DNA of 64,000 bases, taken from NCBI RefSeq assembly GCF_000769655.1, contig NZ_CP008887.1, positions 1,364,001-1,428,000 of the forward strand, in the 5' to 3' direction. The translations under genes and the position numbers were made by a program. The DNA is from Thermococcus eurythermalis. GTDB lineage: Archaea; Methanobacteriota_B; Thermococci; Thermococcales; Thermococcaceae. Below are positions 1-64,000 of this stretch, in pieces. Position 1 is the first letter of the stretch. Each line of letters begins with the position of its first letter. The notes under the pieces are model-generated. The model did no database searches. It was given only the letters and a program-made list of their open reading frames with translations, and had not been told where the DNA came from.

Positions 1-600
1 GCGTGGGAGAAGGGAAGGAGGTTCATCGTACTGGACACGAAGGTGAAGAACCACCTCGGCTTGGTGCAGTTGAGAGGTGTCAGGCTCCTCAAGATTAAGG
101 TCGGCACGAGGTACAACTGGCGGAAGCTCCTTGAGTTTGACCAGGTGCTGGCTGTCCCGACTAGGGGGACGATTAACCGGCTGGGTGTTGAAGGCCTGGT
201 CGAGCAGTACTACAAGCCTCTGCTGGACGAGATTTTCAGGAGGGATCGGGACAGGATTATCGTGGTGGAGGAGGCTCACCGCTACAATCCTTCATCGAGG
301 AGGCCGGGGAAGGAGTTAGAACAGCTTTTCCGTGAAGGCCGTGATGGGAAGCTCTACACGGTGGCGATAACTCAGTCCATCGCTGATTTCCCGAAGCTCC
401 TCTTCCGTCAGGCGCAGAGGCACTTCATCTTCCAGCACTACGTGCCAAACGATGTCATCTACCTGAACAGAATGATTCCTGGCTTCTCGGAGCTGAACGA
501 CCAGCTGAGGGAGCATGACCTGATTGAGTTCATTCCGCCGAACAAGACGAGGATCATAAAGCGTGAGCTGGTGGTGAGGAGGACGAGGCATTTTGGGTGA
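1..600 (+). CDS. viral genome-packaging ATPase, A32/HerA-FtsK type (partial, N-terminus missing)
   Basis: The frame is open from base 1, so only the C-terminal 199 residues are present and the Walker A loop lies off the window. Residues 85-95 read RIIVVEEAHRY, a Walker B strand followed by the double-glutamate signature of HerA/FtsK-type ATPases. VAITQS near residue 122 looks like the sensor strand, and a distal LIEFIPPNKTRIIKRE closes the fold. In PRD1-adenovirus-lineage viruses this enzyme drives DNA into the capsid. It is the first visible gene of the structural block and overlaps the next gene by four bases. A host HerA is less likely because of the capsid and integrase context. Confidence 0.75.
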   Translation, partial: AWEKGRRFIVLDTKVKNHLGLVQLRGVRLLKIKVGTRYNWRKLLEFDQVLAVPTRGTINRLGVEGLVEQYYKPLLDEIFRRDRDRIIVVEEAHRYNPSSRRPGKELEQLFREGRDGKLYTVAITQSIADFPKLLFRQAQRHFIFQHYVPNDVIYLNRMIPGFSELNDQLREHDLIEFIPPNKTRIIKRELVVRRTRHFG

Positions 601-845
601 TAGCCTTGGCGAGGCTGTACCTCTATGATGATAAGAGGTCTGTGCTTCACACGGTCCTCGGCTTCGCCTCGGCCTTTCTCCTCATCTATGGTCTGGCAGT
701 GTTTCTCATTTACCTGGTCTATGAGGTCCGCGAGAAGGAAGCACCGGTAGCGACGGTTGGGGACGTGGTGGAGTTCCTGGTCGGCTACGTGGTCGGTCTG
801 GCGGTCCTCTTCTGGCTGGCGTTAGGGTTTTATAATTCGCCGTAG
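597..845 (+). CDS. small two-TM provirus membrane protein
   Basis: This is an 82-residue protein with a GTG start that overlaps the ATPase stop codon (GTGA). Two hydrophobic segments lie at about residues 17-42 and 55-77, joined by a charged loop (YEVREKEAP). I recognise no family. Its position directly after the packaging ATPase suggests a virion membrane or portal-associated role, as small membrane proteins serve in internal-membrane viruses, but this is inference from context only. Confidence 0.6.
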   Translation: MIALARLYLYDDKRSVLHTVLGFASAFLLIYGLAVFLIYLVYEVREKEAPVATVGDVVEFLVGYVVGLAVLFWLALGFYNSP

Positions 846-865
846 AGATTAGGACGGGGGAGCTT

Positions 866-1216
866 ATGGCGTCTGATGTTGAAAAGGTCGTGAAGCTGTT
901 TCAGAGGAGAGAGACTCAGGAGGCGTTTGGGGAGTGGATTGTCCAACTCGCGAGAAAGATTCACGAGAGGCCGGAAGACATAGTGTGGTTTTTTGAGGAG
1001 ATGAGAAAAAGGGAAGGGTGGGACGAAAAGCTTGAGGAGTTTGAGAGGATTACTAAGGACTTATCACCAGAGGAGCTTTTTGAACTTGCAGTTAGGGAGG
1101 CTGAAAACGCTCCTGAAATCAGAGAGAGCACTGAGAAGCTCATAACAGATGCGAGAAGGAAGATTGAGAAGTTCAGGAGAATCGAAGAGAAGCTAAAGCG
1201 CATTGGAGTGATTTGA
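866..1216 (+). CDS. putative antitoxin of PIN-type module 1
   Basis: This is a 116-residue, highly charged, all-helical protein starting at ATG with a GGGGGAG ribosome site. No DNA-binding fold is obvious. It ends with a basic helix (IEEKLKRIGVI) that resembles the end of the second putative antitoxin at 6976 (IERRLKKLGLE). It abuts the PIN toxin with no gap (stop 1214-1216, next ATG 1217). By analogy with toxin-antitoxin order, the upstream gene is the antidote. The family is not recognised by sequence motif, so the role rests on position and on resemblance to the second module. Confidence 0.6.
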   Translation: MASDVEKVVKLFQRRETQEAFGEWIVQLARKIHERPEDIVWFFEEMRKREGWDEKLEEFERITKDLSPEELFELAVREAENAPEIRESTEKLITDARRKIEKFRRIEEKLKRIGVI

Positions 1217-1699
1217 ATGACCAGCGGTAAAATAAGGGTAGTTCTTGACACTTCAATTTTAGTTAGTGCGCTAAAGTCAAAGAATCCCGAGCGTTCTCCA
1301 GCTTGGCGAATTCTAAAGGCTCTTGTCAGTGGGGAAGTGGAGAATTATCTCAGCGATGAGATTTGGGAAGAGATGAGCCGGGTTCTAATGGAAATCGCAG
1401 AGGGGACAAAAAGGGAAATCCTTGCTCTCCAAATACTCACGTTGGTAAAGAGGAAGAGCATCGTCGTTCAGCCTGAGCCGAAATTTTCTGGGGATGCAAA
1501 GTTCATCAAAAAGCTGAAGGACCCGAGCGATGCCAAGTTCTTTGATGTGGCGTACACGGCTAAGGCTGACTATATTATTTCAGAGAACACGAAGCACATT
1601 GTTCAAATGAGGGATGAGGCAACAAAAACTTATCGTTTCGACGGTAGAAAGGTTAAAATCTTGAAAGCTGGAGAGTTTGTGAGAGAAGTCTTGAGGTGA
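1217..1699 (+). CDS. PIN-domain toxin, COG1569/TIGR00305-like (module 1)
   Basis: The 160-residue protein has the PIN fold signature. It starts with VVLDTSILVSAL near residue 8, where the first catalytic Asp sits. The late motif DPSDAKFFDVAYTAKADYII carries the remaining acidic residues. This pattern is typical of the putative-toxin PIN family rather than classical VapC. Such proteins are Mg-dependent ribonucleases. It lies directly downstream of its putative antitoxin and has a paralogous partner at 7236 in the same provirus. In a provirus such modules may stabilise the element or act in conflict with other viruses; that is inference. Confidence 0.8.
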   Translation: MTSGKIRVVLDTSILVSALKSKNPERSPAWRILKALVSGEVENYLSDEIWEEMSRVLMEIAEGTKREILALQILTLVKRKSIVVQPEPKFSGDAKFIKKLKDPSDAKFFDVAYTAKADYIISENTKHIVQMRDEATKTYRFDGRKVKILKAGEFVREVLR

Positions 1700-1704
1700 G
1701 GCCG

Positions 1705-1863
1705 GTGGGTGTTTACCTCGACCGTGAGGCGCTGGAGATTTTGGACGAAGTGAGAGAAAGCCTGGCGAGACAGCTGGGAGTGAGGAAGGAGAGAATCTCG
1801 CGGAGTATGGCGGTTAAGCACCTCTACCACTTGAGCAAGCAGGTGCTGAAAAAATCGTCGTGA
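1705..1863 (+). CDS. 52-residue ribbon-helix-helix-like protein
   Basis: The GTG start at 1705 is preceded by GAGGTGAGG just inside the end of the PIN gene. The reading opens VGVYLDREALEILDEVRE, a beta strand followed by a helix, then a second helix rich in Arg/Lys (SMAVKHLYHLSKQVLKK). That strand-helix-helix layout and length are typical of small archaeal viral RHH repressors. It sits just before the promoter region of the structural genes, where a regulator would be expected. No database support was available, so the fold is inferred from pattern only. Confidence 0.6.
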   Translation: MGVYLDREALEILDEVRESLARQLGVRKERISRSMAVKHLYHLSKQVLKKSS

Positions 1864-1867
1864 GGAG

Positions 1868-1905
1868 TTTTCTCCCGTTTTCTGCCGTTTTCTCCACTTT
1901 TCTGG
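1868..1905 (+). terminator. pyrimidine-rich repeat tract, likely terminator
   Basis: Directly after the RHH-like gene the plus strand carries TTTTCTCC, TTTTCTGCC and TTTTCTCCA in tandem, three imperfect copies of a CCGTTTTCT-like unit. Archaeal RNA polymerase terminates at T-rich tracts in the non-template strand, so this probably separates the toxin-antitoxin/regulator unit from the capsid operon. Confidence 0.5.
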
Positions 1906-1912
1906 TTCAGTG

Positions 1913-1920
1913 CTTAAATA
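1913..1920 (+). promoter_or_regulatory. TATA box of the structural-gene operon
   Basis: CTTAAATA lies between the T-rich tract and the first structural gene. Transcription would start near 1940-1946, leaving a leader of about 40 bases that includes the hairpin at 1943-1958. Confidence 0.5.
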
Positions 1921-1942
1921 CTCTCAGGCCTTATTCTATGCC

Positions 1943-1958
1943 GAGGCCTCACGGCCTC
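1943..1958 (+). repeat. perfect GAGGCC-TCAC-GGCCTC hairpin in the operon leader
   Basis: A six-base-pair, GC-rich stem with a four-base loop falls at or close to the predicted 5' end of the structural-gene transcript. It could protect the mRNA end or be an operator for the neighbouring RHH-like protein. The dyad itself is exact; its role is unknown. Confidence 0.5.
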
Positions 1959-1986
1959 AAAGCGAGAGCTTGAGAGGTGAGGAGAG

Positions 1987-2088
1987 ATGGATTGGAAGGA
2001 GATCTTTACGGGAGACTTCCTCGTGAACATGCTGAGCGTTCTGGCCGCGCTGTGGATATGGAACAAGTTCCTGAAGAACAAGGTCTGA
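1987..2088 (+). CDS. 33-residue single-TM provirus protein
   Basis: The ATG at 1987 follows a strong GAGGTGAGGAG ribosome site. The peptide begins MDWKEIFTGDF, has one hydrophobic segment (LVNMLSVLAALWIW) and ends in a basic tail (NKFLKNKV). It is the first gene behind the structural promoter and precedes the capsid gene. Single-span peptides of this size are usual in membrane-containing viruses. It is real by its ribosome site and position; the function is not known. Confidence 0.6.
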   Translation: MDWKEIFTGDFLVNMLSVLAALWIWNKFLKNKV

Positions 2089-2120
2089 AGGCGAGGCAGT
2101 AAAATCAGGAGGTGAGACGA

Positions 2121-3065
2121 GTGTATAAGGTGAAGGAGACCCTTGATGACGTTCTTACCCTTCAGGTGAAGTCCATCGACCTGCCGAGGAACGGCGTCAT
2201 TGACAGCATGGCGCTTCTGGCTAAGATTCCCCTCCACAACGGCGGAGGTTCTGACGCTACCGTCAGCATGGAGGACGTTCTCAAGGCCATCAACGAGATT
2301 CGCGTCGTCAGCGATGGAAACGTCATTCACTACGCGCTCAGGGGAACCGACATCGCTTACCTGAACATCTACGACACGCACGGGAAGGCGCTTAGCCTCG
2401 ACGGACAGATTACCGTTCCGGCCGGAGGGACGAAGGACGTCACGTTCCTCATAATGCTGGACGCCGGCCAGATTCACGCGCTTCTTAAAGACCAGCTTCA
2501 GATTCGCGTGGACTGGAACACCAGCATAAGCACCAACGTTAGCGTTAGCGACGCTTCCATCAAAGTCACTCTCGACAAGAAGGTTTACGAGAGTGCTCAG
2601 GAGTACGTCATGACCTATCCGGCCGGCGAGTATGGTGAGGTCTTCATCGAGGAGCCGAAGGTCTATGCAATCGAAAAGAGCTTTAACGCGCTCGGCGAGC
2701 TGACCGAGGTCTTTGAGCTTCCGGTCGGTTCGGTCCTCAAGCGCGCACTCCTTGTGTTCTACAACGATGCCGGGGAGAGAGCTGACATTGTGGACAAGTA
2801 CGCGCTTGTCAGGACGAGGCCTGCTCGCATACAGCTTTACAAAATTGACTATGAGACCAGCAGAGAGCTTGATAAAGTCCAGTATAAGCTTCCGGCAGTT
2901 CCAGCCGGCATGACGATGTTCGACTACGACCGCGAGGTCGTCTTTGGAGGCCTTGACCTCAGGGAATCTCCTTCAGGTACTTTCAAGATTGCGCTTAAGA
3001 CCACCGCCAGCGGCAAGCTCCGCTACATAAGCCACGAGATTGTCCCACAGGTCATCAGGGTTTGA
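2121..3065 (+). CDS. putative double-jelly-roll major capsid protein
   Basis: I chose GTG 2121 because GGAGGTGA (2110-2117) lies directly upstream. A nine-base longer GTG start at 2112 would begin inside that site. The 314-residue product is almost entirely predicted beta strand with short loops, has no TM segment or signal peptide, and shows two halves of similar length separated near residue 150-165 (VMTYPAGEYGEVF). Length and strand density match double-jelly-roll capsid proteins of the STIV/TKV4 type. It lies three small genes downstream of the packaging ATPase region, the usual neighbourhood. The assignment is from fold-like pattern and context; no conserved motif proves it. Confidence 0.65.
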   Translation: MYKVKETLDDVLTLQVKSIDLPRNGVIDSMALLAKIPLHNGGGSDATVSMEDVLKAINEIRVVSDGNVIHYALRGTDIAYLNIYDTHGKALSLDGQITVPAGGTKDVTFLIMLDAGQIHALLKDQLQIRVDWNTSISTNVSVSDASIKVTLDKKVYESAQEYVMTYPAGEYGEVFIEEPKVYAIEKSFNALGELTEVFELPVGSVLKRALLVFYNDAGERADIVDKYALVRTRPARIQLYKIDYETSRELDKVQYKLPAVPAGMTMFDYDREVVFGGLDLRESPSGTFKIALKTTASGKLRYISHEIVPQVIRV

Positions 3066-3075
3066 GGCGAGGGGG

Positions 3076-3156
3076 ATGGCGCGGAGGAAGAGGCGGAAGT
3101 CCCACAGACGGACTTCCCACAGAAGGAAGACGCGGAAGAGCCGCAGGAGGAAGTGA
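3076..3156 (+). CDS. 26-residue Arg/Lys-rich peptide, candidate virion DNA-condensing protein
   Basis: Ten bases after the capsid stop, ATG 3076 opens a 26-codon frame in which 17 residues are Arg or Lys and 2 are His, built from RRK blocks separated by Ser/Thr/His. A purine-rich GAGGCGAGGGGG precedes it. Its stop (3154-3156) overlaps a GTG start in another frame. Short protamine-like peptides condense DNA in adenovirus (peptide mu) and other virions. The caveat is that GA-rich DNA also leaves an acidic frame open here, so expression must be shown. Confidence 0.5.
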   Translation: MARRKRRKSHRRTSHRRKTRKSRRRK

Positions 3157-3221
3157 TTTCCTCTTTTCCTTTCATTGAATCACTGGCTGAAATCAGCGGC
3201 TTTTTCGAGGTGGTGATATGA
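3153..3221 (+). CDS. 22-residue hydrophobic mini-ORF linking two genes by overlaps
   Basis: GTG 3153 overlaps the stop of the basic peptide (GTGA), and its stop TGA 3219-3221 overlaps the ATG 3218 of the next gene (ATGA). AGGAGG precedes it, though with only two bases of spacing. The product (SSFPFIESLAEISGFFEVV core) is amphipathic. The double overlap is the junction style seen between other genes of this block, which is the main support. The same frame is open upstream as an acidic extension of the capsid frame. Confidence 0.3.
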   Translation: MISSFPFIESLAEISGFFEVVI

Positions 3222-3889
3222 GATATGTTATAACTTACGTGAAAGATGGGAAGGTGATACACAAATACACAAGCAACCCCGCTGTGGTAGAAGAATTGAA
3301 GCGGTCTGGAGCAAAAATAATTAGTGCGGAGGAGTACGTTTATACGAAAAGAGGAGTCAAGATAAAAAACATTGCTGTGGACAAAATCACTTCATCTGGG
3401 GACAGGCTGAAACAGAAATACGGTGTGTCCCTAGAGGAACTACAGCGGATTGTCGCGACCTCTCAGAGCCAGCCTGAAGCCATCGCAAAGCTGAGGAAGC
3501 GCCTTCACGGTTCTACGAAATATGACCCGCGTTATTTTGAGGTTGAAAAGCTTCTAACTCAGCTTTACGACGCGAAAGAGCATCCGAATATCCCTGATGC
3601 GCAGGAGAAAGCAAAGAAAGCAATGATAGAGGTTGCACATCGGACAGGAGTTCCAACTATTCCAAAGCCTCGGCCGCTGCCAGCTCCGGCGCCAAAGCCG
3701 AGCGTTGTGGCCAGGACGGGGAGCATAACCTCAGTGGCCGAGAAGGTGAGCATAACATCAACCACTCCAAAGCCGCAATCGGCTACCGTGCACATTTCCC
3801 AGGCCAAGTCCACAGACTACAGGAAGCTAGGCATGTACGCGCTCGGCGCGGTGGTCGCTTTTCTGGTTCTCAAGAAGATCCGGAGGTGA
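3218..3889 (+). CDS. provirus protein with Pro-rich linker and C-terminal TM anchor
   Basis: The ATG at 3218 follows GAGGTGGTGA. The 223-residue protein has an N-terminal mixed alpha/beta part (MRYVITYVKDGKVIHKYTSN), a basic helical middle (LQRIVATSQSQPEAIAKL), a Pro/Ala-rich linker at about 147-165 and a Ser/Thr-rich stretch. A single TM segment near the end (GMYALGAVVAFLVLKKIRR) has a basic cytoplasmic-type tail. That is the layout of a tail-anchored virion membrane protein. No family is recognised. Confidence 0.7.
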   Translation: MRYVITYVKDGKVIHKYTSNPAVVEELKRSGAKIISAEEYVYTKRGVKIKNIAVDKITSSGDRLKQKYGVSLEELQRIVATSQSQPEAIAKLRKRLHGSTKYDPRYFEVEKLLTQLYDAKEHPNIPDAQEKAKKAMIEVAHRTGVPTIPKPRPLPAPAPKPSVVARTGSITSVAEKVSITSTTPKPQSATVHISQAKSTDYRKLGMYALGAVVAFLVLKKIRR

Positions 3890-3893
3890 GAAA

Positions 3894-4835
3894 ATGGCCG
3901 TGCCGGTTGTTGTGAACAGGGACAACGTTTCAGGGATTCTTCAAATCGTCCTCTACTTTCTCGCGTTCCTTATGATACTCTACGCGCTCTATAAACTCTT
4001 TGGACTCTTCAAGGACCTCGGTGGGAACCTCGAGAAGAAACTTAATGACCTGAAGAACACCCTCAAAGACCTTGACCTCAACCCTTCGGACGCGCCGGGA
4101 AAGTTCAAGGAAACTGGGGAGGACATTTGGACCATACTCAAGGGGACCTTCACTGGGGAGCAGAATACTCCTGAGTACAACAAGGCCATGACTGACCTCC
4201 ACTATGGTGGACCTCAGTGGGGTCCCGGAACTGGCTTTGACACTTCAAAAATCAAGCAGGGGATTCTGAAAAAATATGGTCAGGACATCATGCCAGGCGA
4301 GACCAAGGTCTTCGCGGGAGGGACCTACACTGAGACTGTTGTGAATAACATGGTCAAGTGTCAGTACGCCGGTGGCGAGGTCCTCACGAAGGAAGATTGT
4401 CTCGCGAGAAAGTACGGCTTCATGACCTACGCGCAGTTCAACGCCTGGCTGGAAGGCGTTAAGGCCAGATTGAAGGCAATGGGGAAAGACCCGAACGCTA
4501 TGAGCATTGACGAAATCGTAGAGTGGGGGAGGAAGTTCGAAAATGAGAAAGAGAAGTGGAAGAAGCAGAACCCGGACAAGGCAACTCCAGTCCTTGAATC
4601 GTGGAACAACACCGTTCCGAGCTACTTAAAACAGTTTGAGCTACCGATGGAGAAGTCGGACGAGCTACTCAAGAAGATATACCCAAAGACGCCGGGAGGA
4701 GGAATAGAGATTGGTTACACGCCGATAGAAGAGATTATCAGCAGAAAGAAGGGATTGCCTAAACCGATTGGTAAGCTCCCTGGCTGGGGTGACCGTCATA
4801 TTCTCCCGATAGACAGACCGGCTTATATAATTTGA
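3894..4835 (+). CDS. provirus structural protein with N-terminal TM segment
   Basis: This 313-residue protein starts five bases after the previous gene with GGAGGTGAG as ribosome site. One TM segment lies at about residues 15-37 (IVLYFLAFLMILYALYKLFGLF), followed by a helical stretch (KKLNDLKNTLKDLDLNPSD) and a long, charged, Trp/Tyr/Pro-rich soluble part. Two cysteines (MVKCQYAGG and KEDCLARK) lie about 16 residues apart and could pair. It is probably membrane-anchored in the virion. I recognise no family. Confidence 0.7.
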   Translation: MAVPVVVNRDNVSGILQIVLYFLAFLMILYALYKLFGLFKDLGGNLEKKLNDLKNTLKDLDLNPSDAPGKFKETGEDIWTILKGTFTGEQNTPEYNKAMTDLHYGGPQWGPGTGFDTSKIKQGILKKYGQDIMPGETKVFAGGTYTETVVNNMVKCQYAGGEVLTKEDCLARKYGFMTYAQFNAWLEGVKARLKAMGKDPNAMSIDEIVEWGRKFENEKEKWKKQNPDKATPVLESWNNTVPSYLKQFELPMEKSDELLKKIYPKTPGGGIEIGYTPIEEIISRKKGLPKPIGKLPGWGDRHILPIDRPAYII

Positions 4836-4845
4836 GGTGAGGCCA

Positions 4846-4950
4846 ATGAAGATTGATGGAGACCTTCTCCTTGACGCTATCATTCTTTTCGCCATCTGGA
4901 TGGCCTTCATGATTTACCAGGAGAAGTTCAGGAGGAGGCTGAGAGTGTGA
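4846..4950 (+). CDS. 34-residue single-TM provirus peptide
   Basis: ATG 4846 has GAGGTGAGG upstream. The product has a short acidic head (MKIDGD), one hydrophobic helix (LLLDAIILFAIWMAFMIY) and a basic tail (QEKFRRRLRV). Its TGA overlaps the GTG start of the next gene (GTGA), the same coupling used throughout the block. It resembles the 33-residue TM peptide at 1987 in layout but not clearly in sequence. Confidence 0.6.
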   Translation: MKIDGDLLLDAIILFAIWMAFMIYQEKFRRRLRV

Positions 4951-5138
4951 ACGTTCCGACTGAATTCGTTGCGACGGTCGGAGCGTCAGTGGCGACCATG
5001 TTCATAGGCCTGCTTTCGAGGATTAAAGCAAACGAGGCAATGATTGACGACCTCTTTGAGAGGATTCAAGAGGCGGAGGAGAGAATCTACGACCACGAAA
5101 GGAGAATCAGCAGGCTTGAAAACGGGTGGGTGAAATGA
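4947..5138 (+). CDS. 63-residue membrane coiled-coil protein
   Basis: The GTG start overlaps the preceding stop. An N-terminal hydrophobic segment (FVATVGASVATMFIGLL) is followed by a heptad-patterned helix to the end (ANEAMIDDLFERIQEAEERI and beyond), predicted as a coiled coil. The TGA stop overlaps the next ATG. A membrane stalk or spacer role is plausible; no family is recognised. Confidence 0.6.
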   Translation: MNVPTEFVATVGASVATMFIGLLSRIKANEAMIDDLFERIQEAEERIYDHERRISRLENGWVK

Positions 5139-5386
5139 CCGGCGTGAACCTCATTGACTTCACCATGCCGTCCGCCGTGCCGGCTCCGGCTGGTGGGAAG
5201 GCTGAGACCAGGAATGTTGGCGGAATGAAGCTCGTCATGCCAAAGAAGGCTGAGGCAGAAGGGAAGAAGCCAGTCGAGAGTACCAAGGAGAAGAAGGTGA
5301 ACTGGAAGGCAATCATATTCCTCGTTGTTGCCTTCTTCCTCTTCCTCAAGCTTGTTACCGGCCACGTGAGGAGGTATGGAAAATGA
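5135..5386 (+). CDS. 83-residue tail-anchored provirus protein
   Basis: I chose ATG 5135, which overlaps the preceding TGA (ATGA). A GTG nine bases upstream is possible but would lie deeper in the previous gene. The N-terminal half is Pro/Ala/Gly/Lys-rich and probably disordered (PSAVPAPAGGKAETRN). A TM segment (WKAIIFLVVAFFLFLKLV) near residues 57-75 is followed by a basic end. The layout parallels the 223-residue protein at 3218: disordered linker, then a C-terminal anchor. The stop overlaps the next start. Confidence 0.6.
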   Translation: MTGVNLIDFTMPSAVPAPAGGKAETRNVGGMKLVMPKKAEAEGKKPVESTKEKKVNWKAIIFLVVAFFLFLKLVTGHVRRYGK

Positions 5387-5730
5387 GCGAGATGAAGGTG
5401 AACGCGTATTTTGAGCCAGCGGATAACGTTGTTGTCGAACTGACCAACAGCGAGCGGAGCGTTACAGTGGACTTTGGTAGTCCAAGCCACATCACGGCCA
5501 TAAGCGTCAGCCACGGGAATGATGATTACGTCATCGTGAGGCTGAGGAAGGTCGAGGACACCAAGCCGTTTTGGTCGGCGAAGTTCTACAAAGGCCTCAA
5601 CGGCCAGGTCTTCATCCAGCCGATTCCGGGGAATCCTGTTAGAAAGGTTGTGGTGGAGGTCGAGCCGGGAGGCTCGCTAACTTCCATATCTGACAGCGTT
5701 CTCGTGAACATAAGCCACATCCAGGGGTGA
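5383..5730 (+). CDS. 115-residue beta-rich provirus protein, vertex/penton candidate
   Basis: ATG 5383 overlaps the stop of the tail-anchored protein. The product is soluble, lacks Cys and TM segments, and alternates strand-forming residues throughout (VVVELTNSERSVTVDFG, VFIQPIPGNPVRKVVVEVEP). Its length fits a single small beta sandwich. In double-jelly-roll viruses a separate small beta protein forms the pentameric vertex, and this gene lies in the right neighbourhood. That role is inference; a minor capsid or spike-base protein is equally possible. Confidence 0.6.
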   Translation: MSEMKVNAYFEPADNVVVELTNSERSVTVDFGSPSHITAISVSHGNDDYVIVRLRKVEDTKPFWSAKFYKGLNGQVFIQPIPGNPVRKVVVEVEPGGSLTSISDSVLVNISHIQG

Positions 5731-5735
5731 GAGCT

Positions 5736-5966
5736 GTGCTGCTGAAAGGGGTTGGGGGAGGAGTAATTTCCCCATTTAAAGTGCGATTCATCGGGAGCAG
5801 GTTTCACGCTGATGTGCAGTCCCAGGAGGTCTTGAGAGCATTCCACATAAATGCTGACATTCAGACCCAGCGTGTTTTCAGAGCTCTCAGGGTAAATGCT
5901 GACGTTCAGAGCCAGAAAGTTTGGTGTGCTTTCCACGTCCAGACGGGGATAAGTTTTAGCGCGTGA
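5736..5966 (+). CDS. small protein with three tandem 15-residue repeats
   Basis: GTG 5736 has GGGGTGA five bases upstream. GTG 5727, which overlaps the previous stop, is the alternative and would add three residues. After a Gly-rich lead (LLKGVGGGVISPF) the protein carries exactly three 15-residue units ending in Ala, with the core pattern NADVQSQ-V--A: SRFHADVQSQEVLRA, FHINADIQTQRVFRA and LRVNADVQSQKVWCA. A truncated fourth (FHVQTG) follows. Regular short beta repeats of this length build fibrous trimers such as the adenovirus fibre shaft. Here only the period and strand pattern are seen. Confidence 0.6.
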   Translation: MLLKGVGGGVISPFKVRFIGSRFHADVQSQEVLRAFHINADIQTQRVFRALRVNADVQSQKVWCAFHVQTGISFSA

Positions 5967-5979
5967 GGAGGTGATGTGA

Positions 5980-6867
5980 ATGCCGAGTTCAACCTCAGAT
6001 TTTACGGTCGCTGTGAATGACGTGCTGTATGTTGACAGGTGGGGAATCTCGACACTAACGACGTTTAACACAAACTTGAATATCCAAGTGTGGAACCAGT
6101 CACCACAGCCTATCTATGTTAAGGCCGTCATAAACGATCCGAACGGAAACTGGAAGTTTAACGACGATACGACTGCAAAACAGCTGGGAGGAGTTGGGGG
6201 GTTTGATTACGCTAACTTCAAAGCGGTGCTGAAACGAGCCGTTCCTTCGTCCGATATCGAGGATGAGCAGTTCACTATCACGTTCGAGTTTTACAAAGAT
6301 AGTTCATATTCTACGAAAATTGACCAGATAACGAAAACAATTACTGCGAATATAATAGATTTCCATGCTTCACCGTCCGGATGGACGGTCAACATAGACG
6401 ATTTTGACGATGGAACGGCACAGGGATGGAGTGGAGACTTCAGCGTGAGCAACGTTGCGAGTGTCAAGTCAAACGGATACTCGATGTACTACTACTTGAG
6501 CGGGACAACTGCAACTAAACTCCCGTACATCTCAAAAAGCATCAGCGTCCCCTCAGGAGTCTTAAAAGCGACCCTAATCTTTTACTACGGAGCGCACTTG
6601 TTTTCTGGATGGAATGGACGTTATGCACGGCTAAACTACGTGAGGGTGTACGTGAATGATACAAAAATATACGAGGACCACATCAACGCAAAAGTAGACT
6701 ATGACCCAACCCATAAATATGTCGGATGGAACCAGGTAGGGATTGACCTTACACCATACGCTGGACAGGATATCACAATCAAAATCGAGTTTGAAGAAAA
6801 GCTTGACTATGCTTCAGTAATGTACATAAAAACAGCTGTTGACGAAATTATTTTTGCTTACAAGTGA
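5980..6867 (+). CDS. candidate attachment/spike protein with CBM-like C-terminal domain
   Basis: The ATG follows GGAGGTGAT. The 295-residue product is beta-rich with no TM segment. The C-terminal part begins at about residue 136 with VNIDDFDDGTAQGWSG and continues with strand-rich Tyr/Trp-containing text, the usual opening of carbohydrate-binding-module-like jelly rolls. It ends with paired strands (QDITIKIEFEEKLDYASVM). The gene is visibly richer in A+T than the capsid gene and its neighbours, as expected of a fast-evolving or exchanged receptor-binding protein. The function is inferred; no catalytic residues are evident. Confidence 0.6.
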   Translation: MPSSTSDFTVAVNDVLYVDRWGISTLTTFNTNLNIQVWNQSPQPIYVKAVINDPNGNWKFNDDTTAKQLGGVGGFDYANFKAVLKRAVPSSDIEDEQFTITFEFYKDSSYSTKIDQITKTITANIIDFHASPSGWTVNIDDFDDGTAQGWSGDFSVSNVASVKSNGYSMYYYLSGTTATKLPYISKSISVPSGVLKATLIFYYGAHLFSGWNGRYARLNYVRVYVNDTKIYEDHINAKVDYDPTHKYVGWNQVGIDLTPYAGQDITIKIEFEEKLDYASVMYIKTAVDEIIFAYK

Positions 6868-6887
6868 CTTTTCTCTTTTTAGAGGTG

Positions 6888-6938
6888 ATGCTCGTGGCGA
6901 GTAGGGTTAAGCGCGAGAGTGGGAAGCGGAAAAGTTAA
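6888..6938 (+). CDS. possible 16-residue basic peptide
   Basis: ATG 6888 is preceded by AGAGGTGA and opens a 16-codon frame (MLVASRVKRESGKRKS). It is short enough to occur by chance. The good ribosome site and the basic composition, like the peptide at 3076, are the only support. The rest of 6868-6975 holds only the leader of the next gene. Confidence 0.2.
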   Translation: MLVASRVKRESGKRKS

Positions 6939-6975
6939 TAACATTTCCCTCCTCAACTTTTTCAAGGTGTGAAGA

Positions 6976-7281
6976 ATGGCCGTCAGCGTGAGGAACTCGG
7001 AAGGTGTTAAGCTACTCATAGAAGAAGTCGCCAAGGCCGTTGGAGTCTCCCCCAGGGAACTTATTGAGTACTACGAATGGAAGGCCAACCTGGAGAAGCT
7101 CAAAAAGGCCAGGACAAAGAAGATGACAAAGGAGGAAGCCAGAAAAATCATCGAGGAGTGGGGTAAGAAGGAACCCCTCATGAGTGAAGAGGACGCAATT
7201 AAACTGTACTACGAGGCCAGGGAGGAGATAAAGAAATGGGAGCAAATAGAAAGAAGGCTAAAGAAACTCGGCCTCGAATAG
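6976..7281 (+). CDS. putative antitoxin of PIN-type module 2
   Basis: This is a 101-residue charged helical protein with an AAGGTGTG ribosome site. The N-terminal stretch (GVKLLIEEVAKAVGVSPREL) could be a short DNA-binding or dimerisation helix pair. The C-terminal helix ends IERRLKKLGLE, close to the end of the module 1 antitoxin. It overlaps the downstream PIN gene by 46 bases, so the two are co-translated. The antitoxin role is inferred from order and from resemblance to module 1. Confidence 0.6.
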   Translation: MAVSVRNSEGVKLLIEEVAKAVGVSPRELIEYYEWKANLEKLKKARTKKMTKEEARKIIEEWGKKEPLMSEEDAIKLYYEAREEIKKWEQIERRLKKLGLE

Positions 7282-7742
7282 TCATTGATACCTCGGTTTT
7301 AATCGCCGCACTTCTTTCTCCGAAGGGATATGCCTTCGAGGTAATAAGCCTTCTCGCAGAACGGAAAGTTCAACACTACTACTCAAGCTCAACTAAGAGC
7401 GAGTACTACCGAGTCACAACCTATCCCAAAGTTGTCAAACGAATTCCTCCTGCAGTCTCAAGGATAAGAATTGATGCCGTTCTGGCAATGTCTACGAGAG
7501 TGACAATAAAGCGCTCCTTCCAAAACTCAAAGGCTCTTCTTGAGAAGGTTCGGGATCCGAAAGACATTCCGTTCCTCGATGTGGCCTACAATTCAAAAGC
7601 TGAGTTCCTGATAACCTACGATCGAAAACACCTGCTGAAAATCCGCGACAGGAACAAGAAATTCAAGTTGAACGGCCACGAATTCTACATCCTGACTCCT
7701 GAGGAGTTCATCAGGCTGTATAAGAAGAGGAGGAAAACCTAA
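7236..7742 (+). CDS. PIN-domain toxin, COG1569/TIGR00305-like (module 2)
   Basis: The 168-residue PIN protein has IVIDTSVLIAALLSPKG at about residues 15-31 and the late motif DPKDIPFLDVAYNSKAEFLI with the further acidic residues, followed by TYDRKHLL. It is the paralogue of the toxin at 1217, with the same domain order and length. The start codon lies inside the antitoxin gene. The 3' end overlaps the convergent integrase by four bases, so the module is the last plus-strand unit of the provirus. Confidence 0.8.
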   Translation: MGANRKKAKETRPRIVIDTSVLIAALLSPKGYAFEVISLLAERKVQHYYSSSTKSEYYRVTTYPKVVKRIPPAVSRIRIDAVLAMSTRVTIKRSFQNSKALLEKVRDPKDIPFLDVAYNSKAEFLITYDRKHLLKIRDRNKKFKLNGHEFYILTPEEFIRLYKKRRKT

Positions 7743-8785
7743 AGCTCCAAGATTCCCAGCTCTTCTTTTAACTTATCCACCATGTAATAATAGATCCTCA
7801 CCGCATTCTGCACGTTCCAGCGGTAGTTCCTGCCACCGACGTTCTTGGGAGCTCTACCCTGAAGGAACTCGATGAGATGCCAGGCGTCGGCCGGCGGGTT
7901 CGGAACCGTGCTCATCACGTTGTCGTTCATGAAGTTCTGGAAGAACTTCCTGAAAAGTGCGAGATCCTTATGCCGCTCCGGGTGCTTCAGCATGGTTCTC
8001 TTATAGGTGTTGTCCTTCCTCAGCTTGTAGCCAGATGCCTTGAACTTCTTGAGGTCCTCGACCAGCTCAATAGGGAAGACGGCTATGTAACCCCTCTTAG
8101 TCTGGTGCTTCCTATGAGGCAGTTTTACCCTTTCCATATCATATACCGCAATTTTTGTTTTCCATTCCTCTGGCAGGCCGAAGGCCTTGAAGGTATCATC
8201 AATCACCCTCGGGTCAAACTGGTTCATCAGCTCTCTGACTTCATCAGCGCGAAGGCCAGTGAAGGCCAAGAGCTTGAGGTAAAGCTTGCGCGCGTGAATA
8301 ATCTCAGGCGTTGAACCCTTCACGTCCTTGATAATCTCCCTAATATCCTCGGCGCTGATAACCTTAGCCGACTCAGGCCTGGCCTTGGTTTTTATGTTCG
8401 GGATAACTGCCTTGAAGTCAATGGCCTCACTCTTCCGTATCCTGCCGGTGGAAACGAGGAAGTTGATGTAACTCCTGATCGCCAGGTAAGCCTTTCTATC
8501 CGGGGTGCCTGCCGAGGTCGGTGGAATTGACTCAACAACCCTCCTCAGCTCTTCGGGAGTATTTGCCTTCTTTCCCCAGAGGTATTTGTTGAGTTTGTTA
8601 ATGTAGTCCCTTGCCAGAGAAGGAGACTCCCTTTGTATCCATTTGGCGTATTCTTCACGGTCACGACCATAATGGATCTTGGCTGTGGAGTCAATCAAAG
8701 CCTTTCCTGTAAAAACGTCTTGGGTCTCTGGCTCGCTTTTTGTCGTTGCGTCAAGGAGAGGCCTTCTTTCCTCAAAATCCGTCAT
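7739..8785 (-). CDS. int: tyrosine-family site-specific integrase
   Basis: The 348-residue recombinase catalyses provirus integration and excision. Residues 173-185 (AFTGLRADEVREL) carry the first catalytic Arg (R179). A Lys lies in KHQTKRGYIAVFP (about 227-237), the HxxR-equivalent is HLIEFLQGR (H303, R309-311 region), and the nucleophilic Tyr lies in NAVRIYYYMVDKL near 332-334. Residues 40-130 form the SAM-like core-binding domain. The start ATG at 8783-8785 is placed inside the anticodon-loop end of a tRNA-Ser fragment, so the host tRNA promoter faces this gene. The reading frame is also open upstream through the tRNA half. Confidence 0.9.
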   Translation of the reverse strand: MTDFEERRPLLDATTKSEPETQDVFTGKALIDSTAKIHYGRDREEYAKWIQRESPSLARDYINKLNKYLWGKKANTPEELRRVVESIPPTSAGTPDRKAYLAIRSYINFLVSTGRIRKSEAIDFKAVIPNIKTKARPESAKVISAEDIREIIKDVKGSTPEIIHARKLYLKLLAFTGLRADEVRELMNQFDPRVIDDTFKAFGLPEEWKTKIAVYDMERVKLPHRKHQTKRGYIAVFPIELVEDLKKFKASGYKLRKDNTYKRTMLKHPERHKDLALFRKFFQNFMNDNVMSTVPNPPADAWHLIEFLQGRAPKNVGGRNYRWNVQNAVRIYYYMVDKLKEELGILEL

Positions 8786-8823
8786 CTCGAGTCCCGCGCC
8801 TTCCCAGGCTAGGCTACCCCGGC
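8784..8823 (-). tRNA. 5' half of tRNA-Ser(CGA), provirus attachment junction
   Basis: On the minus strand GCCGGGGTAGCCTAGCCTGG starts a tRNA: acceptor 5' strand GCCGGGG, D arm, then the anticodon strand CGGGACTCGAGAT. Position 33 is T and the anticodon reads CGA (Ser). The tRNA stops there and integrase sequence follows. No 3' half is present in the window, so a complete or complementary half is expected at the other provirus end. The class is inferred from 5'-half sequence only. Confidence 0.75.
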
Positions 8824-8846
8824 GCGGTCTTTGGTTTGCTTCTCGG

Positions 8847-8856
8847 TTTTATAAAT
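8847..8856 (-). promoter_or_regulatory. tRNA promoter now facing the integrase
   Basis: The minus strand carries GATTTATAAAA about 28 bases upstream of the tRNA-Ser start, the normal distance for an archaeal TATA box. With the tRNA interrupted, its transcript would run straight into the integrase frame. Confidence 0.6.
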
Positions 8857-8911
8857 CTTTCCGCGAAAAATTTATTAACCCAAATTAATTAAAATGCCAA
8901 CGGTTGCAAAG

Positions 8912-8919
8912 GTTTAAAT
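8912..8919 (+). promoter_or_regulatory. TATA box of the CBS/HPF-like gene
   Basis: GTTTAAAT lies 41-48 bases upstream of ATG 8960, with GGAGGTGA at 8947-8954 as the ribosome site. Transcription would start near 8940. A second AT-rich run (ATATATAA, 8934-8941) is too close to the start codon to serve as the TATA box. Confidence 0.45.
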
Positions 8920-8959
8920 CCTAGAAGAACCAAATATATAATTGCAGGAGGTGACAGCA

Positions 8960-10135
8960 ATGGTCGGAATTCCGGTTCAGGAAGTAATGACGGACAGGTT
9001 CCAGAAGATCGACATCGACGCCCCGCTTTCTGAGGCAATAGGAATCTTCGAGAAGGAAGACCCCGACCTCATTCTGGTGTTTGATGGAAACCTGTACAAG
9101 GGTGTCCTCACCCAGGACCTAATCATTCGCTCCCACCTCAAGTGGGACCCGACGAAAGCTAAGGTTAGGGACGTTTACAAGCCGGCCCCTGTTATAAAGC
9201 CTGATGAAGACCTCAGCAAGGCCGCCAAGCTCATGATTGAGGTTGACCTTCGCTCCCTCCCCGTTGGGGAGAGCAAAGCTGAAATCATCGGCGTTATAAA
9301 CGATATAGCCGTCCTTGAAAGGGTCGCCGAGACCGAGTTCGGTAAGAAGCTTGTTGAGGAGTTCATGACTAAGGACGTCATAACCCTCAAGCCCGACGAC
9401 ACCGTCGCCAAGGCCCTTGCGACCATGCGCGACCACGCCATATCAAGGATTCCTGTGGTCAACGACGAGGGCAGGCTTGAGGGCCTCGTAACCCTGCACG
9501 ACCTCATCATAAGGTTCATCAAGCCCCGCTTCAAGGCCCAGTACGGCGAGGTCGCGGGTGAGAAGATACCGCCCTTCAGCATGCCGCTCCGCGACGTCAT
9601 GATCAGGGGCGTCATAACCATACTGCCGGACGCGAAGGTCAGGGAAGCAGTGGCAACGATGAAGGACAACGACATAGACGGTCTCGTGGTCGTCAACGAA
9701 GACAACAAGGTCGTTGGAGTCCTCACGGTGAAGGACCTGCTCCTGCCGATTTCAAAGATGACCGAGAAGGAGGCGAAGTTCTACCTCCAGCTCGGCGGTG
9801 ACGCTTCGATACTCAGCGACTTCACGAGGGAGAGGATAATCAGCGACATAAAGCGCTTCGTCGAGGGCTATGAAGACCTCCTGGGCCAGGAGGGCATAAT
9901 CTACCTCTACATCAGGCGCTTCCCCGAGAAGTTCAGGGGGGTCCACCTCTACCAGGCAAGGATGAGGGTCGTCACCGACAGGGGCGTCTTCGTGGCGACG
10001 GGAGAGACCTGGGGTGCTATCCAGGCAGTCCACGACGCCCTCAGGGCCATCGAGAGGCAGCTCCTCCAGAAGGCAGAGCTTGAAAAAGACCTCAGGTACG
10101 CCAAAAGGTTTATGGAGAAGCTGGGTCTCAGCTGA
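8960..10135 (+). CDS. four-CBS-domain protein with C-terminal HPF/YfiA-like domain
   Basis: ATG 8960 is chosen over an in-frame TTG at 8942 because the GGAGGTGA site lies between them. The 391-residue protein has four CBS motifs (VMTDRFQKIDIDAPLSEAI; VRDVYKPAPVIKPDEDLSKA; FMTKDVITLKPDDTVAKAL; VMIRGVITILPDAKVREAV), which usually bind adenine nucleotides. Residues from about 305 form a different domain: strand IIYLYIRRF, strand YQARMRVVTDRG, strand VFVATGE, then helix AIQAVHDALRAIERQL. This is the order and spacing of ribosome hibernation factor HPF/YfiA. I infer a nucleotide-sensing ribosome-binding protein. It overlaps the convergent downstream gene. Confidence 0.8.
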   Translation: MVGIPVQEVMTDRFQKIDIDAPLSEAIGIFEKEDPDLILVFDGNLYKGVLTQDLIIRSHLKWDPTKAKVRDVYKPAPVIKPDEDLSKAAKLMIEVDLRSLPVGESKAEIIGVINDIAVLERVAETEFGKKLVEEFMTKDVITLKPDDTVAKALATMRDHAISRIPVVNDEGRLEGLVTLHDLIIRFIKPRFKAQYGEVAGEKIPPFSMPLRDVMIRGVITILPDAKVREAVATMKDNDIDGLVVVNEDNKVVGVLTVKDLLLPISKMTEKEAKFYLQLGGDASILSDFTRERIISDIKRFVEGYEDLLGQEGIIYLYIRRFPEKFRGVHLYQARMRVVTDRGVFVATGETWGAIQAVHDALRAIERQLLQKAELEKDLRYAKRFMEKLGLS

Positions 10136-11243
10136 ACTCTCTGAACTCCCTCTCGATTATTTTTCTCTGCTTTTCGTTCAGGGTCTCGGGGTTCAGGACG
10201 AGTACCATTGTACCACCTTCTGCCAGAACCCGGTCCTTTATGTTCAGCAGGAATTTAACCGCCTTCTCAAAACCGTTCTCAAGCATCAGGTACTCAAAGG
10301 CCTCGATGTACACTGTCTTATACCCCTGGGCCAGTGCCTGGGCAATAAGGTCCGTAAGGATGTCTATTTTTGTTGGAGCCATCGCATAAATCTGGGGTCT
10401 TTCCTCCAGCTTGCCTTCTTTTGCTCTGGTAATCCAGAAGACCAAGGCTTCTGGGTTGAGCGAGCTCTTGAGGGTTCTGAGGTCTTCCCTTGTTATGACG
10501 ACGGTTCCGGGCCTCGACCACAGGTCTCCGAGGACTTTAAAGGCCTCCTCCCTGGACGAGAAAAAGAAAACCCCCTTCTCCGCGGGGGGCTCTCCGTCCA
10601 TGCTGGGGGGAACAACCGAGTAGAACACGAACTTAACCGCTCCAACAGCCGCCATGAACCGGGATATTGCCCCAAGGAAAAACCCTATGGGGGCAAACCA
10701 ATCTACGAACCTCGTTACTGGATATGTAATGTTGAGGACACCGAGAAGCAATAGGCCCGCGGAGAACATCATCTCCACAACGCTCTTGTAAATGACGTGA
10801 TGATATAAGACCAAGGCCAGGTACACGAGGGAGCCGCCAAAGACCAGTGAGGGCAGGAGTAACCGCTGGGTGGGAGTCTTGAGGACGTTAGTTGCCACGA
10901 GAAAAATCCACACATATACGATAACGGGTAAAAAAGACATATAGACCGTGTGCTTGAACGTTATCTGGCCGTATTTCAGGTGTAATGCTGCCAATATCGC
11001 CAGGACTCCAACGGCAAAATTTGGGATAATTGATGCGATGTCATAAACCTGTGGGGGAATAGTGATTCCAAAAGTTGATAAAATATAATTTTCAATATCA
11101 AGAGCTCCAATGAAAAGGGCGGCACTTAAGAAGACCCAGCCGTTTTCCTTGGTTTTGTATGCCTTGTAAGTGACCGCTATGAAGAGGACCCACCTCGAAA
11201 TAAAGTTGAGGTAGGGTATGAGGTTGCTTCCCGGAATGCTCAT
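10128..11243 (-). CDS. multi-TM protein with C-terminal DUF835 domain
   Basis: This is a 371-residue membrane protein with about seven hydrophobic segments in residues 1-215 (for example IPNFAVGVLAILAALHL). A soluble C-terminal domain at about 225-371 contains VITREDLRTLKSSL, TDLIAQALAQGYKTVYIEAF and GGTMVLVLNPETL, the pattern of DUF835, which is common in Thermococcales and distantly RecA/KaiC-like without a Walker A. Function is unknown; a signalling role is often guessed. Its ATG overlaps the stop of the upstream nucleotidyltransferase, so it is the last gene of a three-gene operon. Confidence 0.75.
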   Translation of the reverse strand: MSIPGSNLIPYLNFISRWVLFIAVTYKAYKTKENGWVFLSAALFIGALDIENYILSTFGITIPPQVYDIASIIPNFAVGVLAILAALHLKYGQITFKHTVYMSFLPVIVYVWIFLVATNVLKTPTQRLLLPSLVFGGSLVYLALVLYHHVIYKSVVEMMFSAGLLLLGVLNITYPVTRFVDWFAPIGFFLGAISRFMAAVGAVKFVFYSVVPPSMDGEPPAEKGVFFFSSREEAFKVLGDLWSRPGTVVITREDLRTLKSSLNPEALVFWITRAKEGKLEERPQIYAMAPTKIDILTDLIAQALAQGYKTVYIEAFEYLMLENGFEKAVKFLLNIKDRVLAEGGTMVLVLNPETLNEKQRKIIEREFREFS

Positions 11244-12496
11244 TTCTCCATCACCAACTTCTCCTGCCTCACTACCACGAGGCTGTTTGGCGGGACGTTG
11301 CGGTCAAGGATAACACCCGGCCCTATAAAAGAGTTGCTCCCAATCTTCCTGCCCGGATAGATGCTGACGTTGATACCAACCTTTACGTTGTGCCCGATTA
11401 TCGCCCCGAGCTTGTGTCTGCCGCTGTCCTCGAGCTTGCCCTTAACCTCGACCTTCACATTGCCCCTGTCGTGCCTTAAATTAGCGGTTATCGTCCCTGC
11501 ACCGAGGTTGGTGTTCTCACCTATTATCGAGTCGCCAACGTAGTTGAGGTGGGGAGCGTTGCTATTGTCCATTATGATGGAGTTCTTGACTTCAACCGCG
11601 TTGCCGATGTGGCAGTTGTCGCCAATGCTCGTGTAGGGCCTTATGAAGCAGTTCGGCCCTATCCTGGAGTTCCTGCCAATCTTCACCGGCCCGATTATAT
11701 ATGCCCCGCCCCTCACAACAGTCCCCTCACCGATTTCAACCGGCGGGACTATCGTTGCTCCTTCCTCGACGGTGCCCCTTATCTCGTGCCTGAGCTTGTT
11801 CTTCAGCAGGTACTCGTTCAGCTCCAGCAGGTTCCAGGGCCTCCCGATGTCGTTCCAGTAGCCGTCGTAGGGAACGGCTATGACTTTCAGCCCGGAGTCA
11901 ATCATCAGGTTTATTGTGTCGGTTATCTCATACTCGCCCCTCTCACTTACTCCCGTCTTCTCAATGAACTTAAAGACACTCGAGCGGAAGGCGTAGATGC
12001 CGAGGTTGGCGTAGCCGGCCACTTTTCCAGGCTTCTCCGCTATCCGCATGACCTTCGGCCCTTCAACCTCCACCTTGCCGAAGTGGCTCAGGTCATCGAA
12101 GTGCTTGACGACCATCGCGGCGTCGGCCCTCTCCCTCCTGAACGCCGAGACGAGTTCCTTGACGGCCTCTTCCTCAAAGTAGATGTCACCGTTGGCCACT
12201 ATGAACTCGTCCTCCACGCTCTCCCTCGCGCTCTCTATGGCCTTCGCCGTTCCTTCACCCGGCAGCTGCTCGACGTAGGTCACAGGCTTGCCCCTAAACT
12301 CGTCTCCAATGGTGCCGATAATCTTCTCCTTCTGGTATCTGACCACAATCACGAACTCATCAACGAACGGATATAGGTTTTCCATAACGTACTCGATTAT
12401 CGGCCTGTTGGCGACCTTAAGGACGACCTTCGGCCTGTCGTCCGTTAGCGGGCGCAGTCTTTCACCCTTTCCAGCGGCGAGGATTACACCCTTCAA
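11240..12496 (-). CDS. bifunctional sugar-1-phosphate nucleotidylyltransferase/acetyltransferase
   Basis: TTG is the start, fixed by GAGGTGATAGT immediately upstream and by the four-base overlap with the preceding gene. The 418-residue GlmU-like enzyme has an N-terminal Rossmann nucleotidyltransferase (MKGVILAAGKGERLRPLTDD, then Lys in RPKVVLKVANRPI, and Asp in VANGDIYF). A C-terminal left-handed beta helix of hexapeptide repeats follows from about residue 235 (EIGEGTVVRGGAYIIGPVKI). It makes UDP-GlcNAc or a related NDP-sugar for surface glycans. Which sugar it uses cannot be read from the sequence. Confidence 0.9.
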   Translation of the reverse strand: MKGVILAAGKGERLRPLTDDRPKVVLKVANRPIIEYVMENLYPFVDEFVIVVRYQKEKIIGTIGDEFRGKPVTYVEQLPGEGTAKAIESARESVEDEFIVANGDIYFEEEAVKELVSAFRRERADAAMVVKHFDDLSHFGKVEVEGPKVMRIAEKPGKVAGYANLGIYAFRSSVFKFIEKTGVSERGEYEITDTINLMIDSGLKVIAVPYDGYWNDIGRPWNLLELNEYLLKNKLRHEIRGTVEEGATIVPPVEIGEGTVVRGGAYIIGPVKIGRNSRIGPNCFIRPYTSIGDNCHIGNAVEVKNSIIMDNSNAPHLNYVGDSIIGENTNLGAGTITANLRHDRGNVKVEVKGKLEDSGRHKLGAIIGHNVKVGINVSIYPGRKIGSNSFIGPGVILDRNVPPNSLVVVRQEKLVMEK

Positions 12497-13275
12497 ACTA
12501 TCACCTCCAGAGCAAAGACGATTATAGGCACAATTCCGAAAGCAGTAAGGGCGAGTCTGGCCCTTTTCTCAGCTAGGGACTCAAGGAGATAAATAAGCAC
12601 AAGGCTCACAAAGAATGCAGAGGCAAAGGCAGTGAAGGGAATCCACACTGGGCCCTCCGGCTCCCAGCTTCCGAACTGAAGGAGACGTAGGATAAAGTAC
12701 GCCGGCGCCACCATAAAGCTCCACTGGAGGGCCTTTCTGGCACTATAGCCTGGCAGGAGGAGTGCGAGGGTTATAGCGCCGGTTCTCGTGAGTGGGCCCA
12801 GGAGGGCAACACCCTGGAGGACTCCCGCTGAGAGTGAGTCAAGTATGCTCGGCTCTTCGGACAGCTTTCCGTCGAGTTCACGGATCGGGTTTCTCCTGGG
12901 GGTGGCCAGTGAAAGGAGGACTATGAGGGCACCAATAAGGGCGTTGACTGCCGAAGAGATTTTGGCTGAAAGGCCCCAGGAGAACTTGGAGAGGGGGAGC
13001 CCGATAAGGGCAGTAAACAGGGTCGCAAAGAAGACGTATTTGAGCTCTGCTTCATAGATTCCCTTCATAGCCTCGATGAGAAGCCTTGAAAACTTTTCTC
13101 TATAATGGAAGAAGACGGCGAAAGTTACACCCAAATAGGCTGGAACAAGGAATGATTGGTAGTTCCCAACGAGGACAGAAGCAACATCCCCCTCCGGGCT
13201 CAGGGGAAACCAGGACGTCAGCGCGAATATTAGCCCGGAGAGGAGTGCTTCAACCAGTGTGCCCATAGTTATCAC
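12493..13275 (-). CDS. UppP/BacA-like membrane phosphatase homologue
   Basis: The 260-residue protein has about seven TM segments. The two family loops are present in altered form: EGLTEFLPVSSTGH of bacterial UppP is replaced by LTSWFPLSPEGDVASVL (about 19-35), and the PGxSRSG loop by GPLTRTGAITLALLLPGYSA (about 160-180). It could hydrolyse dolichyl/polyprenyl pyrophosphate; the replaced residues make activity uncertain. The GTG start at 13275 is nine bases before an alternative ATG (13266). It leads an operon with an NDP-sugar enzyme, which fits lipid-linked glycan work. Confidence 0.75.
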   Translation of the reverse strand: MITMGTLVEALLSGLIFALTSWFPLSPEGDVASVLVGNYQSFLVPAYLGVTFAVFFHYREKFSRLLIEAMKGIYEAELKYVFFATLFTALIGLPLSKFSWGLSAKISSAVNALIGALIVLLSLATPRRNPIRELDGKLSEEPSILDSLSAGVLQGVALLGPLTRTGAITLALLLPGYSARKALQWSFMVAPAYFILRLLQFGSWEPEGPVWIPFTAFASAFFVSLVLIYLLESLAEKRARLALTAFGIVPIIVFALEVIV

Positions 13276-13329
13276 AGCATTTATTTACGGCCCGGAAAAG
13301 ATAAACTTTTCGAGGTGGGGGTGGTTTAT

Positions 13330-14139
13330 GTGAAGGTCACCATACTGTATGAAAACCACTCGGGCTTCATAAAGGGCCTCTTGGGTGGGCACGGTTTTTC
13401 AGCACTTGTGGAAAGTAATGGCATAAAGGTGCTCGTCGATACTGGGACAGATGGAGGGGTTCTCCTCAACAATATGGAAGCCCTGGGAGTCGAACCCGAC
13501 TCGATAGACTACCTCTTCATAACGCACGGCCACTACGACCACACCGGCGGCCTGAAGGCGCTCCTCGAAGCCCGCTCGAAACCGCTAAAGGTAATCGCCC
13601 ACCCTGGAATCTTCCAGAGAAGAATCGCGCTGAAGCCCAAGAGGCGTGAAATAGGGATTCCCTTCACGAGAGAGGAGCTCGAGGGGCTGGGTGCCGAGTT
13701 TATCCTGGGGACGGATCCCTTTGAGTTCGCCAGAGGGTTCATGAGCTCCGGCGAGGTTGAGCGGGCCACATGGGACAGAGCTGTCGGATACCTCCCCGAT
13801 GGGACGAAAGACCCCGTTAAAGACGACATTGCCCTGGTTGTAGACCTCGGCGATTCCGTTGCCGTGGTAACTGGCTGTGGGCATTCTGGCGTTATCAACA
13901 TAGTAAGGCACGCCGAGAACGTTAGTGGAAAGCCGGTTAAGGTTCTGCTCGGGGGACTGCACCTCGCCGGTGCAAAGGAGGAGCTCCTTGAGGACGTGGC
14001 CAATAACATCAGCGCAAAGCTTTACGCCGGCCACTGCACGGGGCTTGAGAGCTTCGCCTACCTAAGGTGCAGGCTGGGAGAAAGAGTGGAGCCGCTGCAC
14101 GTGGGGAAGGTGATAGAGCTTCAGGCTGTGTCTTTGTAG
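13330..14139 (+). CDS. metallo-beta-lactamase-fold hydrolase, COG1237 type
   Basis: GTG 13330 follows CGAGGTGGG. Upstream in-frame GTGs at 13315 and 13321 lie within or against that site. The 269-residue protein has the metal motif HGHYDHTGG (about 71-79), a later CGHSG (about 179), a GGLHL strand and a final GHC. This matches the COG1237 family, which includes an enzyme annotated as a dihydropterin-methyl-ribofuranosylaminobenzene phosphate synthase; the true substrate is unknown. It is divergent from the UppP-like operon with a 54-base intergenic region. Confidence 0.85.
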   Translation: MKVTILYENHSGFIKGLLGGHGFSALVESNGIKVLVDTGTDGGVLLNNMEALGVEPDSIDYLFITHGHYDHTGGLKALLEARSKPLKVIAHPGIFQRRIALKPKRREIGIPFTREELEGLGAEFILGTDPFEFARGFMSSGEVERATWDRAVGYLPDGTKDPVKDDIALVVDLGDSVAVVTGCGHSGVINIVRHAENVSGKPVKVLLGGLHLAGAKEELLEDVANNISAKLYAGHCTGLESFAYLRCRLGERVEPLHVGKVIELQAVSL

Positions 14140-14270
14140 TTCGCTAAAAATGATAACTCACTCGGAATTCCTCAGCTTCAGTCATCGCCTGCTCATAGCC
14201 AGCTCGGATTAAATACCTTTTTAAATCCCATCTCCAACCTTTTCTCCGCGAGACGAAGGGAGGTGTGAGA

Positions 14271-15344
14271 ATGAAGAACCCGTTTGAGAAGATGCCGACA
14301 GTCCTTACCGCTGATGAGCTCATCGATAAGGCCTTCAGAAGGGCCGAGAAGGCGGCCTCCGCCTACAACCCGCCGGGCGGGAAAGTGGCCAAGGCGAGGC
14401 AGAGGGAAGAGCTCCGTGTCAGAACGGTCTCCAACGTCGTCCGCGACAACCTGAGAAAGATACTCGACAGGACGCCAGGAGTTTCGACGCTTCCAAAGTT
14501 CTACCAGGAGCTCGTTGACACGCTCGTTGACAGAGACCAGTTCCACAAGTCCCTCGCGAGGGTCAACTGGGCTGTAAAGACCATCAGAAACCTTGAGCAG
14601 AGGCACGTCGAGAAGATACGCTTTGAGAGAGACCCCAAGGAGATAGCCAAGCTCAGGAGGGCCTTCTACGGCCGTGTTGCAGACATACTCCACGAGATTG
14701 ACGACGACCTCCGCTACCTCAACCAGGCCAGAAACGTGCTGAAAGAACTCCCGGTGGTTGACCTGGAGCTCCCGACGGTGGTCATAGCGGGCCACCCCAA
14801 CGTGGGCAAGAGCACCCTACTCAGGGCGCTGACCAATGCAAGGCCGGAGGTCGCGAGCTACCCCTTCACGACCAAGGGCATAAACGTCGGCCAGTTCGAG
14901 GAGCACTACCTCAAGTACCAGGTCATAGACACGCCGGGACTGCTTGACAGGCCACTCAGCGAGAGGAACGAGGTGGAGAAGCAGGCGATTTTAGCTCTGA
15001 AGCACCTTGGAGACGTCATCATCTACATCTTCGACCCGAGCGAGTACTGCGGCTTCCCAATTGAAGAGCAGATGCACCTCTTCGAGGAGATTTACAGCGA
15101 GTTCGGCGAGTTCCCGTTTATCGTGGCCATCAACAAAGTCGACATTGCAGAGGACGAGAAGGTCAGGACGGTTGAAGAGTTTGTTCGGGTAAAGGGGCTT
15201 GAGCCGGTTAAAATTTCGGCACTGACCGGGGAAGGCCTGGAAGAGCTCAAGAATAGGGTTATCGAAATCGTCGAGCCGAAAGCCAGGGAGCTCGCGAAAA
15301 AGATCATGGAGAAGGAGCTCTCAAAGTTCAGGGAGGGGCTCTAA
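14271..15344 (+). CDS. NOG1-family GTPase
   Basis: ATG 14271 is preceded by GGGAGGTGTGAG. The 357-residue protein has an N-terminal helical region of about 160 residues and then a G domain: GHPNVGKST (G1, about 165-173), DTPGLLD (G3), NKVD (G4) and SALTGEG (G5). N-terminal helices plus an OBG-like G domain define NOG1, which acts in large ribosomal subunit assembly in eukaryotes. The archaeal role is presumed similar. It is a single gene with a TTTAAAT TATA box near 14228, convergent and overlapping with the zinc-ribbon gene. Confidence 0.9.
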   Translation: MKNPFEKMPTVLTADELIDKAFRRAEKAASAYNPPGGKVAKARQREELRVRTVSNVVRDNLRKILDRTPGVSTLPKFYQELVDTLVDRDQFHKSLARVNWAVKTIRNLEQRHVEKIRFERDPKEIAKLRRAFYGRVADILHEIDDDLRYLNQARNVLKELPVVDLELPTVVIAGHPNVGKSTLLRALTNARPEVASYPFTTKGINVGQFEEHYLKYQVIDTPGLLDRPLSERNEVEKQAILALKHLGDVIIYIFDPSEYCGFPIEEQMHLFEEIYSEFGEFPFIVAINKVDIAEDEKVRTVEEFVRVKGLEPVKISALTGEGLEELKNRVIEIVEPKARELAKKIMEKELSKFREGL

Positions 15345-16257
15345 CTTTCTCCCTTCTTTCCGGCTCGGCACCGCAGTATGGGCAGAACTTAAGGTGGATG
15401 GGCTTTAGAGCACCACAGCTCTCGCACTTTTCTTTCAGCTCTGCACCGCAGTTGGGACAGTACAAGTAGTCGTCCTTTACGGGGAACCCGCAGTTGTAGC
15501 ACCTGTCCTGGGCAATCCTCCTCTTGTAGACTCTTTCGGGCTTGAAGTACTCCTTTCTCAGGTAGTGGAGAGCCAGGAGTGTCGAGAACGCTCCGAAGAG
15601 ACTAAGTCCGATAAGCTGAACCGTGCCCCATATCGCGGAGAGAAGAAGGTAGATGAGCAACAGCGACGAATACGCCACGAGAGAGGAGGTGTAGATGTTC
15701 TTGTATCTCCTGAGGAGCAGAAGCGACGCCATGAACAGTGGCACTGCAAACAAAAGCTTCAGCATGAGAACCTTGAGTTTGTATACCTCATAGGCCCTTC
15801 CGTACTCCTCGTTTGCCTTCTCCCTGAGCTCCTGGATTTGTGAGCTGATTTCTTCAAGCTTCTCGTGGGTCTGCTCATAGGCGCTTTTTGCCCCGAGGTA
15901 CTGACGGTAGGCCGTTTCATAGGCCCCCTTCGCTTTCAGGTACTCAGTCTTCAGCTCCTCGGTAACGTTGCCGCTCTCAAGTGCGACCCTGTACTCTTCC
16001 CTTTTGAAAAGGTAAATCCTCTCCGCCTCGGTCAAATTGCTTTTGGTCTCTTGATACGCCTCGAAGAGCTGTCTGTCAAGCTCTCTTAGGCGACTTTGAT
16101 TTTCAAGGAGTGCATTCACACCGTATTTTTCCTGATAATACTCATAGTTAGGCCGCTGGGGAATGTTCTCAAGCTCCCTCAGGAAGTTTATGCTCGCCAG
16201 AAGGAGAAACACAACAAACAGGCTCGCGAGAATTTTCTCGATGCGTGAATATTCCAT
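15328..16257 (-). CDS. membrane protein with coiled coil and double zinc ribbon
   Basis: I start at ATG 16257; a TTG 30 bases upstream is weaker. The 309-residue protein opens with a TM segment (IEKILASLFVVFLLLASINF), then a long heptad-rich helix (about 35-165), three TM segments (about 170-240), and two Cys4 zinc ribbons at the end (CYNCG...CPNCG and CESCG...CPYCG). Function is unknown; the layout suggests a membrane scaffold with a cytoplasmic Zn-binding head. It overlaps the convergent NOG1 gene by 17 bases. Confidence 0.75.
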   Translation of the reverse strand: MEYSRIEKILASLFVVFLLLASINFLRELENIPQRPNYEYYQEKYGVNALLENQSRLRELDRQLFEAYQETKSNLTEAERIYLFKREEYRVALESGNVTEELKTEYLKAKGAYETAYRQYLGAKSAYEQTHEKLEEISSQIQELREKANEEYGRAYEVYKLKVLMLKLLFAVPLFMASLLLLRRYKNIYTSSLVAYSSLLLIYLLLSAIWGTVQLIGLSLFGAFSTLLALHYLRKEYFKPERVYKRRIAQDRCYNCGFPVKDDYLYCPNCGAELKEKCESCGALKPIHLKFCPYCGAEPERREKVRAPP

Positions 16258-16340
16258 CTGTCTACACCAAAACAAATAGGGCGCCAAAGTATAATAAGGC
16301 TTGCATAAAACTACGAAAAACTTCGGGAAAAGAAAGGAGT

Positions 16341-16733
16341 TCAGGCGTTCTCCTCCTTGAGGAGAACAGCGTTTACAACCCCGTCCTGGCCGGGCCTGCT
16401 GGTGACGACGGCCCTGCCGATTTCGGTCTCGATAATGGCACCCTTGGTGATTATGTTTCTCCTCGCGTACTGCCTGTTGGCCGGGTTCTCGACGACGTTG
16501 AGTATCTTGACCTTCTTGCCCTTTCCGCCGTCGAAGACGTTGGCGTAGAGGGCCTCGATGAGCCTGACCTTCCTGTTTCCGCCGTAGGTCCTGATTATCT
16601 TCCTCTTTTCCCTCTCCTCGGCGACTCTGGTGTTGGCGGGCTCCCTACCGAGCTCCCTCTTCCTCTTCTTCCTCGCGAGGACAATCCTTCCACCTGAGGG
16701 CTTTTTAAGTGACCTTCCCTGCCAGATAGCCAT
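16341..16733 (-). CDS. rps8e: 30S ribosomal protein S8e
   Basis: The 130-residue sequence starts [16 protein letters not shown] and has the S8e basic motif [13 protein letters not shown], the core [19 protein letters not shown], and a Gly/Arg end ([14 protein letters not shown]). Length and order are as usual for archaeal S8e. It is a component of the small ribosomal subunit. It is monocistronic here, with a TTATAAA TATA box about 50 bases upstream on the minus strand, and lies divergent from the membrane protein at 16851. Confidence 0.97.
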
Positions 16734-16850
16734 TTATCTCACCTCGATTAGCCTGATGAACCCATCGCCACTTTCGGGGGTTCGTTTATAAGCTTTTCTT
16801 AGGGACAACGCTTTTAAACGCTTCCGTCGTTACTAACTACGGTGGTGTTT

Positions 16851-19354
<2,504 letters not shown>

Positions 19355-19732
19355 TCAAAGCTCGACCTCGACGCCGTCGTCCTCATCTTCCTGGAGCTCC
19401 CTTATCTCATAGACCTTCAGGGGGACTTTCTTCAGTGCTTTTCCAACGACGGCCTTGGCTATCCTCTCCGCGTGCTCTATCGTCTGGGCGTTGTAGACCT
19501 TGAGGGTAAGGTACATGCCGACCAGGCCGACGTTTCCGATCACGAAGGCGCTCTCGAAGTGCGCCCCGCAGACAGGACACTGGGAGTAGCCGAGCTCAAC
19601 GCGGACGAAGTCGAGCTTCTCCCTGTTGAGCGCCTTTGTCACCTTGCTCACCGCCACGTTTATCGCGTCCTCGCTCGTCTCAACGTCCCGCACAATTATC
19701 GGGGCCTCCAGAACAACTAGGTAGTCTCCCAT
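19355..19732 (-). CDS. UPF0212 (DUF555) family protein
   Basis: I start at ATG 19732 (MGDYLVVLEAPIIVRDV), the conserved family start; the upstream reading would overlap the DUF357 gene. The 125-residue protein has a CPVCGAHFESAF motif with one CxxC and a conserved VYNAQTIEHAERIAKAVVG segment, and ends in an acidic tail. The family is archaeal and of unknown function. It follows the DUF357 gene by ten bases and is probably co-transcribed. Confidence 0.9.
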   Translation of the reverse strand: MGDYLVVLEAPIIVRDVETSEDAINVAVSKVTKALNREKLDFVRVELGYSQCPVCGAHFESAFVIGNVGLVGMYLTLKVYNAQTIEHAERIAKAVVGKALKKVPLKVYEIRELQEDEDDGVEVEL

Positions 19733-19742
19733 CCCTCTCACC

Positions 19743-20030
19743 TCACCCGAAGGCGAAGAGCCTGTCGTCTTCACCCTTAAACACACCGAGCCTCACACCG
19801 GCGTCTATGAACCCGTGCGCGTAGTTCAGGGCCGCGAAGGCCGTGACGTAGTCGCCTTTCTCGTAGTAGTACTTGGCGTCCTCAAAATAGCTCCTTGCCA
19901 TAGTCAGGAAGTCCTTGGCGACTGCGTAGAGAAGGCTCTTCTCGTGGACGGCGACCTCAAGCCGCCTGAGTGCTTCTTCGGTGATTCTAAAATATTTCTG
20001 GAGCTTCTCATCGGTTACCTCGCGCCCCAC
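19743..20030 (-). CDS. DUF357 family protein
   Basis: This is a 95-residue all-helical protein with a GTG start. Features are [38 protein letters not shown] and [17 protein letters not shown], the DUF357 pattern of paired helices resembling TPR/HEPN-like bundles. Function is unknown. In Thermococcales it is often next to UPF0212, as here. A TTATAAA TATA box lies upstream near 20066 on the minus strand. Confidence 0.88.
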
Positions 20031-20193
20031 AACTCTCGCCTCGGTCGTGGTTTGAAAGCCCTCTTATAAACCTTTACCCCGGAACTCTTAGAGGGCACTT
20101 TGACTAAGGCTTGGGAATGTTTTTGCGGAGTCGCCCTGGTGAAAACTACAGAAATCCACAACAGAAGGGTGTAAAGTCAGGAAAACCTACCAT

Positions 20194-20297
20194 TTAATTG
20201 TGACAAATAGTTATACACACTATTATAAATGGTGCGTTATATGAGATCATACCAAAAATTAATTGTGGCAAAAGTATTATATACATCTCCTGTATAT
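20194..20297 (+). promoter_or_regulatory. doubled box-plus-dyad promoter/operator of the lipoprotein gene
   Basis: Two copies of TTAATTGTGRCAAA lie at 20194-20207 and 20259-20272. Each is followed by a six-base inverted repeat with a seven-base spacer: AATAGT-TATACAC-ACTATT at 20206-20224 and ATATAC-ATCTCCT-GTATAT at 20279-20297. The second dyad covers a TATATA element about 45 bases before the start codon. The repeat spacing is seen directly; regulation by a dimeric repressor or activator is inferred. Confidence 0.5.
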
Positions 20298-20327
20298 TAT
20301 AGTTGAAATCTACTTGGGGGTAATAGA

Positions 20328-20930
20328 ATGTCCAAAAGAAAATTGCCCACAATCGTCGTTAGCCTGGTTTTGATTCTTATGATAGTTAGCATAAGCGGAT
20401 GCACAAGCGACACATCTTCAACAGAGGAAGCAAAAACTACTACAGAGACAACTTCAACACAAAGTCCAACACCGGCCGGGATATCTAATCCAGCAAAAGT
20501 TAGAGAGCCAGTAAGCGTTAAAATACGGAGTTACGACGATACCAAAACCGTCGAGGTGACTGTAGTAGATTACATCAGAGGAGAAAAAGCTAATGCAATG
20601 ATAAAAGATGCTAACATGTTTAACGATGACCCTAAGCCAGGGCATGAGTACCTCTTAGTGAAAGTTCGAGTAAAATACACCGAGGGCAGCGAAACGCTAA
20701 GTGTGAATCCATTGGACTTTAGGGTAGTAATTGACGGGGCAATGCATGACTATGAATGGGTAGTTCTACCCGAGGAAACTCCCAAGTTAGATTCAGTTGA
20801 TCTGCTTCCAGGTGGTAAGGTAGAAGGATGGTTGGCTTTTATGGTTCCGGAGAACCAAAAAGTACTCATAGCGTACCAAGAGAACATGTTCGATGATCCC
20901 CTTGCGTACATTGAAATACCCGAACGTTGA
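20328..20930 (+). CDS. lipoprotein with DUF4352-like domain
   Basis: The 200-residue protein starts after GGGGGTAATAG. A signal peptide (VVSLVLILMIVSIS) ends in a lipobox-like ISGC with Cys about 26. A Thr/Ser-rich linker (EEAKTTTETTSTQSPTPAG) follows, then a beta domain with HEYLLVKVRVKYTEGSE and LPGGKVEGWLAFMVPENQ, characteristic of telokin-like DUF4352 extracellular domains. It would sit on the outer face of the membrane. Codon use is AT-rich compared with neighbours, in line with the surrounding island. Confidence 0.8.
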   Translation: MSKRKLPTIVVSLVLILMIVSISGCTSDTSSTEEAKTTTETTSTQSPTPAGISNPAKVREPVSVKIRSYDDTKTVEVTVVDYIRGEKANAMIKDANMFNDDPKPGHEYLLVKVRVKYTEGSETLSVNPLDFRVVIDGAMHDYEWVVLPEETPKLDSVDLLPGGKVEGWLAFMVPENQKVLIAYQENMFDDPLAYIEIPER

Positions 20931-21038
20931 TTGTTTGTTAGACTTGGACGAACTTTGTTTTTGTTATCTACATTTTTCTAAAAGGCCCATGAAAAGACTG
21001 TGAAAATACTGTCCACATGATAGACGAAAGCCTGATCC

Positions 21039-21061
21039 TGGCGTTGATGGATTTAACGCCA
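21039..21061. repeat. seven-base-pair hairpin in the gene-free stretch
   Basis: TGGCGTT and AACGCCA are perfect complements around a nine-base loop. No T-tract follows on either strand, so a simple terminator is not obvious. Confidence 0.45.
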
Positions 21062-21131
21062 TCTGACATTAACTCAGAATAGTCTTGGCAACCTCCAAAG
21101 CGAGTTTAACCTCAAACTTTCAAAATAGTTT

Positions 21132-21161
21132 CTAATCCCATTATTAGCGTCCAGCGGACGC
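21132..21161. repeat. two adjacent hairpins sharing a boundary base
   Basis: CTAAT-CCCATT-ATTAG (21132-21147) runs straight into GCGTCC-AGC-GGACGC (21147-21161). The second has a six-pair GC-rich stem with a three-base loop. Back-to-back stems suggest a structured RNA or an element end rather than chance, but no class is recognised. Confidence 0.45.
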
Positions 21162-21444
21162 CATTGGAGACTGAAACACTCATCAAAAATAAGCAAAAAG
21201 GTAAAGATTCACACCTAGCAATTTTGAAATAGTACCTACTATTTCCGCCAGCGCTTGCTTTGCAAGGGCTGTTATGAACCTTCACATTAATAGACCTATT
21301 GCATGTTAATTGAGACCGTTAAATCCGAGTCAAATCTACGTTACATACGAATTCAATCAAAATTAATTTGTAACCAAAAATAATATAACAAGTAGAATAC
21401 AAAACAAATACGCCAATTGTTCCCATTGCCCATGAGGTGATAGC

Positions 21445-21771
21445 ATGGGTAGGACTGGTGAAATGATATTAGGAATTTTAGGAGGAGTGTTTGGAATAGT
21501 TGCAGCGTTACTTGTGCTATTTATTGGGGGGATTGGAGAAGCATTGGAGGTTTCAGGCGCCGAGACAGTGACGGAACGTGGGCTGGGTGCGCTGTTTATG
21601 GGAGTTCTTGGTATAGTAGGGGGAGCAATAGTCGACAAAAACAATAAAGTGGCTGGGGCCCTAATGCTAATAAGTGCCGTAGTTGGGTTAATCTTGGTAA
21701 GCGGGTTTTGGGTCTTGTCATTTATCTTGTTACTTGTAGGTGGAATCTTAGCTTTGAAAAATACAAGCTAA
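21445..21771 (+). CDS. DUF4064-like small membrane protein
   Basis: ATG 21445 follows TGAGGTGATAGC. The 108-residue protein has four hydrophobic segments (MILGILGGVFGIVAALLVLF; LGALFMGVLGIVGGAIV; VAGALMLISAVVGLILV; WVLSFILLLVGGILAL) separated by a short acidic loop. This is the layout of DUF4064-type membrane proteins. Function is unknown. It is AT-rich like the rest of the island and lies 110 bases before the 3' end of the convergent tRNA-Val gene. Confidence 0.7.
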   Translation: MGRTGEMILGILGGVFGIVAALLVLFIGGIGEALEVSGAETVTERGLGALFMGVLGIVGGAIVDKNNKVAGALMLISAVVGLILVSGFWVLSFILLLVGGILALKNTS

Positions 21772-21880
21772 TTATGTTTTTCCGATTTTTAATTTTTAAA
21801 TGGCAGAAGGTTCCAATGACAATTGAGGGCGCCAGGACTGACTCTCAAAGAAGTATTCTTGGAGAATTTTGGGTTTTTGG

Positions 21881-21954
21881 TGGGCCCGCGGGGATTCGAA
21901 CCCCGGACCTCCACCTTGTAAGGGTGGCGTCATAACCATCTAGACCACGGGCCC
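21881..21954 (-). tRNA. tRNA-Val(TAC)
   Basis: The minus strand folds as a complete 74-base tRNA. Acceptor stem GGGCCCG pairs with CGGGCCC, and the 3' strand ends in discriminator A. The D arm begins TGGTCTAGATGGT, the anticodon stem CCACC/GGTGG encloses CTTACAA with anticodon TAC, and the T arm is CCGGG-GTTCGAAT-CCCCG-type. CCA is not encoded. Its 3' end faces the AT-rich island at 20100-21880. Confidence 0.96.
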
Positions 21955-21998
21955 GCCCAGAGTAAGGAAAAGGGGGGGAGGTTATAAAATTTTCGAAA

Positions 21999-23738
21999 CT
22001 ACTTCTCAACGCCCCTCCTCACTTTCACCGCCAGCCCGCTCTCGAAGGCCTTCAGCTCCTCGCCGTTGAGGAGTGTCTGTCCAGTCGCGAGAAGCTCGTC
22101 CTTCTCGTTCACGACCAAAACCTCGTCGTAGGGCCTTATCGCCGGGTCTGCATCAAGGACGAACTTGGCAAAGACGTTCTTTCCGCGCCTCGCGAAGGGC
22201 TCTGCATCTTCGTTGACTACAACGCGCATCCTCGGGAACGGCAGGATTTCGTGGAGTCTCTTTGCACCCTCGATGCCAAGGGTCAGCAGGCCGTCCTCCG
22301 CTCTGAAGGTCGCGAGGTGTTTACCTTTGGCCTTTATCTGCCTCGGCATGCCCGTCTTTCTCGAAAGCTCAACGAAAGCGTCCTTGAAGGCCTCGCCGGC
22401 GCCTTCTCCGAACTGGTACTCCGCGACGGCCATCACGTATTTCCTCGCCTCTCTCTTCTCCGGCTTCTCTATCGTGAAGTCCTCCTCGCCCTCGCTCTGG
22501 GCGAAGGGGTAGCTGAGGCTCAGGTACTTCGGAACCTCACCGAATATCGGGTGCTTCACTTTCTCGGGGAACTTCTGGGCGACGCGCTCGGCCCTCTCCT
22601 TGGCGCGGTAAACGATGGGCCAGCGCGTGGCTTCCTCGCTCACCTTGAAAAATGCTGATGCCTTTGTGACCGGCTCGTTCTTCTCCAAGTAGTCCCGGTA
22701 CTCCAGCAGTCTCTTGTAGGCCGCGTAGAGCTTCGGGTGACTCCTTGCCCTCTCGTCAACGAGGCGCCAGAGTTCACCTTCCTTTATCGCCTGCTTCACG
22801 CGGTTCAGCTCCTCGCGGATTACCCAGAGGTTGTGGAGGGCGAGAAGCCTCGTCCTCTCCTCCTTCGGCATCTCACGGAGCTCCTGCGGGGTGTAGCGGG
22901 AGCAGACCGGACAGGAGCAGGGGAAGTACTCAAGCTCTTCGAGCCTCTTGGTGCCTTCAGGCGTTAGGTAGCGGTCGTCCTTGGCGTAGAGGGCGTAGCT
23001 GGCGGAGTCGAAGAGGTCTATTCCCATGGCCACGGCGAGGGCAAAAATCATCGGGTGTCCGGCGCCGAAGAGGTGGACGGGCCTGTCTGGCCTCAGGCCG
23101 AGTTTCGAGGCTATTACGACGTCCACAAGGTCTCTGTAGCGGTAGCTCTCCATGAGGGGGACAACCGCGCCGATTGGGTGGATTTCAAAGTTCATTTTGC
23201 TGAGCTCCCTCGCGGCGTATGTTCTCAGGTCTGGATACGTGGAGCCCTGCACGGCGGCGTTCATGGCAATGTTCTTGACTGCCGCCGCTTCCCTTGCCCT
23301 CTCCAGTGTTATTCTCAGGTCTTCCTCGGCCTTCTCCCTCGGCGCGTCCGGTGGGGTCGGTATGTCGAGGAACGTGCCGATGTCAACGCCGATTTTCTCC
23401 TGGAACTCGATTATCTCGCGGTTCGTGACCTCGACTTCTCCGTAGCGCATGAGCTGGAAGGAGCCGGAATCGACCTCTATGACGCCGTCGTAGTCGAGGA
23501 GCCTGTGAATTCCAAGCTCAAGGGCCTTTTCCCTCAGTTCAGGCGTCTTGTAGATGATGTAGGAGTTGGTTATTATCATTCTAAAGCCCATCTCCTTGAG
23601 CTCCTTCGGTGTCACGATGAGCTGTTTGGGGTTGATGACCGGCATTATCGCCGGAGTCTCTATCGTCTTTCCGTTAACGGTCAGCTTTCCTATCCTTCCG
23701 GCGGCGTCCCTCGCCTTTACCTCAAACCTGAACTCCAT
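21999..23738 (-). CDS. tgtA: archaeosine tRNA-guanine transglycosylase
   Basis: This 579-residue enzyme exchanges G15 of tRNA for preQ0 on the path to archaeosine. The TIM-barrel domain has the catalytic Asp in EVDSGSFQLM (about 95) and the second Asp in IDLFDSASYALYA. It also has the zinc site CSCPVCSRYT and, from about 500, a PUA domain (ADPAIRPYDEVLVVNEKDEL). Length and domain order are those of the full archaeal TgtA. It lies directly beside the tRNA-Val gene. Confidence 0.97.
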   Translation of the reverse strand: MEFRFEVKARDAAGRIGKLTVNGKTIETPAIMPVINPKQLIVTPKELKEMGFRMIITNSYIIYKTPELREKALELGIHRLLDYDGVIEVDSGSFQLMRYGEVEVTNREIIEFQEKIGVDIGTFLDIPTPPDAPREKAEEDLRITLERAREAAAVKNIAMNAAVQGSTYPDLRTYAARELSKMNFEIHPIGAVVPLMESYRYRDLVDVVIASKLGLRPDRPVHLFGAGHPMIFALAVAMGIDLFDSASYALYAKDDRYLTPEGTKRLEELEYFPCSCPVCSRYTPQELREMPKEERTRLLALHNLWVIREELNRVKQAIKEGELWRLVDERARSHPKLYAAYKRLLEYRDYLEKNEPVTKASAFFKVSEEATRWPIVYRAKERAERVAQKFPEKVKHPIFGEVPKYLSLSYPFAQSEGEEDFTIEKPEKREARKYVMAVAEYQFGEGAGEAFKDAFVELSRKTGMPRQIKAKGKHLATFRAEDGLLTLGIEGAKRLHEILPFPRMRVVVNEDAEPFARRGKNVFAKFVLDADPAIRPYDEVLVVNEKDELLATGQTLLNGEELKAFESGLAVKVRRGVEK

Positions 23739-23770
23739 GTTCTCACCCCTTCGGAGTCCGAAACTTGCCC

Positions 23771-24697
23771 TTAAAAGCCTGCCGAGAAGAGTCTGACAAG
23801 GACAAACGCAAGGAGTCCAGAGAAGAAGGGGGCCCGAACCCAGCTCTTCACGATGTCCAGAAGGAGTTTTTTGTTTACATGCTCCCCCTTGTAGAGGCTC
23901 AGCCCGCTTATAGCCCCTACTATTGCCTGGCCCGAGCTGACAGGGAGCCCGAAGACGTTGGCAACGCTTACGGCTATCGAGGCCCCGAACTGACTGGCAA
24001 AAGCAGAGGTTGGGCCGAGAGGAGCAAGGTTCCTTCCGAGGGTCATCATCACCTCGTAGCTGAATGTGAGTGCCCCAAGTGCCGCAACGAGGGCTAGAAC
24101 GGCGTTTGGGCCGGCAATCCCTCCGGCCTTCGCAAGGCCTGTGACATTGGAGACCTCATTCGCTCCTAGGTTGAAGGCCGAGAAAGCGGACGCCAGGAAG
24201 ACCAGCCACTTCTGGGTAAGCTCGAGGCTTCTGAGGCACTTTATGCGCTTGAGCACAGGTTTGTAGAACTTGTATGTGGCTATGGCAAGGACTGAAGCAA
24301 ACACAGGCGACACGAACCACGCTGAAACGATTTTCCCGACTGTCCACCAGTCAACAGAAAAACCGAGCGCGAGGGAAGAGCCAACGAGGGCGCCTATTAT
24401 GGACTGGGTCGTTGATATCGGCTTCCCCCAGAGGCTTGCAAGTGTGACCGCCGAAGCGGAGCTGAATAAGACCAACGCTATTTCAGCGGGGGAGAGTCCC
24501 CTTGCGAGTGCTGTTATCGTTTCTGAGACGCCGGAGCCGCTTAACGTTGCCCCAAGGGTCGTGAAGACAGCTATTATGAGCACTGCCCTCCTAAACCCCA
24601 CTATCCCGGAGCCGACTGCCGTTCCCACAGCCTTTGCACTGTCGTTTGCACCTATCGCCCATGCCATGAAGAACGCCGCCGCGATGACCCCAAGCAT
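23771..24697 (-). CDS. pit: PiT-family inorganic phosphate transporter
   Basis: The 308-residue permease has nine to ten TM segments and the two inverted signature repeats of the PiT family: GANDSAKAVGTAVGSG near residue 16 and FNLGANEVSNVTGLAK near residue 175. Both GAND/GANE motifs are intact. It imports phosphate with H+ or Na+. A GAGAGGTGGGGAG ribosome site precedes the ATG. The promoter region carries a CTATA-rich palindrome, described separately. No PhoU-like partner is adjacent. Confidence 0.93.
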   Translation of the reverse strand: MLGVIAAAFFMAWAIGANDSAKAVGTAVGSGIVGFRRAVLIIAVFTTLGATLSGSGVSETITALARGLSPAEIALVLFSSASAVTLASLWGKPISTTQSIIGALVGSSLALGFSVDWWTVGKIVSAWFVSPVFASVLAIATYKFYKPVLKRIKCLRSLELTQKWLVFLASAFSAFNLGANEVSNVTGLAKAGGIAGPNAVLALVAALGALTFSYEVMMTLGRNLAPLGPTSAFASQFGASIAVSVANVFGLPVSSGQAIVGAISGLSLYKGEHVNKKLLLDIVKSWVRAPFFSGLLAFVLVRLFSAGF

Positions 24698-24709
24698 CTC
24701 CCCACCTCT

Positions 24710-24731
24710 CTATATTCTATATAGTCTATAG
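24710..24731 (-). promoter_or_regulatory. candidate operator of the phosphate transporter
   Basis: CTATATT-CTATATAG-TCTATAG is a palindrome flanked by related half-sites. It lies between a TTTAAA TATA-like element (about 24738-24744, minus strand) and the start codon at 24697, where a repressor would block transcription. The dyad is seen; its use is inferred. Confidence 0.35.
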
Positions 24732-24825
24732 TGGGTGGTTTAAAAGGCTCTGCCCTTTAAAAGCATTTTGGTGCCTGAGCCAGGACGGGACAGAAAGAAG
24801 TCAAAAATTCGGGAAAAGTGCTGTG

Positions 24826-25884
24826 CTACAGTTTTTCCGTGAGGAGCCTAACGTAGCCGTACACGTGAAGCGAGAAGTAAAAGAGCGCCCAGAACCAGAC
24901 CATCAGTGGGAAAATCAGGGCGTTCGAGAGCTTTCCGCCCTCGACAAGCGTTGGTACGAGCATCGTGATTGTCTCAAAAACCCACCAAAGGCCAAAGAGA
25001 GCAAAGTTCGAGGTTGTGAGTAGAATGAGGGGCACCGTGATGTCGAGGGCGGCTATAAAATCGCCGAGCAGGAGAAACCCCCAGTCCTTGGTGAAACCGC
25101 CCCCGAGGTTTTTCAAGTCCCCCAAGAACCAGCGCTTCCTCTGGCGCCAGAGAACGGCCAGGCTCTTCGGCATCTCCGTCCACACCCTCGCGTGGGGGGC
25201 GTAGACCACCCTTCCAAATCGCTTGACCGCCTTTGTGGTGGCGTAGTCCTCAACTATATCCTCGACGAAGCCGCCGATTCTCTCAAGGGCATCCCTGCGG
25301 AAGGCAGAGATAGGGCCAGGGGCAAGGCTGAGGTCTTCCAGCTCTTTGGCCCTGCGGAACATGGCTATCCTCAGGTGCTCCGCGTCCTGGGCTTTTTCGA
25401 GGAAAGACGAGCCGAGAACCCTTACCTGTCCACCAACGCCGAGAACATCATCGGAATAGAGGCGCCTCACCAGTTCCTTTACTGCAGTCGGTTCGAGGTA
25501 GCTGTCAGCGTCGGTGGTCACCACAACCTCACCAGAGGCCTTCGAGAGGCCGAAGTTGAGGGCCTTCGCCTTCCCGCCGTGTTCTTTTCTGTAAACCCTC
25601 AGCCGGGGGTCTTTCACAGATGACACAATCTCAAATGTGTCGTCACTGCTCCCGTCATCAACCACAATCACTTCAAAATCCGGGTAGTTCTGGCCGAGAG
25701 CAGACTCTATAGCTCGGAGGACTCTCCTTCCCTCGTTGTACGCGGGAATTATGATTGAGACCTTGGGTCTCCATTCCCTAACTCTGTAATTCCTGAACAG
25801 ACCAATTATGTAATTAAGGAAGAAGTAGCCGTCCCAGATGAAAATGACTGCAAGCGCTGTGATAAACGGGATTGATGTGTTCAT
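24826..25884 (-). CDS. membrane-bound family 2 glycosyltransferase
   Basis: The 352-residue protein has an N-terminal TM, then a GT-A domain with IIPAYNEGRRV, VVDDGSSDDTFE, TTDADSYLEP (DxD) and WRQRKRWF (the QxxRW motif of processive GT2 enzymes). Three TM segments follow at the end. This is the usual architecture of polymerising or polyprenyl-phosphate glycosyltransferases. Product unknown. It stands alone, 128 bases from the phosphate transporter on the same strand. Confidence 0.88.
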   Translation of the reverse strand: MNTSIPFITALAVIFIWDGYFFLNYIIGLFRNYRVREWRPKVSIIIPAYNEGRRVLRAIESALGQNYPDFEVIVVDDGSSDDTFEIVSSVKDPRLRVYRKEHGGKAKALNFGLSKASGEVVVTTDADSYLEPTAVKELVRRLYSDDVLGVGGQVRVLGSSFLEKAQDAEHLRIAMFRRAKELEDLSLAPGPISAFRRDALERIGGFVEDIVEDYATTKAVKRFGRVVYAPHARVWTEMPKSLAVLWRQRKRWFLGDLKNLGGGFTKDWGFLLLGDFIAALDITVPLILLTTSNFALFGLWWVFETITMLVPTLVEGGKLSNALIFPLMVWFWALFYFSLHVYGYVRLLTEKL

Positions 25885-25909
25885 GGATTAAAAGGGCTTC
25901 TCAAGGGTT

Positions 25910-26218
25910 TTAATCTTTACTGCTTAGCGCGATGACGGGTTTTTTACTGAGCTTATACTTAACCACGTAGCGTCCGTGTTCAAAATCGTCCTCTTCTGCC
26001 TCCAGGACTTCAACGGGTTCAAGCCCAAGGCCGAAGCCCATGGCCTCCCACTTGATGTCATCGAAGTAGTCGTAGAGACCACAGGTTGCGCAGAACGAGC
26101 CTTCAAACTCTAGGATAACCTCATCACCTTCAAGCTTTAAAACCCTGGCCCGGGCCTCGCTCCCGTGGAGCCTGTTGAACTCCTCAAGCACCCTCTGGAG
26201 TTTCTCTTTCGCTTCCAT
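25910..26218 (-). CDS. conserved hypothetical with CxxC motif
   Basis: The 102-residue protein has an N-terminal helix (EKLQRVLEEFNRLHG), strands VLKLEGDEVILEFEGS, then FCATCGLYDYFDDIKWEA and further strands. The CxxC after a beta hairpin recalls a NifU C-terminal or thiol-redox fold, but the flanking residues do not let me assign it. It is 25 bases upstream of the glycosyltransferase gene, so co-transcription is possible. It is divergent from lhr. Confidence 0.7.
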   Translation of the reverse strand: MEAKEKLQRVLEEFNRLHGSEARARVLKLEGDEVILEFEGSFCATCGLYDYFDDIKWEAMGFGLGLEPVEVLEAEEDDFEHGRYVVKYKLSKKPVIALSSKD

Positions 26219-26308
26219 TCTCCCACCGTTTTTAGTTCGTAAACCCCACTTAAAAAGTTTGCTTAACCAACCGAATGGTTTAAAAACCGGAAAGCATAAC
26301 GGCCCCCG

Positions 26309-28906
26309 ATGACGGAGCAGAGGATAAGGTGGGCAATAAGGGAGTACTCAGACGAGGAGATATTCTCAATCCTAAGCGAGCCGGTTAGGGAGTGGTTTAA
26401 GCGGAAGTTTGGGAGCTTCACGCCCCCACAGCGCTATGCCGTTATGGAGATTCACAAAGGCGAGAACGTTCTAATCTCTTCCCCAACAGGCTCTGGAAAG
26501 ACTCTCTCGGCTTTTCTCTCCGCAATAAACGAGCTGATACTTCTCGGTAAGGAAGGCAAGCTTGAGGATAAAATCTACGTCCTGTACGTCTCCCCGTTGC
26601 GAGCGCTCAACAACGACATAAAGCGGAACCTCGAGGGCCCCTTGGCTGAAATCAAGGAGGTGGCAAAGGAGCTCGGGCACGATTTACCTGAAATCCGCGT
26701 CGGCATAAGGACGAGCGACACTTCAAGCTACGAGAAGAGCAAGATGGTGAAGAAACCACCCCACATTCTAATAACCACCCCCGAGAGCCTCGCCATCGCT
26801 CTGAACGCCCCCAAGTTCCGCGAGAGGCTGAAGACCGTCAAGTACCTCATAATCGACGAAGTCCACGCCCTTGCTGAAAACAAAAGAGGCTCGCACCTCG
26901 CGCTCAGCGTCGAGAGACTTCAAGAGATGGCCGAGAACAAGTTCGTGAGGATAGGTTTGAGCGCGACGATACACCCGCTCGAGGAGATAGCAAAGTTCGT
27001 CTTCGGCTTTGATGACGACGGGGAGCCGAGACCTGGCCTTATTGTTGACGTCAGCTTCGCCAAGCAGACGGAGATAAGGGTCGAGAGCGTCGTCGAGGAC
27101 TTAATCTACACTCCAGCTGGGGCGCTGAGCGAGGCCCTATACAGGAGACTGGCCGAGCTTATCAGGGAGCACAGGACGACTCTCATCTTCACGAACACGA
27201 GGAGCGGTGCCGAGAGGGTAGCATATAACCTGAAAAAGCGCTACCCCGAGTTTGAAGGCCTTATAGAGGCACACCACTCAAGCCTATCGCGTGAGGTTCG
27301 GTTGGACGTCGAGGAGAAGCTGAAGAGGGGCGAACTCCGTGCGGTAATCAGCTCGACCAGCCTCGAGCTCGGGATTGACATCGGAACGATTGACCTGGTG
27401 GTTCTAATCGGCTCGCCAAAGAGCGTGAACCGCGCCCTGCAGAGGATTGGAAGGGCCGGCCACAGGCTCCATGAGGTCAGCAAGGGGGTTATTCTGGCCC
27501 TCGATAGAGATGACCTGGTCGAAGTTACCGTTTTGGCGCACAACGCGAGGAACAGACGACTCGACCGCGTCAGAATTCCAAGGAACCCGCTTGACGTCCT
27601 CGTCCAGCACCTCCTCGGAATGGCCCTCAACAAAGTTTGGGAGGTCGGAGAGGCCTACCGCGTCGTCAGAAGAGCGTATCCATTCCACGACCTGCCGTTC
27701 GAGGACTTCATGAACGTCCTCCGCTACTTGGCGGGTGAATATGCGGGCCTTGAGGAGCGGAAGGTCTACGCCAAGATATGGCTTGAGGACGGGAAGTTTG
27801 GAAAACGCGGGAAGATGACGAGGGCAATCTACTACATGAACGTCGGCACGATTCCGGACGAGGCGAAAATCCGAGTTTACACGATGGACAAGCAGATGAT
27901 AGGAACCGTCGAGGAGGAGTTTGCGGAGAGGCTCATGCCCGGAGACATATTCGTTTTAGCCGGAAGGACGTACGAGTTCGTCAGGAGCAGGGGCAACAAG
28001 ATATACGTCGTCCCGCGTGAGGGTGCTAAACCTACAATCCCCGCCTGGTTCTCGGAGATGCTCCCGCTAAGCTTCGATTTAGCACTCGACATCCAGCGCT
28101 TTAGGAGGGAAGTTAAGGGCCTCCTAAAGAGGAAGGACGTAGTTAAAAGGCTCATGAGGAAGTACGGGATAGACGAAAGGGCGGCGCGGGCGATTGTAGC
28201 ATATTTCCGCGAGCAGGGGAGGTATTCCACCATTCCTGACGACGAGACGGTTCTTGTTGAATTCGTGCCCGGGGAAAAGAGAAACCGCTACTTCTTCCAC
28301 ACCCTCATAGGGAGGCGCGCGAACGACGCGCTCAGCAGGGCCTTCGCCTATCTCGTGAGCAAGAAAAAGAACTGCAACGTCGGGGTGGCGATAAACGACA
28401 ACGGCTTCGCCCTCCTCCTTCCGCCAGAAGTTGAGCTGAGCGAGGAGGAAATGATGGAACTTTTCGAGGTTGATGACCTGAGGGAAACGTTAAAGCGGGC
28501 CCTCGACAACACGGAGCTTTTGAAGAGACGCTTCCGCCATGTCGCCAACCGCGGGTTGCTAATCCTGAGGCGCTACGTCGGGAGGAGCAAGAGACTCGGG
28601 AGACAGCAGGTCATGGCGGTTTCCCTCCTCAAGGTGCTCAAGGAAAACCACCCGGACTTTCCGCTCCTGAAGGAGGTCTACCGCGAGATTATGGAGGACA
28701 AGATGGACGTGGAAAGCGCGGAGCTGTTTCTGAGCTGGGTCAAGGAGGGGAAAATAAAAGTAGTCTTTGAGACCCACAGCGTCCCGAGCCCGTTCGCATT
28801 CAACCTTGAGGCGATAGGGTCAAGCGACGTCGTCCTGATGGAGGACAGGAGGGAGCTCATCAAGCAGCTCCACAGAAAAATAATTGGAATGATAGGAGAG
28901 ACTTAG
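26309..28906 (+). CDS. lhr: Lhr-type superfamily 2 ATP-dependent helicase
   Basis: This 865-residue helicase has SSPTGSGKTLSAFL (motif I, about 50-64), IIDEVHAL (DEVH box, about 180), GLSATIHP (motif III), TLIFTNTRSGAERV (motif IV), STSLELGIDIG (motif V) and QRIGRAGHR (motif VI). Winged-helix and Lhr-specific domains lie beyond residue 430. Length matches the archaeal Lhr-core proteins, which unwind DNA/RNA hybrids and branched DNA. TTTAAAAACC at 26279 is the TATA box, with a very short leader. Confidence 0.93.
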   Translation: MTEQRIRWAIREYSDEEIFSILSEPVREWFKRKFGSFTPPQRYAVMEIHKGENVLISSPTGSGKTLSAFLSAINELILLGKEGKLEDKIYVLYVSPLRALNNDIKRNLEGPLAEIKEVAKELGHDLPEIRVGIRTSDTSSYEKSKMVKKPPHILITTPESLAIALNAPKFRERLKTVKYLIIDEVHALAENKRGSHLALSVERLQEMAENKFVRIGLSATIHPLEEIAKFVFGFDDDGEPRPGLIVDVSFAKQTEIRVESVVEDLIYTPAGALSEALYRRLAELIREHRTTLIFTNTRSGAERVAYNLKKRYPEFEGLIEAHHSSLSREVRLDVEEKLKRGELRAVISSTSLELGIDIGTIDLVVLIGSPKSVNRALQRIGRAGHRLHEVSKGVILALDRDDLVEVTVLAHNARNRRLDRVRIPRNPLDVLVQHLLGMALNKVWEVGEAYRVVRRAYPFHDLPFEDFMNVLRYLAGEYAGLEERKVYAKIWLEDGKFGKRGKMTRAIYYMNVGTIPDEAKIRVYTMDKQMIGTVEEEFAERLMPGDIFVLAGRTYEFVRSRGNKIYVVPREGAKPTIPAWFSEMLPLSFDLALDIQRFRREVKGLLKRKDVVKRLMRKYGIDERAARAIVAYFREQGRYSTIPDDETVLVEFVPGEKRNRYFFHTLIGRRANDALSRAFAYLVSKKKNCNVGVAINDNGFALLLPPEVELSEEEMMELFEVDDLRETLKRALDNTELLKRRFRHVANRGLLILRRYVGRSKRLGRQQVMAVSLLKVLKENHPDFPLLKEVYREIMEDKMDVESAELFLSWVKEGKIKVVFETHSVPSPFAFNLEAIGSSDVVLMEDRRELIKQLHRKIIGMIGET

Positions 28907-29949
28907 ATAAGCTCCCTTTCAGTCCTTGTCAGCCTCTTTGCCCCGTTTTCCGTTATTACGATCGTGTCCTCTATCCTGACGCCGCCGAACTTGGGGAGGT
29001 AGATGCCCGGCTCGATCGTTACGACCATTCCCGGCTTGAGGACGGTCTCGTCGCTCTGGTTCACGCCGGGCCACTCGTGTATTTCAAGGCCGACGCCGTG
29101 TCCCGTCGAGTGGATGAAGTAGTCTCCGTAGCCGTACTCGGCTATTACGTCCCTCACGATGGTGTCGAGCTCCTTCGCGGTCATTCCGGGCCTCGCCATC
29201 TCAACGCCCTTCTTCTGGGCCTCAAGGACTGCTTGATAGATGTCCTTCTGCTTCTCGTTCGGGCTCCCGACCACGATGGTCCTCGTCGTGTCTGAGTTGT
29301 AGTGGTTGTAAAGGGCCCCCTCGTCTATGACGACGAGCTCTCCCCTCTCGATCCTCTTGTCGCTCGCGACTCCATGGGGCAGGGCGGAGCGCCACCCGCT
29401 GGCGATTATCGTGTCAAAGGCGGGCTTTTCGGCGCCTTTCATCTTCATGGCGTACTCCATCTTTGCCGCTATCTCCCTCTCGCGCTTTCCCTCGCTGATT
29501 TCCTCTATCGCGACGAGCATAGCCTGGTCTGCTATCTCACAGGCCTTCTGGATAACCTCAAGCTCCTCCTTTGTCTTGACCATTCTGAGTTCCTTGATTA
29601 CCTCGTCCACCATGAAGAACTCCTCGGCGCCGAGCTTCTCGCGGTAGTTCTGGACTGTTGAGTAAGCTGTTCTTCCCTCGATTCCAAGCCTCTTCAGGTT
29701 GAACGGCTTGAGCTTCTCAAAGAGCTCCCCTCCACGTTTGAATGCCTCAACCGGGACGCGTGAGGTCTCTCTGGCTTCCTCATACTCAAGCTGGGGAACG
29801 AGGAAGAGCGCTTCGTCAGGCGTCACGAGGAGGTAACCGCCGAGAACGGGAGCGGAGCCCGTGAAGTAGTAGAGGTTTGGCTTGTGGGTTATTATCACAC
29901 CGTCAAGCTCCTTTTCGGCTATGTATTCCCTGAGCTTTTCGATTCTCAT
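28903..29949 (-). CDS. pepQ: Xaa-Pro dipeptidase (prolidase)
   Basis: ATG 29949 gives 348 residues, the standard Thermococcales prolidase length; the frame is open further upstream without a ribosome site. The creatinase-like N-terminal domain runs to about 120. The pita-bread domain carries the metal ligands: Asp in VVIDEGALYN and SDTTRTIVV, His in HSTGHGVGLEIHEWP, Glu in TIEPGIYLP and Glu in VRIEDTIV. It cleaves dipeptides with C-terminal proline. It overlaps the end of lhr by four bases on the opposite strand. Confidence 0.95.
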   Translation of the reverse strand: MRIEKLREYIAEKELDGVIITHKPNLYYFTGSAPVLGGYLLVTPDEALFLVPQLEYEEARETSRVPVEAFKRGGELFEKLKPFNLKRLGIEGRTAYSTVQNYREKLGAEEFFMVDEVIKELRMVKTKEELEVIQKACEIADQAMLVAIEEISEGKREREIAAKMEYAMKMKGAEKPAFDTIIASGWRSALPHGVASDKRIERGELVVIDEGALYNHYNSDTTRTIVVGSPNEKQKDIYQAVLEAQKKGVEMARPGMTAKELDTIVRDVIAEYGYGDYFIHSTGHGVGLEIHEWPGVNQSDETVLKPGMVVTIEPGIYLPKFGGVRIEDTIVITENGAKRLTRTERELI

Positions 29950-30031
29950 GGTGACCACCGCTGGGAGTTGACCCAGGGAGATAAAACGGTTTCGGAAGGG
30001 ATATAAACTCCGGGGCGGGATATGATAACAG

Positions 30032-30706
30032 GTGTCGAGCGTGACGGTATACCTCTTCGACTTCGATGGAACGCTCGTTGACAGCACGGGGGCTGTCGAG
30101 AAAGCGCTGAGGATAGCAATCGAGAAGACAATCCCCGCTGTAATCGAGAGCGACCTCTATGATGAGTACTACAAGGCCCTGTTTCTCTTCATAAAGGGCA
30201 AACTGACCTATGCCCATCTTGGAGTTATTCACGAGCTCGTAGCCCAGGGCACGATTCACGAGTACTACAAGCTCATGCCGCGCTACATCAAGGACTTCCC
30301 ATTTGCCCGCGAGGTGGTCAGGGAGCTGAGGAAGCGGGGCAGGAAAGTGATAAGCTTTTCGGGAGAACACACCTATCCGGGAGGTAAGGTCATATTTATG
30401 AAAAAGACCAACTGGTATGAGGAGTTCGATGACGTGATAACGTTCAAGGGCACCAAGGACATGCTCAAGAAGTTCCAGACCCTGAGGGAGCTCTACCCAG
30501 ATGAGCCATTCGTGTGGGTGGACGACAGCCCCGCGCGCTTCACGTACGTCCTGGACGAAAACACGCTCTTTGTGCAGAAGGCTTCCCCCTACAAGAGTGA
30601 CGTCCCTCTCCTCTTTGAGAGGCTGAACTTCGTAAAGATAAACTCCATCAGGGAAGTCCTTGAGATAGATGACGAGCTGAGCGAGTTCCTGGGCGATAAA
30701 GCTTAA
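30032..30706 (+). CDS. HAD-superfamily hydrolase
   Basis: The 224-residue protein starts at GTG 30032; a second GTG nine bases on is an alternative. Motif I is YLFDFDGTLVDST with the nucleophilic Asp, the cap region is helical (about 20-85), and motifs II and III/IV appear as VISFSGEHT and VWVDDSPARF. It is probably a phosphatase of unknown substrate. It is divergent from prolidase with an 82-base spacer containing GATATAAAC. Confidence 0.85.
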   Translation: MSSVTVYLFDFDGTLVDSTGAVEKALRIAIEKTIPAVIESDLYDEYYKALFLFIKGKLTYAHLGVIHELVAQGTIHEYYKLMPRYIKDFPFAREVVRELRKRGRKVISFSGEHTYPGGKVIFMKKTNWYEEFDDVITFKGTKDMLKKFQTLRELYPDEPFVWVDDSPARFTYVLDENTLFVQKASPYKSDVPLLFERLNFVKINSIREVLEIDDELSEFLGDKA

Positions 30707-30740
30707 AAATCCTGGGCCTAACTAAGGCCGGGTGAGGGCG

Positions 30741-31007
30741 ATGGCGAGGGTGAAAGCTGTCGTCCTCTCCTACGCGGGTTCTCATGAGCACCAGGACAAC
30801 TACAGGATGATTCTCAAGCCCCTCGGGATTGACGACAGGGCCAGCGCGGCAAGGCTGATCGGCAGGAAGGTCGTCTGGAAGACCCCGACCGGCAGGAAGA
30901 TGTTCGGAAAGATTATCAGGACTCACGGCAACAGGGGCGAGGTCAAGGCCTACTTCAAGCCGGGCCTTCCGGGCCAGGCCCTCGGCGACATCGTCGAGAT
31001 TCTCTAA
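30741..31007 (+). CDS. rpl35ae: 50S ribosomal protein L35Ae
   Basis: ATG 30741 with GGTGAGGGCG upstream gives 88 residues, the usual length. The protein opens [20 protein letters not shown], has the family core [18 protein letters not shown] and TRTHG-like [15 protein letters not shown], and ends [11 protein letters not shown]. It is a large-subunit ribosomal protein that also interacts with tRNA in other lineages. Trm1 follows by 41 bases with its own T-rich spacer. Confidence 0.97.
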
Positions 31008-31048
31008 ACCTTTAAAGCCTCCCACCCCTTTTCTTTACGGGTGAGAGA

Positions 31049-32182
31049 ATGGAACTGGTTGAGGTCAGAGAGGGCTCTGCAAGGTTTCTCGTGCCAAAGG
31101 CTGAGAGGATTTACGACGCCCCCGTGTTTTACAACCCCGTGATGGCGCTCAACAGGGATATAAGCGTCCTAACCGCGCGTGTCCTGGATCCAAAGCGGGT
31201 TCTCGACGCGCTCTCGGCGACGGGAATAAGGGGAATCCGCTACGGTCTTGAAAGCCACGCTGAAGAAATCTGGCTCAACGACATAAGCGAGGAAGCCTAC
31301 ACCCTTATGAAAAAGAACGTTCTCCTGAACTTTGAGGGGGAGCTCTACGAGGAAGGCGACCGCTCGTACCTCTGGGGGGAGAAGCTGGTTGTTATCAACA
31401 AAGGCGACGCCAACAGGCTGATGGCGGAGAACTTCCGCTACTTTGACCTCCTTGACTTGGACCCCTTCGGCTCGCCTATGGAGTTCCTGGACACCGCCCT
31501 CCGGAGCGTGAAGAGGAGGGGAGTTCTGGCAGTCACCGCCACCGACACCGGTGTCCTCTGTGGGGCCTACGCCAGGGCCTGCCTGAAGAACTACCTCGCC
31601 CGTCCGATAAGGGGTGAGCTCTGCCACGAGGCCGGATTGAGGATACTGATTGGAACGATAGTCAGGTACGCCGCCAAGTACGACCTCGGTGTGGAAGTCC
31701 TGCTCGCCTACTACCGCGACCACTACTTCAGGGCGTTTCTCAGGTTCAGGAGCGGGGCAAAGAAGGCCGAGAAGAGCCTTTTCCGGCTCGGCTACCTCTG
31801 GCAGGACGAAAGCGGGAAGTTCACCTATGAGGAGACTTTCCTCCCCGAGAAGCCCAAAGCTTTTGGCCCGATGTGGCTCGGCCCTCTGAAGGACGAAGAG
31901 TTCATGGAGGGACTCACCAAGGAGCTCGAAGACTTCGCTCCCGCACACAAGAAGACCCGGCCGTTTGTTGAGCTCATGAGGGAGGAGCTTGACGTCCCGT
32001 TTCACTACGACACCCACGCCCTCGCGAGGAGGCACAACCTCCAGGTCGGAAAGCTCGCCGGCATCATCGAGGCCCTCCGCGAGAGGGGCTACCGCGCAAC
32101 GAAGACGCACTTTTCGCCGACGGCCGTAAAGACCGATGCGCCCTTCGAGGAAGTGCTGGACGTCCTGAAGTCCCTCCAGTGA
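31049..32182 (+). CDS. trm1: tRNA (guanine26-N2)-dimethyltransferase
   Basis: The 377-residue SAM-dependent enzyme methylates G26 of tRNA. It has the conserved opening [11 protein letters not shown] and the Rossmann part with [16 protein letters not shown] (SAM motif I) and [17 protein letters not shown] (motif IV). It continues with [17 protein letters not shown], and ends with a Trm1-specific C-terminal domain containing [10 protein letters not shown] and [17 protein letters not shown]. Length is normal. Confidence 0.96.
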
Positions 32183-32243
32183 GGCTAAGCCTCTGCCTCG
32201 ATACTTATTTTAACTCTTTTGTGGAATTTTAGTGGGTGAGAAG

Positions 32244-33338
32244 ATGGACGAGATGCTGGAACTGGCTAGGGACTTCTATAAAGACGAGTACGCCGATTCG
32301 GTTCTCTACGCCCAGCTGGCGAAGGTTGAGAAAGACCAGCGGATAAAGGAGGAGTTCCTCAGGCTGTCCAGCATAGAATCGAAGCACGCCCGCTTCTGGC
32401 ACGACTTCATAAAGCGCCACGGGGGAGAGGTTCCAAAGCCCTCCGTGAAGAGGTTCACGGTATTCGGCGTCAAACTCCTCAGGAAACTCCTCGGGCCGGG
32501 CTCCGTCGCGTCGCTCCTTGAGATGGGTGAAAACAGCGCCATACAGAAGTACTTCAAATACCTGACGGCGTACGCCAATAACCTCAGCGAAGAAGAGCTT
32601 GAGGAGCTGAAGGCGGTTATACTCGATGAGATTGAACACGAGAAGTTCTTCTACGAGAGCAAGAAGAGGTTCCATGCCGAGAACGTCAGGGACTTTGTCC
32701 TGGGGATGAACGACGGTCTTGTTGAAATCCTTGGTGCGGTTACCGGTCTCTCCGCCGTCTACCCCACCAGCCCCAAGCTGGTCGGTATAAGCGGCCTCAT
32801 CGTTGGCGTTGCCGGGGCGCTCTCGATGGGAATAGGCGCGTTTATCTCGGTCCGCTCCCAGAGGCAGGTGAACGAGAGCATACGCGGGAGAATGGAGGTT
32901 CTCTTCAGGGTCTCCCCGGAGAAAATCGTGGAGGAGATTAAGGGAAGGCTGGTTGAAGGTGGTGTCCCGGAGGAGATAGCGGAGAAAACCGCCAGGGAGC
33001 TCGCCAGCAAGGGGGAAGCCGTGATGAAGCTCCTTGTACCTGAGAGTGAGGAGAACGAGCTCCGCTCCGCGCTCTACACCGGGCTGGCATATCTCCTTGG
33101 AGTCGCATTCCCAGTAACGCCGTATTTCCTCGCGTCCAGCTCGCTCGTGGCGCTCCCGTTCTCTATACTGCTGGCGGGCTCAGCGCTCGCGATAGTGGCG
33201 ACGCTTATTTCGCTCCTCTCGGGAATCTCCGTAAAAAAGAAGGTCGCAGAGATGGTGGTTACTGGCCTCGGCGCGGCGTTCCTGAGCTACCTCTTCGGCA
33301 GGCTCATGGAGGCCCTATTCCATGTCTCGGCGCTTTAA
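32244..33338 (+). CDS. rubrerythrin-VIT1/CCC1 fusion (MbfA-like iron/manganese exporter)
   Basis: ATG 32244 is preceded by GGGTGAGAAG. The 364-residue protein joins an N-terminal ferritin-like di-iron domain (about 1-140; ligand patterns ESKHARFWHD and DEIEHEKFFYE) to a VIT1/CCC1 transporter domain. The latter shows GMNDGLVEILGAVTGL near residue 150, GALSMGIGAFISVRSQ, and later TM segments. Family members sense and export Fe(II)/Mn(II), protecting against metal-driven oxidation. It is monocistronic and overlaps the convergent vapC by four bases. Confidence 0.9.
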   Translation: MDEMLELARDFYKDEYADSVLYAQLAKVEKDQRIKEEFLRLSSIESKHARFWHDFIKRHGGEVPKPSVKRFTVFGVKLLRKLLGPGSVASLLEMGENSAIQKYFKYLTAYANNLSEEELEELKAVILDEIEHEKFFYESKKRFHAENVRDFVLGMNDGLVEILGAVTGLSAVYPTSPKLVGISGLIVGVAGALSMGIGAFISVRSQRQVNESIRGRMEVLFRVSPEKIVEEIKGRLVEGGVPEEIAEKTARELASKGEAVMKLLVPESEENELRSALYTGLAYLLGVAFPVTPYFLASSSLVALPFSILLAGSALAIVATLISLLSGISVKKKVAEMVVTGLGAAFLSYLFGRLMEALFHVSAL

Positions 33339-33739
33339 ACGTAGAGCACCTCGACGCCGAGCCTCTCTGCTGTCTTTCCCTGTTTTTCGTCACTCGTGGC
33401 TAGTGTTCCATATCTGAGGGCTTGAGCTAAATAGAGGGCGTCGTAAATGGTGATTTTGTGGTTGACTGCTATCTCCCTTGATTTCTCTAAATACTGTATT
33501 CCGCTCTCAAAAACGACGACGTTTGGGAGGGCGTCTATAACCTTCGACCTCTTTTTGAACTCCTCGTGGGATATCTCACCGTAAAGGACGTAATGCTTCC
33601 AGAGTGCGTTTGAAACCTCCGCCAGGGCGTAGTCAAGGGAGACAACGTCCCTCAAAAGCAAATCCTCCACTTGTTCCCACCCAGGTTCGAGGAGGACGTA
33701 CTTTGCAAGGACGGAGGCGTCAATTACTATCACGGTCAT
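33335..33739 (-). CDS. vapC: VapC-type PIN-domain ribonuclease toxin
   Basis: The 134-residue PIN protein has VIVIDASVLAKYVL (first catalytic Asp), the middle acidic residue in LAEVSNALWK, and ITIYDALYLAQAL plus LATSDEKQGKTA at the end, the canonical VapC four-acid set. It is translated from inside the end of the upstream vapB (20-base overlap). Probable Mg-dependent RNA cleavage is inhibited by VapB. It differs clearly from the provirus PIN proteins. Confidence 0.92.
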   Translation of the reverse strand: MTVIVIDASVLAKYVLLEPGWEQVEDLLLRDVVSLDYALAEVSNALWKHYVLYGEISHEEFKKRSKVIDALPNVVVFESGIQYLEKSREIAVNHKITIYDALYLAQALRYGTLATSDEKQGKTAERLGVEVLYV

Positions 33740-33941
33740 CCCTCACGTATCTCTTTGCGGTTCCCTCTTTGGCGGGGGTTCCCCCAGCGAGCAGCTTGTG
33801 CATCATCTCGATGGTTCTCTTCTTTTCTTCCTGGCTTATCCTCGAAGCTATGAACTTCCTTATCTCCTCGCTCCAGTTGATATCATACTTTTTCATCTTG
33901 GCCTTTAGTTCATCGGGAATACGGACGCTTATCACAGCCAT
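33720..33941 (-). CDS. vapB: VapB-type RHH antitoxin
   Basis: The 73-residue protein opens MAVISVRIPDELKAKMKKYD, an RHH DNA-binding fold, then WSEEIRKFIASRI, and a C-terminal tail rich in charged residues that would thread into VapC. It lies directly upstream of and overlaps vapC. The complex normally represses its own promoter; an AT-rich region at 33942-33980 precedes it. Confidence 0.9.
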   Translation of the reverse strand: MAVISVRIPDELKAKMKKYDINWSEEIRKFIASRISQEEKKRTIEMMHKLLAGGTPAKEGTAKRYVRDDRDSN

Positions 33942-33988
33942 GCAACCACCATTTACATCATCGTATTACAGAGATATAAACATTACTG

Positions 33989-35389
33989 TCACACCTTCAC
34001 GTACTTCCAGTACCCCTTCTTAAACGCCCACCAGAAGAGGGCCGCGGTGGTGAAGGTTTCGAGGCTCATTGCTATCCAGGCCGCTATAACGCCTAAGCCC
34101 TCAAAGGTGAAGCCCGGAAAGGCTATGCCGAGTACCTCGAACGGAGGTATGGTAAAGCCAAAGCCGAGGAGATAGGCGGGCACTATGCGGAAGAGGAGCT
34201 TGCTGACGGCGGTGATGTACATCGGCGTCTTGGTGTCTCCCGCCCCCCTAAGTGCACCGCCGAGGACGAAGACCCAGCCGAGGGGAATCTCGCTTATGCC
34301 GACGATTATGAGGTAGATGCTCGCCAGCCTCAGGACTTCACCGTAGTTCGGGTCGCTCGGGCTTATGAAGGGCATGACCAGGTAGCGCGGGAACGCTATC
34401 AGGACGAACGCCATGACCGCCATAAAGACACTGACCATCTTGAGGGCCTCGTAAACTGTTCTCTCAGCCTTCTCCGGGTCGCCCTCTCCGAGGCTCTGGC
34501 CGACCAGAGCTGAAGCCGCTACGTTGAAGCCGAAGGCTGGCATGTATGCTATGCTCTCAACGCGGAGGCCGACCTGGTGTGCAGCGAGCGCAACAGTCCC
34601 AAAGCGGGTCACTATGCTCATGTAGAGGAAGTTGTAGAAGCTGAATATTCCGCGCTCGATCATGGCGGGGATTCCTATGCGCAGTATCCTCGCCACCATC
34701 TCCGGGTGGAAGCTCCAGCTCGGCTTGAACTTGAGGACGAGCTTCCCGCTCCAGAGGAGGTAAAGGCCGATGAGGAATGAGAGGGTTATCCCTATGCCGG
34801 ACGCCCAGGCCGCACCGACTGGGCCGAGTCTGGGGAAGCCGAACTTTCCGAACACCAGGAGGTAGTCAAAAACCGCGTTTATCACGTTCATAAGGATGCC
34901 AAGCTTCATGGGTGTCTTCGTGTCCCCGGCGCCCCTCAGGGCCGAGAAGGCAGTAAAGCCCGCAAACCGGATCGGGTAGAATGCGAACAGCACCTTGATG
35001 TACTGGTATCCGAGCTCAACAACGTCCTCGCTCGCGCCCATTATCCTCAGGATATCGTCGCCGAAGAACCAGCCGAAGAGCATGACCGGGACACCGAGGA
35101 GAACCGACAGGTAGAGGCTTTGCTCAAGGGTAAGGGTGGCGCTCTCATCGTCTTTCGCTCCAACGAACCTCGCCACAAGCGCGAGGGTTCCAGTTGCGAC
35201 TGCTGTCATAATCGGCATCATGAACCAGCTCACCTGCCCGCCGAGGCCGACCGCGGCCAGGGCAAGCGCTCCGAGCTGGCCGACTATCATCATGTCCACT
35301 AGGTTGAGGAGTGTCTGGGATATGTTGCCCATTATCGCGGGCCATGCGAGCTTCCAGAGGCGGCGCTGGTTCTCGTTGAGGTGCAGCAT
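33989..35389 (-). CDS. MATE-family multidrug/sodium exporter
   Basis: The 466-residue protein has twelve TM segments in two halves. Family marks include NISQTLLNLVDMMIVGQLG near the start, SALRGAGDTKTPM in the first half and GGALRGAGDTKTPMYI in the second, plus VAASALVGQSLGEGDPEKAE. It exports cationic compounds or lipids in exchange for Na+ or H+. No regulator lies next to it. Confidence 0.94.
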   Translation of the reverse strand: MLHLNENQRRLWKLAWPAIMGNISQTLLNLVDMMIVGQLGALALAAVGLGGQVSWFMMPIMTAVATGTLALVARFVGAKDDESATLTLEQSLYLSVLLGVPVMLFGWFFGDDILRIMGASEDVVELGYQYIKVLFAFYPIRFAGFTAFSALRGAGDTKTPMKLGILMNVINAVFDYLLVFGKFGFPRLGPVGAAWASGIGITLSFLIGLYLLWSGKLVLKFKPSWSFHPEMVARILRIGIPAMIERGIFSFYNFLYMSIVTRFGTVALAAHQVGLRVESIAYMPAFGFNVAASALVGQSLGEGDPEKAERTVYEALKMVSVFMAVMAFVLIAFPRYLVMPFISPSDPNYGEVLRLASIYLIIVGISEIPLGWVFVLGGALRGAGDTKTPMYITAVSKLLFRIVPAYLLGFGFTIPPFEVLGIAFPGFTFEGLGVIAAWIAMSLETFTTAALFWWAFKKGYWKYVKV

Positions 35390-35502
35390 TAAGACGTCCC
35401 TCTAAACGATAAAACAGACATACGAACTTAAAAGAATTGCGGTCTGCTAGGCTATCGGTTACAAGAGCTAGAAGAGGCGTAACATTAGGAAAAGAAAAAA
35501 GT

Positions 35503-35691
35503 TCAGAGAAGGTTCCTCTTCTTCTTCCACTTGTGGGACCAGCTGTACTTCCTCATGCGCCTGCTCCTGCCGAAGCCACAGGCGGCGCAGTAGCCCTTCT
35601 TAACGTTGAAGGCCCTCCTACCACAGCGCCTGCACCTGATGTGGGTAGGAGTCCTGTTGCGCTTGCCCTTCGGCGCAGTTCCGGCTCCCAT
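35503..35691 (-). CDS. rpl37e: 50S ribosomal protein L37e
   Basis: The 62-residue basic zinc protein opens [20 protein letters not shown], carries the Cys4 site CRRCG...CAACGFG, and ends [12 protein letters not shown]. It lies 16 bases downstream of the Sm-like gene, the usual archaeal pair. It is a large-subunit protein. Confidence 0.97.
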
Positions 35692-35707
35692 GGTATCACC
35701 CCGCCAA

Positions 35708-35938
35708 TCACTCTATCTCGACCGGGGAGATTGCCAGAACGTTGTCTCCCCTGATGACGATTTTACCGTACTTCTTAACCTCCTCGCCGTCCTGCATAAG
35801 GGAAGCGTCGGCGAGGACGACGTTCAGGTGGATGTCGTAACCGATAAGCTTACCCCTGAACTCGCCACCCCTCTTGAGGAGCACGAGGACGTCCTTGTCA
35901 AGGGACCTGTGGATAACATCGAGTGGTCTTTCCGCCAT
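35708..35938 (-). CDS. Sm-like (LSm/SmAP) RNA-binding protein
   Basis: ATG 35938 gives a 76-residue protein; an in-frame extension upstream lacks a ribosome site. Sm1 motif: [29 protein letters not shown]. Sm2 motif: [15 protein letters not shown]. Such proteins form heptameric rings that bind U-rich RNA. It is co-transcribed with L37e. Confidence 0.95.
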
Positions 35939-36087
35939 TTTCACGCACCTCCAAATAATCAAAGCTCATAGCCTAAACGACGGGAACGGTTTATAACTCT
36001 TTCCGTTTTCATGCCCCTTCAAATTTTCAACTCGTACCCCAAAATCTTTTTATGAAATTGCTCCGCTCAACTCTCAGGTGGTGAGTA

Positions 36088-37800
36088 ATGGGAGAGAAGC
36101 CCGACAAATACGAGATACTCCAGGACTTGATGAGGAGAAGGGGCTTTGCGTGGGGTAGCTTTGAAATCTACGGCGGCTCACGCGGATTCTACGACTACGG
36201 CCCGCTCGGCGCGACGATAAAGAGGAAAATCGAGCGGAAGATACGTGAGGCCTTCCAGAGGGAGGGCTTCTTCGAGCTGGAGACACCTGACATAACGCCT
36301 GAGAAGGTCTTCATAGCGAGCGGTCACGTCGAGAAGTTCGTTGACCCCCTCGTCGAGTGTAAGAAGTGCGGCGCCAGATTCAGAGCCGACCACCTCGTCG
36401 AGGAAGCCCTTGGCATGGACGTTGAGGGCCTTTCGGCTGAGGAACTCACAAAAGTAATTCGCGAGCATGACATAAGGTGCCCCGAGTGCGGCGGCGAGCT
36501 GAGCGACGTCTGGTACTTCAACCTCATGTTCGAGACCAGAATTGGCCCCTACGGTGACCAGAAGGGCTACCTGAGGCCAGAAACTGCCCAGGGCATCTTC
36601 GTGAACTTCAAGAGGCTGAACGCCTTCGCGAGGAACAGGCTTCCCTTCGGCGTCTTTCAGATAGGCAAAGCCTACCGCAACGAGATTTCGCCGAGGCAGG
36701 GCATGCTCCGCCTGAGGGAGTTCACCCAGGCAGAGGCCGAGATATTCTTCAACCCGAATGAAACTGAGCACCCGCACTTCGACGAGGTCAAGGACGAGGT
36801 TTTGAGGCTCTACCCGATAGAGCACCAGCTCAAGGGCCTTGGCGAGATTGAGCTCACCGCTGATGAGGCGGTAAAGAAGGGCTACATCATGAACACCTTC
36901 TTCGCCTACTACATGGTCATGGTCAAGCGCGTCCTCCTCGACATCGGCATCCCCGAGGACAAGATACGCTTCCGCCAGCAGTTGCCCGAGGAGCGCGCCC
37001 ACTACTCCCGCGACACCTGGGACGCCGAAATCCACAGCGAGCGCTTCGGCTGGGTGGAGTGCGTTGGAATAGCCAACAGGGGAGACTACGACCTGAGCAG
37101 GCACATGCGCGAGAGCGGGGCAGATTTGACGGTGCTAATCCACTACGAGGAGCCGAAAATCGTGAAGAGACTCGAGGTTTCCCTCAACCTCAAGCGCGTT
37201 GGTCCAAAGCTGAGGAAAGACGCCAAGAGGATAAACGAGCTCATCAAAGGCTGGAACGAGGAGAAGAAGCGCGAGCTGGTCGAAATCCTTGAGAAAGAGG
37301 GCAAAATCACGATAGAGGGCTACGAGCTTGAGAAGGACGACTTCATAATCAGGGAAGTCGAGGAGAAGATTACCGGCGAGAAGATAGTTCCGCACGTCCT
37401 CGAGCCGAGTTTTGGAATAGACAGGCCCTTCTACCTGCTCCTTGAGAACAGCCTCGTCATCGAGGAGGACAGGACGTATCTCAAGCTCAAGAAGGACATG
37501 GCGCCGATTGAGGTTGCAGTGCTCCCGCTCGTCGCCAAGGAGCCCCTCAAGAGCATCGCCTACGACGTCTTCAGGAAGCTCCAGAAGGCGGGCTTCATAG
37601 CCGTCTACGACGAGAAGGACACCATCGGAAGGCGCTACATGCGCTACGACGAGATTGGAACGCCCTACTGCGTGACCATAGACAACCAGACTCCAGAGGA
37701 CAACACGGTGACGATTCGCGACCGCGACACGAGGGAACAGACGCGCGTGAGCATCGAGGAGCTTCCGGAGAAGCTCAGGGAGCTGATTTTCGGGGAGTGA
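36088..37800 (+). CDS. glyS: glycyl-tRNA synthetase
   Basis: The 570-residue class II synthetase charges tRNA-Gly. It contains RGFAWGSFEIYGGSRGFYDYG near the start, motif 1, and a zinc-like insert (CKKCG...CPECGGE). Motif 2 is QIGKAYRNEISPRQGMLRLREFTQAE, motif 3 is EPSFGIDRPFYLLLE, and an anticodon-binding domain follows from about 465 (APIEVAVLPLVAKEP). Length is standard for the archaeal alpha2 form. Transcription is from TTTTTATGAAAT near 36048. Confidence 0.97.
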   Translation: MGEKPDKYEILQDLMRRRGFAWGSFEIYGGSRGFYDYGPLGATIKRKIERKIREAFQREGFFELETPDITPEKVFIASGHVEKFVDPLVECKKCGARFRADHLVEEALGMDVEGLSAEELTKVIREHDIRCPECGGELSDVWYFNLMFETRIGPYGDQKGYLRPETAQGIFVNFKRLNAFARNRLPFGVFQIGKAYRNEISPRQGMLRLREFTQAEAEIFFNPNETEHPHFDEVKDEVLRLYPIEHQLKGLGEIELTADEAVKKGYIMNTFFAYYMVMVKRVLLDIGIPEDKIRFRQQLPEERAHYSRDTWDAEIHSERFGWVECVGIANRGDYDLSRHMRESGADLTVLIHYEEPKIVKRLEVSLNLKRVGPKLRKDAKRINELIKGWNEEKKRELVEILEKEGKITIEGYELEKDDFIIREVEEKITGEKIVPHVLEPSFGIDRPFYLLLENSLVIEEDRTYLKLKKDMAPIEVAVLPLVAKEPLKSIAYDVFRKLQKAGFIAVYDEKDTIGRRYMRYDEIGTPYCVTIDNQTPEDNTVTIRDRDTREQTRVSIEELPEKLRELIFGE

Positions 37801-37846
37801 AGTGCTGTCCTCGCTTTTTCAACTACTCTTTTTGCTGGTGTTTCCC

Positions 37847-38359
37847 ATGAAAATCCACCTCATCTACCGCCGTATCCCAAACAGGGTGCTGGAGCGGGAA
37901 GACGAGCTCATGGCCGACTTAGGCGACGTTGTAGTCGCGAAGTCCCGCTTCGAGGGTATGCTCGCGCCCCTGAGGGTGGAAGGCATCGAGGTCATCAGGA
38001 ACGGCTACACCATGGTCTACTTCGCATTCATCGGGGAGAACTACGACGTTTTGAAGGTCTACGACGAGAGGGGCAACTTCAGGGGGCTTTACGTAGACGT
38101 TCTGGCATACACAAAGCGCGATGGGAACACTATAGAGATGCTCGACCTTTTCCTCGACATTTTCATCTTTCCCGATGGAAGAGCTTTCCTCCTCGATGAG
38201 GACGAGCTTGAGATGGCCCTCAACTACGGGCTGATTGACAAAGAGACCTTCGACTTCGCCTACCAGGTCGCGAGGGATATAATGGAAAAGATTAAACGGA
38301 GAGAGTTTCCTCCCAGTGTCGTATGGAAATACGATTGGAGGGTCGAGGATGGGCGCTAA
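37847..38359 (+). CDS. DUF402 family protein
   Basis: ATG 37847 is used; the upstream frame lacks a start with a ribosome site. The 170-residue protein begins MKIHLIYRRIPNRVLERE and has the DUF402 core with strands (GLYVDVLAYTKRDGNTIEMLDLFLDI) and acidic residues in FLLDEDELEMAL. The family includes phosphatases and the FAU-1-type RNase. The substrate here is not known. It overlaps the next gene by 11 bases, so both are co-translated. Confidence 0.8.
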   Translation: MKIHLIYRRIPNRVLEREDELMADLGDVVVAKSRFEGMLAPLRVEGIEVIRNGYTMVYFAFIGENYDVLKVYDERGNFRGLYVDVLAYTKRDGNTIEMLDLFLDIFIFPDGRAFLLDEDELEMALNYGLIDKETFDFAYQVARDIMEKIKRREFPPSVVWKYDWRVEDGR

Positions 38360-38639
38360 GTTCCTGAAAGACACCAAGGACGGGGCACTCCTACTTATAT
38401 ACGTCCAGCCGAAGGCAAAGAAGAACGGGATTGAAGGCGTTGATGAGTGGCGCGGGAGGCTTAAGGTTAGAATCCAGGCCCCTCCCGTCGAGGGAAAGGC
38501 GAACAGGGAAGTAGTCAAGTTCTTCTCCAAGATGCTGGGGGCCGACGTCGAGATAGTTGGGGGCGAGACTTCCAGGGAGAAAACCCTTCTGATCAGGGGC
38601 CTTTCGGCCGAAGAAGTTCGTAAAAAACTTGGACTTTAA
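38349..38639 (+). CDS. UPF0235 (DUF167) family protein
   Basis: ATG 38349 lies within the end of the DUF402 gene and follows GGAGGGTCGAGG. The 96-residue protein has the family signature VQPKAKKNGIEGV, LKVRIQAPPVEGKANREVV and GETSREKTLLIRGLS. Function is unknown in all domains of life. It is followed by 104 bases without a gene. Confidence 0.93.
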   Translation: MGAKFLKDTKDGALLLIYVQPKAKKNGIEGVDEWRGRLKVRIQAPPVEGKANREVVKFFSKMLGADVEIVGGETSREKTLLIRGLSAEEVRKKLGL

Positions 38640-38699
38640 TGTTATCTTGTGTTCTCCGTTCTTTCATTGATGTCAGTGATGAACATCTTTTTCTGGGGC

Positions 38700-38722
38700 A
38701 ACGTTTAAATTCATGAACGTTC
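38700..38722 (+). promoter_or_regulatory. TATA element flanked by two AACGTT boxes
   Basis: CAACGTTTAAATTCATGAACGTTC holds a TTTAAAT TATA box between AACGTT at 38700-38705 and 38716-38721; the second is part of the palindrome GAACGTTC. The distance to ATG 38744 suits the permease promoter. Operator function is inferred. Confidence 0.35.
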
Positions 38723-38743
38723 CTTCACCCATCGGTGATCCGT

Positions 38744-39871
38744 ATGAAGAGGCTCACACTGGCGGAGGCGAGTGCAATACTCATCGGGACTCAAATAGGG
38801 GCGGGGGTTCTGGGCCTTCCGTACGCGCTTAAGGACACCGGCTTTGGGGGTATTGCAATCATTGTCGCGGTTGGCGTCCTCACGCTCTTAACGGCCCTCT
38901 TTGTGCTCGAACTGGCCGTCCAGGGGGAGGGAACTCTAACCTCACTCGCGCGCGAGACGCTTGGGACGGCCGGCGGCTGGCTGATGCTCGCGAGCATATC
39001 CGTCCTCAGCTACGGCGCGCTGATAGCGTACATTGCTGGAAGCGGTGACATTCTGTCTTCCCTGCTTGGAATAGATAAGTCAGTCTCCGCACTGATTTTC
39101 TGGGCGATTATGAGTGGTATCGTGCTGATGGGCCTCAAGGCCTCAGGTGAGGCCCTCAAGGCCTCAGGTGAGGCGGAGCTGATGCTCAACTTCCTGCTTC
39201 TTGGCGCGCTGACGGTTGCCGTGGCCCTGATGCTCCCAAGGGTTGATGTTGGCAACCCGACTTCCGTTAATACTTCCACCCGGGTCTCGGGAATAGGCGT
39301 TGCAATCTTTGCCTACGTCAGCCACATGGTCGTCCCCGAGATGTACAAGGGGCTTGGAAGCGCCGAGAAGACAAAGAAGGCCGTCCTCATAGGCTACCTC
39401 GTGCCGATGGCCTTCTACTCCCTGTTCATCTTCGCTTTCGTCGGCGCCCTGGGAGGTGATACCCCACAGCTAGCCACCGCGGCCCTTGAAGACTACTACG
39501 GCAACGTCGGGAAAATCCTCGGCCTCGTCCTTCCTCTCGCAGCAATAAGCACGAGCTACATCGGCATAGGCTTTGCCCAGATGGACAACCTCAGGGAGGC
39601 TTTCAGGCTTGACAAGAGGAGTGCATGGCTCTTGACCGTTGTTCCGCCACTGCTTGTGTACTTCGCCGGCCTGAAGAGTTTCGTCAGCGCCCTCTGGCTC
39701 GCGGGAACGTTCGGGGGCCTCCTCTACGCTGGAATCCTTCCGGTGGCGATGTACGTCAAGACGAGAAAAGTCTGCCCCCCGAAGTGCGTCGCTGTCCCTC
39801 ATGAGGTTGCGTACTTTGCCGGAGTAGTCTTTTTCATGGTTTTCGTGTATTCAGTGGTCTCGCTGGTCTGA
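38744..39871 (+). CDS. amino-acid permease, aromatic (AAAP/HAAAP) type
   Basis: ATG 38744 is preceded by CGGTGATCC. The 375-residue carrier has eleven TM segments and the family opening ILIGTQIGAGVLGLPYALKD. It continues with YVSHMVVPEMYKGLGSAEKTKKAV and ISTSYIGIGFAQMDNLREAF. It is a paralogue of the permease at 58961. It carries a 21-base tandem duplication in the loop after TM4 (see repeat). Substrate is probably an aromatic or neutral amino acid. Confidence 0.88.
   Translation: MKRLTLAEASAILIGTQIGAGVLGLPYALKDTGFGGIAIIVAVGVLTLLTALFVLELAVQGEGTLTSLARETLGTAGGWLMLASISVLSYGALIAYIAGSGDILSSLLGIDKSVSALIFWAIMSGIVLMGLKASGEALKASGEAELMLNFLLLGALTVAVALMLPRVDVGNPTSVNTSTRVSGIGVAIFAYVSHMVVPEMYKGLGSAEKTKKAVLIGYLVPMAFYSLFIFAFVGALGGDTPQLATAALEDYYGNVGKILGLVLPLAAISTSYIGIGFAQMDNLREAFRLDKRSAWLLTVVPPLLVYFAGLKSFVSALWLAGTFGGLLYAGILPVAMYVKTRKVCPPKCVAVPHEVAYFAGVVFFMVFVYSVVSLV
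39134..39175 (+). repeat. 21-bp in-frame tandem duplication in the permease gene
   Basis: Two copies of a 21-base unit starting CTCAAGGCCTCAGGTGAGGC lie head to tail and differ at the last base. They encode LKASGEA twice. The paralogue at 58961 has a single equivalent (LEASGKTEL), so this is an insertion in one lineage. Confidence 0.85.
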
Positions 39872-39895
39872 ATTTGCTCTGTCTTCTTGTTTTTT

Positions 39896-39942
39896 CTAGT
39901 CTCTGACCCATATTAATACCTATTGCGAATACCTGAGACTAG
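39896..39942. repeat. CTAGTCTC/GAGACTAG inverted repeat between convergent genes
   Basis: Eight perfectly complementary bases at 39896-39903 and 39935-39942 enclose 31 bases that include two AATACCT copies. It lies just after the permease end and a T-run on the plus strand (39890-39895). Confidence 0.4.
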
Positions 39943-39971
39943 GACTAAATGTGGAAAAATTACCGTGGGAT

Positions 39972-39992
39972 TCCGGCCATGAAACGGCCGGA
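39972..39992 (-). terminator. hairpin directly after the deoxyhypusine synthase stop
   Basis: TCCGGCC-ATGAAAC-GGCCGGA is a perfect seven-pair GC-rich stem that begins at the base next to the stop codon (39993-39995, minus strand). It could protect the mRNA 3' end or help termination. Confidence 0.45.
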
Positions 39993-41048
<1,056 letters not shown>

Positions 41049-41074
41049 TTATTCTTCAGCCCCAACTCCCCTAC

Positions 41075-41881
41075 ATGCAGGTGAAGATAGACCTGAACGG
41101 CCTCGGCGTCATCGTCACGGCATCATCCCGCGGCATAGGCTTCAACGTTGCAAAGGAGCTGTTGAAGAGGAACGCGAGGGTTGTTATAAGCTCCAGGAGT
41201 GAGGAGAACCTGAAGAAGGCCCAGGATGAGCTTTCAAGCTATGGTGAGGTTTATTCAGTTAGAACCAACCTTTTTGACCAGCGCGACCTTGAGAATCTCG
41301 TGAAGGAGAGCTGGGAGCTCCTTGGAGGGGTTGATGCCCTCGTCTGGAACGCGGGGAACGTCCGGTGCGAGCCCTGTTTTCTCCACGAGGCAAGCTACAT
41401 AGACTGGATTGAGGCTTCAGCACTACACACCGTCGCGCCGGGTTATCTAACGACGCTCCTAGTTCAGACGTGGCTTGAGAAAAAGATGAAGGGCGTCCTC
41501 GTTTACCTCAACTCGGTCTCGATAAAGGAGCCGATGCCCCCGCTCGTTCTGGCCGATGTTACGAGGGCCGGTCTGGTTCAGCTGGCAAAGAGCGTTTCGA
41601 GAACCTACGGAAAGAGGGGGATACGGGCATACAGCGTTCTGCTCGGCAGCTTCGACACGCCCGGCGCGAGGGAGAACCTCAAGGCAGTTGCCGAGGCTAG
41701 GGGAGAACCCTTCGAGGAGACGTGGGAGCGAGAGGTGCTTGGCAGAACGCCCCTTCACAGAACCGGGAGGTGGAGCGAACTCGGCTCTCTGGTGGCTTTT
41801 CTCCTGAGCGAAGAGGCGGAGTACATGCTTGGCTCGACGGTGGTCATAGACGGCGCGATGACGAGGGGGATAGACATTTAA
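41075..41881 (+). CDS. SDR-family oxidoreductase lacking the canonical Tyr/Lys
   Basis: ATG 41075 is chosen; upstream frame overlaps the dys start. The 268-residue Rossmann protein has VTASSRGIGFNVAKEL (cofactor loop), LVWNAGNV (NAG motif), the Ser of LNSVSIKEP and the closing GSTVVIDGAMTRG. Where YxxxK should follow, the sequence is LADVTRAG, so Tyr is replaced and Lys becomes Arg. The catalytic mechanism is therefore uncertain. It leads a four-gene unit with a hydrolase, an oxidoreductase and a radical SAM protein. Confidence 0.85.
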   Translation: MQVKIDLNGLGVIVTASSRGIGFNVAKELLKRNARVVISSRSEENLKKAQDELSSYGEVYSVRTNLFDQRDLENLVKESWELLGGVDALVWNAGNVRCEPCFLHEASYIDWIEASALHTVAPGYLTTLLVQTWLEKKMKGVLVYLNSVSIKEPMPPLVLADVTRAGLVQLAKSVSRTYGKRGIRAYSVLLGSFDTPGARENLKAVAEARGEPFEETWEREVLGRTPLHRTGRWSELGSLVAFLLSEEAEYMLGSTVVIDGAMTRGIDI

Positions 41882-41904
41882 GCCTTTCCTCCCTTTTCAC
41901 GCCC

Positions 41905-42537
41905 ATGAAGGAGGACTACTTCACCGAAGAATTCATAGCCGGGATGAGGGGGAGGTATTTTAGACCCCGGAAATGGGACAGAATTAGGCCGTTCCGAAAG
42001 GCAGCGGTTCTGGCGATAGACCTTCAGAGGTACTTCCTCACGCCCGAGAGCAGGGCGTTCCTGCCTTCAGCTCCCCGCTTCGTTCCCAGACTCCTGGAGT
42101 TTTACGGCGAGGTTGAAAAGCTTGGCGTCCCGATAATATTCACCCGCCACTTCCACCAAAACGACATAATGACCCGATGGTGGGGTGGCGATATGCCAAA
42201 GGATGACCCGCTGAATGGGCTTCTCGGCGAGTTTCAGCCCTTCGCGGGAACGGTGGTCGAGAAGAGGACCTACAATGCCTTCTACGGAACCGAACTTGAA
42301 GGGGTTCTGAGAAAACTCCACGTGGAGACCGTAATCATCACCGGCGTCATGACGCACCTCTGCTGTGAGACGACGGCAAGGGAAGCCTTCGTGAGAGGCT
42401 TCAACGTGGTCTTCCCGGTCGATGGAACGCTGACCCAGAACAGGCACTTCCACGAGGCAACCCTTAGAAACCTCTCCCACGGCTTCGCGGTTACGCCGCT
42501 CCTCTCGGAGGTGTTGGAATGGCTCTCGTCGGAATAA
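41905..42537 (+). CDS. isochorismatase-family cysteine hydrolase
   Basis: The 210-residue protein starts 24 bases after the SDR stop. It carries the catalytic triad of the family: Asp in AAVLAIDLQRYFL (about 37), Lys in VVEKRTYNAFYGTEL (about 116) and Cys in TGVMTHLCCETTAREAF (about 152). The opening resembles enzymes of the nicotinamidase/N-carbamoylsarcosine amidase branch. The amide substrate is unknown. It overlaps the next gene by 19 bases. Confidence 0.9.
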   Translation: MKEDYFTEEFIAGMRGRYFRPRKWDRIRPFRKAAVLAIDLQRYFLTPESRAFLPSAPRFVPRLLEFYGEVEKLGVPIIFTRHFHQNDIMTRWWGGDMPKDDPLNGLLGEFQPFAGTVVEKRTYNAFYGTELEGVLRKLHVETVIITGVMTHLCCETTAREAFVRGFNVVFPVDGTLTQNRHFHEATLRNLSHGFAVTPLLSEVLEWLSSE

Positions 42538-43343
42538 TCGGGGCTGGAATCGGGGGAATCGCGACTGCCGTCCAGCTGGCGCGCTACGGGATAGAGAGCG
42601 TGATTTTCGAGCGCGACCGTATAGGCGGACTCATAAGGAACGCCTACTCCGTCGAGAACACGATGTTCTTCCCCGACGGAATCAAGGGCGAGAGGGTCGT
42701 CGCAATCCTTGAGGAGTACGTGAGGAGGTATAACCTGAAAATCGTCTACGAGGAAGTCAGGGCCGTGAGAAAGATCGATGGACGGTTTGAAGTCGAAACC
42801 ACGAGTGGAACTCACCACTTCAAGTATCTCGTGGTGGCAACGGGGACGAGGCCGAGGAAGCTCCCCTTCGACGGGATAATCTACCACGTCGCTGAAGTTC
42901 CGAGGGGGCACTACGGAAGAGTTCTCATCATCGGCGGCGGCGACGTGGCCTTCGACTACGCCTTGACCATGGGCGAGATTAGCGATGAAGTGATAATCCT
43001 CATGAGGAGCGAGCCGAAGGCTCTGTCCTACCTCCAGGAACTTGTGAAGAGGCGTTCAAACATCAGGACGCTGATGGGACAGGTGTGGGAAATAAAGCCT
43101 ATAAACGGAAGGAGAAAGATTTTAGCTAAAACCAGCGCTGGCGACTTTGAGGCTGACCTGGTGCTCGGTGCCATCGGCAGGGTGCCAAACATCGAACTGG
43201 TGGAGGGCATCGAGGACGATAACCTTTTCCTGGTCGGGGACGTTAAGAACGGAATCTACCGCCAGACGGCTTTGGCGATAGCTGATGGAATCAAAACGGC
43301 GATGACGATATGGAGGAGGGAGAGGTATGGAGATACTGAGTGA
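42519..43343 (+). CDS. FAD/NAD(P)-dependent oxidoreductase, thioredoxin-reductase-like
   Basis: The 274-residue protein has the FAD-binding GxGxxG (VGIIGAGIGGIATAVQL), a second NAD(P) motif (VLIIGGGDVAFDYALTM, about 130-146) and the closing FAD motif LFLVGDVKNGIYRQTALAIADG. No CxxC redox pair of true thioredoxin reductases is present, so the electron acceptor is different or external. It is translationally coupled to the hydrolase before it and the radical SAM gene after it (17-base overlap). Confidence 0.88.
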   Translation: MALVGIIGAGIGGIATAVQLARYGIESVIFERDRIGGLIRNAYSVENTMFFPDGIKGERVVAILEEYVRRYNLKIVYEEVRAVRKIDGRFEVETTSGTHHFKYLVVATGTRPRKLPFDGIIYHVAEVPRGHYGRVLIIGGGDVAFDYALTMGEISDEVIILMRSEPKALSYLQELVKRRSNIRTLMGQVWEIKPINGRRKILAKTSAGDFEADLVLGAIGRVPNIELVEGIEDDNLFLVGDVKNGIYRQTALAIADGIKTAMTIWRRERYGDTE

Positions 43344-44274
43344 GGTTGGCGACCCGAACGTTGCCGTCGTTTACATTGGAAAGACCTCGAAGGGCAACAT
43401 AGTGGAGTTCGTTGAATCAATCCCAACCTACAATCCGCAGGAAAAGTGGGTGCTCATCGTCTCATCGCTCAACGGCTGTCCGGTCGGCTGTAAGATGTGC
43501 GACGCCGGCTTCTTCTACAAGGGCAGGCTTACAGTTGATGAGCTGATGGAGCAGATAGAGTACCCGATAACCAGGCGCTGGAACGGGAAGCCGAAGACCA
43601 GGAAGTTCAAGGTGCAGTTCGCGAGAATGGGCGAGCCGAGCTTCAATATGGCCGTCATCGAGGCAATGCGGCTTTTGGGCGAGCGCTACGACAATTTACA
43701 CCCGTCGCTCTCGACAATAGCCCCGATAGGAACCAATAAGTTCTTCGAGGCACTGCTGGAGCTGAAGAAGGAAATGTTCCCAACCAACTTCCAGCTCCAG
43801 TTCTCGATACACTCCACGAACCCGGAGCAGAGGGACGAGATAATCCCGGTCAGGAAGTGGGACTTCGAGAGAATAGCCGAGTACGGAAAGGCCTTCTACG
43901 ACGAGGGCGGCAAGAAGATTACGCTCAACTTCGCCTTAGCGAGGGAGAACGAGGCCGATGCAGAGGTCATAGCCGAGTACTTCCCAAAGGAATACTTCCT
44001 CATCAAGATAACGCCGCTCAACCCGACGGTGAGCGTTCTTAAGAATAAGCTCACCAACGACGTGGACCTTGAGACCGGCCTTCCGATGAAGCACAGGAAG
44101 TTCGTGGATGACCTCAGAAGGCTCGGCTACGATGTCATTATATCTGTCGGCGACACGAGGGAGAACCTAATCGGCTCGAACTGCGGCCAGTATATTCTCA
44201 GGTTCCTGAAGGAGAGGCCGGAGCTTAGAGAAGCCTACACCTTCGCGAGAGGGTTTGAGTTTAAGGTGAGCTGA
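43327..44274 (+). CDS. RlmN/Cfr-like radical SAM protein
   Basis: The 315-residue protein has the 4Fe-4S motif CPVGCKMCDAG (CxxxCxxC, about 54-61), GEPSFN-type SAM contact, and near the C-terminus VGDTRENLIGSNCGQYI, which matches the methyl-carrying Cys region of RlmN/Cfr. The partner Cys, seven residues before the cluster in RlmN, is Ile here (WVLIVSS). It may methylate a base or do related chemistry. It is the last gene of the four-gene operon. Confidence 0.85.
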   Translation: MEILSEVGDPNVAVVYIGKTSKGNIVEFVESIPTYNPQEKWVLIVSSLNGCPVGCKMCDAGFFYKGRLTVDELMEQIEYPITRRWNGKPKTRKFKVQFARMGEPSFNMAVIEAMRLLGERYDNLHPSLSTIAPIGTNKFFEALLELKKEMFPTNFQLQFSIHSTNPEQRDEIIPVRKWDFERIAEYGKAFYDEGGKKITLNFALARENEADAEVIAEYFPKEYFLIKITPLNPTVSVLKNKLTNDVDLETGLPMKHRKFVDDLRRLGYDVIISVGDTRENLIGSNCGQYILRFLKERPELREAYTFARGFEFKVS

Positions 44275-44316
44275 AGGCCTTTCTTCTCATTTCTTCAAAA
44301 TTAGGAAAAAGAAAAC

Positions 44317-45465
44317 TCACCATCCAGCCTCGTGAACCAGCTCGCCCTCAGCGAAGACGTGCGTCGGGTAGTTCTCCATGTGGAATGGATCGCCGTTCCA
44401 GACCACCAGCGATGCCCACTTGCCCTTCTCGATGCTTCCGAGCCTGTCGTCGACGCCGAGTATCTTCGCGTTGTTGTGGGTTATGACCTTTATCGCCTCT
44501 GCCTTGCTCATGCCGAGCCTTATGAAGTGCCTGAGCTGTAAATAGAGGTTCGCCTGGAGCGTAACGGGGTGGTCGCTCATGAGGCCGAAGAGGGGCCTGA
44601 CCTCAAGCAGGTAGCGGGCGTTCTTCCAGTCCTCGTGCTTCAGCTCGACCTTGTAGGGGTGGCTGTCGAAGGGGCCGTAAACTACTGGAACGCCCTCGGC
44701 CTTAATCTTCTCGAAGGTTTCCCTGCTGTGGACGTCGCCGGCGTGCTCGATGGTTATCTTGAGCCCGAACTTCCGCTTTATCATTAGCAGAGCCGCGATG
44801 TCGTCTTCCTTGTGGACGTGGACGCGGAGCGGGAGCTCTCCCTTGAGAACCGGAATCAGGGCTTCAACGGTGGGCTCGACCTCCTCCGGCTCCTTCTTGC
44901 CTTTCTCTAGGAGAGCTATCGTCTTCTGCGTCTTAATCAGCCAGTTGAGGAGAATCCCTATCGCGCCCATCCTCGTGCTTGGCCTCGTTCCCTTCCACTC
45001 CTTCGTTGAGCGCGGGTTGTAGCCAAAGGCGGCCTTAACGCCCGCGTACTGGATGAAGGCGTCCTCTATGTCGCGTCCGTAGTTCTTGATGAAGACGGCC
45101 TTTCCACCGATGATGTTCCCGCTCCCCGGCAGGACGGAGGAGTAGAGCACTCCGAACTCGATGGAGTGCTTGAATGCCTTGTCGTCCATGTAGATGGAGT
45201 AGAGCGCATCGACGAGCGGCAGAACCGCGTCCATCTCCTCGTTGGCCTCGCCCTCCTGGTAGGGTTCCCCATACCTGTCCATTCCTATGTGGCTGTGGCC
45301 GTCTATGAAGGCGGGAGTAACAACACCTTCGGCTATTACCTCAGCTTCCTTCGGTTTCTCTTTGGTTACACCCACAATGTTTCTATCAAAAGCGACGTAG
45401 ACGTCCTTCAGAACGTTCCCCAGACCGTCGTAGAGAAGATTGGCCTTGACGGCTTTCACGTTCAT
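44317..45465 (-). CDS. amidohydrolase-family metal-dependent hydrolase
   Basis: ATG 45465 is used, giving 382 residues. The upstream open frame lacks a ribosome site, and a TTTAAAC TATA box lies around 45490. The metal-binding HxH is FIDGHSHIGMD (about 65). Further ligands lie in VHVHKEDD, ITIEHAGDVHSRE and GLMSDHPVTLQ, with a C-terminal GSIEKGKWASLVVW strand typical of imidazolonepropionase-like amidohydrolases. The substrate is not known. Confidence 0.88.
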   Translation of the reverse strand: MNVKAVKANLLYDGLGNVLKDVYVAFDRNIVGVTKEKPKEAEVIAEGVVTPAFIDGHSHIGMDRYGEPYQEGEANEEMDAVLPLVDALYSIYMDDKAFKHSIEFGVLYSSVLPGSGNIIGGKAVFIKNYGRDIEDAFIQYAGVKAAFGYNPRSTKEWKGTRPSTRMGAIGILLNWLIKTQKTIALLEKGKKEPEEVEPTVEALIPVLKGELPLRVHVHKEDDIAALLMIKRKFGLKITIEHAGDVHSRETFEKIKAEGVPVVYGPFDSHPYKVELKHEDWKNARYLLEVRPLFGLMSDHPVTLQANLYLQLRHFIRLGMSKAEAIKVITHNNAKILGVDDRLGSIEKGKWASLVVWNGDPFHMENYPTHVFAEGELVHEAGW

Positions 45466-45568
45466 CACCGTTAAGAAATGTGCACTAACGTTTAAATGCC
45501 TGCCGATTAAAGAATTCTGCAATTATGCAATTCAACAATTATGTAATAATTGAAAAGCGGAGAATCGC

Positions 45569-46468
45569 TCAGTAGGGGAACTCGACCCCCATGTCCTTCG
45601 CGACCTTGCGGAGGTTCTCTATCCTCTGCTCGGTCGGCGGGTGTGTGGCAAAGAGCTGGGAAACCCCCTCGCCCTCGAAGTGGTTCACTATGAAGAGGTG
45701 CGCCAGTCCGGGGTTGCCGAGGGGCTTTTTCTTCTTGACCTCAGCTTCTTTTTGAAGCTTTTTAACCGCCTCATCAAGCTTGAGCAGTGCACTCGCGAGG
45801 GCCCAGGGTTTTCCGCTGAGTCTGGCGCCGCCTTCGTCGGCCGCGAACTCCCTCCGTCTGCTTATAGCCGAGCGGATTATTATGGCCGCTATAGGGGCTG
45901 TTATGGCGATGAGGATGGCGTAGATGAAGCGATCGAGGCTGAGGTCGCCGAAGATGGCCTTGAAGAAGGCCAGGTACTTGGTTACGTAGGCTATGTAAAC
46001 CACCGCTCCGGTCAAAGCGCCGGCTATCGTGCCGACCAGTATGTCGTGGTTCCTTACGTGGGTCAGCTCGTGACCCAGGACACCCTCAAGCTCGTCCCTG
46101 TCCAGGAGTTCGAGAATGCCAGTCGTTACCGTTACTAGGGCGTGCTTGGTGTTTCTGCCCGTGGCGAAGGCGTTCGGTGTCGGGTCATCGATTATCGCTA
46201 TCTTTGGCATCGGGAGGCCGGCCCTTTTGCTGAGCTTCTCGACTATCTCGTAAAGCTCCGGCGCCTCGTCCCTGCTCACTATCCTGGCCTTCATCATCTT
46301 GATTACGAGCTGGTCGCTGTACCAGAAGGAGAGGAAGCTCATTCCGACGGCGAACCAGAACATGTATGTCATCCACCTGGCGCCGCCGAGGAGGTAGCCC
46401 ATGGCCATCAGAACTCCGGTCAGGAGTCCCATCATAAAGGCAGTTCTCAGAAACAGCACCAACTTCAC
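45569..46468 (-). CDS. htpX: HtpX-type M48 membrane metalloprotease (copy 1)
   Basis: The 299-residue protein starts at GTG 46466-46468. Two TM segments at the N-terminus and two central ones (about 145-195) surround the catalytic HExxH (LEGVLGHELTHVRNHD). The third ligand Glu follows in RREFAADEGGARLSG. The family degrades damaged membrane proteins. It is one of three htpX-derived sequences within six kilobases and is the more divergent of the two intact copies. Confidence 0.93.
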   Translation of the reverse strand: MKLVLFLRTAFMMGLLTGVLMAMGYLLGGARWMTYMFWFAVGMSFLSFWYSDQLVIKMMKARIVSRDEAPELYEIVEKLSKRAGLPMPKIAIIDDPTPNAFATGRNTKHALVTVTTGILELLDRDELEGVLGHELTHVRNHDILVGTIAGALTGAVVYIAYVTKYLAFFKAIFGDLSLDRFIYAILIAITAPIAAIIIRSAISRRREFAADEGGARLSGKPWALASALLKLDEAVKKLQKEAEVKKKKPLGNPGLAHLFIVNHFEGEGVSQLFATHPPTEQRIENLRKVAKDMGVEFPY

Positions 46469-46559
46469 TTAAATTCATCTTCTGCTTTGTACTTCAGCGG
46501 GTCCCTTTAGAAACCTTTCGGTCGCTTCAAACGAACCATAAATTGAGGGAAAAAGAACC

Positions 46560-46703
46560 TCAGAAGTAAATTCCCATCTCCTCGGCTAGAGTTCAGTGGT
46601 AACTGCAACAACAGCGTGCTTCGCACTTCTTCCTTCGGCATCGAGAGATGGCTCTCTCTGTCTAGCTGCCTCTTGATTGGTTGTTTTCCTTTCATCAGCT
46701 TCT
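46560..46703 (-). pseudogene. deleted remnant of an htpX gene (type of copy 2)
   Basis: On the minus strand three blocks of htpX are recognisable in order. LSMPK matches LPMPK of the intact gene, [13 protein letters not shown] matches [13 protein letters not shown], and AEEMGIYF followed by a stop matches the [10 protein letters not shown] end. Between blocks one and two about 15 codons are missing, and between two and three nearly all of the catalytic half including HExxH is gone; frames also differ. The sequence is closer to the gene at 50266 than to the adjacent one at 45569. Upstream decay makes the 5' limit uncertain. Confidence 0.8.
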
Positions 46704-46914
46704 TTCTTCGTAGGGCCAATACGTATCACAATTCCTGATCTTTGTCTTCAATTATAACTTCAGCTGTCTGCTCTTACCCAATTGTCGTATCCCGAAGGAT
46801 CCGGCAAAATTAAAGGTTTTAAACTATAATTTTACGAAAATGTTAAATCCAACCAATTAGTAGTATTTTTTGCCGAGTATATGCGATGAGGCAAATGACT
46901 AAGGGGAATGTGCA
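46704..46914. other. AT-rich spacer and promoter region before the RiPP precursor
   Basis: No gene is visible. GGTTTTAAACTATAATTT near 46814-46831 and GTATATGCG near 46878 are possible TATA boxes for the cassette. From here to 48400 the sequence is clearly more A+T-rich than the flanking chromosome. Confidence 0.4.
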
Positions 46915-47010
46915 ATGGAGGTTCTCGAGTTGAAGGCTATTATTCCCCCGGTAACGCCGAGCTCGGGAGGTTCTGGCAACCACTGCTGCTGCAATGTTAG
47001 CACGACTTGA
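46915..47010 (+). CDS. 31-residue RiPP precursor peptide with CCC core
   Basis: ATG 46915 follows AAGGGGAATGTGC. The leader (MEVLELKAIIPPVTPSS) ends in a double glycine and the core region reads SGNHCCCNVSTT, with three adjacent cysteines near the end followed by Asn, Val, Ser and Thr. The gene lies 54 bases upstream of a radical SAM/SPASM maturase and an ABC exporter, the expected order for a ribosomally made, post-translationally modified peptide. Thioether linking of Cys to a neighbouring residue is the likely chemistry; the exact class is unknown. It is too short for routine gene callers. Confidence 0.8.
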   Translation: MEVLELKAIIPPVTPSSGGSGNHCCCNVSTT

Positions 47011-47064
47011 TTGCAGCTTCTATTTGTTTTTAATTTTTACATGTACTGCAATGGGGGGATCTAC

Positions 47065-48407
47065 ATGAGGTTGGGGATCCACATTGTGTCATATCCGGTT
47101 GGTAACGATAAATACGTAGCGTTCGATCCATTAAGCAGAGCGATTATTATATTAAACAAAAATGAGAAAGAAATTCTCGAAAAATTTCAGAATAATGAGA
47201 AATGTCTGCTATCTGAATATGAGAAGCAGGTTATTAAAGACATAGAAGAAGTAGTACGTAAGAAGCGTGAGGAGACTACTACTAAGGCTCTATCATTTGA
47301 GTCACCGAATCCAGTTATGATGGTTCTAATGGTATCTCAAACCTGTAATCTAGCATGTAAGTATTGCTATGCCCACAGTGGCACCTACAACAATCCTGGT
47401 CTCATGAAGTTTGAAATTGGAAAAATGGCATTGGATGTTGCTGATGAATTAGGGATAACTAATATTCAGTTTTATGGGGGAGAACCTTTAATGAATTTCA
47501 GATTGATAGAAAAATTGATTGAATATGCAGATAATGCGGGATATACATTCAAATATGGGATAATTACCAATGGGACCTTAATAACCGAAGAAATCGCCGA
47601 GTTTTTTAAACAGCATGAGTTTGACGTTACTATAAGCATTGATGGGCCCAAGGAGATTAATGATATTAATCGTGTTTATCCTGATGATACTGGCACACAT
47701 GATGATATAATTCGTGCTATTGATCTTTTAAATGAGAGGGAAGTTCCTCTAGCACTTGAAATTACTTATGCTAGGAATTATGTTAAAATACACTCAATAT
47801 CAGAGATACTAGATTGTCTTAGCAGATTCTCTAAGACTTTCATAGTAGGTTATGTATTCCCCACTATAGATGGAAAGAAACAAGAATATGAACCAACAGA
47901 GCAGGAAGTTGCAGATATGATGGTGGAGCTTGTAGACTATTTGTTTTCAAAGTGGGAACAGGGTATCCCTATAAAAGAAATGGGAACCTGCATGATTCTT
48001 CGGGAGCTTCTTAGTCTCACATATTACATAAAAAATGCATATGTCCTGAGCTCCCCGCAAGACTTACTGTGTTTTATGATGGAAAAGTGTATCCCTGCCA
48101 TCAAGTGTACTTAGACCACCGATTCTATTTGGGAGAGATTGTAGATAAAGATTTTTCCAAAATGCTGGAAAATAGATTTGAACGTGTGATAGGGAATTTC
48201 TCGATATCAAAACTATCTCTAAATCCTGGAGATAAGTGGATGGCTAGTGTTTGTAGTTTCTGTAAAGCTCATTTGGATGAAATTGGAGGCAAATACTATC
48301 TAAGATATGCCAAAGCCTATCAAAAATCACTGGACCGCATAATATATAATATCGCCACCCGAGATATGAATACAGTTATAAAAACGTTGGGTGGAATGAT
48401 AATATGA
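47065..48407 (+). pseudogene. radical SAM/SPASM peptide maturase, one-base frameshift
   Basis: ATG 47065 is preceded by GGGGGGATC. The N-terminal 65 residues look PqqD/RRE-like (VAFDPLSRAIIILNKNEKE), then the cluster motif CNLACKYCYAH (C94, C98, C101), GGEPLMN and ITNGT motifs follow. Around 48054 the frame is lost in CTCCCCGCAAG. In the -1 frame the protein continues RLTVFYDGKVYPCHQVYL and later CSFCKAH, the SPASM cysteines, to a stop at 48405-48407. One extra C in the C4 run would restore one protein of about 447 residues. The stop overlaps the exporter start (ATGA). Confidence 0.85.
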
Positions 48408-50071
48408 ATAACAATGTCCATAGGGTTCTCCAGATTGGGCTCGCACACAAGCGCTACACTGTTCTTCTGATAGTCCTCGGAGCGCTCTCGACCCTCCTCT
48501 CGGCGATGGTGCCCTTCTACCTAAGGAACCTGTTGGCAAACCTTGAAAATCTGAGCACGCGGGAGATTCTCGGCTATATCGGGATAATCGTCCTTCTCTA
48601 CACGGCTTCGACAATCGTTTACCTCTACGGCGGTTTCGTGAGTAACTTCGCCGAGACTAAGGCGGCCGCGTGGCTCAAGCGGAAGCTCTTCATCTCAACG
48701 CTCCTCTCCGAAAACCTCGACACGGGGGATGCACTCTCTCGCATTCAGTCCGACACAGAGATAGTCGGTCGGATGGGTATGTCTCTAATTCCGGCTGTGG
48801 TTATCGAAGCCTTCTCGCTCCTCGTTTCGGTCATCGTCGTCTTCAGGCTGAACTTTTACCTTGGGGTCATAACTCTCCTCACCCTGCCGGTCTACGGCTT
48901 CTCGCTGAGGACCTTCGTGCACGGGCTCAAAACGGCCTCTGCCGAGGAGAGGAAGCGCTACGCAGAGACGGTGGAGTACTTCAAGGAGGGGCTCGACGGC
49001 AGGCTCGATGCAAAAACGCTGAACGCCTTCGATTACCTCGTGGACAGGGTCTCGAAGAAGCTCGACGAATGGGTCGAGGCATCGAAGAAGGTGGCCTTTT
49101 ACAGTTCGGCCAACTACGGCCTTCAATCTTACCTCTCGACGATTCTCCCGCTTCTGGTCCTCCTCTCCGGAGTTGTTCTCGTCAAGAACGGCATGGCGAC
49201 GCTCTCCTCCACCGTGGCCGTCTTCTCCTACCTCGGAAGGGTCTACTACCCGGTTGAGCGCTTCGCCTTCCTCTGGAGCAGCTACCACCGCGCCGTTCCA
49301 ATCATTGAGAGGATATGGGACGTCATTGAAAGGGAAACACCGAAACTCGAAAAGCCCTCCTGCTCGCCGAAATCCTACGATATTGAGCTGAAAGACGTTT
49401 CCCTGTCCTATGAGGATTCAAAGGTCCTCGACGGAATAAGCGGGAGAATTCCGGAGGGCAGAAAGGTCGGCATCGTCGGGGCATCGGGCGTTGGGAAGAC
49501 TACGCTCGCCCTGATTATGGCGGGAATCATCGAGCCAACCGAGGGGAGCGTAAGCGTCGGGGGCTGTCCTCCCTTAGCCCTTCTCGGTGATTCGCTCATC
49601 TACGTTCCTTCTCACCCCTACCTCTTCACGGGAACTCTGCGCGAGAACCTGACCCTCGGCAGGGAAATCCCGGACGAGAGGTTGAGGGAACTCCTGAGGG
49701 CCGTTGAACTTGAGGAGCTCGACCTCGACTACCGGATTGAAGAAGGGGGTAAGAACCTCTCGCTGGGGCAGAGGCAGAGGATTGGCCTCGCGAGGGCCCT
49801 CGCTCGAGACCCGAGGATTCTGATACTCGACGAGGCGACGTCGGGCATGGACTCCGAGAGGGAGGCGAGGATTTTAGAGCGGCTGATGGAGAGGGATATG
49901 ACGTTAATCGTCATCTCCCACAGGCTCTCGACTGTCCGCGGAATGGAGGAGATATGGGTCCTCGATAACGGAGGAATCGTCTGCAGGGGAACTCACGGGG
50001 AGCTGTTCGAGGACTGCCCGCGCTACCGCGAGCTTTTCAGGGAGCAGGAGGAAGCAACAGGACTCCTATAA
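48404..50071 (+). CDS. ABC exporter (TM-ATPase fusion) of the RiPP cassette
   Basis: The 555-residue half-transporter has six TM segments (about 15-280) and an ATPase domain. It shows Walker A GASGVGKTT near residue 360, signature LSLGQRQRIG, Walker B ILILDEATSGMD and the switch His in IVISHRLS. No C39 peptidase domain precedes the TM part. ATG 48404 overlaps the maturase stop. Its codon use is GC-rich like the host chromosome, unlike the AT-rich maturase and precursor. It most likely exports the modified peptide. Confidence 0.9.
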   Translation: MNNNVHRVLQIGLAHKRYTVLLIVLGALSTLLSAMVPFYLRNLLANLENLSTREILGYIGIIVLLYTASTIVYLYGGFVSNFAETKAAAWLKRKLFISTLLSENLDTGDALSRIQSDTEIVGRMGMSLIPAVVIEAFSLLVSVIVVFRLNFYLGVITLLTLPVYGFSLRTFVHGLKTASAEERKRYAETVEYFKEGLDGRLDAKTLNAFDYLVDRVSKKLDEWVEASKKVAFYSSANYGLQSYLSTILPLLVLLSGVVLVKNGMATLSSTVAVFSYLGRVYYPVERFAFLWSSYHRAVPIIERIWDVIERETPKLEKPSCSPKSYDIELKDVSLSYEDSKVLDGISGRIPEGRKVGIVGASGVGKTTLALIMAGIIEPTEGSVSVGGCPPLALLGDSLIYVPSHPYLFTGTLRENLTLGREIPDERLRELLRAVELEELDLDYRIEEGGKNLSLGQRQRIGLARALARDPRILILDEATSGMDSEREARILERLMERDMTLIVISHRLSTVRGMEEIWVLDNGGIVCRGTHGELFEDCPRYRELFREQEEATGLL

Positions 50072-50265
50072 AATTTCAAGGATGAAGCTGTGGGCATTTG
50101 TTCATACCGCTTAAACATGCTTATGAAAAAATCAAACACCTTCAAATCCAAGACCAATGGGTTAAAGACCTCAAGAGATAGCTTTGGGGTCTTAAGGACC
50201 AAGTCAAAAGATTTGTGCAAAAAGAAGCTCAAAGTAGTCATTCTCGATAGCAAAACTAAGAAAAT

Positions 50266-51144
50266 TCAGAAGACGGGCGCGTAGCCCATTTCCTCCGCTA
50301 TCTTCCTGAGCCTCTCGATTCTCTTCTCGGTCGGCGGGTGCGTTGAGAACAGCTCTGCAATGCTCATGCCCCTGAATGGGTTCACGATGAACATGTGGGC
50401 CGTTGCAGGGTTTCCTTCCCTCATCGGCCTGTACCTGACGGCCTGCTCAATCTTCATGAGGGCCCTCGCGAGCGCCCAGGGCTTTCCGCTGATCTTTGCA
50501 CCGCCTTCGTCGGCCAAGAACTCCCTGGAGCGGCTTATGGCCGCCTGAATGAGCATCGCCGCTATCGGGGCTAGAATGGCCACCAGTATTGCGGTGAGCA
50601 CGTTGTTCGCGTCGTCCTCGTCCCTCCCAAAGCCGCCAAATATTGCTATCCACCTGGCCCAGTAGGCGAGCTGCATTATGGCTCCGGCCATCGCGGCCGC
50701 CACAGTCCCGATGAGTATGTCGCGGTTCTTTATGTGGGTCAGCTCGTGGCCGATAACGCCCTCAAGCTCGTCCCTGTCGAGGATTTTGAGCAGCCCCGTG
50801 GTCACGGCGACGACCGCGTGCTTCGGGTCCCTTCCCGTGGCGAACGCGTTAGGCGTCTCGGTCGGGATTATCGCCACCTTCGGCATCGGAAGGCCCGCCC
50901 TCTCAGCGAGGTTCCTGACTATCGCGTATAGCTCCGGGGCTTCCATTTCATCAACTATCCTCGCGTTGTACCAGCTGAGGACGATTTTATCGCTGTACCA
51001 GTAGGTTATGAAGTTGAACAGCATTGAAAAGAGGAACATCATGAAAGCCACATTTGGCCCGCCGAAGAGGTAGCCTATACCCATGAGCAGTCCCGTGAGG
51101 ATGGCCATCAGCAGGCCGGTTCGAAGCCACATCACGAGTCCCAT
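50266..51144 (-). CDS. htpX: HtpX-type M48 membrane metalloprotease (copy 2)
   Basis: This is a 292-residue zinc protease with N-terminal TM pair ([19 protein letters not shown]), HExxH in [16 protein letters not shown], two central TM segments and the third ligand in [15 protein letters not shown]. It shares most residues with copy 1. It is the closest relative of the remnant at 46560 and lies in the same orientation, so the two bracket the RiPP cassette as direct repeats. The 194 bases between it and the exporter hold no convincing gene. Confidence 0.93.
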
Positions 51145-51258
51145 TCTCTCACCCCCGAACTAAAATAACTATATGGTATTAAAAATTTTGGCTTCCAAGA
51201 ACCGCAGGATGCACTGAAAAGGCACCTCTCAGGGGTTAGAAAGAGAATAAGAGGGGCA

Positions 51259-52914
51259 TCACATGCCCATGTCCATGCCACCCATTCCACCCATACCGCC
51301 GGGCATTCCTCCGCCCTGGCCGCCCTCGGGCTTGCTGAGCTTGGCGGCTATGACGTCGTCGATCCTGAGGATCATGATTGCCGCCTCGCTGGCGCTCTTG
51401 ATGGCCTGCTTCTTAACCCTCAACGGCTCGATGATGCCCTTTTCGAGCATGTCGGCGGGCTCGCCCGCAAAGACGTCGATACCAATGGCTTTGCCCCTGT
51501 TCTTGTGCTCGCTGATGACCTTGACGAGCATCTCGACGGTATCGAGACCGGCGTTCTCGGCGAGGGTCTTCGGGATTATCTTGAGGGCCTCGGCGAAGTT
51601 CTCGATGGCGAGGGCCTCCTTACCACCGACCTCCTTGGCGTACTCGTCAAGCCTGATGGCAAGTTCAATCTCAGGAGCACCGCCAGCCGGAAGGACGTAG
51701 CCGTCCTCCATGACGTCCTTGACGACCTTGATGGCGTCCTCAAGGGCGCGCTCAACCTCATCGATGACGTGCTCGGTGCCGCCGCGGATGAGTATGGTGA
51801 CGGCCTTCGGGTTCTTGCAGCCCTCGACGAAAATCATGCTCTCGCCGGCGATCTTGCGCTCCTCAACGAGGTCGGCGTGGCCGAGATCCTCAGGGGTAAG
51901 GTCCTTAACGTTGGTGACGATCTTGGCGCCGGTGGCCTTGGCGAGCTTCTCCATGTCGCTCTTCTTGACGCGCCTGACGGCGAGGATACCCTTCTTGGCC
52001 AGGTAGTGCTGGGCGAGGTCGTCAATACCCTTCTGGACGAAGAGGACGTTCGCACCGGTGGCGGCGATTTTGTCCACCATCTCCTTGAGCATCTTCTCCT
52101 CCTGCTCAAGGAAGCTCATGAGCTGGTCGGGGCTGGTGATGTTTATCTTGGCATCGGTCTCGGTCTTCTTGACCTCAAGGGCCTCGTTTATGAGGGCGAT
52201 CTTGGCGTTCTCAACCCTCTTCGGCATCCTGGGGTGGACGCGCTCCTTGTCGATGACGACGCCGCGAACGAGCTCGCTCTCCTCAACGCTCTCGCCGGCC
52301 TTCTTCTCAATCTTGATGTTGTCGATGTCCACGGTGAACTTTCCGTCCTTCTTCTCGGCGACCTGCCTGACGGCGTCAACGGCAAGCCTGGCGAAGAGCT
52401 CCTTGTGGCTCTCGGCGTTCTTGCCGGTGATTGAGGTCATGGCTATCTTCATGAGGGTCTCATCGTCGTCCGGAGTGACCTCTATGGCGATGTCCTGGAG
52501 TATCTCCTGGGCCTTCTCAGCTGCAAGGGCGTAACCCTTGATGATTATGCTCGGGTGAATGTTCTGGTCGAGGAGCTCCTCAGCCTTCCTGAGAAGCTCA
52601 CCGGCGATGACGACGGCGGTGGTGGTTCCATCGCCGGCCTCCTTATCCTGAGTCTTGGCAACCTCAACCATCATCTTAGCGGCAGGGTGCTGGAGGTCTA
52701 TCCTGTCCAGAATAGTGGCTCCATCGTTGGTGACAACGACGTCACCAAGGCTGTCAACGAGCATTTTATCCATTCCCTTCGGGCCGAGGGTGGTCCTAAC
52801 AGTCTCGGCTATAATCCTTGCAGCCAGAATGTTAAGCCTCTGAGCGTCCCTACCGACATACCTCTGGGTTCCCTCAGGCAGAATAACAACCGGCTGTCCA
52901 CTAAGCTGTGCCAT
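51259..52914 (-). CDS. thermosome (group II chaperonin) subunit
   Basis: ATG 52914 with GGAGGAATGTC upstream gives 551 residues. ATP-binding motifs are present ([30 protein letters not shown]), as are the lid region and [14 protein letters not shown]. The tail is Gly/Met-rich ([17 protein letters not shown]), as in the beta/CpkB-type subunit rather than the acidic-tailed CpkA type. It folds proteins in a closed double ring. A TTTAAATAG TATA box lies near 52970 on the minus strand. Confidence 0.97.
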
Positions 52915-53090
52915 TTGACATTCCTCCAAACGTTTTACCTTATTGCAGGGACGCTTCGTCAGTGCTCTATTTAAAGTTTTTGCTCAAATTGTTCAAATTT
53001 TCGCTTTTGCTTTAGTCGGTTGACAGAAAAAGCTGGAAAAAACTATAGAAAGGGCTAAAACGTTAAGCGAGAGCTGAGAGTGGTGGTAGA

Positions 53091-53756
53091 ATGAAGCTCA
53101 TAGCCCAGGGTGCCGAGGCAAAAATCTACGAGGGAACCTTTGAGGAGGTCTTCGGCGTCCCGCTCCTCGGCGAAAAGGTAATCGTGAAGCACAGGGTTCC
53201 GAAGCGCTACAGAATTCCTGAGATAGACATAAAGCTCAGAAAGGAGCGGACGGTCAGGGAGGCGAGAATCCTCCACCGTGCAAAGGAATTCGGCGTGAAC
53301 TGCCCTTACATCTACGAGGTCAACCTGCGGGACATGATAATAGTCATGGAGTTCATTGAGGGGAAGAGGCTGAAGGAGCACCTCGAAGAAGTTTCAATGG
53401 ACGAAAGGCTGGAGCTCTGCAGGGAAATCGGAAGGCAGGTTGCGAGGCTCCACAAAGCCGGCATCGTCCACGGCGATTTGACGACGAGCAACATGATCCT
53501 CCGCGAGGGGAAGGTTTACCTCATAGACTTTGGCCTAGCCGACTTTGACTCAACTCTGGAAGCGAGGGGCGTTGACCTCCACCTCCTCAAACGCGCCATG
53601 GAGAGCACGCACTACACGTGGTTCGAGGAGGGTTTCAGAGCCGTTCTTGAGGGGTACGGCGAGGTTCTCGGCGAGGAAGTGAGGAAGGAAATCGAGGAGA
53701 AGATAGAAGAGATAGAGAGCAGGGGGAGGTACCGGGAGCGGAGCTGGGTGAAATGA
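53091..53756 (+). CDS. bud32: KEOPS complex kinase/ATPase Bud32
   Basis: The 221-residue atypical small kinase has AQGAEAKIYEGTF (Gly-loop substitute), VKHRVPKRYR (Lys and the RYR motif), catalytic VHGDLTTSNMI (HGD...N) and LIDFGLADFD (DFG). It ends in the family's RGRYRERSWVK tail. It activates KEOPS in t6A tRNA modification. Kae1 is not adjacent here. The start follows GAGAGTGGTGGTAG. Confidence 0.96.
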   Translation: MKLIAQGAEAKIYEGTFEEVFGVPLLGEKVIVKHRVPKRYRIPEIDIKLRKERTVREARILHRAKEFGVNCPYIYEVNLRDMIIVMEFIEGKRLKEHLEEVSMDERLELCREIGRQVARLHKAGIVHGDLTTSNMILREGKVYLIDFGLADFDSTLEARGVDLHLLKRAMESTHYTWFEEGFRAVLEGYGEVLGEEVRKEIEEKIEEIESRGRYRERSWVK

Positions 53757-53880
53757 TTCACCACCGGCTGTTCTACATATTTTAGATGCCCGGAACCCCA
53801 AGAATGCGCCTGAACAACAAAACGAGATGATGAATCTCAGAGAAAATGGGGGCTGAAATCAAAAGGTAGAGGATAGAAAA

Positions 53881-55140
53881 TCAGACCTTGAACTTACTGA
53901 CAGCTTCCACGAGCTTCTGCACAACCTTATCAAAGTCAGACATGGTTGCCCTTACCTCCTCCAGTGCGGAAGTCTGCTCCTCCGCCGCGGCGCTGACTTC
54001 CTCCGCAGCTGCAGTGGTCTCTTCCGCAGAGGCAGCGAGGTTCTCAAGGAAGCGCAGGCCCTCGTCTATCTTCTCGCCCTCCTCAAGCACCTTGTTCTTC
54101 AGCTCATTGGCCTTGACTTCCATCTCCTCCATGAGCTCCGCTATTTGGGTTAGATAGGAAACGCTCTCCTTGAGGACTTCGGTTGAAGTGGATACGGTCT
54201 CCACGCTTTTGCCCGTGACCTCAACGCTCTCCTGTATTCTCTCCATTATCTGGTTCACGATGTTGCGTATGTCGTCGGCGGCGTTCTTGCTTTCCTCCGC
54301 GAGGTTTCTAATCTCATCGGCAACAACTGCGAACCCCTTTCCAGCCTCGCCGGCACGGGCGGCTTCAATGGCCGCGTTGAGGGCGAGCAGGTTGGTCTGC
54401 TCTGCAATGCCCGTGATGACGTTGGTGATGTTCGCGATGTTCTTGCCCATCTCCGCGACGCCCTTGACGGTCTCCTCTATCATCAGCATCATGTTCCTTA
54501 TCTCTTCAATCTGACCAACAGCCTCTTCTCCTTTCTGGCCGCCCTCCCTGGCAAGTCCGACAACCTCACTCATGGACTTCTCAAAGTCCTCCATTGTGGT
54601 TATGGTCTCCTTGCCAATCTCGTCTATGTAGCGCATTGTTTCCGTCATGCGGTTGATGTTCTCCTGCTCGCGCTGGGCCTCTATGCTGACCTGGTTGATG
54701 GCCTCTGCAACCTGGCTGATTGCATCGCTGATCTGCTCTATGTTCTCCTTGATAACTGCGCTCCTTTCTTGGACAGTGATTGCCGCGTCTTTGATCGCCA
54801 CGACCATGTCGTTTAAGTTATGGCGCATCTTCTCTATCGCTTTTCTTATCTCCCCCAGGTGCCCGTTGAGCTTCGTGTCTTCGACCGAGAGGTCGCCCTC
54901 TGCAATTCTGTCAAGGATTTCAATGATTACTCTCATCTGCTCCTCTATTTCCCTGCGGTACTGATCAACCTCCGGTGGGATTGTGGCCTTTTTTGCTATG
55001 TTCTTCGTCAGCATTATCCCGGCGCCGACTCCAAAAATGCCTCCGACCAGACCGGCAAGGGGGCCCGCCAGAAAAGCGGGCACGATAGTCAGGCCGAAGG
55101 CCAGAACTGGTGATGCTATGAGCGCGGCTTTCTCGTTCAT
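53881..55140 (-). CDS. methyl-accepting protein without ligand-binding domain
   Basis: The 419-residue protein begins with a hydrophobic hairpin (about 7-45; [20 protein letters not shown]) with no extracellular domain between the spans. A HAMP-like helix pair, long coiled coils and the conserved tip [23 protein letters not shown] follow. The Glu/Gln/Ala-rich adaptation helix is [20 protein letters not shown]. It would signal to CheA/CheW. It is a lone gene; lack of an outer sensor suggests sensing of membrane or cytoplasmic state. Confidence 0.9.
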
Positions 55141-55248
55141 GGCGGATTCCCTCCAAAGGAATAACGCGCAGGATATACTTAAAGTTTTCTAATTAAACAA
55201 AGTAAGAACATAACGCTCTACAAGTGTAGTAACTACCTACACAGAGAC

Positions 55249-56982
55249 CTACACACCCCGTCCGAAGGAGACCAGAATCCGCTCATATATCTCCCTGTCC
55301 TTCCCCCTCGATGTCCTTGCAAGCCTCTCAACTATCAGCTCGGGAGTGCTCCTGCCGAGCTTTCCAAAGATGGGCTGCCTGTCAACGATCAGGTTGAGGT
55401 TCTCGTCGAGGCCCTTCGCCTCTATCCCGTCCACCCTCGCGAACGGGAGCTCCTTCTTCAGGTCTTCTCCAAGGTGGGAAACTATGACAACCAAGAAGCC
55501 CCTTTCCCTTGCCACCTTGAGGAGTTCACCGATTATCTTCACCGCCGCGCCGGGCTCGGTTATTGCTTCAAACTCGTCGATCAGGATTAGCTTCTTCCCC
55601 TTGCCCCTCAGCGCCCTCACAAACGACCTCAGCGCCGTTTCAAACGCCCCTGCGCCGTAAACGCTCTTCTTACGCCTGAAAAAGAACAGCTCGTCAAGGG
55701 GTTCAATCCAGGCTTTCTGGGCAGGAACCGGGAAGCCCATGTGGAACAGGATTTCTATCTGGGTTATCAGCTCAAGCAGGCTCGTCTTTCCACCGCTGTT
55801 TGCCCCGGTGAGGATTACTATGCCCTCGTCCCTAACCGCGTCTGCACCCGGAACGTTGAGCTCCTCGGGCTTCTTTCCCACCACATAGCTGACCGGCTGG
55901 GGGTTCTCGATGAACAAGTGCCTTCCCTGAAGGAACGCTATGCCCCCTTCCCAAACCCCCGGGAACGAAAAGCCCTCAGTGAACTCCCTAACGGCCAGAA
56001 GGAAATCGAGTTCATGAACCCTCTCAATCTCATATCTGAGCTTTGGTATTAGGGGACCGATTTTCTCAAGGGTCTCCCTAGCTGCCAGGTAGCGTTCGAG
56101 GGCAAGCTCCCTTTCAAGGAGCCTCCTCAGCCCCTCAATGCTTTCGGGCGCCACGCGGACGGGGTAGAGCTCTTCCCTGGAAAATACCTCAACGGCTGTG
56201 CCCAGCCTCTCGGAGAGCTCGTGTTCCGCCCTGTTTATCAGCTCAAGGATTTCTTCCTCAATTCCGCTGAAGTGCCGGAATATGGCGTCGTAGTTCCCCT
56301 CGCGGAGCTGGGTGAGGAAGTTTAAGAGCTCCTTGCCGCTCAGGGTCAGGCTGAAGTTCTCAAGCCTTTCCCCGATTTTCTCGTTGAGCTCGTGCTCCTT
56401 CTCGGCTATCAGCTCGTCAAGCGATTCGAGGACGCTCTCCCGCTCCATTACCTCGCCGAACTTTTCAAGCGCGTCCAGGATATCTGGAGCAACGCTTCTC
56501 TCCCCAGTCATCTCCCCGATTCTCGCCAGGGCTTCAAGCGTCCCCCTGTTCTTCCAGAGGGGCAGGAGGTAAAGCTCGGGTGCGATGTCCTGGGGCTTTA
56601 ACTCCACGTCAACACCGTAACCAAGCGTGCTGAGGACTATCGGGTATTCCTGGGCTTCCGTAGGGTCCGTGGTCACGTGACAGAGGCCCAGGGACTCGGC
56701 CCTCTCGACCTCGGACTCGTCAATGAGAAGAACCCTATCGCTCAAGAACTCCTTCTGAAACCGGATTGGCCTTACCTTTGAGATGAGGCCCCTCATTTCC
56801 GGCCTGACTTTGGGCAGGTTTGTCCTCAAGTACTCCTGTCTCTCGCGTATCTCTCCCGGGTCGTTTGTGAGTGAGAACCTCTCAAGATGGGCCTCGCTAC
56901 CCGGGAGACTCAGCCTCTTTTTAATCTCCGCAGTTATTGCCCTGTAAATGGCCTTGGCCTCTGGGTTCAGCTTCGGCTTCAT
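55249..56982 (-). CDS. MutS-family ATPase (archaeal MutS2/MutS5-like)
   Basis: The 577-residue protein lacks the MutS mismatch-recognition domain I. It has a helical lever region (about 130-330) and a C-terminal ATPase with GANSGGKTSLLELITQ (Walker A), IDEFEAITEPGAA (Walker B), and IVSHLGEDL (switch His). No Smr nuclease domain is present at the end. Such proteins are thought to act on recombination or branched DNA rather than mismatch repair. It is a lone gene. Confidence 0.88.
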   Translation of the reverse strand: MKPKLNPEAKAIYRAITAEIKKRLSLPGSEAHLERFSLTNDPGEIRERQEYLRTNLPKVRPEMRGLISKVRPIRFQKEFLSDRVLLIDESEVERAESLGLCHVTTDPTEAQEYPIVLSTLGYGVDVELKPQDIAPELYLLPLWKNRGTLEALARIGEMTGERSVAPDILDALEKFGEVMERESVLESLDELIAEKEHELNEKIGERLENFSLTLSGKELLNFLTQLREGNYDAIFRHFSGIEEEILELINRAEHELSERLGTAVEVFSREELYPVRVAPESIEGLRRLLERELALERYLAARETLEKIGPLIPKLRYEIERVHELDFLLAVREFTEGFSFPGVWEGGIAFLQGRHLFIENPQPVSYVVGKKPEELNVPGADAVRDEGIVILTGANSGGKTSLLELITQIEILFHMGFPVPAQKAWIEPLDELFFFRRKKSVYGAGAFETALRSFVRALRGKGKKLILIDEFEAITEPGAAVKIIGELLKVARERGFLVVIVSHLGEDLKKELPFARVDGIEAKGLDENLNLIVDRQPIFGKLGRSTPELIVERLARTSRGKDREIYERILVSFGRGV

Positions 56983-57115
56983 CTTTCGAGGCTACACCCC
57001 GGAGTTTATAAGGTTGACCTGCACTGATTAATTTATAAGATGAAGCGCGATAGTGGGCAAGACGAGAGTTACTCAATTTCATGCGCTGCCGTAGAGAGCA
57101 TCTGGAGTGATGAAA

Positions 57116-57835
57116 ATGATTAACGTGGGAACCTGCGGATTCTGCGAGGCCCGCGCGAAGTACTTTATGAATTTCGATGCCGTTGAGGTTCAGCAGACGT
57201 TCTACAGGATACTGCAGGAGAAGACCCTCAAACGCTGGCGCAAGGAAGCTCCTGAGGACTTCACCTTTGCCATAAAGGCATTCCAGGGGGTAACCCACCC
57301 GCCCAACAGCCCGACATGGCGCAGAAGCAACGTAAGACCCGGCAAAAACGTCGGTCTCTTAAAACCGACCAGTGAAGTCCTCCACTTCTGGAGGATAACG
57401 CTGAAGGAAGCCGAGGCCCTCGGTGCGCGTTTTATCCTGATACAACTGCCCAAAAGCTTCAGGGAGAGCGAGGAGAGCTTTGATAACGCCGAGAAGTTCT
57501 TCAAGATGGTGGAGAGGAAAGACTTTGAGATTGCCGTCGAGCTTAGGGGCTGGAGCGAGAGAGGCATCAAGCGCTTCGTCGGGGAATTCAATGTTATAGA
57601 CGTCACGGATCCGCTCGTGAGGGTTCCCCTCCACAACGGCGAGACCAGCTACTACCGCCTGCACGGGCGCTACGAGAACGGAAGGATAATCTACAGGCAC
57701 TCCTACAGCGACGAGGAGTTGGAGAAAATCAGGGAGCGCGTCCTCGGCTGGAACCGCGGGGAGAGCTTTGTCTTCTTCAACAACTCGGACATGTGCAGGG
57801 ACGCGAAGAGGTTCAAGGTGATGGTGAAGGAGTGA
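57116..57835 (+). CDS. DUF72 family protein
   Basis: ATG 57116 has GGAG nine bases upstream; ATG 57110 (two residues longer) is too close to it. The 239-residue TIM-barrel-like protein has the family marks VGTCGFCEARAKYF, VEVQQTFYRI, IQLPKSFRESEES, AVELRGW and YYRLHGRYENG, with the closing FFNNSDMCRDA. Function is unknown. It is divergent from the MutS-like gene. Confidence 0.9.
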   Translation: MINVGTCGFCEARAKYFMNFDAVEVQQTFYRILQEKTLKRWRKEAPEDFTFAIKAFQGVTHPPNSPTWRRSNVRPGKNVGLLKPTSEVLHFWRITLKEAEALGARFILIQLPKSFRESEESFDNAEKFFKMVERKDFEIAVELRGWSERGIKRFVGEFNVIDVTDPLVRVPLHNGETSYYRLHGRYENGRIIYRHSYSDEELEKIRERVLGWNRGESFVFFNNSDMCRDAKRFKVMVKE

Positions 57836-57923
57836 AGGGGGCGCCGCGGCCCCCTTAAAAAGTCAGGCACGGGTCCAGCTCATCACGCCTCAGCCGAGGG
57901 TGTCTTCATCATCCGTCCGGTTT

Positions 57924-58924
57924 TCAATCAAACCCTGGCTTCCTGGCGTTTACAACTTCTTTGTTCACGAGGGTTGGCGGAACCTCCCCGTTCTTGAATG
58001 CTATGAGGTTCCTCGCCACGAGCTCAGCCATTCCCTCCCTCGCCCCGTAAGTTGCACTCCCTATGTGGGGCGCGAGGACAACGTTTTTCAGGCTGAAGAG
58101 CTCCTCGTTGTAGTATGGCTCCTCCTCGTAGACGTCAAGTCCAGCCCCGGCTATCCAGCCCTCCTTCAGGGCCTTTATCAGCGCTTTCGTGTCCACCACC
58201 TTTCCACGCGCTATGTTCACGAGTATCGCCGTGTTCTTCATAAGCCTGAGCTCCCTCTCACCTATCATGTGGTAGGTCTCTTTTGTTAGTGGAACTGCCA
58301 GAACCACGAAGTCGCTCTCACCGAGGAGCTCGTCAAGGGGTTTGAACTCGCGTTGAGTTCTTTCTCGGCCTCAGGCTTCCTCGTGCGCGAAGTGTAGAGA
58401 ATTCTCATTCCAAAGCCCCTAGCGCGCCTCGCAACGGCCTGGCCAATCCTGCCAAAGCCCACGATACCTATCGTCTTCCCGTAGACGTCGTAGCCGAGGA
58501 ACCAGCGCGGGTGCCAGGCTATTCCCCGTCTCTTCCACTCACCGGAGCGCGTGAAGCTCTCGGCCTCGATGAGGCGCCTCGCCGCTGCGAGCAGAAGAGT
58601 CCATGCGAAATCTGCTGTTGCATCTGTGAGGACGTCGGGGGTGTTGGTGACGTAGATTCCCCTCCTTGTCGCCTCCTCGACGTCTATGTTGTCGTAGCCC
58701 ACTGCATAGTTAGCCACAATCCTGAGCCTCGGGGCGGCGTCAAAGACCTCAGCGTCAATCCGCTCGCTGAGCATGGTCACCAGCGCATCGACATCGCGAA
58801 CCTTTTCAAGCAGAACCCCTCTGGGGATTTCCCTCTCCTCGGGCCAGACCTCGACCTCAAAGTGCTCCCTCAGCATCGCGATACCGTTCTCAGGAATGGC
58901 GCGCGTGATGAAAACCTTTGGCAT
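57924..58924 (-). pseudogene. gyaR: glyoxylate/hydroxypyruvate reductase, one-base frameshift
   Basis: The gene reads from ATG 58924 ([14 protein letters not shown]) through the NAD motif [17 protein letters not shown]. At [13 protein letters not shown], around 58350, the frame is lost. The -1 frame continues [21 protein letters not shown] and runs to a normal end with [15 protein letters not shown], the Arg/Glu region and [13 protein letters not shown]. One base missing in AACGCGAGTTC (expected AACGCNGAGTTC) explains it. Intact length would be about 333 residues. Either a true mutation or a sequence error. Confidence 0.85.
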
Positions 58925-58960
58925 TGGCATCACCGGATAAAGAAAAGAAAAGGGGTACTT

Positions 58961-60148
58961 TTAGCGTTTTCTCAGCTTATCAACGAGCCAGATGAGTATC
59001 GGCAGGACTATGAAGGCCATCATATCCCCGGTGTCTCCTGCAAATGCCAGTACGTCTGCAAAGTTCTTGACACCTGCAAAGTACACCAGAGCTGGTGGGA
59101 TAACCGTTAAACCCCAGGCTATCGGCCTCTTGAGCCCCACGAACTCCTCGTTGTTGCTCTGCTGTGCCAGTGCTATTCCTATGTAGCTCGTGGTTATGGC
59201 CAGGAGGGGAATAAGGTTGCCGACGATTTTTCCAGTGCGCCCGTAGAGAAGCTCAAGGCCCTGAGTGGCTATCTGTGGAGTGTTTCTGCCGAAGGCGAGA
59301 AGGAAAGCCACCATGAATATCGCGTAGATAACAGTTGGAATGACGAAGGCCCAGACGAGAATCTTCTTGGTCTCTTCGTAGCTTCCGAGCCCCTTGTAAA
59401 CGTCCGGAATGACGGTGTGGCAGCCGAGGGCGAAGATTGCAACACCCGTCATGCTGAGAATTCCGGAGAGGTCTGTGTAGAGGCCGTTGCTGAGCTTTGC
59501 ATGGGGGACGAGCATTACTGTGACCGCTATGAAGAGCGCCAGCATGGCGTAGCTCATTGCCAGCTCGGTCTTTCCGCTCGCTTCAAGACCGCGGTAGACC
59601 ACCAGCGAGGCGAGAACCCAGAAGATGAGCGCTCCTACCGTCTCGCTTACCCCAAAGAGGCCCGCGAAGACGCTCCCCATTCCGGCTATGTAGGCCAGGA
59701 CTGCACCAAAGCTCATTATGGAGATGCTGAGATACATCAGCCAGCCGCCGGCCTTCCCAAGGACGCGCTGGGCCACCGTGCTCATCTGTGCCCCGCCCAT
59801 TCCTGCCGAGAACTTAAGGACGATGAGACCCGTCCAGAGCATGAGGAACATCACACCAATGAGCACTGCCAGGGCGGGTATAAGGCCGACCTTGCTGGCG
59901 GCGTAGGGCAGACCGAGCACTCCAGCACCTATCTGTGTCCCCACGAGGATAGCCAGAGCCTCCCCCTTTGTTATGTGCTTCTTCTCGACCTGTATTATGT
60001 TCACCCTGAGTCCCCGGGTGGCCTTTCTCTTCCTTACGTTCTGGATTATCACGAGCTTCTTTCTTCTCTGGGCCGCTATGCGGGCCGAATAATAGCGGCC
60101 GTGAGAAGTGGTGACCTTTTTCCTATCAACTCCCTCAGAGACCGGCAT
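58961..60148 (-). CDS. amino-acid permease, aromatic type, with N-terminal extension
   Basis: I choose ATG 60148 because GGTGAG precedes it and a TTTAAAT TATA box lies at about 60183-60189; the frame is open further. The 395-residue protein has about 60 basic cytoplasmic residues (RIAAQRRKKLVIIQNVRKRK) before the family start ITKGEALAILVGTQIGAGVL. Eleven TM segments follow, with HTVIPDVYKGLGSYEETKKI and ITTSYIGIALAQQSNNEE. A start nearer the TM part (GTG about 60004) is possible. Paralogue of the permease at 38744. Confidence 0.82.
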   Translation of the reverse strand: MPVSEGVDRKKVTTSHGRYYSARIAAQRRKKLVIIQNVRKRKATRGLRVNIIQVEKKHITKGEALAILVGTQIGAGVLGLPYAASKVGLIPALAVLIGVMFLMLWTGLIVLKFSAGMGGAQMSTVAQRVLGKAGGWLMYLSISIMSFGAVLAYIAGMGSVFAGLFGVSETVGALIFWVLASLVVYRGLEASGKTELAMSYAMLALFIAVTVMLVPHAKLSNGLYTDLSGILSMTGVAIFALGCHTVIPDVYKGLGSYEETKKILVWAFVIPTVIYAIFMVAFLLAFGRNTPQIATQGLELLYGRTGKIVGNLIPLLAITTSYIGIALAQQSNNEEFVGLKRPIAWGLTVIPPALVYFAGVKNFADVLAFAGDTGDMMAFIVLPILIWLVDKLRKR

Positions 60149-60279
60149 CTCTCTCACCAGTTCAGTGGCAGGACAAACCCAATTTAAATCCTCGCTCGGA
60201 AGGTTGAAGGGAATTTCCAATATCCTTCGATGGCCTCCCAGGTAGGTAGAATTTTTAAGCTCCCGATCAAAGTATTACC

Positions 60280-61032
60280 ATGCTGAGCCACGCCGCTAAA
60301 ATTCTTGCCAGGTCTAAGTTTGCGATAGCGTTTACCGGTGCAGGAATAAGCGCTGAAAGCGGCATCCCCACGTTCCGGGGCTTCAACGGCCTGTGGAAGA
60401 GGTACCGGCCGGAGGAACTTGCCACCCCCGAGGCCTTCAGGAGAGACCCTCACCTCGTCTGGGAGTTCTACAGGTGGAGGATGCGCAAAATTCTCAGAGC
60501 AAAACCAAACCCCGCGCACTACGCCCTCGCAAGGCTTGAGGAAATCGGCGTTCTTAAGGCGGTGATAACCCAGAACGTTGATGACCTGCACAGGGAAGCC
60601 GGGACGAAGAACCTGATAGAGCTTCACGGGAACATCTTCAGGGTTCGCTGTACCTCCTGCGATTACAGGGAGAACCTGAAGGGGAGCGGCCGCGTCCATG
60701 AGTTCGTGGAGTCTAGAGAACTCCCGAGGTGTCCGCGTTGCGGTTCTCTGCTCAGGCCTGACGTTGTGTGGTTCGGTGAGCCTCTGCCGAAGGAAGCACT
60801 GGAGAAGGCGTTTAACCTCGCCGAGAGGGCGGACGCGGTCATAGTTGTCGGGACGAGCGGTGTGGTGTACCCCGCCGCCTACATCCCATACATCGTGAAG
60901 GAAAGGGGCGGCAGGGTCATAGAGGTCAACGTGGAGAGGAGTGGGGTAACGCCGGTGGCGGACGTCTTTCTGCGTGGAAAGGCTGGAGAGGTTCTCCCAA
61001 AACTTGTGAAGCTCGTGGAGGGGCTGATATGA
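60280..61032 (+). CDS. cobB: Sir2-family NAD-dependent protein deacylase
   Basis: The 250-residue enzyme has [29 protein letters not shown] with the catalytic His in ELHGNIFR, the Cys4 zinc module (CTSCDYRE...[10 protein letters not shown]), VVWFGEPLP and [12 protein letters not shown]. It removes acetyl or other acyl groups from lysine, for example on Alba. Its Tyr/Arg pair for longer acyl groups cannot be judged by eye. It overlaps the DUF3783 gene by four bases. Confidence 0.95.
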
Positions 61033-61430
61033 AGGTACTCCTTGTCGGTTTCACGAGTGAGGAGGTTGAGAAAGTCAAAGAGCTCGGCTACCCGGTTCTT
61101 CCAGTTCCCGAGCACTTCAGGGGCCTCAAAGTTTCGGAAATACTTGAAAAGGACTTCGAAGAGGGGAAGCTGGACTGGGCAGGCGGAAAGTTCCTCATAA
61201 TGCACGGACTCAGCAACGAGGACATCAAGAGGGTAATCCCCGCAGTTAGGGAGCTCGCGGAGGGCAGAGTAATATTTGCGACGACAACTGAAACGAACCT
61301 GGGGTGGACACTCGAAGAACTTCTCGCGGAGCTCAGACAGGAAGACGAATACTTCCGGGCCATGCGGGAAGTGAAGAGACAGATAAAGGAACGGAAGGGC
61401 CCGTTCCTCGACATCGGCAACGTTAAATAA
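61029..61430 (+). CDS. DUF3783-like protein
   Basis: ATG 61029 overlaps the Sir2 stop. The 133-residue alpha/beta protein opens [20 protein letters not shown], contains [18 protein letters not shown] and [19 protein letters not shown], and ends in a basic tail ([19 protein letters not shown]). This resembles DUF3783, of unknown function. Coupling to Sir2 suggests a shared regulon rather than proven interaction. Confidence 0.75.
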
Positions 61431-61463
61431 TGGTTTAGTGTAACCACCAGTGAGGGTGGGGTC

Positions 61464-62192
61464 ATGATAAAGGCCGTCCTGTTCGACTTAGATGACACTC
61501 TCGTTGATACGACTAAACTTGCCGAGATGGCGCGGCGCAACGCGATAGAAAACATGATACGTCACGGTCTTCCCGTTGGCTTTGATACCGCTTACAACGA
61601 GCTCCTTGAGCTGATAAACGAATACGGGAGCAATTTCAACAGGCACTTTGACTACCTCCTGAGGAGGCTCGAACTGCCCCAGAACCCCAAATGGGTGGCC
61701 TCTGGAGTCATAGCCTACCACAACACGAAGTTTGCTTACCTGCGGAGCGTCAGGGGCGCGAGAAAAGTCCTCCTTGACCTGAAAAGGGAGGGGTACGTCC
61801 TTGCAGTGGTCACCGACGGCGACCCGATAAAGCAGTGGGAAAAGATACTCCGCCTTGAACTCGACGACTTCTTTGACGACGTCTTCATATCGGATTACCT
61901 TGGCGTCAGGAAACCGCATCCGAAAATTTTTAAGCGGGCGCTTAAGAAACTGGGCGTGAGACCAGAAGAGGCCGTGATGGTCGGGGACAGACTCTATTCG
62001 GACATTTATGGAGCTAAAAGGGTCGGAATGAAGACCATCTGGTTCCGTTATGGAAAATACCGCGATAAGGAGCTTGAATACCTCGATTACGCGGACTTCG
62101 CCGTTGATAGTCTAGAAGAAGTGCCGAAAATCGTGAGGGGACTTAACAATGAGGAGAAAGAGCGTTCGGATTCGGAAGTTCATGCTGATTGA
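61464..62192 (+). CDS. HAD-superfamily hydrolase, TIGR02253-like
   Basis: The 242-residue phosphatase has motif [16 protein letters not shown], a helical cap (about 18-100), motif [15 protein letters not shown], and motifs [17 protein letters not shown] and [16 protein letters not shown]. This is close to the Pyrococcus/Thermococcus HAD branch with specificity unknown. Its end overlaps the ASCH gene by 44 bases. Confidence 0.9.
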
Positions 62193-62730
62193 CAGCGCCT
62201 ACAAGTCCAGAATCCTCAGGGGGGATAAAGTCACGACAATACGATATGGCCTCTACGAGGCGGAGCCGGGCAGTGAGGTCTATCTCGTGATAACCCCCAG
62301 CGATACTGCGGTAGCGAAGGTAAGGATAACCCGCGTCGAGAGAAAGAAGGTGAAGGAGCTCACCAACGAAGACGCAAAGCTCGACGGCTTTTCCGACGTT
62401 AGAGAGCTCCTACGTGAACTGAACAGGATTTACGGGGAGCTCTACGGGGACGACGAGGTAACGATTATAGGGTTTGAGGTCATCAAGCGCTTTGAGGACG
62501 GGATTCCCCTCAAGTGGCTCAAGGGCCTCAACTACCGCGAGCCGGAGGAAATAGCGAGGCTCTACCTAGAAAACCAGGACAGGCTCAACTTCAACCGCGA
62601 GACCGACTTCATAATGCGCCGCATCTACAACGAGGGGCTCGGGAGAGCGGTCAGAACCTTCGGGCCCAAGAAAGTCCAGGGGGCGCTCCTCAAGGTCTAC
62701 CACGGCCTCTACGGGGCGGGACTGATTTAG
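62149..62730 (+). CDS. ASCH-domain RNA-binding-like protein
   Basis: The 193-residue protein starts inside the HAD gene (ATG 62149). Residues 1-110 fit the ASCH fold: [20 protein letters not shown] (Gly-Lys loop), strands [17 protein letters not shown], and [15 protein letters not shown]. The remaining part is helical ([20 protein letters not shown]). ASCH domains resemble PUA and are suspected to bind RNA or nucleosides. The long overlap implies coupled translation with the HAD protein. Confidence 0.85.
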
Positions 62731-62773
62731 GGCAGGAAAAGCTTTTTTACGGCTTCTTCCTTCTTTAGACGCA

Positions 62774-63403
62774 ATGAAAAAAAGCAAGTTTGACACCCGG
62801 TTTACAGCACTCACCGCGGGGGTTTTCTTTGTCCTGACCCTCCAGACGACGGGGCTACTCCGTGGGATAAACGAACTTGTCAATTCACGGCTTCCCCTCC
62901 TCGATACCCCTTTGATGAACTTCCTCACGTGGCTTGGTGATGGCCTCTTTCTCGTCCTCTTCGTGATTTTTGCGGTTCTGCACGACTGGAAAAGAGAAAG
63001 ACGGCTTTCTGACAGAACCCTGGCCTTTGTAGCGTCGGCAGTGGTTGGACTTGCGGTGGTCGGGGTGCTGAAGTTCGCCTTCGCCGAACCGAGGCCGAGG
63101 CCACTCCCCGGAGCGCACGCACTTAGCGCCGGGGCCTTTCCCTCGGGGCATACCTTCAGGGCTTCGATAATAGCGGGCTACGTGGCCGACCGCTGGAAAA
63201 GGTTTGCCCCATTTGCATGGGCCTACGCAGTAGGAATAGCCCTCACAAGGCTGTTTCTTCACTACCACTGGCTTGGCGACGTCTTTTTCAGCCTCATCTT
63301 CGCCCCCTGGCTCTACCGCCTGTTAATTCTGACAGAGGACATCTGGCTTCCTTTTGCGAGAAGAATACTCGAAAAGTTCAAGGTGGGGGTCGTTGAGGTA
63401 TGA
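62774..63403 (+). CDS. PAP2-family membrane phosphatase
   Basis: The 209-residue protein has five to six TM segments and the three PAP2 motifs: KFAFAEPRPRP (about 98-108), FPSGHTFRAS (about 123-132) and RLFLHYHWLGDV (about 158-169). It would dephosphorylate a lipid phosphate, for example a polyprenyl pyrophosphate. That makes it a possible functional partner of the altered UppP-like protein at 12493, though not linked. It overlaps the next gene by four bases. Confidence 0.9.
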   Translation: MKKSKFDTRFTALTAGVFFVLTLQTTGLLRGINELVNSRLPLLDTPLMNFLTWLGDGLFLVLFVIFAVLHDWKRERRLSDRTLAFVASAVVGLAVVGVLKFAFAEPRPRPLPGAHALSAGAFPSGHTFRASIIAGYVADRWKRFAPFAWAYAVGIALTRLFLHYHWLGDVFFSLIFAPWLYRLLILTEDIWLPFARRILEKFKVGVVEV

Positions 63404-63861
63404 ACGGCATCATCGAGGTCTTTCTGCTCTCGCTCGTCCCGACGTTCGAGGGGCGCTACGCCATAGTCTACGGCATCGGCGGGGGTTATCCCCTATGGGA
63501 GACGCTTTTGACGGCTGCCCTGGGTGTTTTGCTCCTCTCAATTGCCCTTCCAGCAGCCCTGCCGTACATAGACAGGATTATGCTGTGGCTGGAGAATACC
63601 CCCTTGAAGAAGCTCGCGCGCCTGTATCTCTACTACGTCGAGCGCGTGAGAAAGAAGGCCCGCCCCTACGTTGAGAAGTGGGGTTTCCTTGGACTGATAG
63701 TGTTTGTCGCGATACCCCTGCCAGGGACGGGAATATGGACGGGTAGCCTCGCGGCTTACCTCCTGGGAATCGGGAAGAAGCAGACGGTTCCCGCCCTGGT
63801 ACTCGGAGGACTCCTCAGTATGGCGATAACGGTACTCCCCGCGCTGGGGCTGTTTGGATAA
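63400..63861 (+). CDS. small multidrug export family protein (COG2426)
   Basis: The 153-residue protein overlaps the PAP2 stop. It begins MNGIIEVFLLSLVPTFEGRYAI, with the family motif (LSLVPTFEGRYAI), has about four TM segments and an amphipathic basic stretch (LYLYYVERVRKKARPYVEK), then VAIPLPGTGIWTGSLAAYLLG. Family members are annotated as small multidrug exporters on weak evidence; a DedA-like lipid function is also possible. Confidence 0.85.
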   Translation: MNGIIEVFLLSLVPTFEGRYAIVYGIGGGYPLWETLLTAALGVLLLSIALPAALPYIDRIMLWLENTPLKKLARLYLYYVERVRKKARPYVEKWGFLGLIVFVAIPLPGTGIWTGSLAAYLLGIGKKQTVPALVLGGLLSMAITVLPALGLFG

Positions 63862-63939
63862 GGCAAAAAGGAAAGACTCAGGCGGGCTTCAACATACTAG
63901 CCTTCCTTGATGTCCACACCTTTTGGAGCTCAAATGTGC

Positions 63940-64000
63940 TTAGACCTCAAGCCTCCCAAGTTCCTTCTCAATGAGCCTCCACTGCTTCTCCAAGTACGTG
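63940..64000 (-). CDS. C-terminal end of an unidentified gene (truncated by window)
   Basis: On the minus strand a frame enters from the window edge and reads TYLEKQWRLIEKELGRLEV before TAA at 63940-63942. The helical, charged end looks coding, but 20 codons do not identify a family. Confidence 0.4.
   Translation of the reverse strand, partial: TYLEKQWRLIEKELGRLEV

Follow-up and report, generated by a model that had tools for sequence, protein, structure and literature searches.

Upstream of genes for a radical SAM enzyme and an ABC exporter in Thermococcus eurythermalis lies a 31-codon open reading frame (ORF), and the locus raises the question of whether these three genes form a RiPP cassette and, if so, what the enzyme makes of a core with three adjacent cysteines. 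A sequence-only reading of the window (the whole stretch of DNA analysed, 64,000 nucleotides) had proposed an archaeal RiPP cassette composed of a CCC-core precursor, a radical SAM maturase and an exporter, and had suggested looking for conserved precursors 5' of homologous maturases. We found such precursors at five other loci, four in Thermococcaceae and one in a Bathyarchaeota MAG, and the core of the proposal is upheld. The sequences establish the three-gene unit, the conservation of its precursor, the family of the enzyme and the type of exporter, and the CCC peptide is probably modified chemically by the radical enzyme and exported. The best reading is of a rare, unnamed archaeal family within the radical SAM RiPP kind, which is already known. 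We consider it likely that the unit is a rare, horizontally moving cassette that works by leader binding, thioether formation and export, as set out below.

Conservation of the precursor

The precursor gene, encoding the 31-residue peptide MEVLELKAIIPPVTPSSGGSGNHCCCNVSTT, lies where it had been placed, at 46915 to 47010 on the forward strand, and is the only CCC-containing ORF among the 622 ORFs of 20 to 70 amino acids in the 64-kb window. Orthologues were found directly 5' of the maturase at L022 (MKSLDLKAIIPPVAPSAGGSGNYCCCNKVNTN), L026 (MKSLELKAIIPPVAPSAGGSGNYCCCNKVNTN), L024 (MEVVELKAKLPPVAPSAGGVGLACCCDKVGTGK), L025 (MEVVELKAKLPPVAPSAGGVGLACCCDKVGK) and the Bathyarchaeota MAG locus L021 (MNNVKVVNAKAKLPELTPSSGGGGFICCCDSVK), and the order precursor, maturase, exporter recurs in four other Thermococcaceae genomes, spanning two genera of the family, and in the MAG. 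A GGxGxxCCC[ND] block, which runs from G18 to N27 in the window (46966 to 46995, forward strand), is invariant in all six precursors and closes a longer consensus, K-A-x-[IL]-P-x-[VL]-[AT]-P-S-[SA]-G-G-x-G-x-x-C-C-C-[ND]. The strictly conserved reactive side chains of the core are those of Cys and Asx, and the tail beyond CCC[ND] differs between loci in both length and sequence. At one more Thermococcaceae locus (L023, genome G076), no precursor is left 5' of the maturase, and a transposase-like gene is found there instead.

When 396 archaeal genomes were searched with a DNA pattern for GGxGxxCCC[ND], five of the six genomes with a maturase gave matches, exactly those in which the region 5' of the maturase is intact. 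The 390 other genomes gave a single chance match, which has an in-frame TGA stop. Substitutions between precursor loci are mostly synonymous: L022 and L026 differ at 9 of 22 synonymous and 1 of 74 non-synonymous sites (pS 0.41 versus pN 0.01), and pN was likewise far below pS between the window and L022 (0.13 versus 0.77). By these measures, the precursor is evolving under purifying selection. Comparison of the precursors with NCBIfam, Pfam and PHROGs returned no matches.

Two putative transcription signals flank the gene. An A/T-rich element resembling GAAA-N-TTTAAAT (CGAAAATGTTAAAT; 46835 to 46848, forward strand) aligns 5' of the precursor at five Thermococcaceae loci and may be a BRE/TATA-like promoter element. 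After the precursor stop, a U-rich tract at 47020 to 47039 (forward strand), where T-rich runs occur at five of five Thermococcaceae loci, is a probable leaky archaeal terminator. Such a terminator between precursor and maturase would leave more precursor message than enzyme message, and the U-rich tract fits the expected excess of precursor transcript.

The maturase and exporter of the window

As sequenced, the window maturase is split into two ORFs. The 5' ORF (47065 to 48114, forward strand) encodes a predicted N-terminal RRE-like domain and the radical SAM core (PF04055, 2e-20; homologues 54 to 62% identical), including the CNLACKYC motif that had been pointed out, and its homologous reading stops near 48030. 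The 3' ORF (48069 to 48407, forward strand; conserved reading from about 48036) encodes the auxiliary-cluster domain, with GX4C and CSFC, and scores 18.7 bits against SPASM, below the cutoff. Nucleotide and both-frame alignments with L022, L026 and L024 place a 1-nt deletion between them, in an A-run at 48028 to 48036 (forward strand; ATAAAAAATGC), where the window reads ..TAC ATA AAA AAT GC.. and L022 reads ..CAT GTT AAA AAA TGC.., so that the radical SAM core and the C-terminal cysteines are read in different frames. With the maturase frameshifted, the earlier statement that the locus contains the complete logic of a modified-peptide system in a hyperthermophile does not hold for this genome as sequenced. 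The SPASM cysteines ascribed to the maturase are present, but they lie in a separate ORF from the radical SAM core and make up a reduced set rather than a full seven-cysteine SPASM.

Relative to L022, the 5' piece is 65% identical (pN 0.23 versus pS 0.72) and the 3' piece 60% identical (pN 0.25 versus pS 0.71). Since both pieces are equally well conserved, the break would be either recent or a sequencing error; that is, the pathway appears either to have been lost recently in this genome or to lack a base in the assembly only. Among the other five Thermococcaceae maturases, that of G037 has an independent single-base frameshift (C3 to C4; L026:6260-6330), in an assembly that is a 390-contig draft.

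The exporter gene (48404 to 50071, forward strand) is joined to the maturase by an ATGA overlap, as had been described, and encodes a 555-residue protein with a TMD and an NBD. PF00664 and PF00005 are its sole Pfam domains above cut-off, and the same search found no C39 peptidase domain on it; nor is there a protease within the cassette. The double-glycine leader end noted earlier is present as -GG-, but cleavage there by the exporter is unsupported because the exporter has no C39 peptidase. An exporter is present at every locus, with identities of 63 to 100% between Thermococcaceae loci (73% and 66% for the window protein against those of L022 and L024, respectively). In the Bathyarchaeota MAG, an in-frame stop separates the membrane portion of the exporter from its ATPase portion (L021:3706-5415).

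A real, if less favoured, possibility is that the window unit is a decaying remnant, in which the maturase is a pseudogene and the exporter alone is kept, perhaps as immunity against peptide-making relatives. The frameshift itself is consistent with such decay, as is L023, which has no precursor but still encodes the same exporter protein as L024, and among the Thermococcaceae loci examined two have a broken maturase but none a broken exporter. However, the precursor and both maturase pieces are under purifying selection relative to L022 and carry no other lesion, so the window break would have to be very recent, or else a sequencing error beside the A-run. Such decay would be a matter of the window copy and does not conflict with our preferred reading of the family as a mobile RiPP cassette.

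The maturase family and its proposed chemistry

The close maturases were found in five other genomes among the 94 of Thermococcaceae, and a more distant one, 45% identical, on a single Bathyarchaeota MAG contig; a profile search was positive in 6 of 396 archaeal genomes. Neither the class of that MAG (257 genomes) nor its phylum (398 genomes) yielded a maturase locus beyond it. Viral contigs contained distant radical SAM proteins only and no precursor, and plasmids had no relative above about 30% identity. Bacterial genomes were scanned by exact peptide words from the window alone, which leaves room for bacterial relatives.

The CX3CX2C radical SAM motif is invariant across the homologues, and no NCBIfam equivalog reached its own cut-off with the maturase. 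The best family was the PapB ranthipeptide maturase (NF047865), at 159 to 161 bits for intact homologues versus a cut-off of 340, followed by the Nif11, CcpM and SCIFF maturases; the SCIFF maturase model TIGR03974 gave 124 to 128 bits and missed its cut-off of 425. CteB (5wgg) is the closest solved sequence. An AlphaFold model of the L024 maturase (pLDDT 89, from an alignment of 17 sequences) also had CteB as its best fold match (5why: E 4e-21, TM 0.71 to 0.75; 5wgg similar, E about 1e-20 and TM about 0.7), the match spanning 460 columns. The N-terminal 64 residues of the model are predicted to form three strands and two helices (beta-beta-beta-alpha-alpha), an arrangement that fits an RRE, taken here as a winged-helix of three strands and three helices. 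In its sequence and predicted fold, the maturase resembles thioether synthases of the CteB/PapB type.

Of the full-SPASM pattern (CX9-15GX4C - CX2CX5CX3C - C), the CX2CX5CX3C block is absent from the CCC-family maturases; in related genomes, paralogues with a full SPASM domain have CxxCPIRxYCGGGCIY as this second cysteine block. CCC-family maturases have three invariant cysteines after the core (C-x-[ED].., GxVYPC and xFC), with a fourth auxiliary cysteine in the window/L022/L026 clade only, and on this cysteine count the domain is better called reduced or twitch-like than SPASM. In our tree, the CCC maturases group with the reduced-domain enzymes of L027 and L053 in one branch (support 99/99), and the CCC clade alone has support of 82/88.

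In the working that we propose, a leader of about 19 residues (..LELKAxxPPVxPSSGG) would be bound by the RRE-like domain, the radical SAM core would generate a 5'-deoxyadenosyl radical for hydrogen abstraction from an acceptor residue of the core peptide, and a CCC cysteine, perhaps on the auxiliary Fe-S cluster, would close the thioether. Because the maturases have only three invariant Cys ligands, the auxiliary-cluster site may be open to a substrate cysteine, as it is in CteB (PMC8172795, PMC8326336). The ABC exporter would then export the product, and a protease would remove the leader. The peptide may serve to antagonise relatives, and the exporter might provide immunity as well.

Sactipeptides have a Cys thioether to an alpha carbon, and ranthipeptides to a non-alpha carbon. 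With an Asn or Asp invariant after CCC and GGxG invariant before it, both the non-alpha (Asx) and the alpha-carbon (Gly) modes are possible. The acceptor is most likely the Asn/Asp right after CCC, which would give a ranthipeptide-like C-C-C-[ND] ring, and the GGxG glycines are the alternative. Non-alpha-carbon acceptors are known from NxxcA (Cys-Asn), freyrasin (Cys-Asp) and CteA (Cys-Thr) (PMC8326336), and streptosactin has Cys-Ser/Gly links at alpha carbons (PMC8172795). Weighing against the proposed working are the frameshifted maturases of the window and L026, auxiliary cysteines that would serve a single cluster only, unlike those of CteB, family scores that are all far below curated cut-offs, and the lack of a protease in the cassette.

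A thioether is only one of the possible products, since C-C links, epimers and ethers are also formed by radical SAM maturases of the superfamily. The cassette might instead introduce a crosslink between carbons, an epimerisation or some other modification, while CCC stays in the thiol form for metal binding or for disulfides after export. Besides the chemical diversity of the superfamily, this would suit three adjacent invariant cysteines, which look like a metal-binding or disulfide motif, and a twitch-like domain, which is common to enzymes of several chemistries; our literature search also found no thioether precedent with three adjacent donors. We nevertheless judge it unlikely, given that most of the families closest to the maturase in sequence and fold form thioethers (PapB, SCIFF/CteB) and that, apart from Asx, no reactive side chain of the core other than Cys is strictly conserved. 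A bolder form of the preferred thioether reading, which we put forward as doubtful, has all three adjacent cysteines as thioether donors, with the invariant Asx and the glycines of GGxG as acceptors, joined by a maturase with a single auxiliary cluster into a compact polycyclic heat-stable peptide. If true, this would be a new RiPP class and, to our knowledge, the first example of a thioether RiPP in hyperthermophilic archaea. That the precursor is instead a chance small ORF 5' of an orphan radical SAM enzyme with another substrate is scarcely credible: small ORFs are common (622 in the size range above), but a peptide that is kept in other genomes is not a chance ORF, and its recurrence at five other loci, its codon-level purifying selection and its tie to maturase-bearing genomes refute this explanation.

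Among known systems, those of ranthipeptides (PapB/CteB-type; SCIFF, freyrasin) are alike in having a radical SAM core, a C-terminal auxiliary Fe-S domain, a Cys core with a possible Asx or Thr acceptor and, by prediction for the CCC maturases, an N-terminal RRE-like domain, and they supply both the best HMM (PapB) and the best fold match (CteB). The CCC family differs from them in being archaeal, in its reduced auxiliary domain, in its adjacent rather than spaced cysteines and in scoring far below cut-off. The SCIFF precursor has six cysteines in forty-five residues, whereas the window precursor has three and matches neither SCIFF nor any other NCBIfam model. Sactipeptide systems with twitch-type maturases (SKF/SkfB, thurincin H/ThnB) share the single auxiliary cluster domain after the core, the exporter and, by prediction for the CCC maturases, the RRE but are distant in sequence and have cores with spaced cysteines. 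Streptosactin (GggABC) likewise has a short precursor, a radical SAM maturase, Ser/Gly acceptors in a Gly-rich core and an ABC gene of a family that the exporter also matches; however, GggB gave 66 to 81 bits versus 650 and GggC 137 versus 750, and streptosactin has a SPASM domain and no CCC. Also related are the archaeal radical SAM cassettes L027 and L053, with the same maturase branch, the same reduced auxiliary domain and an exporter next door, but exporter identity is about 30%, L027 has precursors of the ITACSGEA..CGGxGP type, with two spaced cysteines followed by GG, and at L053 no precursor was recognised.

We found no description of this CCC-type archaeal radical SAM RiPP family in the open library of papers that was searched. 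A genome-mining survey of archaea lists radical-SAM RiPP clusters as a class, and the products made in that work were lanthipeptides, tested on haloarchaea (PMC12144867). Since no curated model matched and no describing paper was found, we count the family as new within the known radical SAM RiPP kind. Small and delimited, with intact copies, a defined core and a reduced-auxiliary-domain enzyme, it could help to show how much an enzyme can do with one auxiliary cluster, how neighbouring cysteines are dealt with and whether peptides of this kind serve as weapons between hyperthermophilic archaea.

Genomic setting and other RiPP-like loci

The cassette is present in 6 of 94 Thermococcaceae genomes, in differing surroundings. 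In the window it is flanked by two reverse-strand genes outside the cassette, htpX-1 (M48 protease; 45569 to 46468) and htpX-2 (50266 to 51144), which are adjacent to each other at the empty sites of the cassette-free relatives G039, G017, G013 and G031. Alignment of the window with G039 stops at 46529 and restarts at 50259, with 20 bases of G039 between the two aligned parts. At the left edge of the insert, 46551 to 46660 (reverse strand) is a relic of an htpX 3' part, a degraded second copy of the 3' part of htpX-2, of which 46551 to 46586 matches the htpX 3' region of L065 at 97% and in which tblastn detected HtpX2 residues 98 to 118. The cassette of G023 likewise abuts htpX-2, and so cassette and htpX-2 sequence may have entered the lineage together by homologous recombination. 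The G+C content of the maturase is 36%, versus 54% for the window. On this sequence evidence, the cassette is rare and horizontally mobile.

HtpX was considered, as an operon flank, for the role of leader protease and was set aside: the L024/L025 and L026 loci have no adjoining HtpX, and the empty sites show it to be an old neighbour. A padloc search gave matches at superfamily level only (viperin core, ABC ATPase), leaving an anti-phage reading unsupported.

Other RiPP-like loci were seen alongside the CCC family. The L027 cassette (L027:5161-8811, genome G077) has two near-identical precursors of 44 to 47 amino acids (..TTYIRANKFIGITACSGEA..CGG.GPNPT..) and a third that has diverged, followed by a 491-residue reduced-domain radical SAM enzyme and a 557-residue ABC exporter; a related maturase also occurs in G076 (L019). 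At L028 to L031 (G093, G085, G070 and G054), tandem small Cys-rich ORFs with a cysteine at about every fifth residue (CIDYDYCVWDDCGKFDVCIYDNC..) adjoin full-SPASM radical SAM enzymes (280 bits to PapB at L028) and ABC genes. The window genome itself has a possible second RiPP system about 4 kb to the right of the window (L003:1299-2769), where a 39-residue ORF with three cysteines (..SGCQVPPNFYGCPNLCITINDEESE) lies 5' of a 428-residue radical SAM/SPASM enzyme (CefB-like, 222 bits versus a cut-off of 600) and a membrane protein. A third system of RiPP-like appearance may be encoded at L005:1027-2665 of this genome, where a 55-residue ORF ending ..PPLCAGRECNSSAWAIFGF lies 5' of a 477-residue radical SAM protein and an ABC ATPase.
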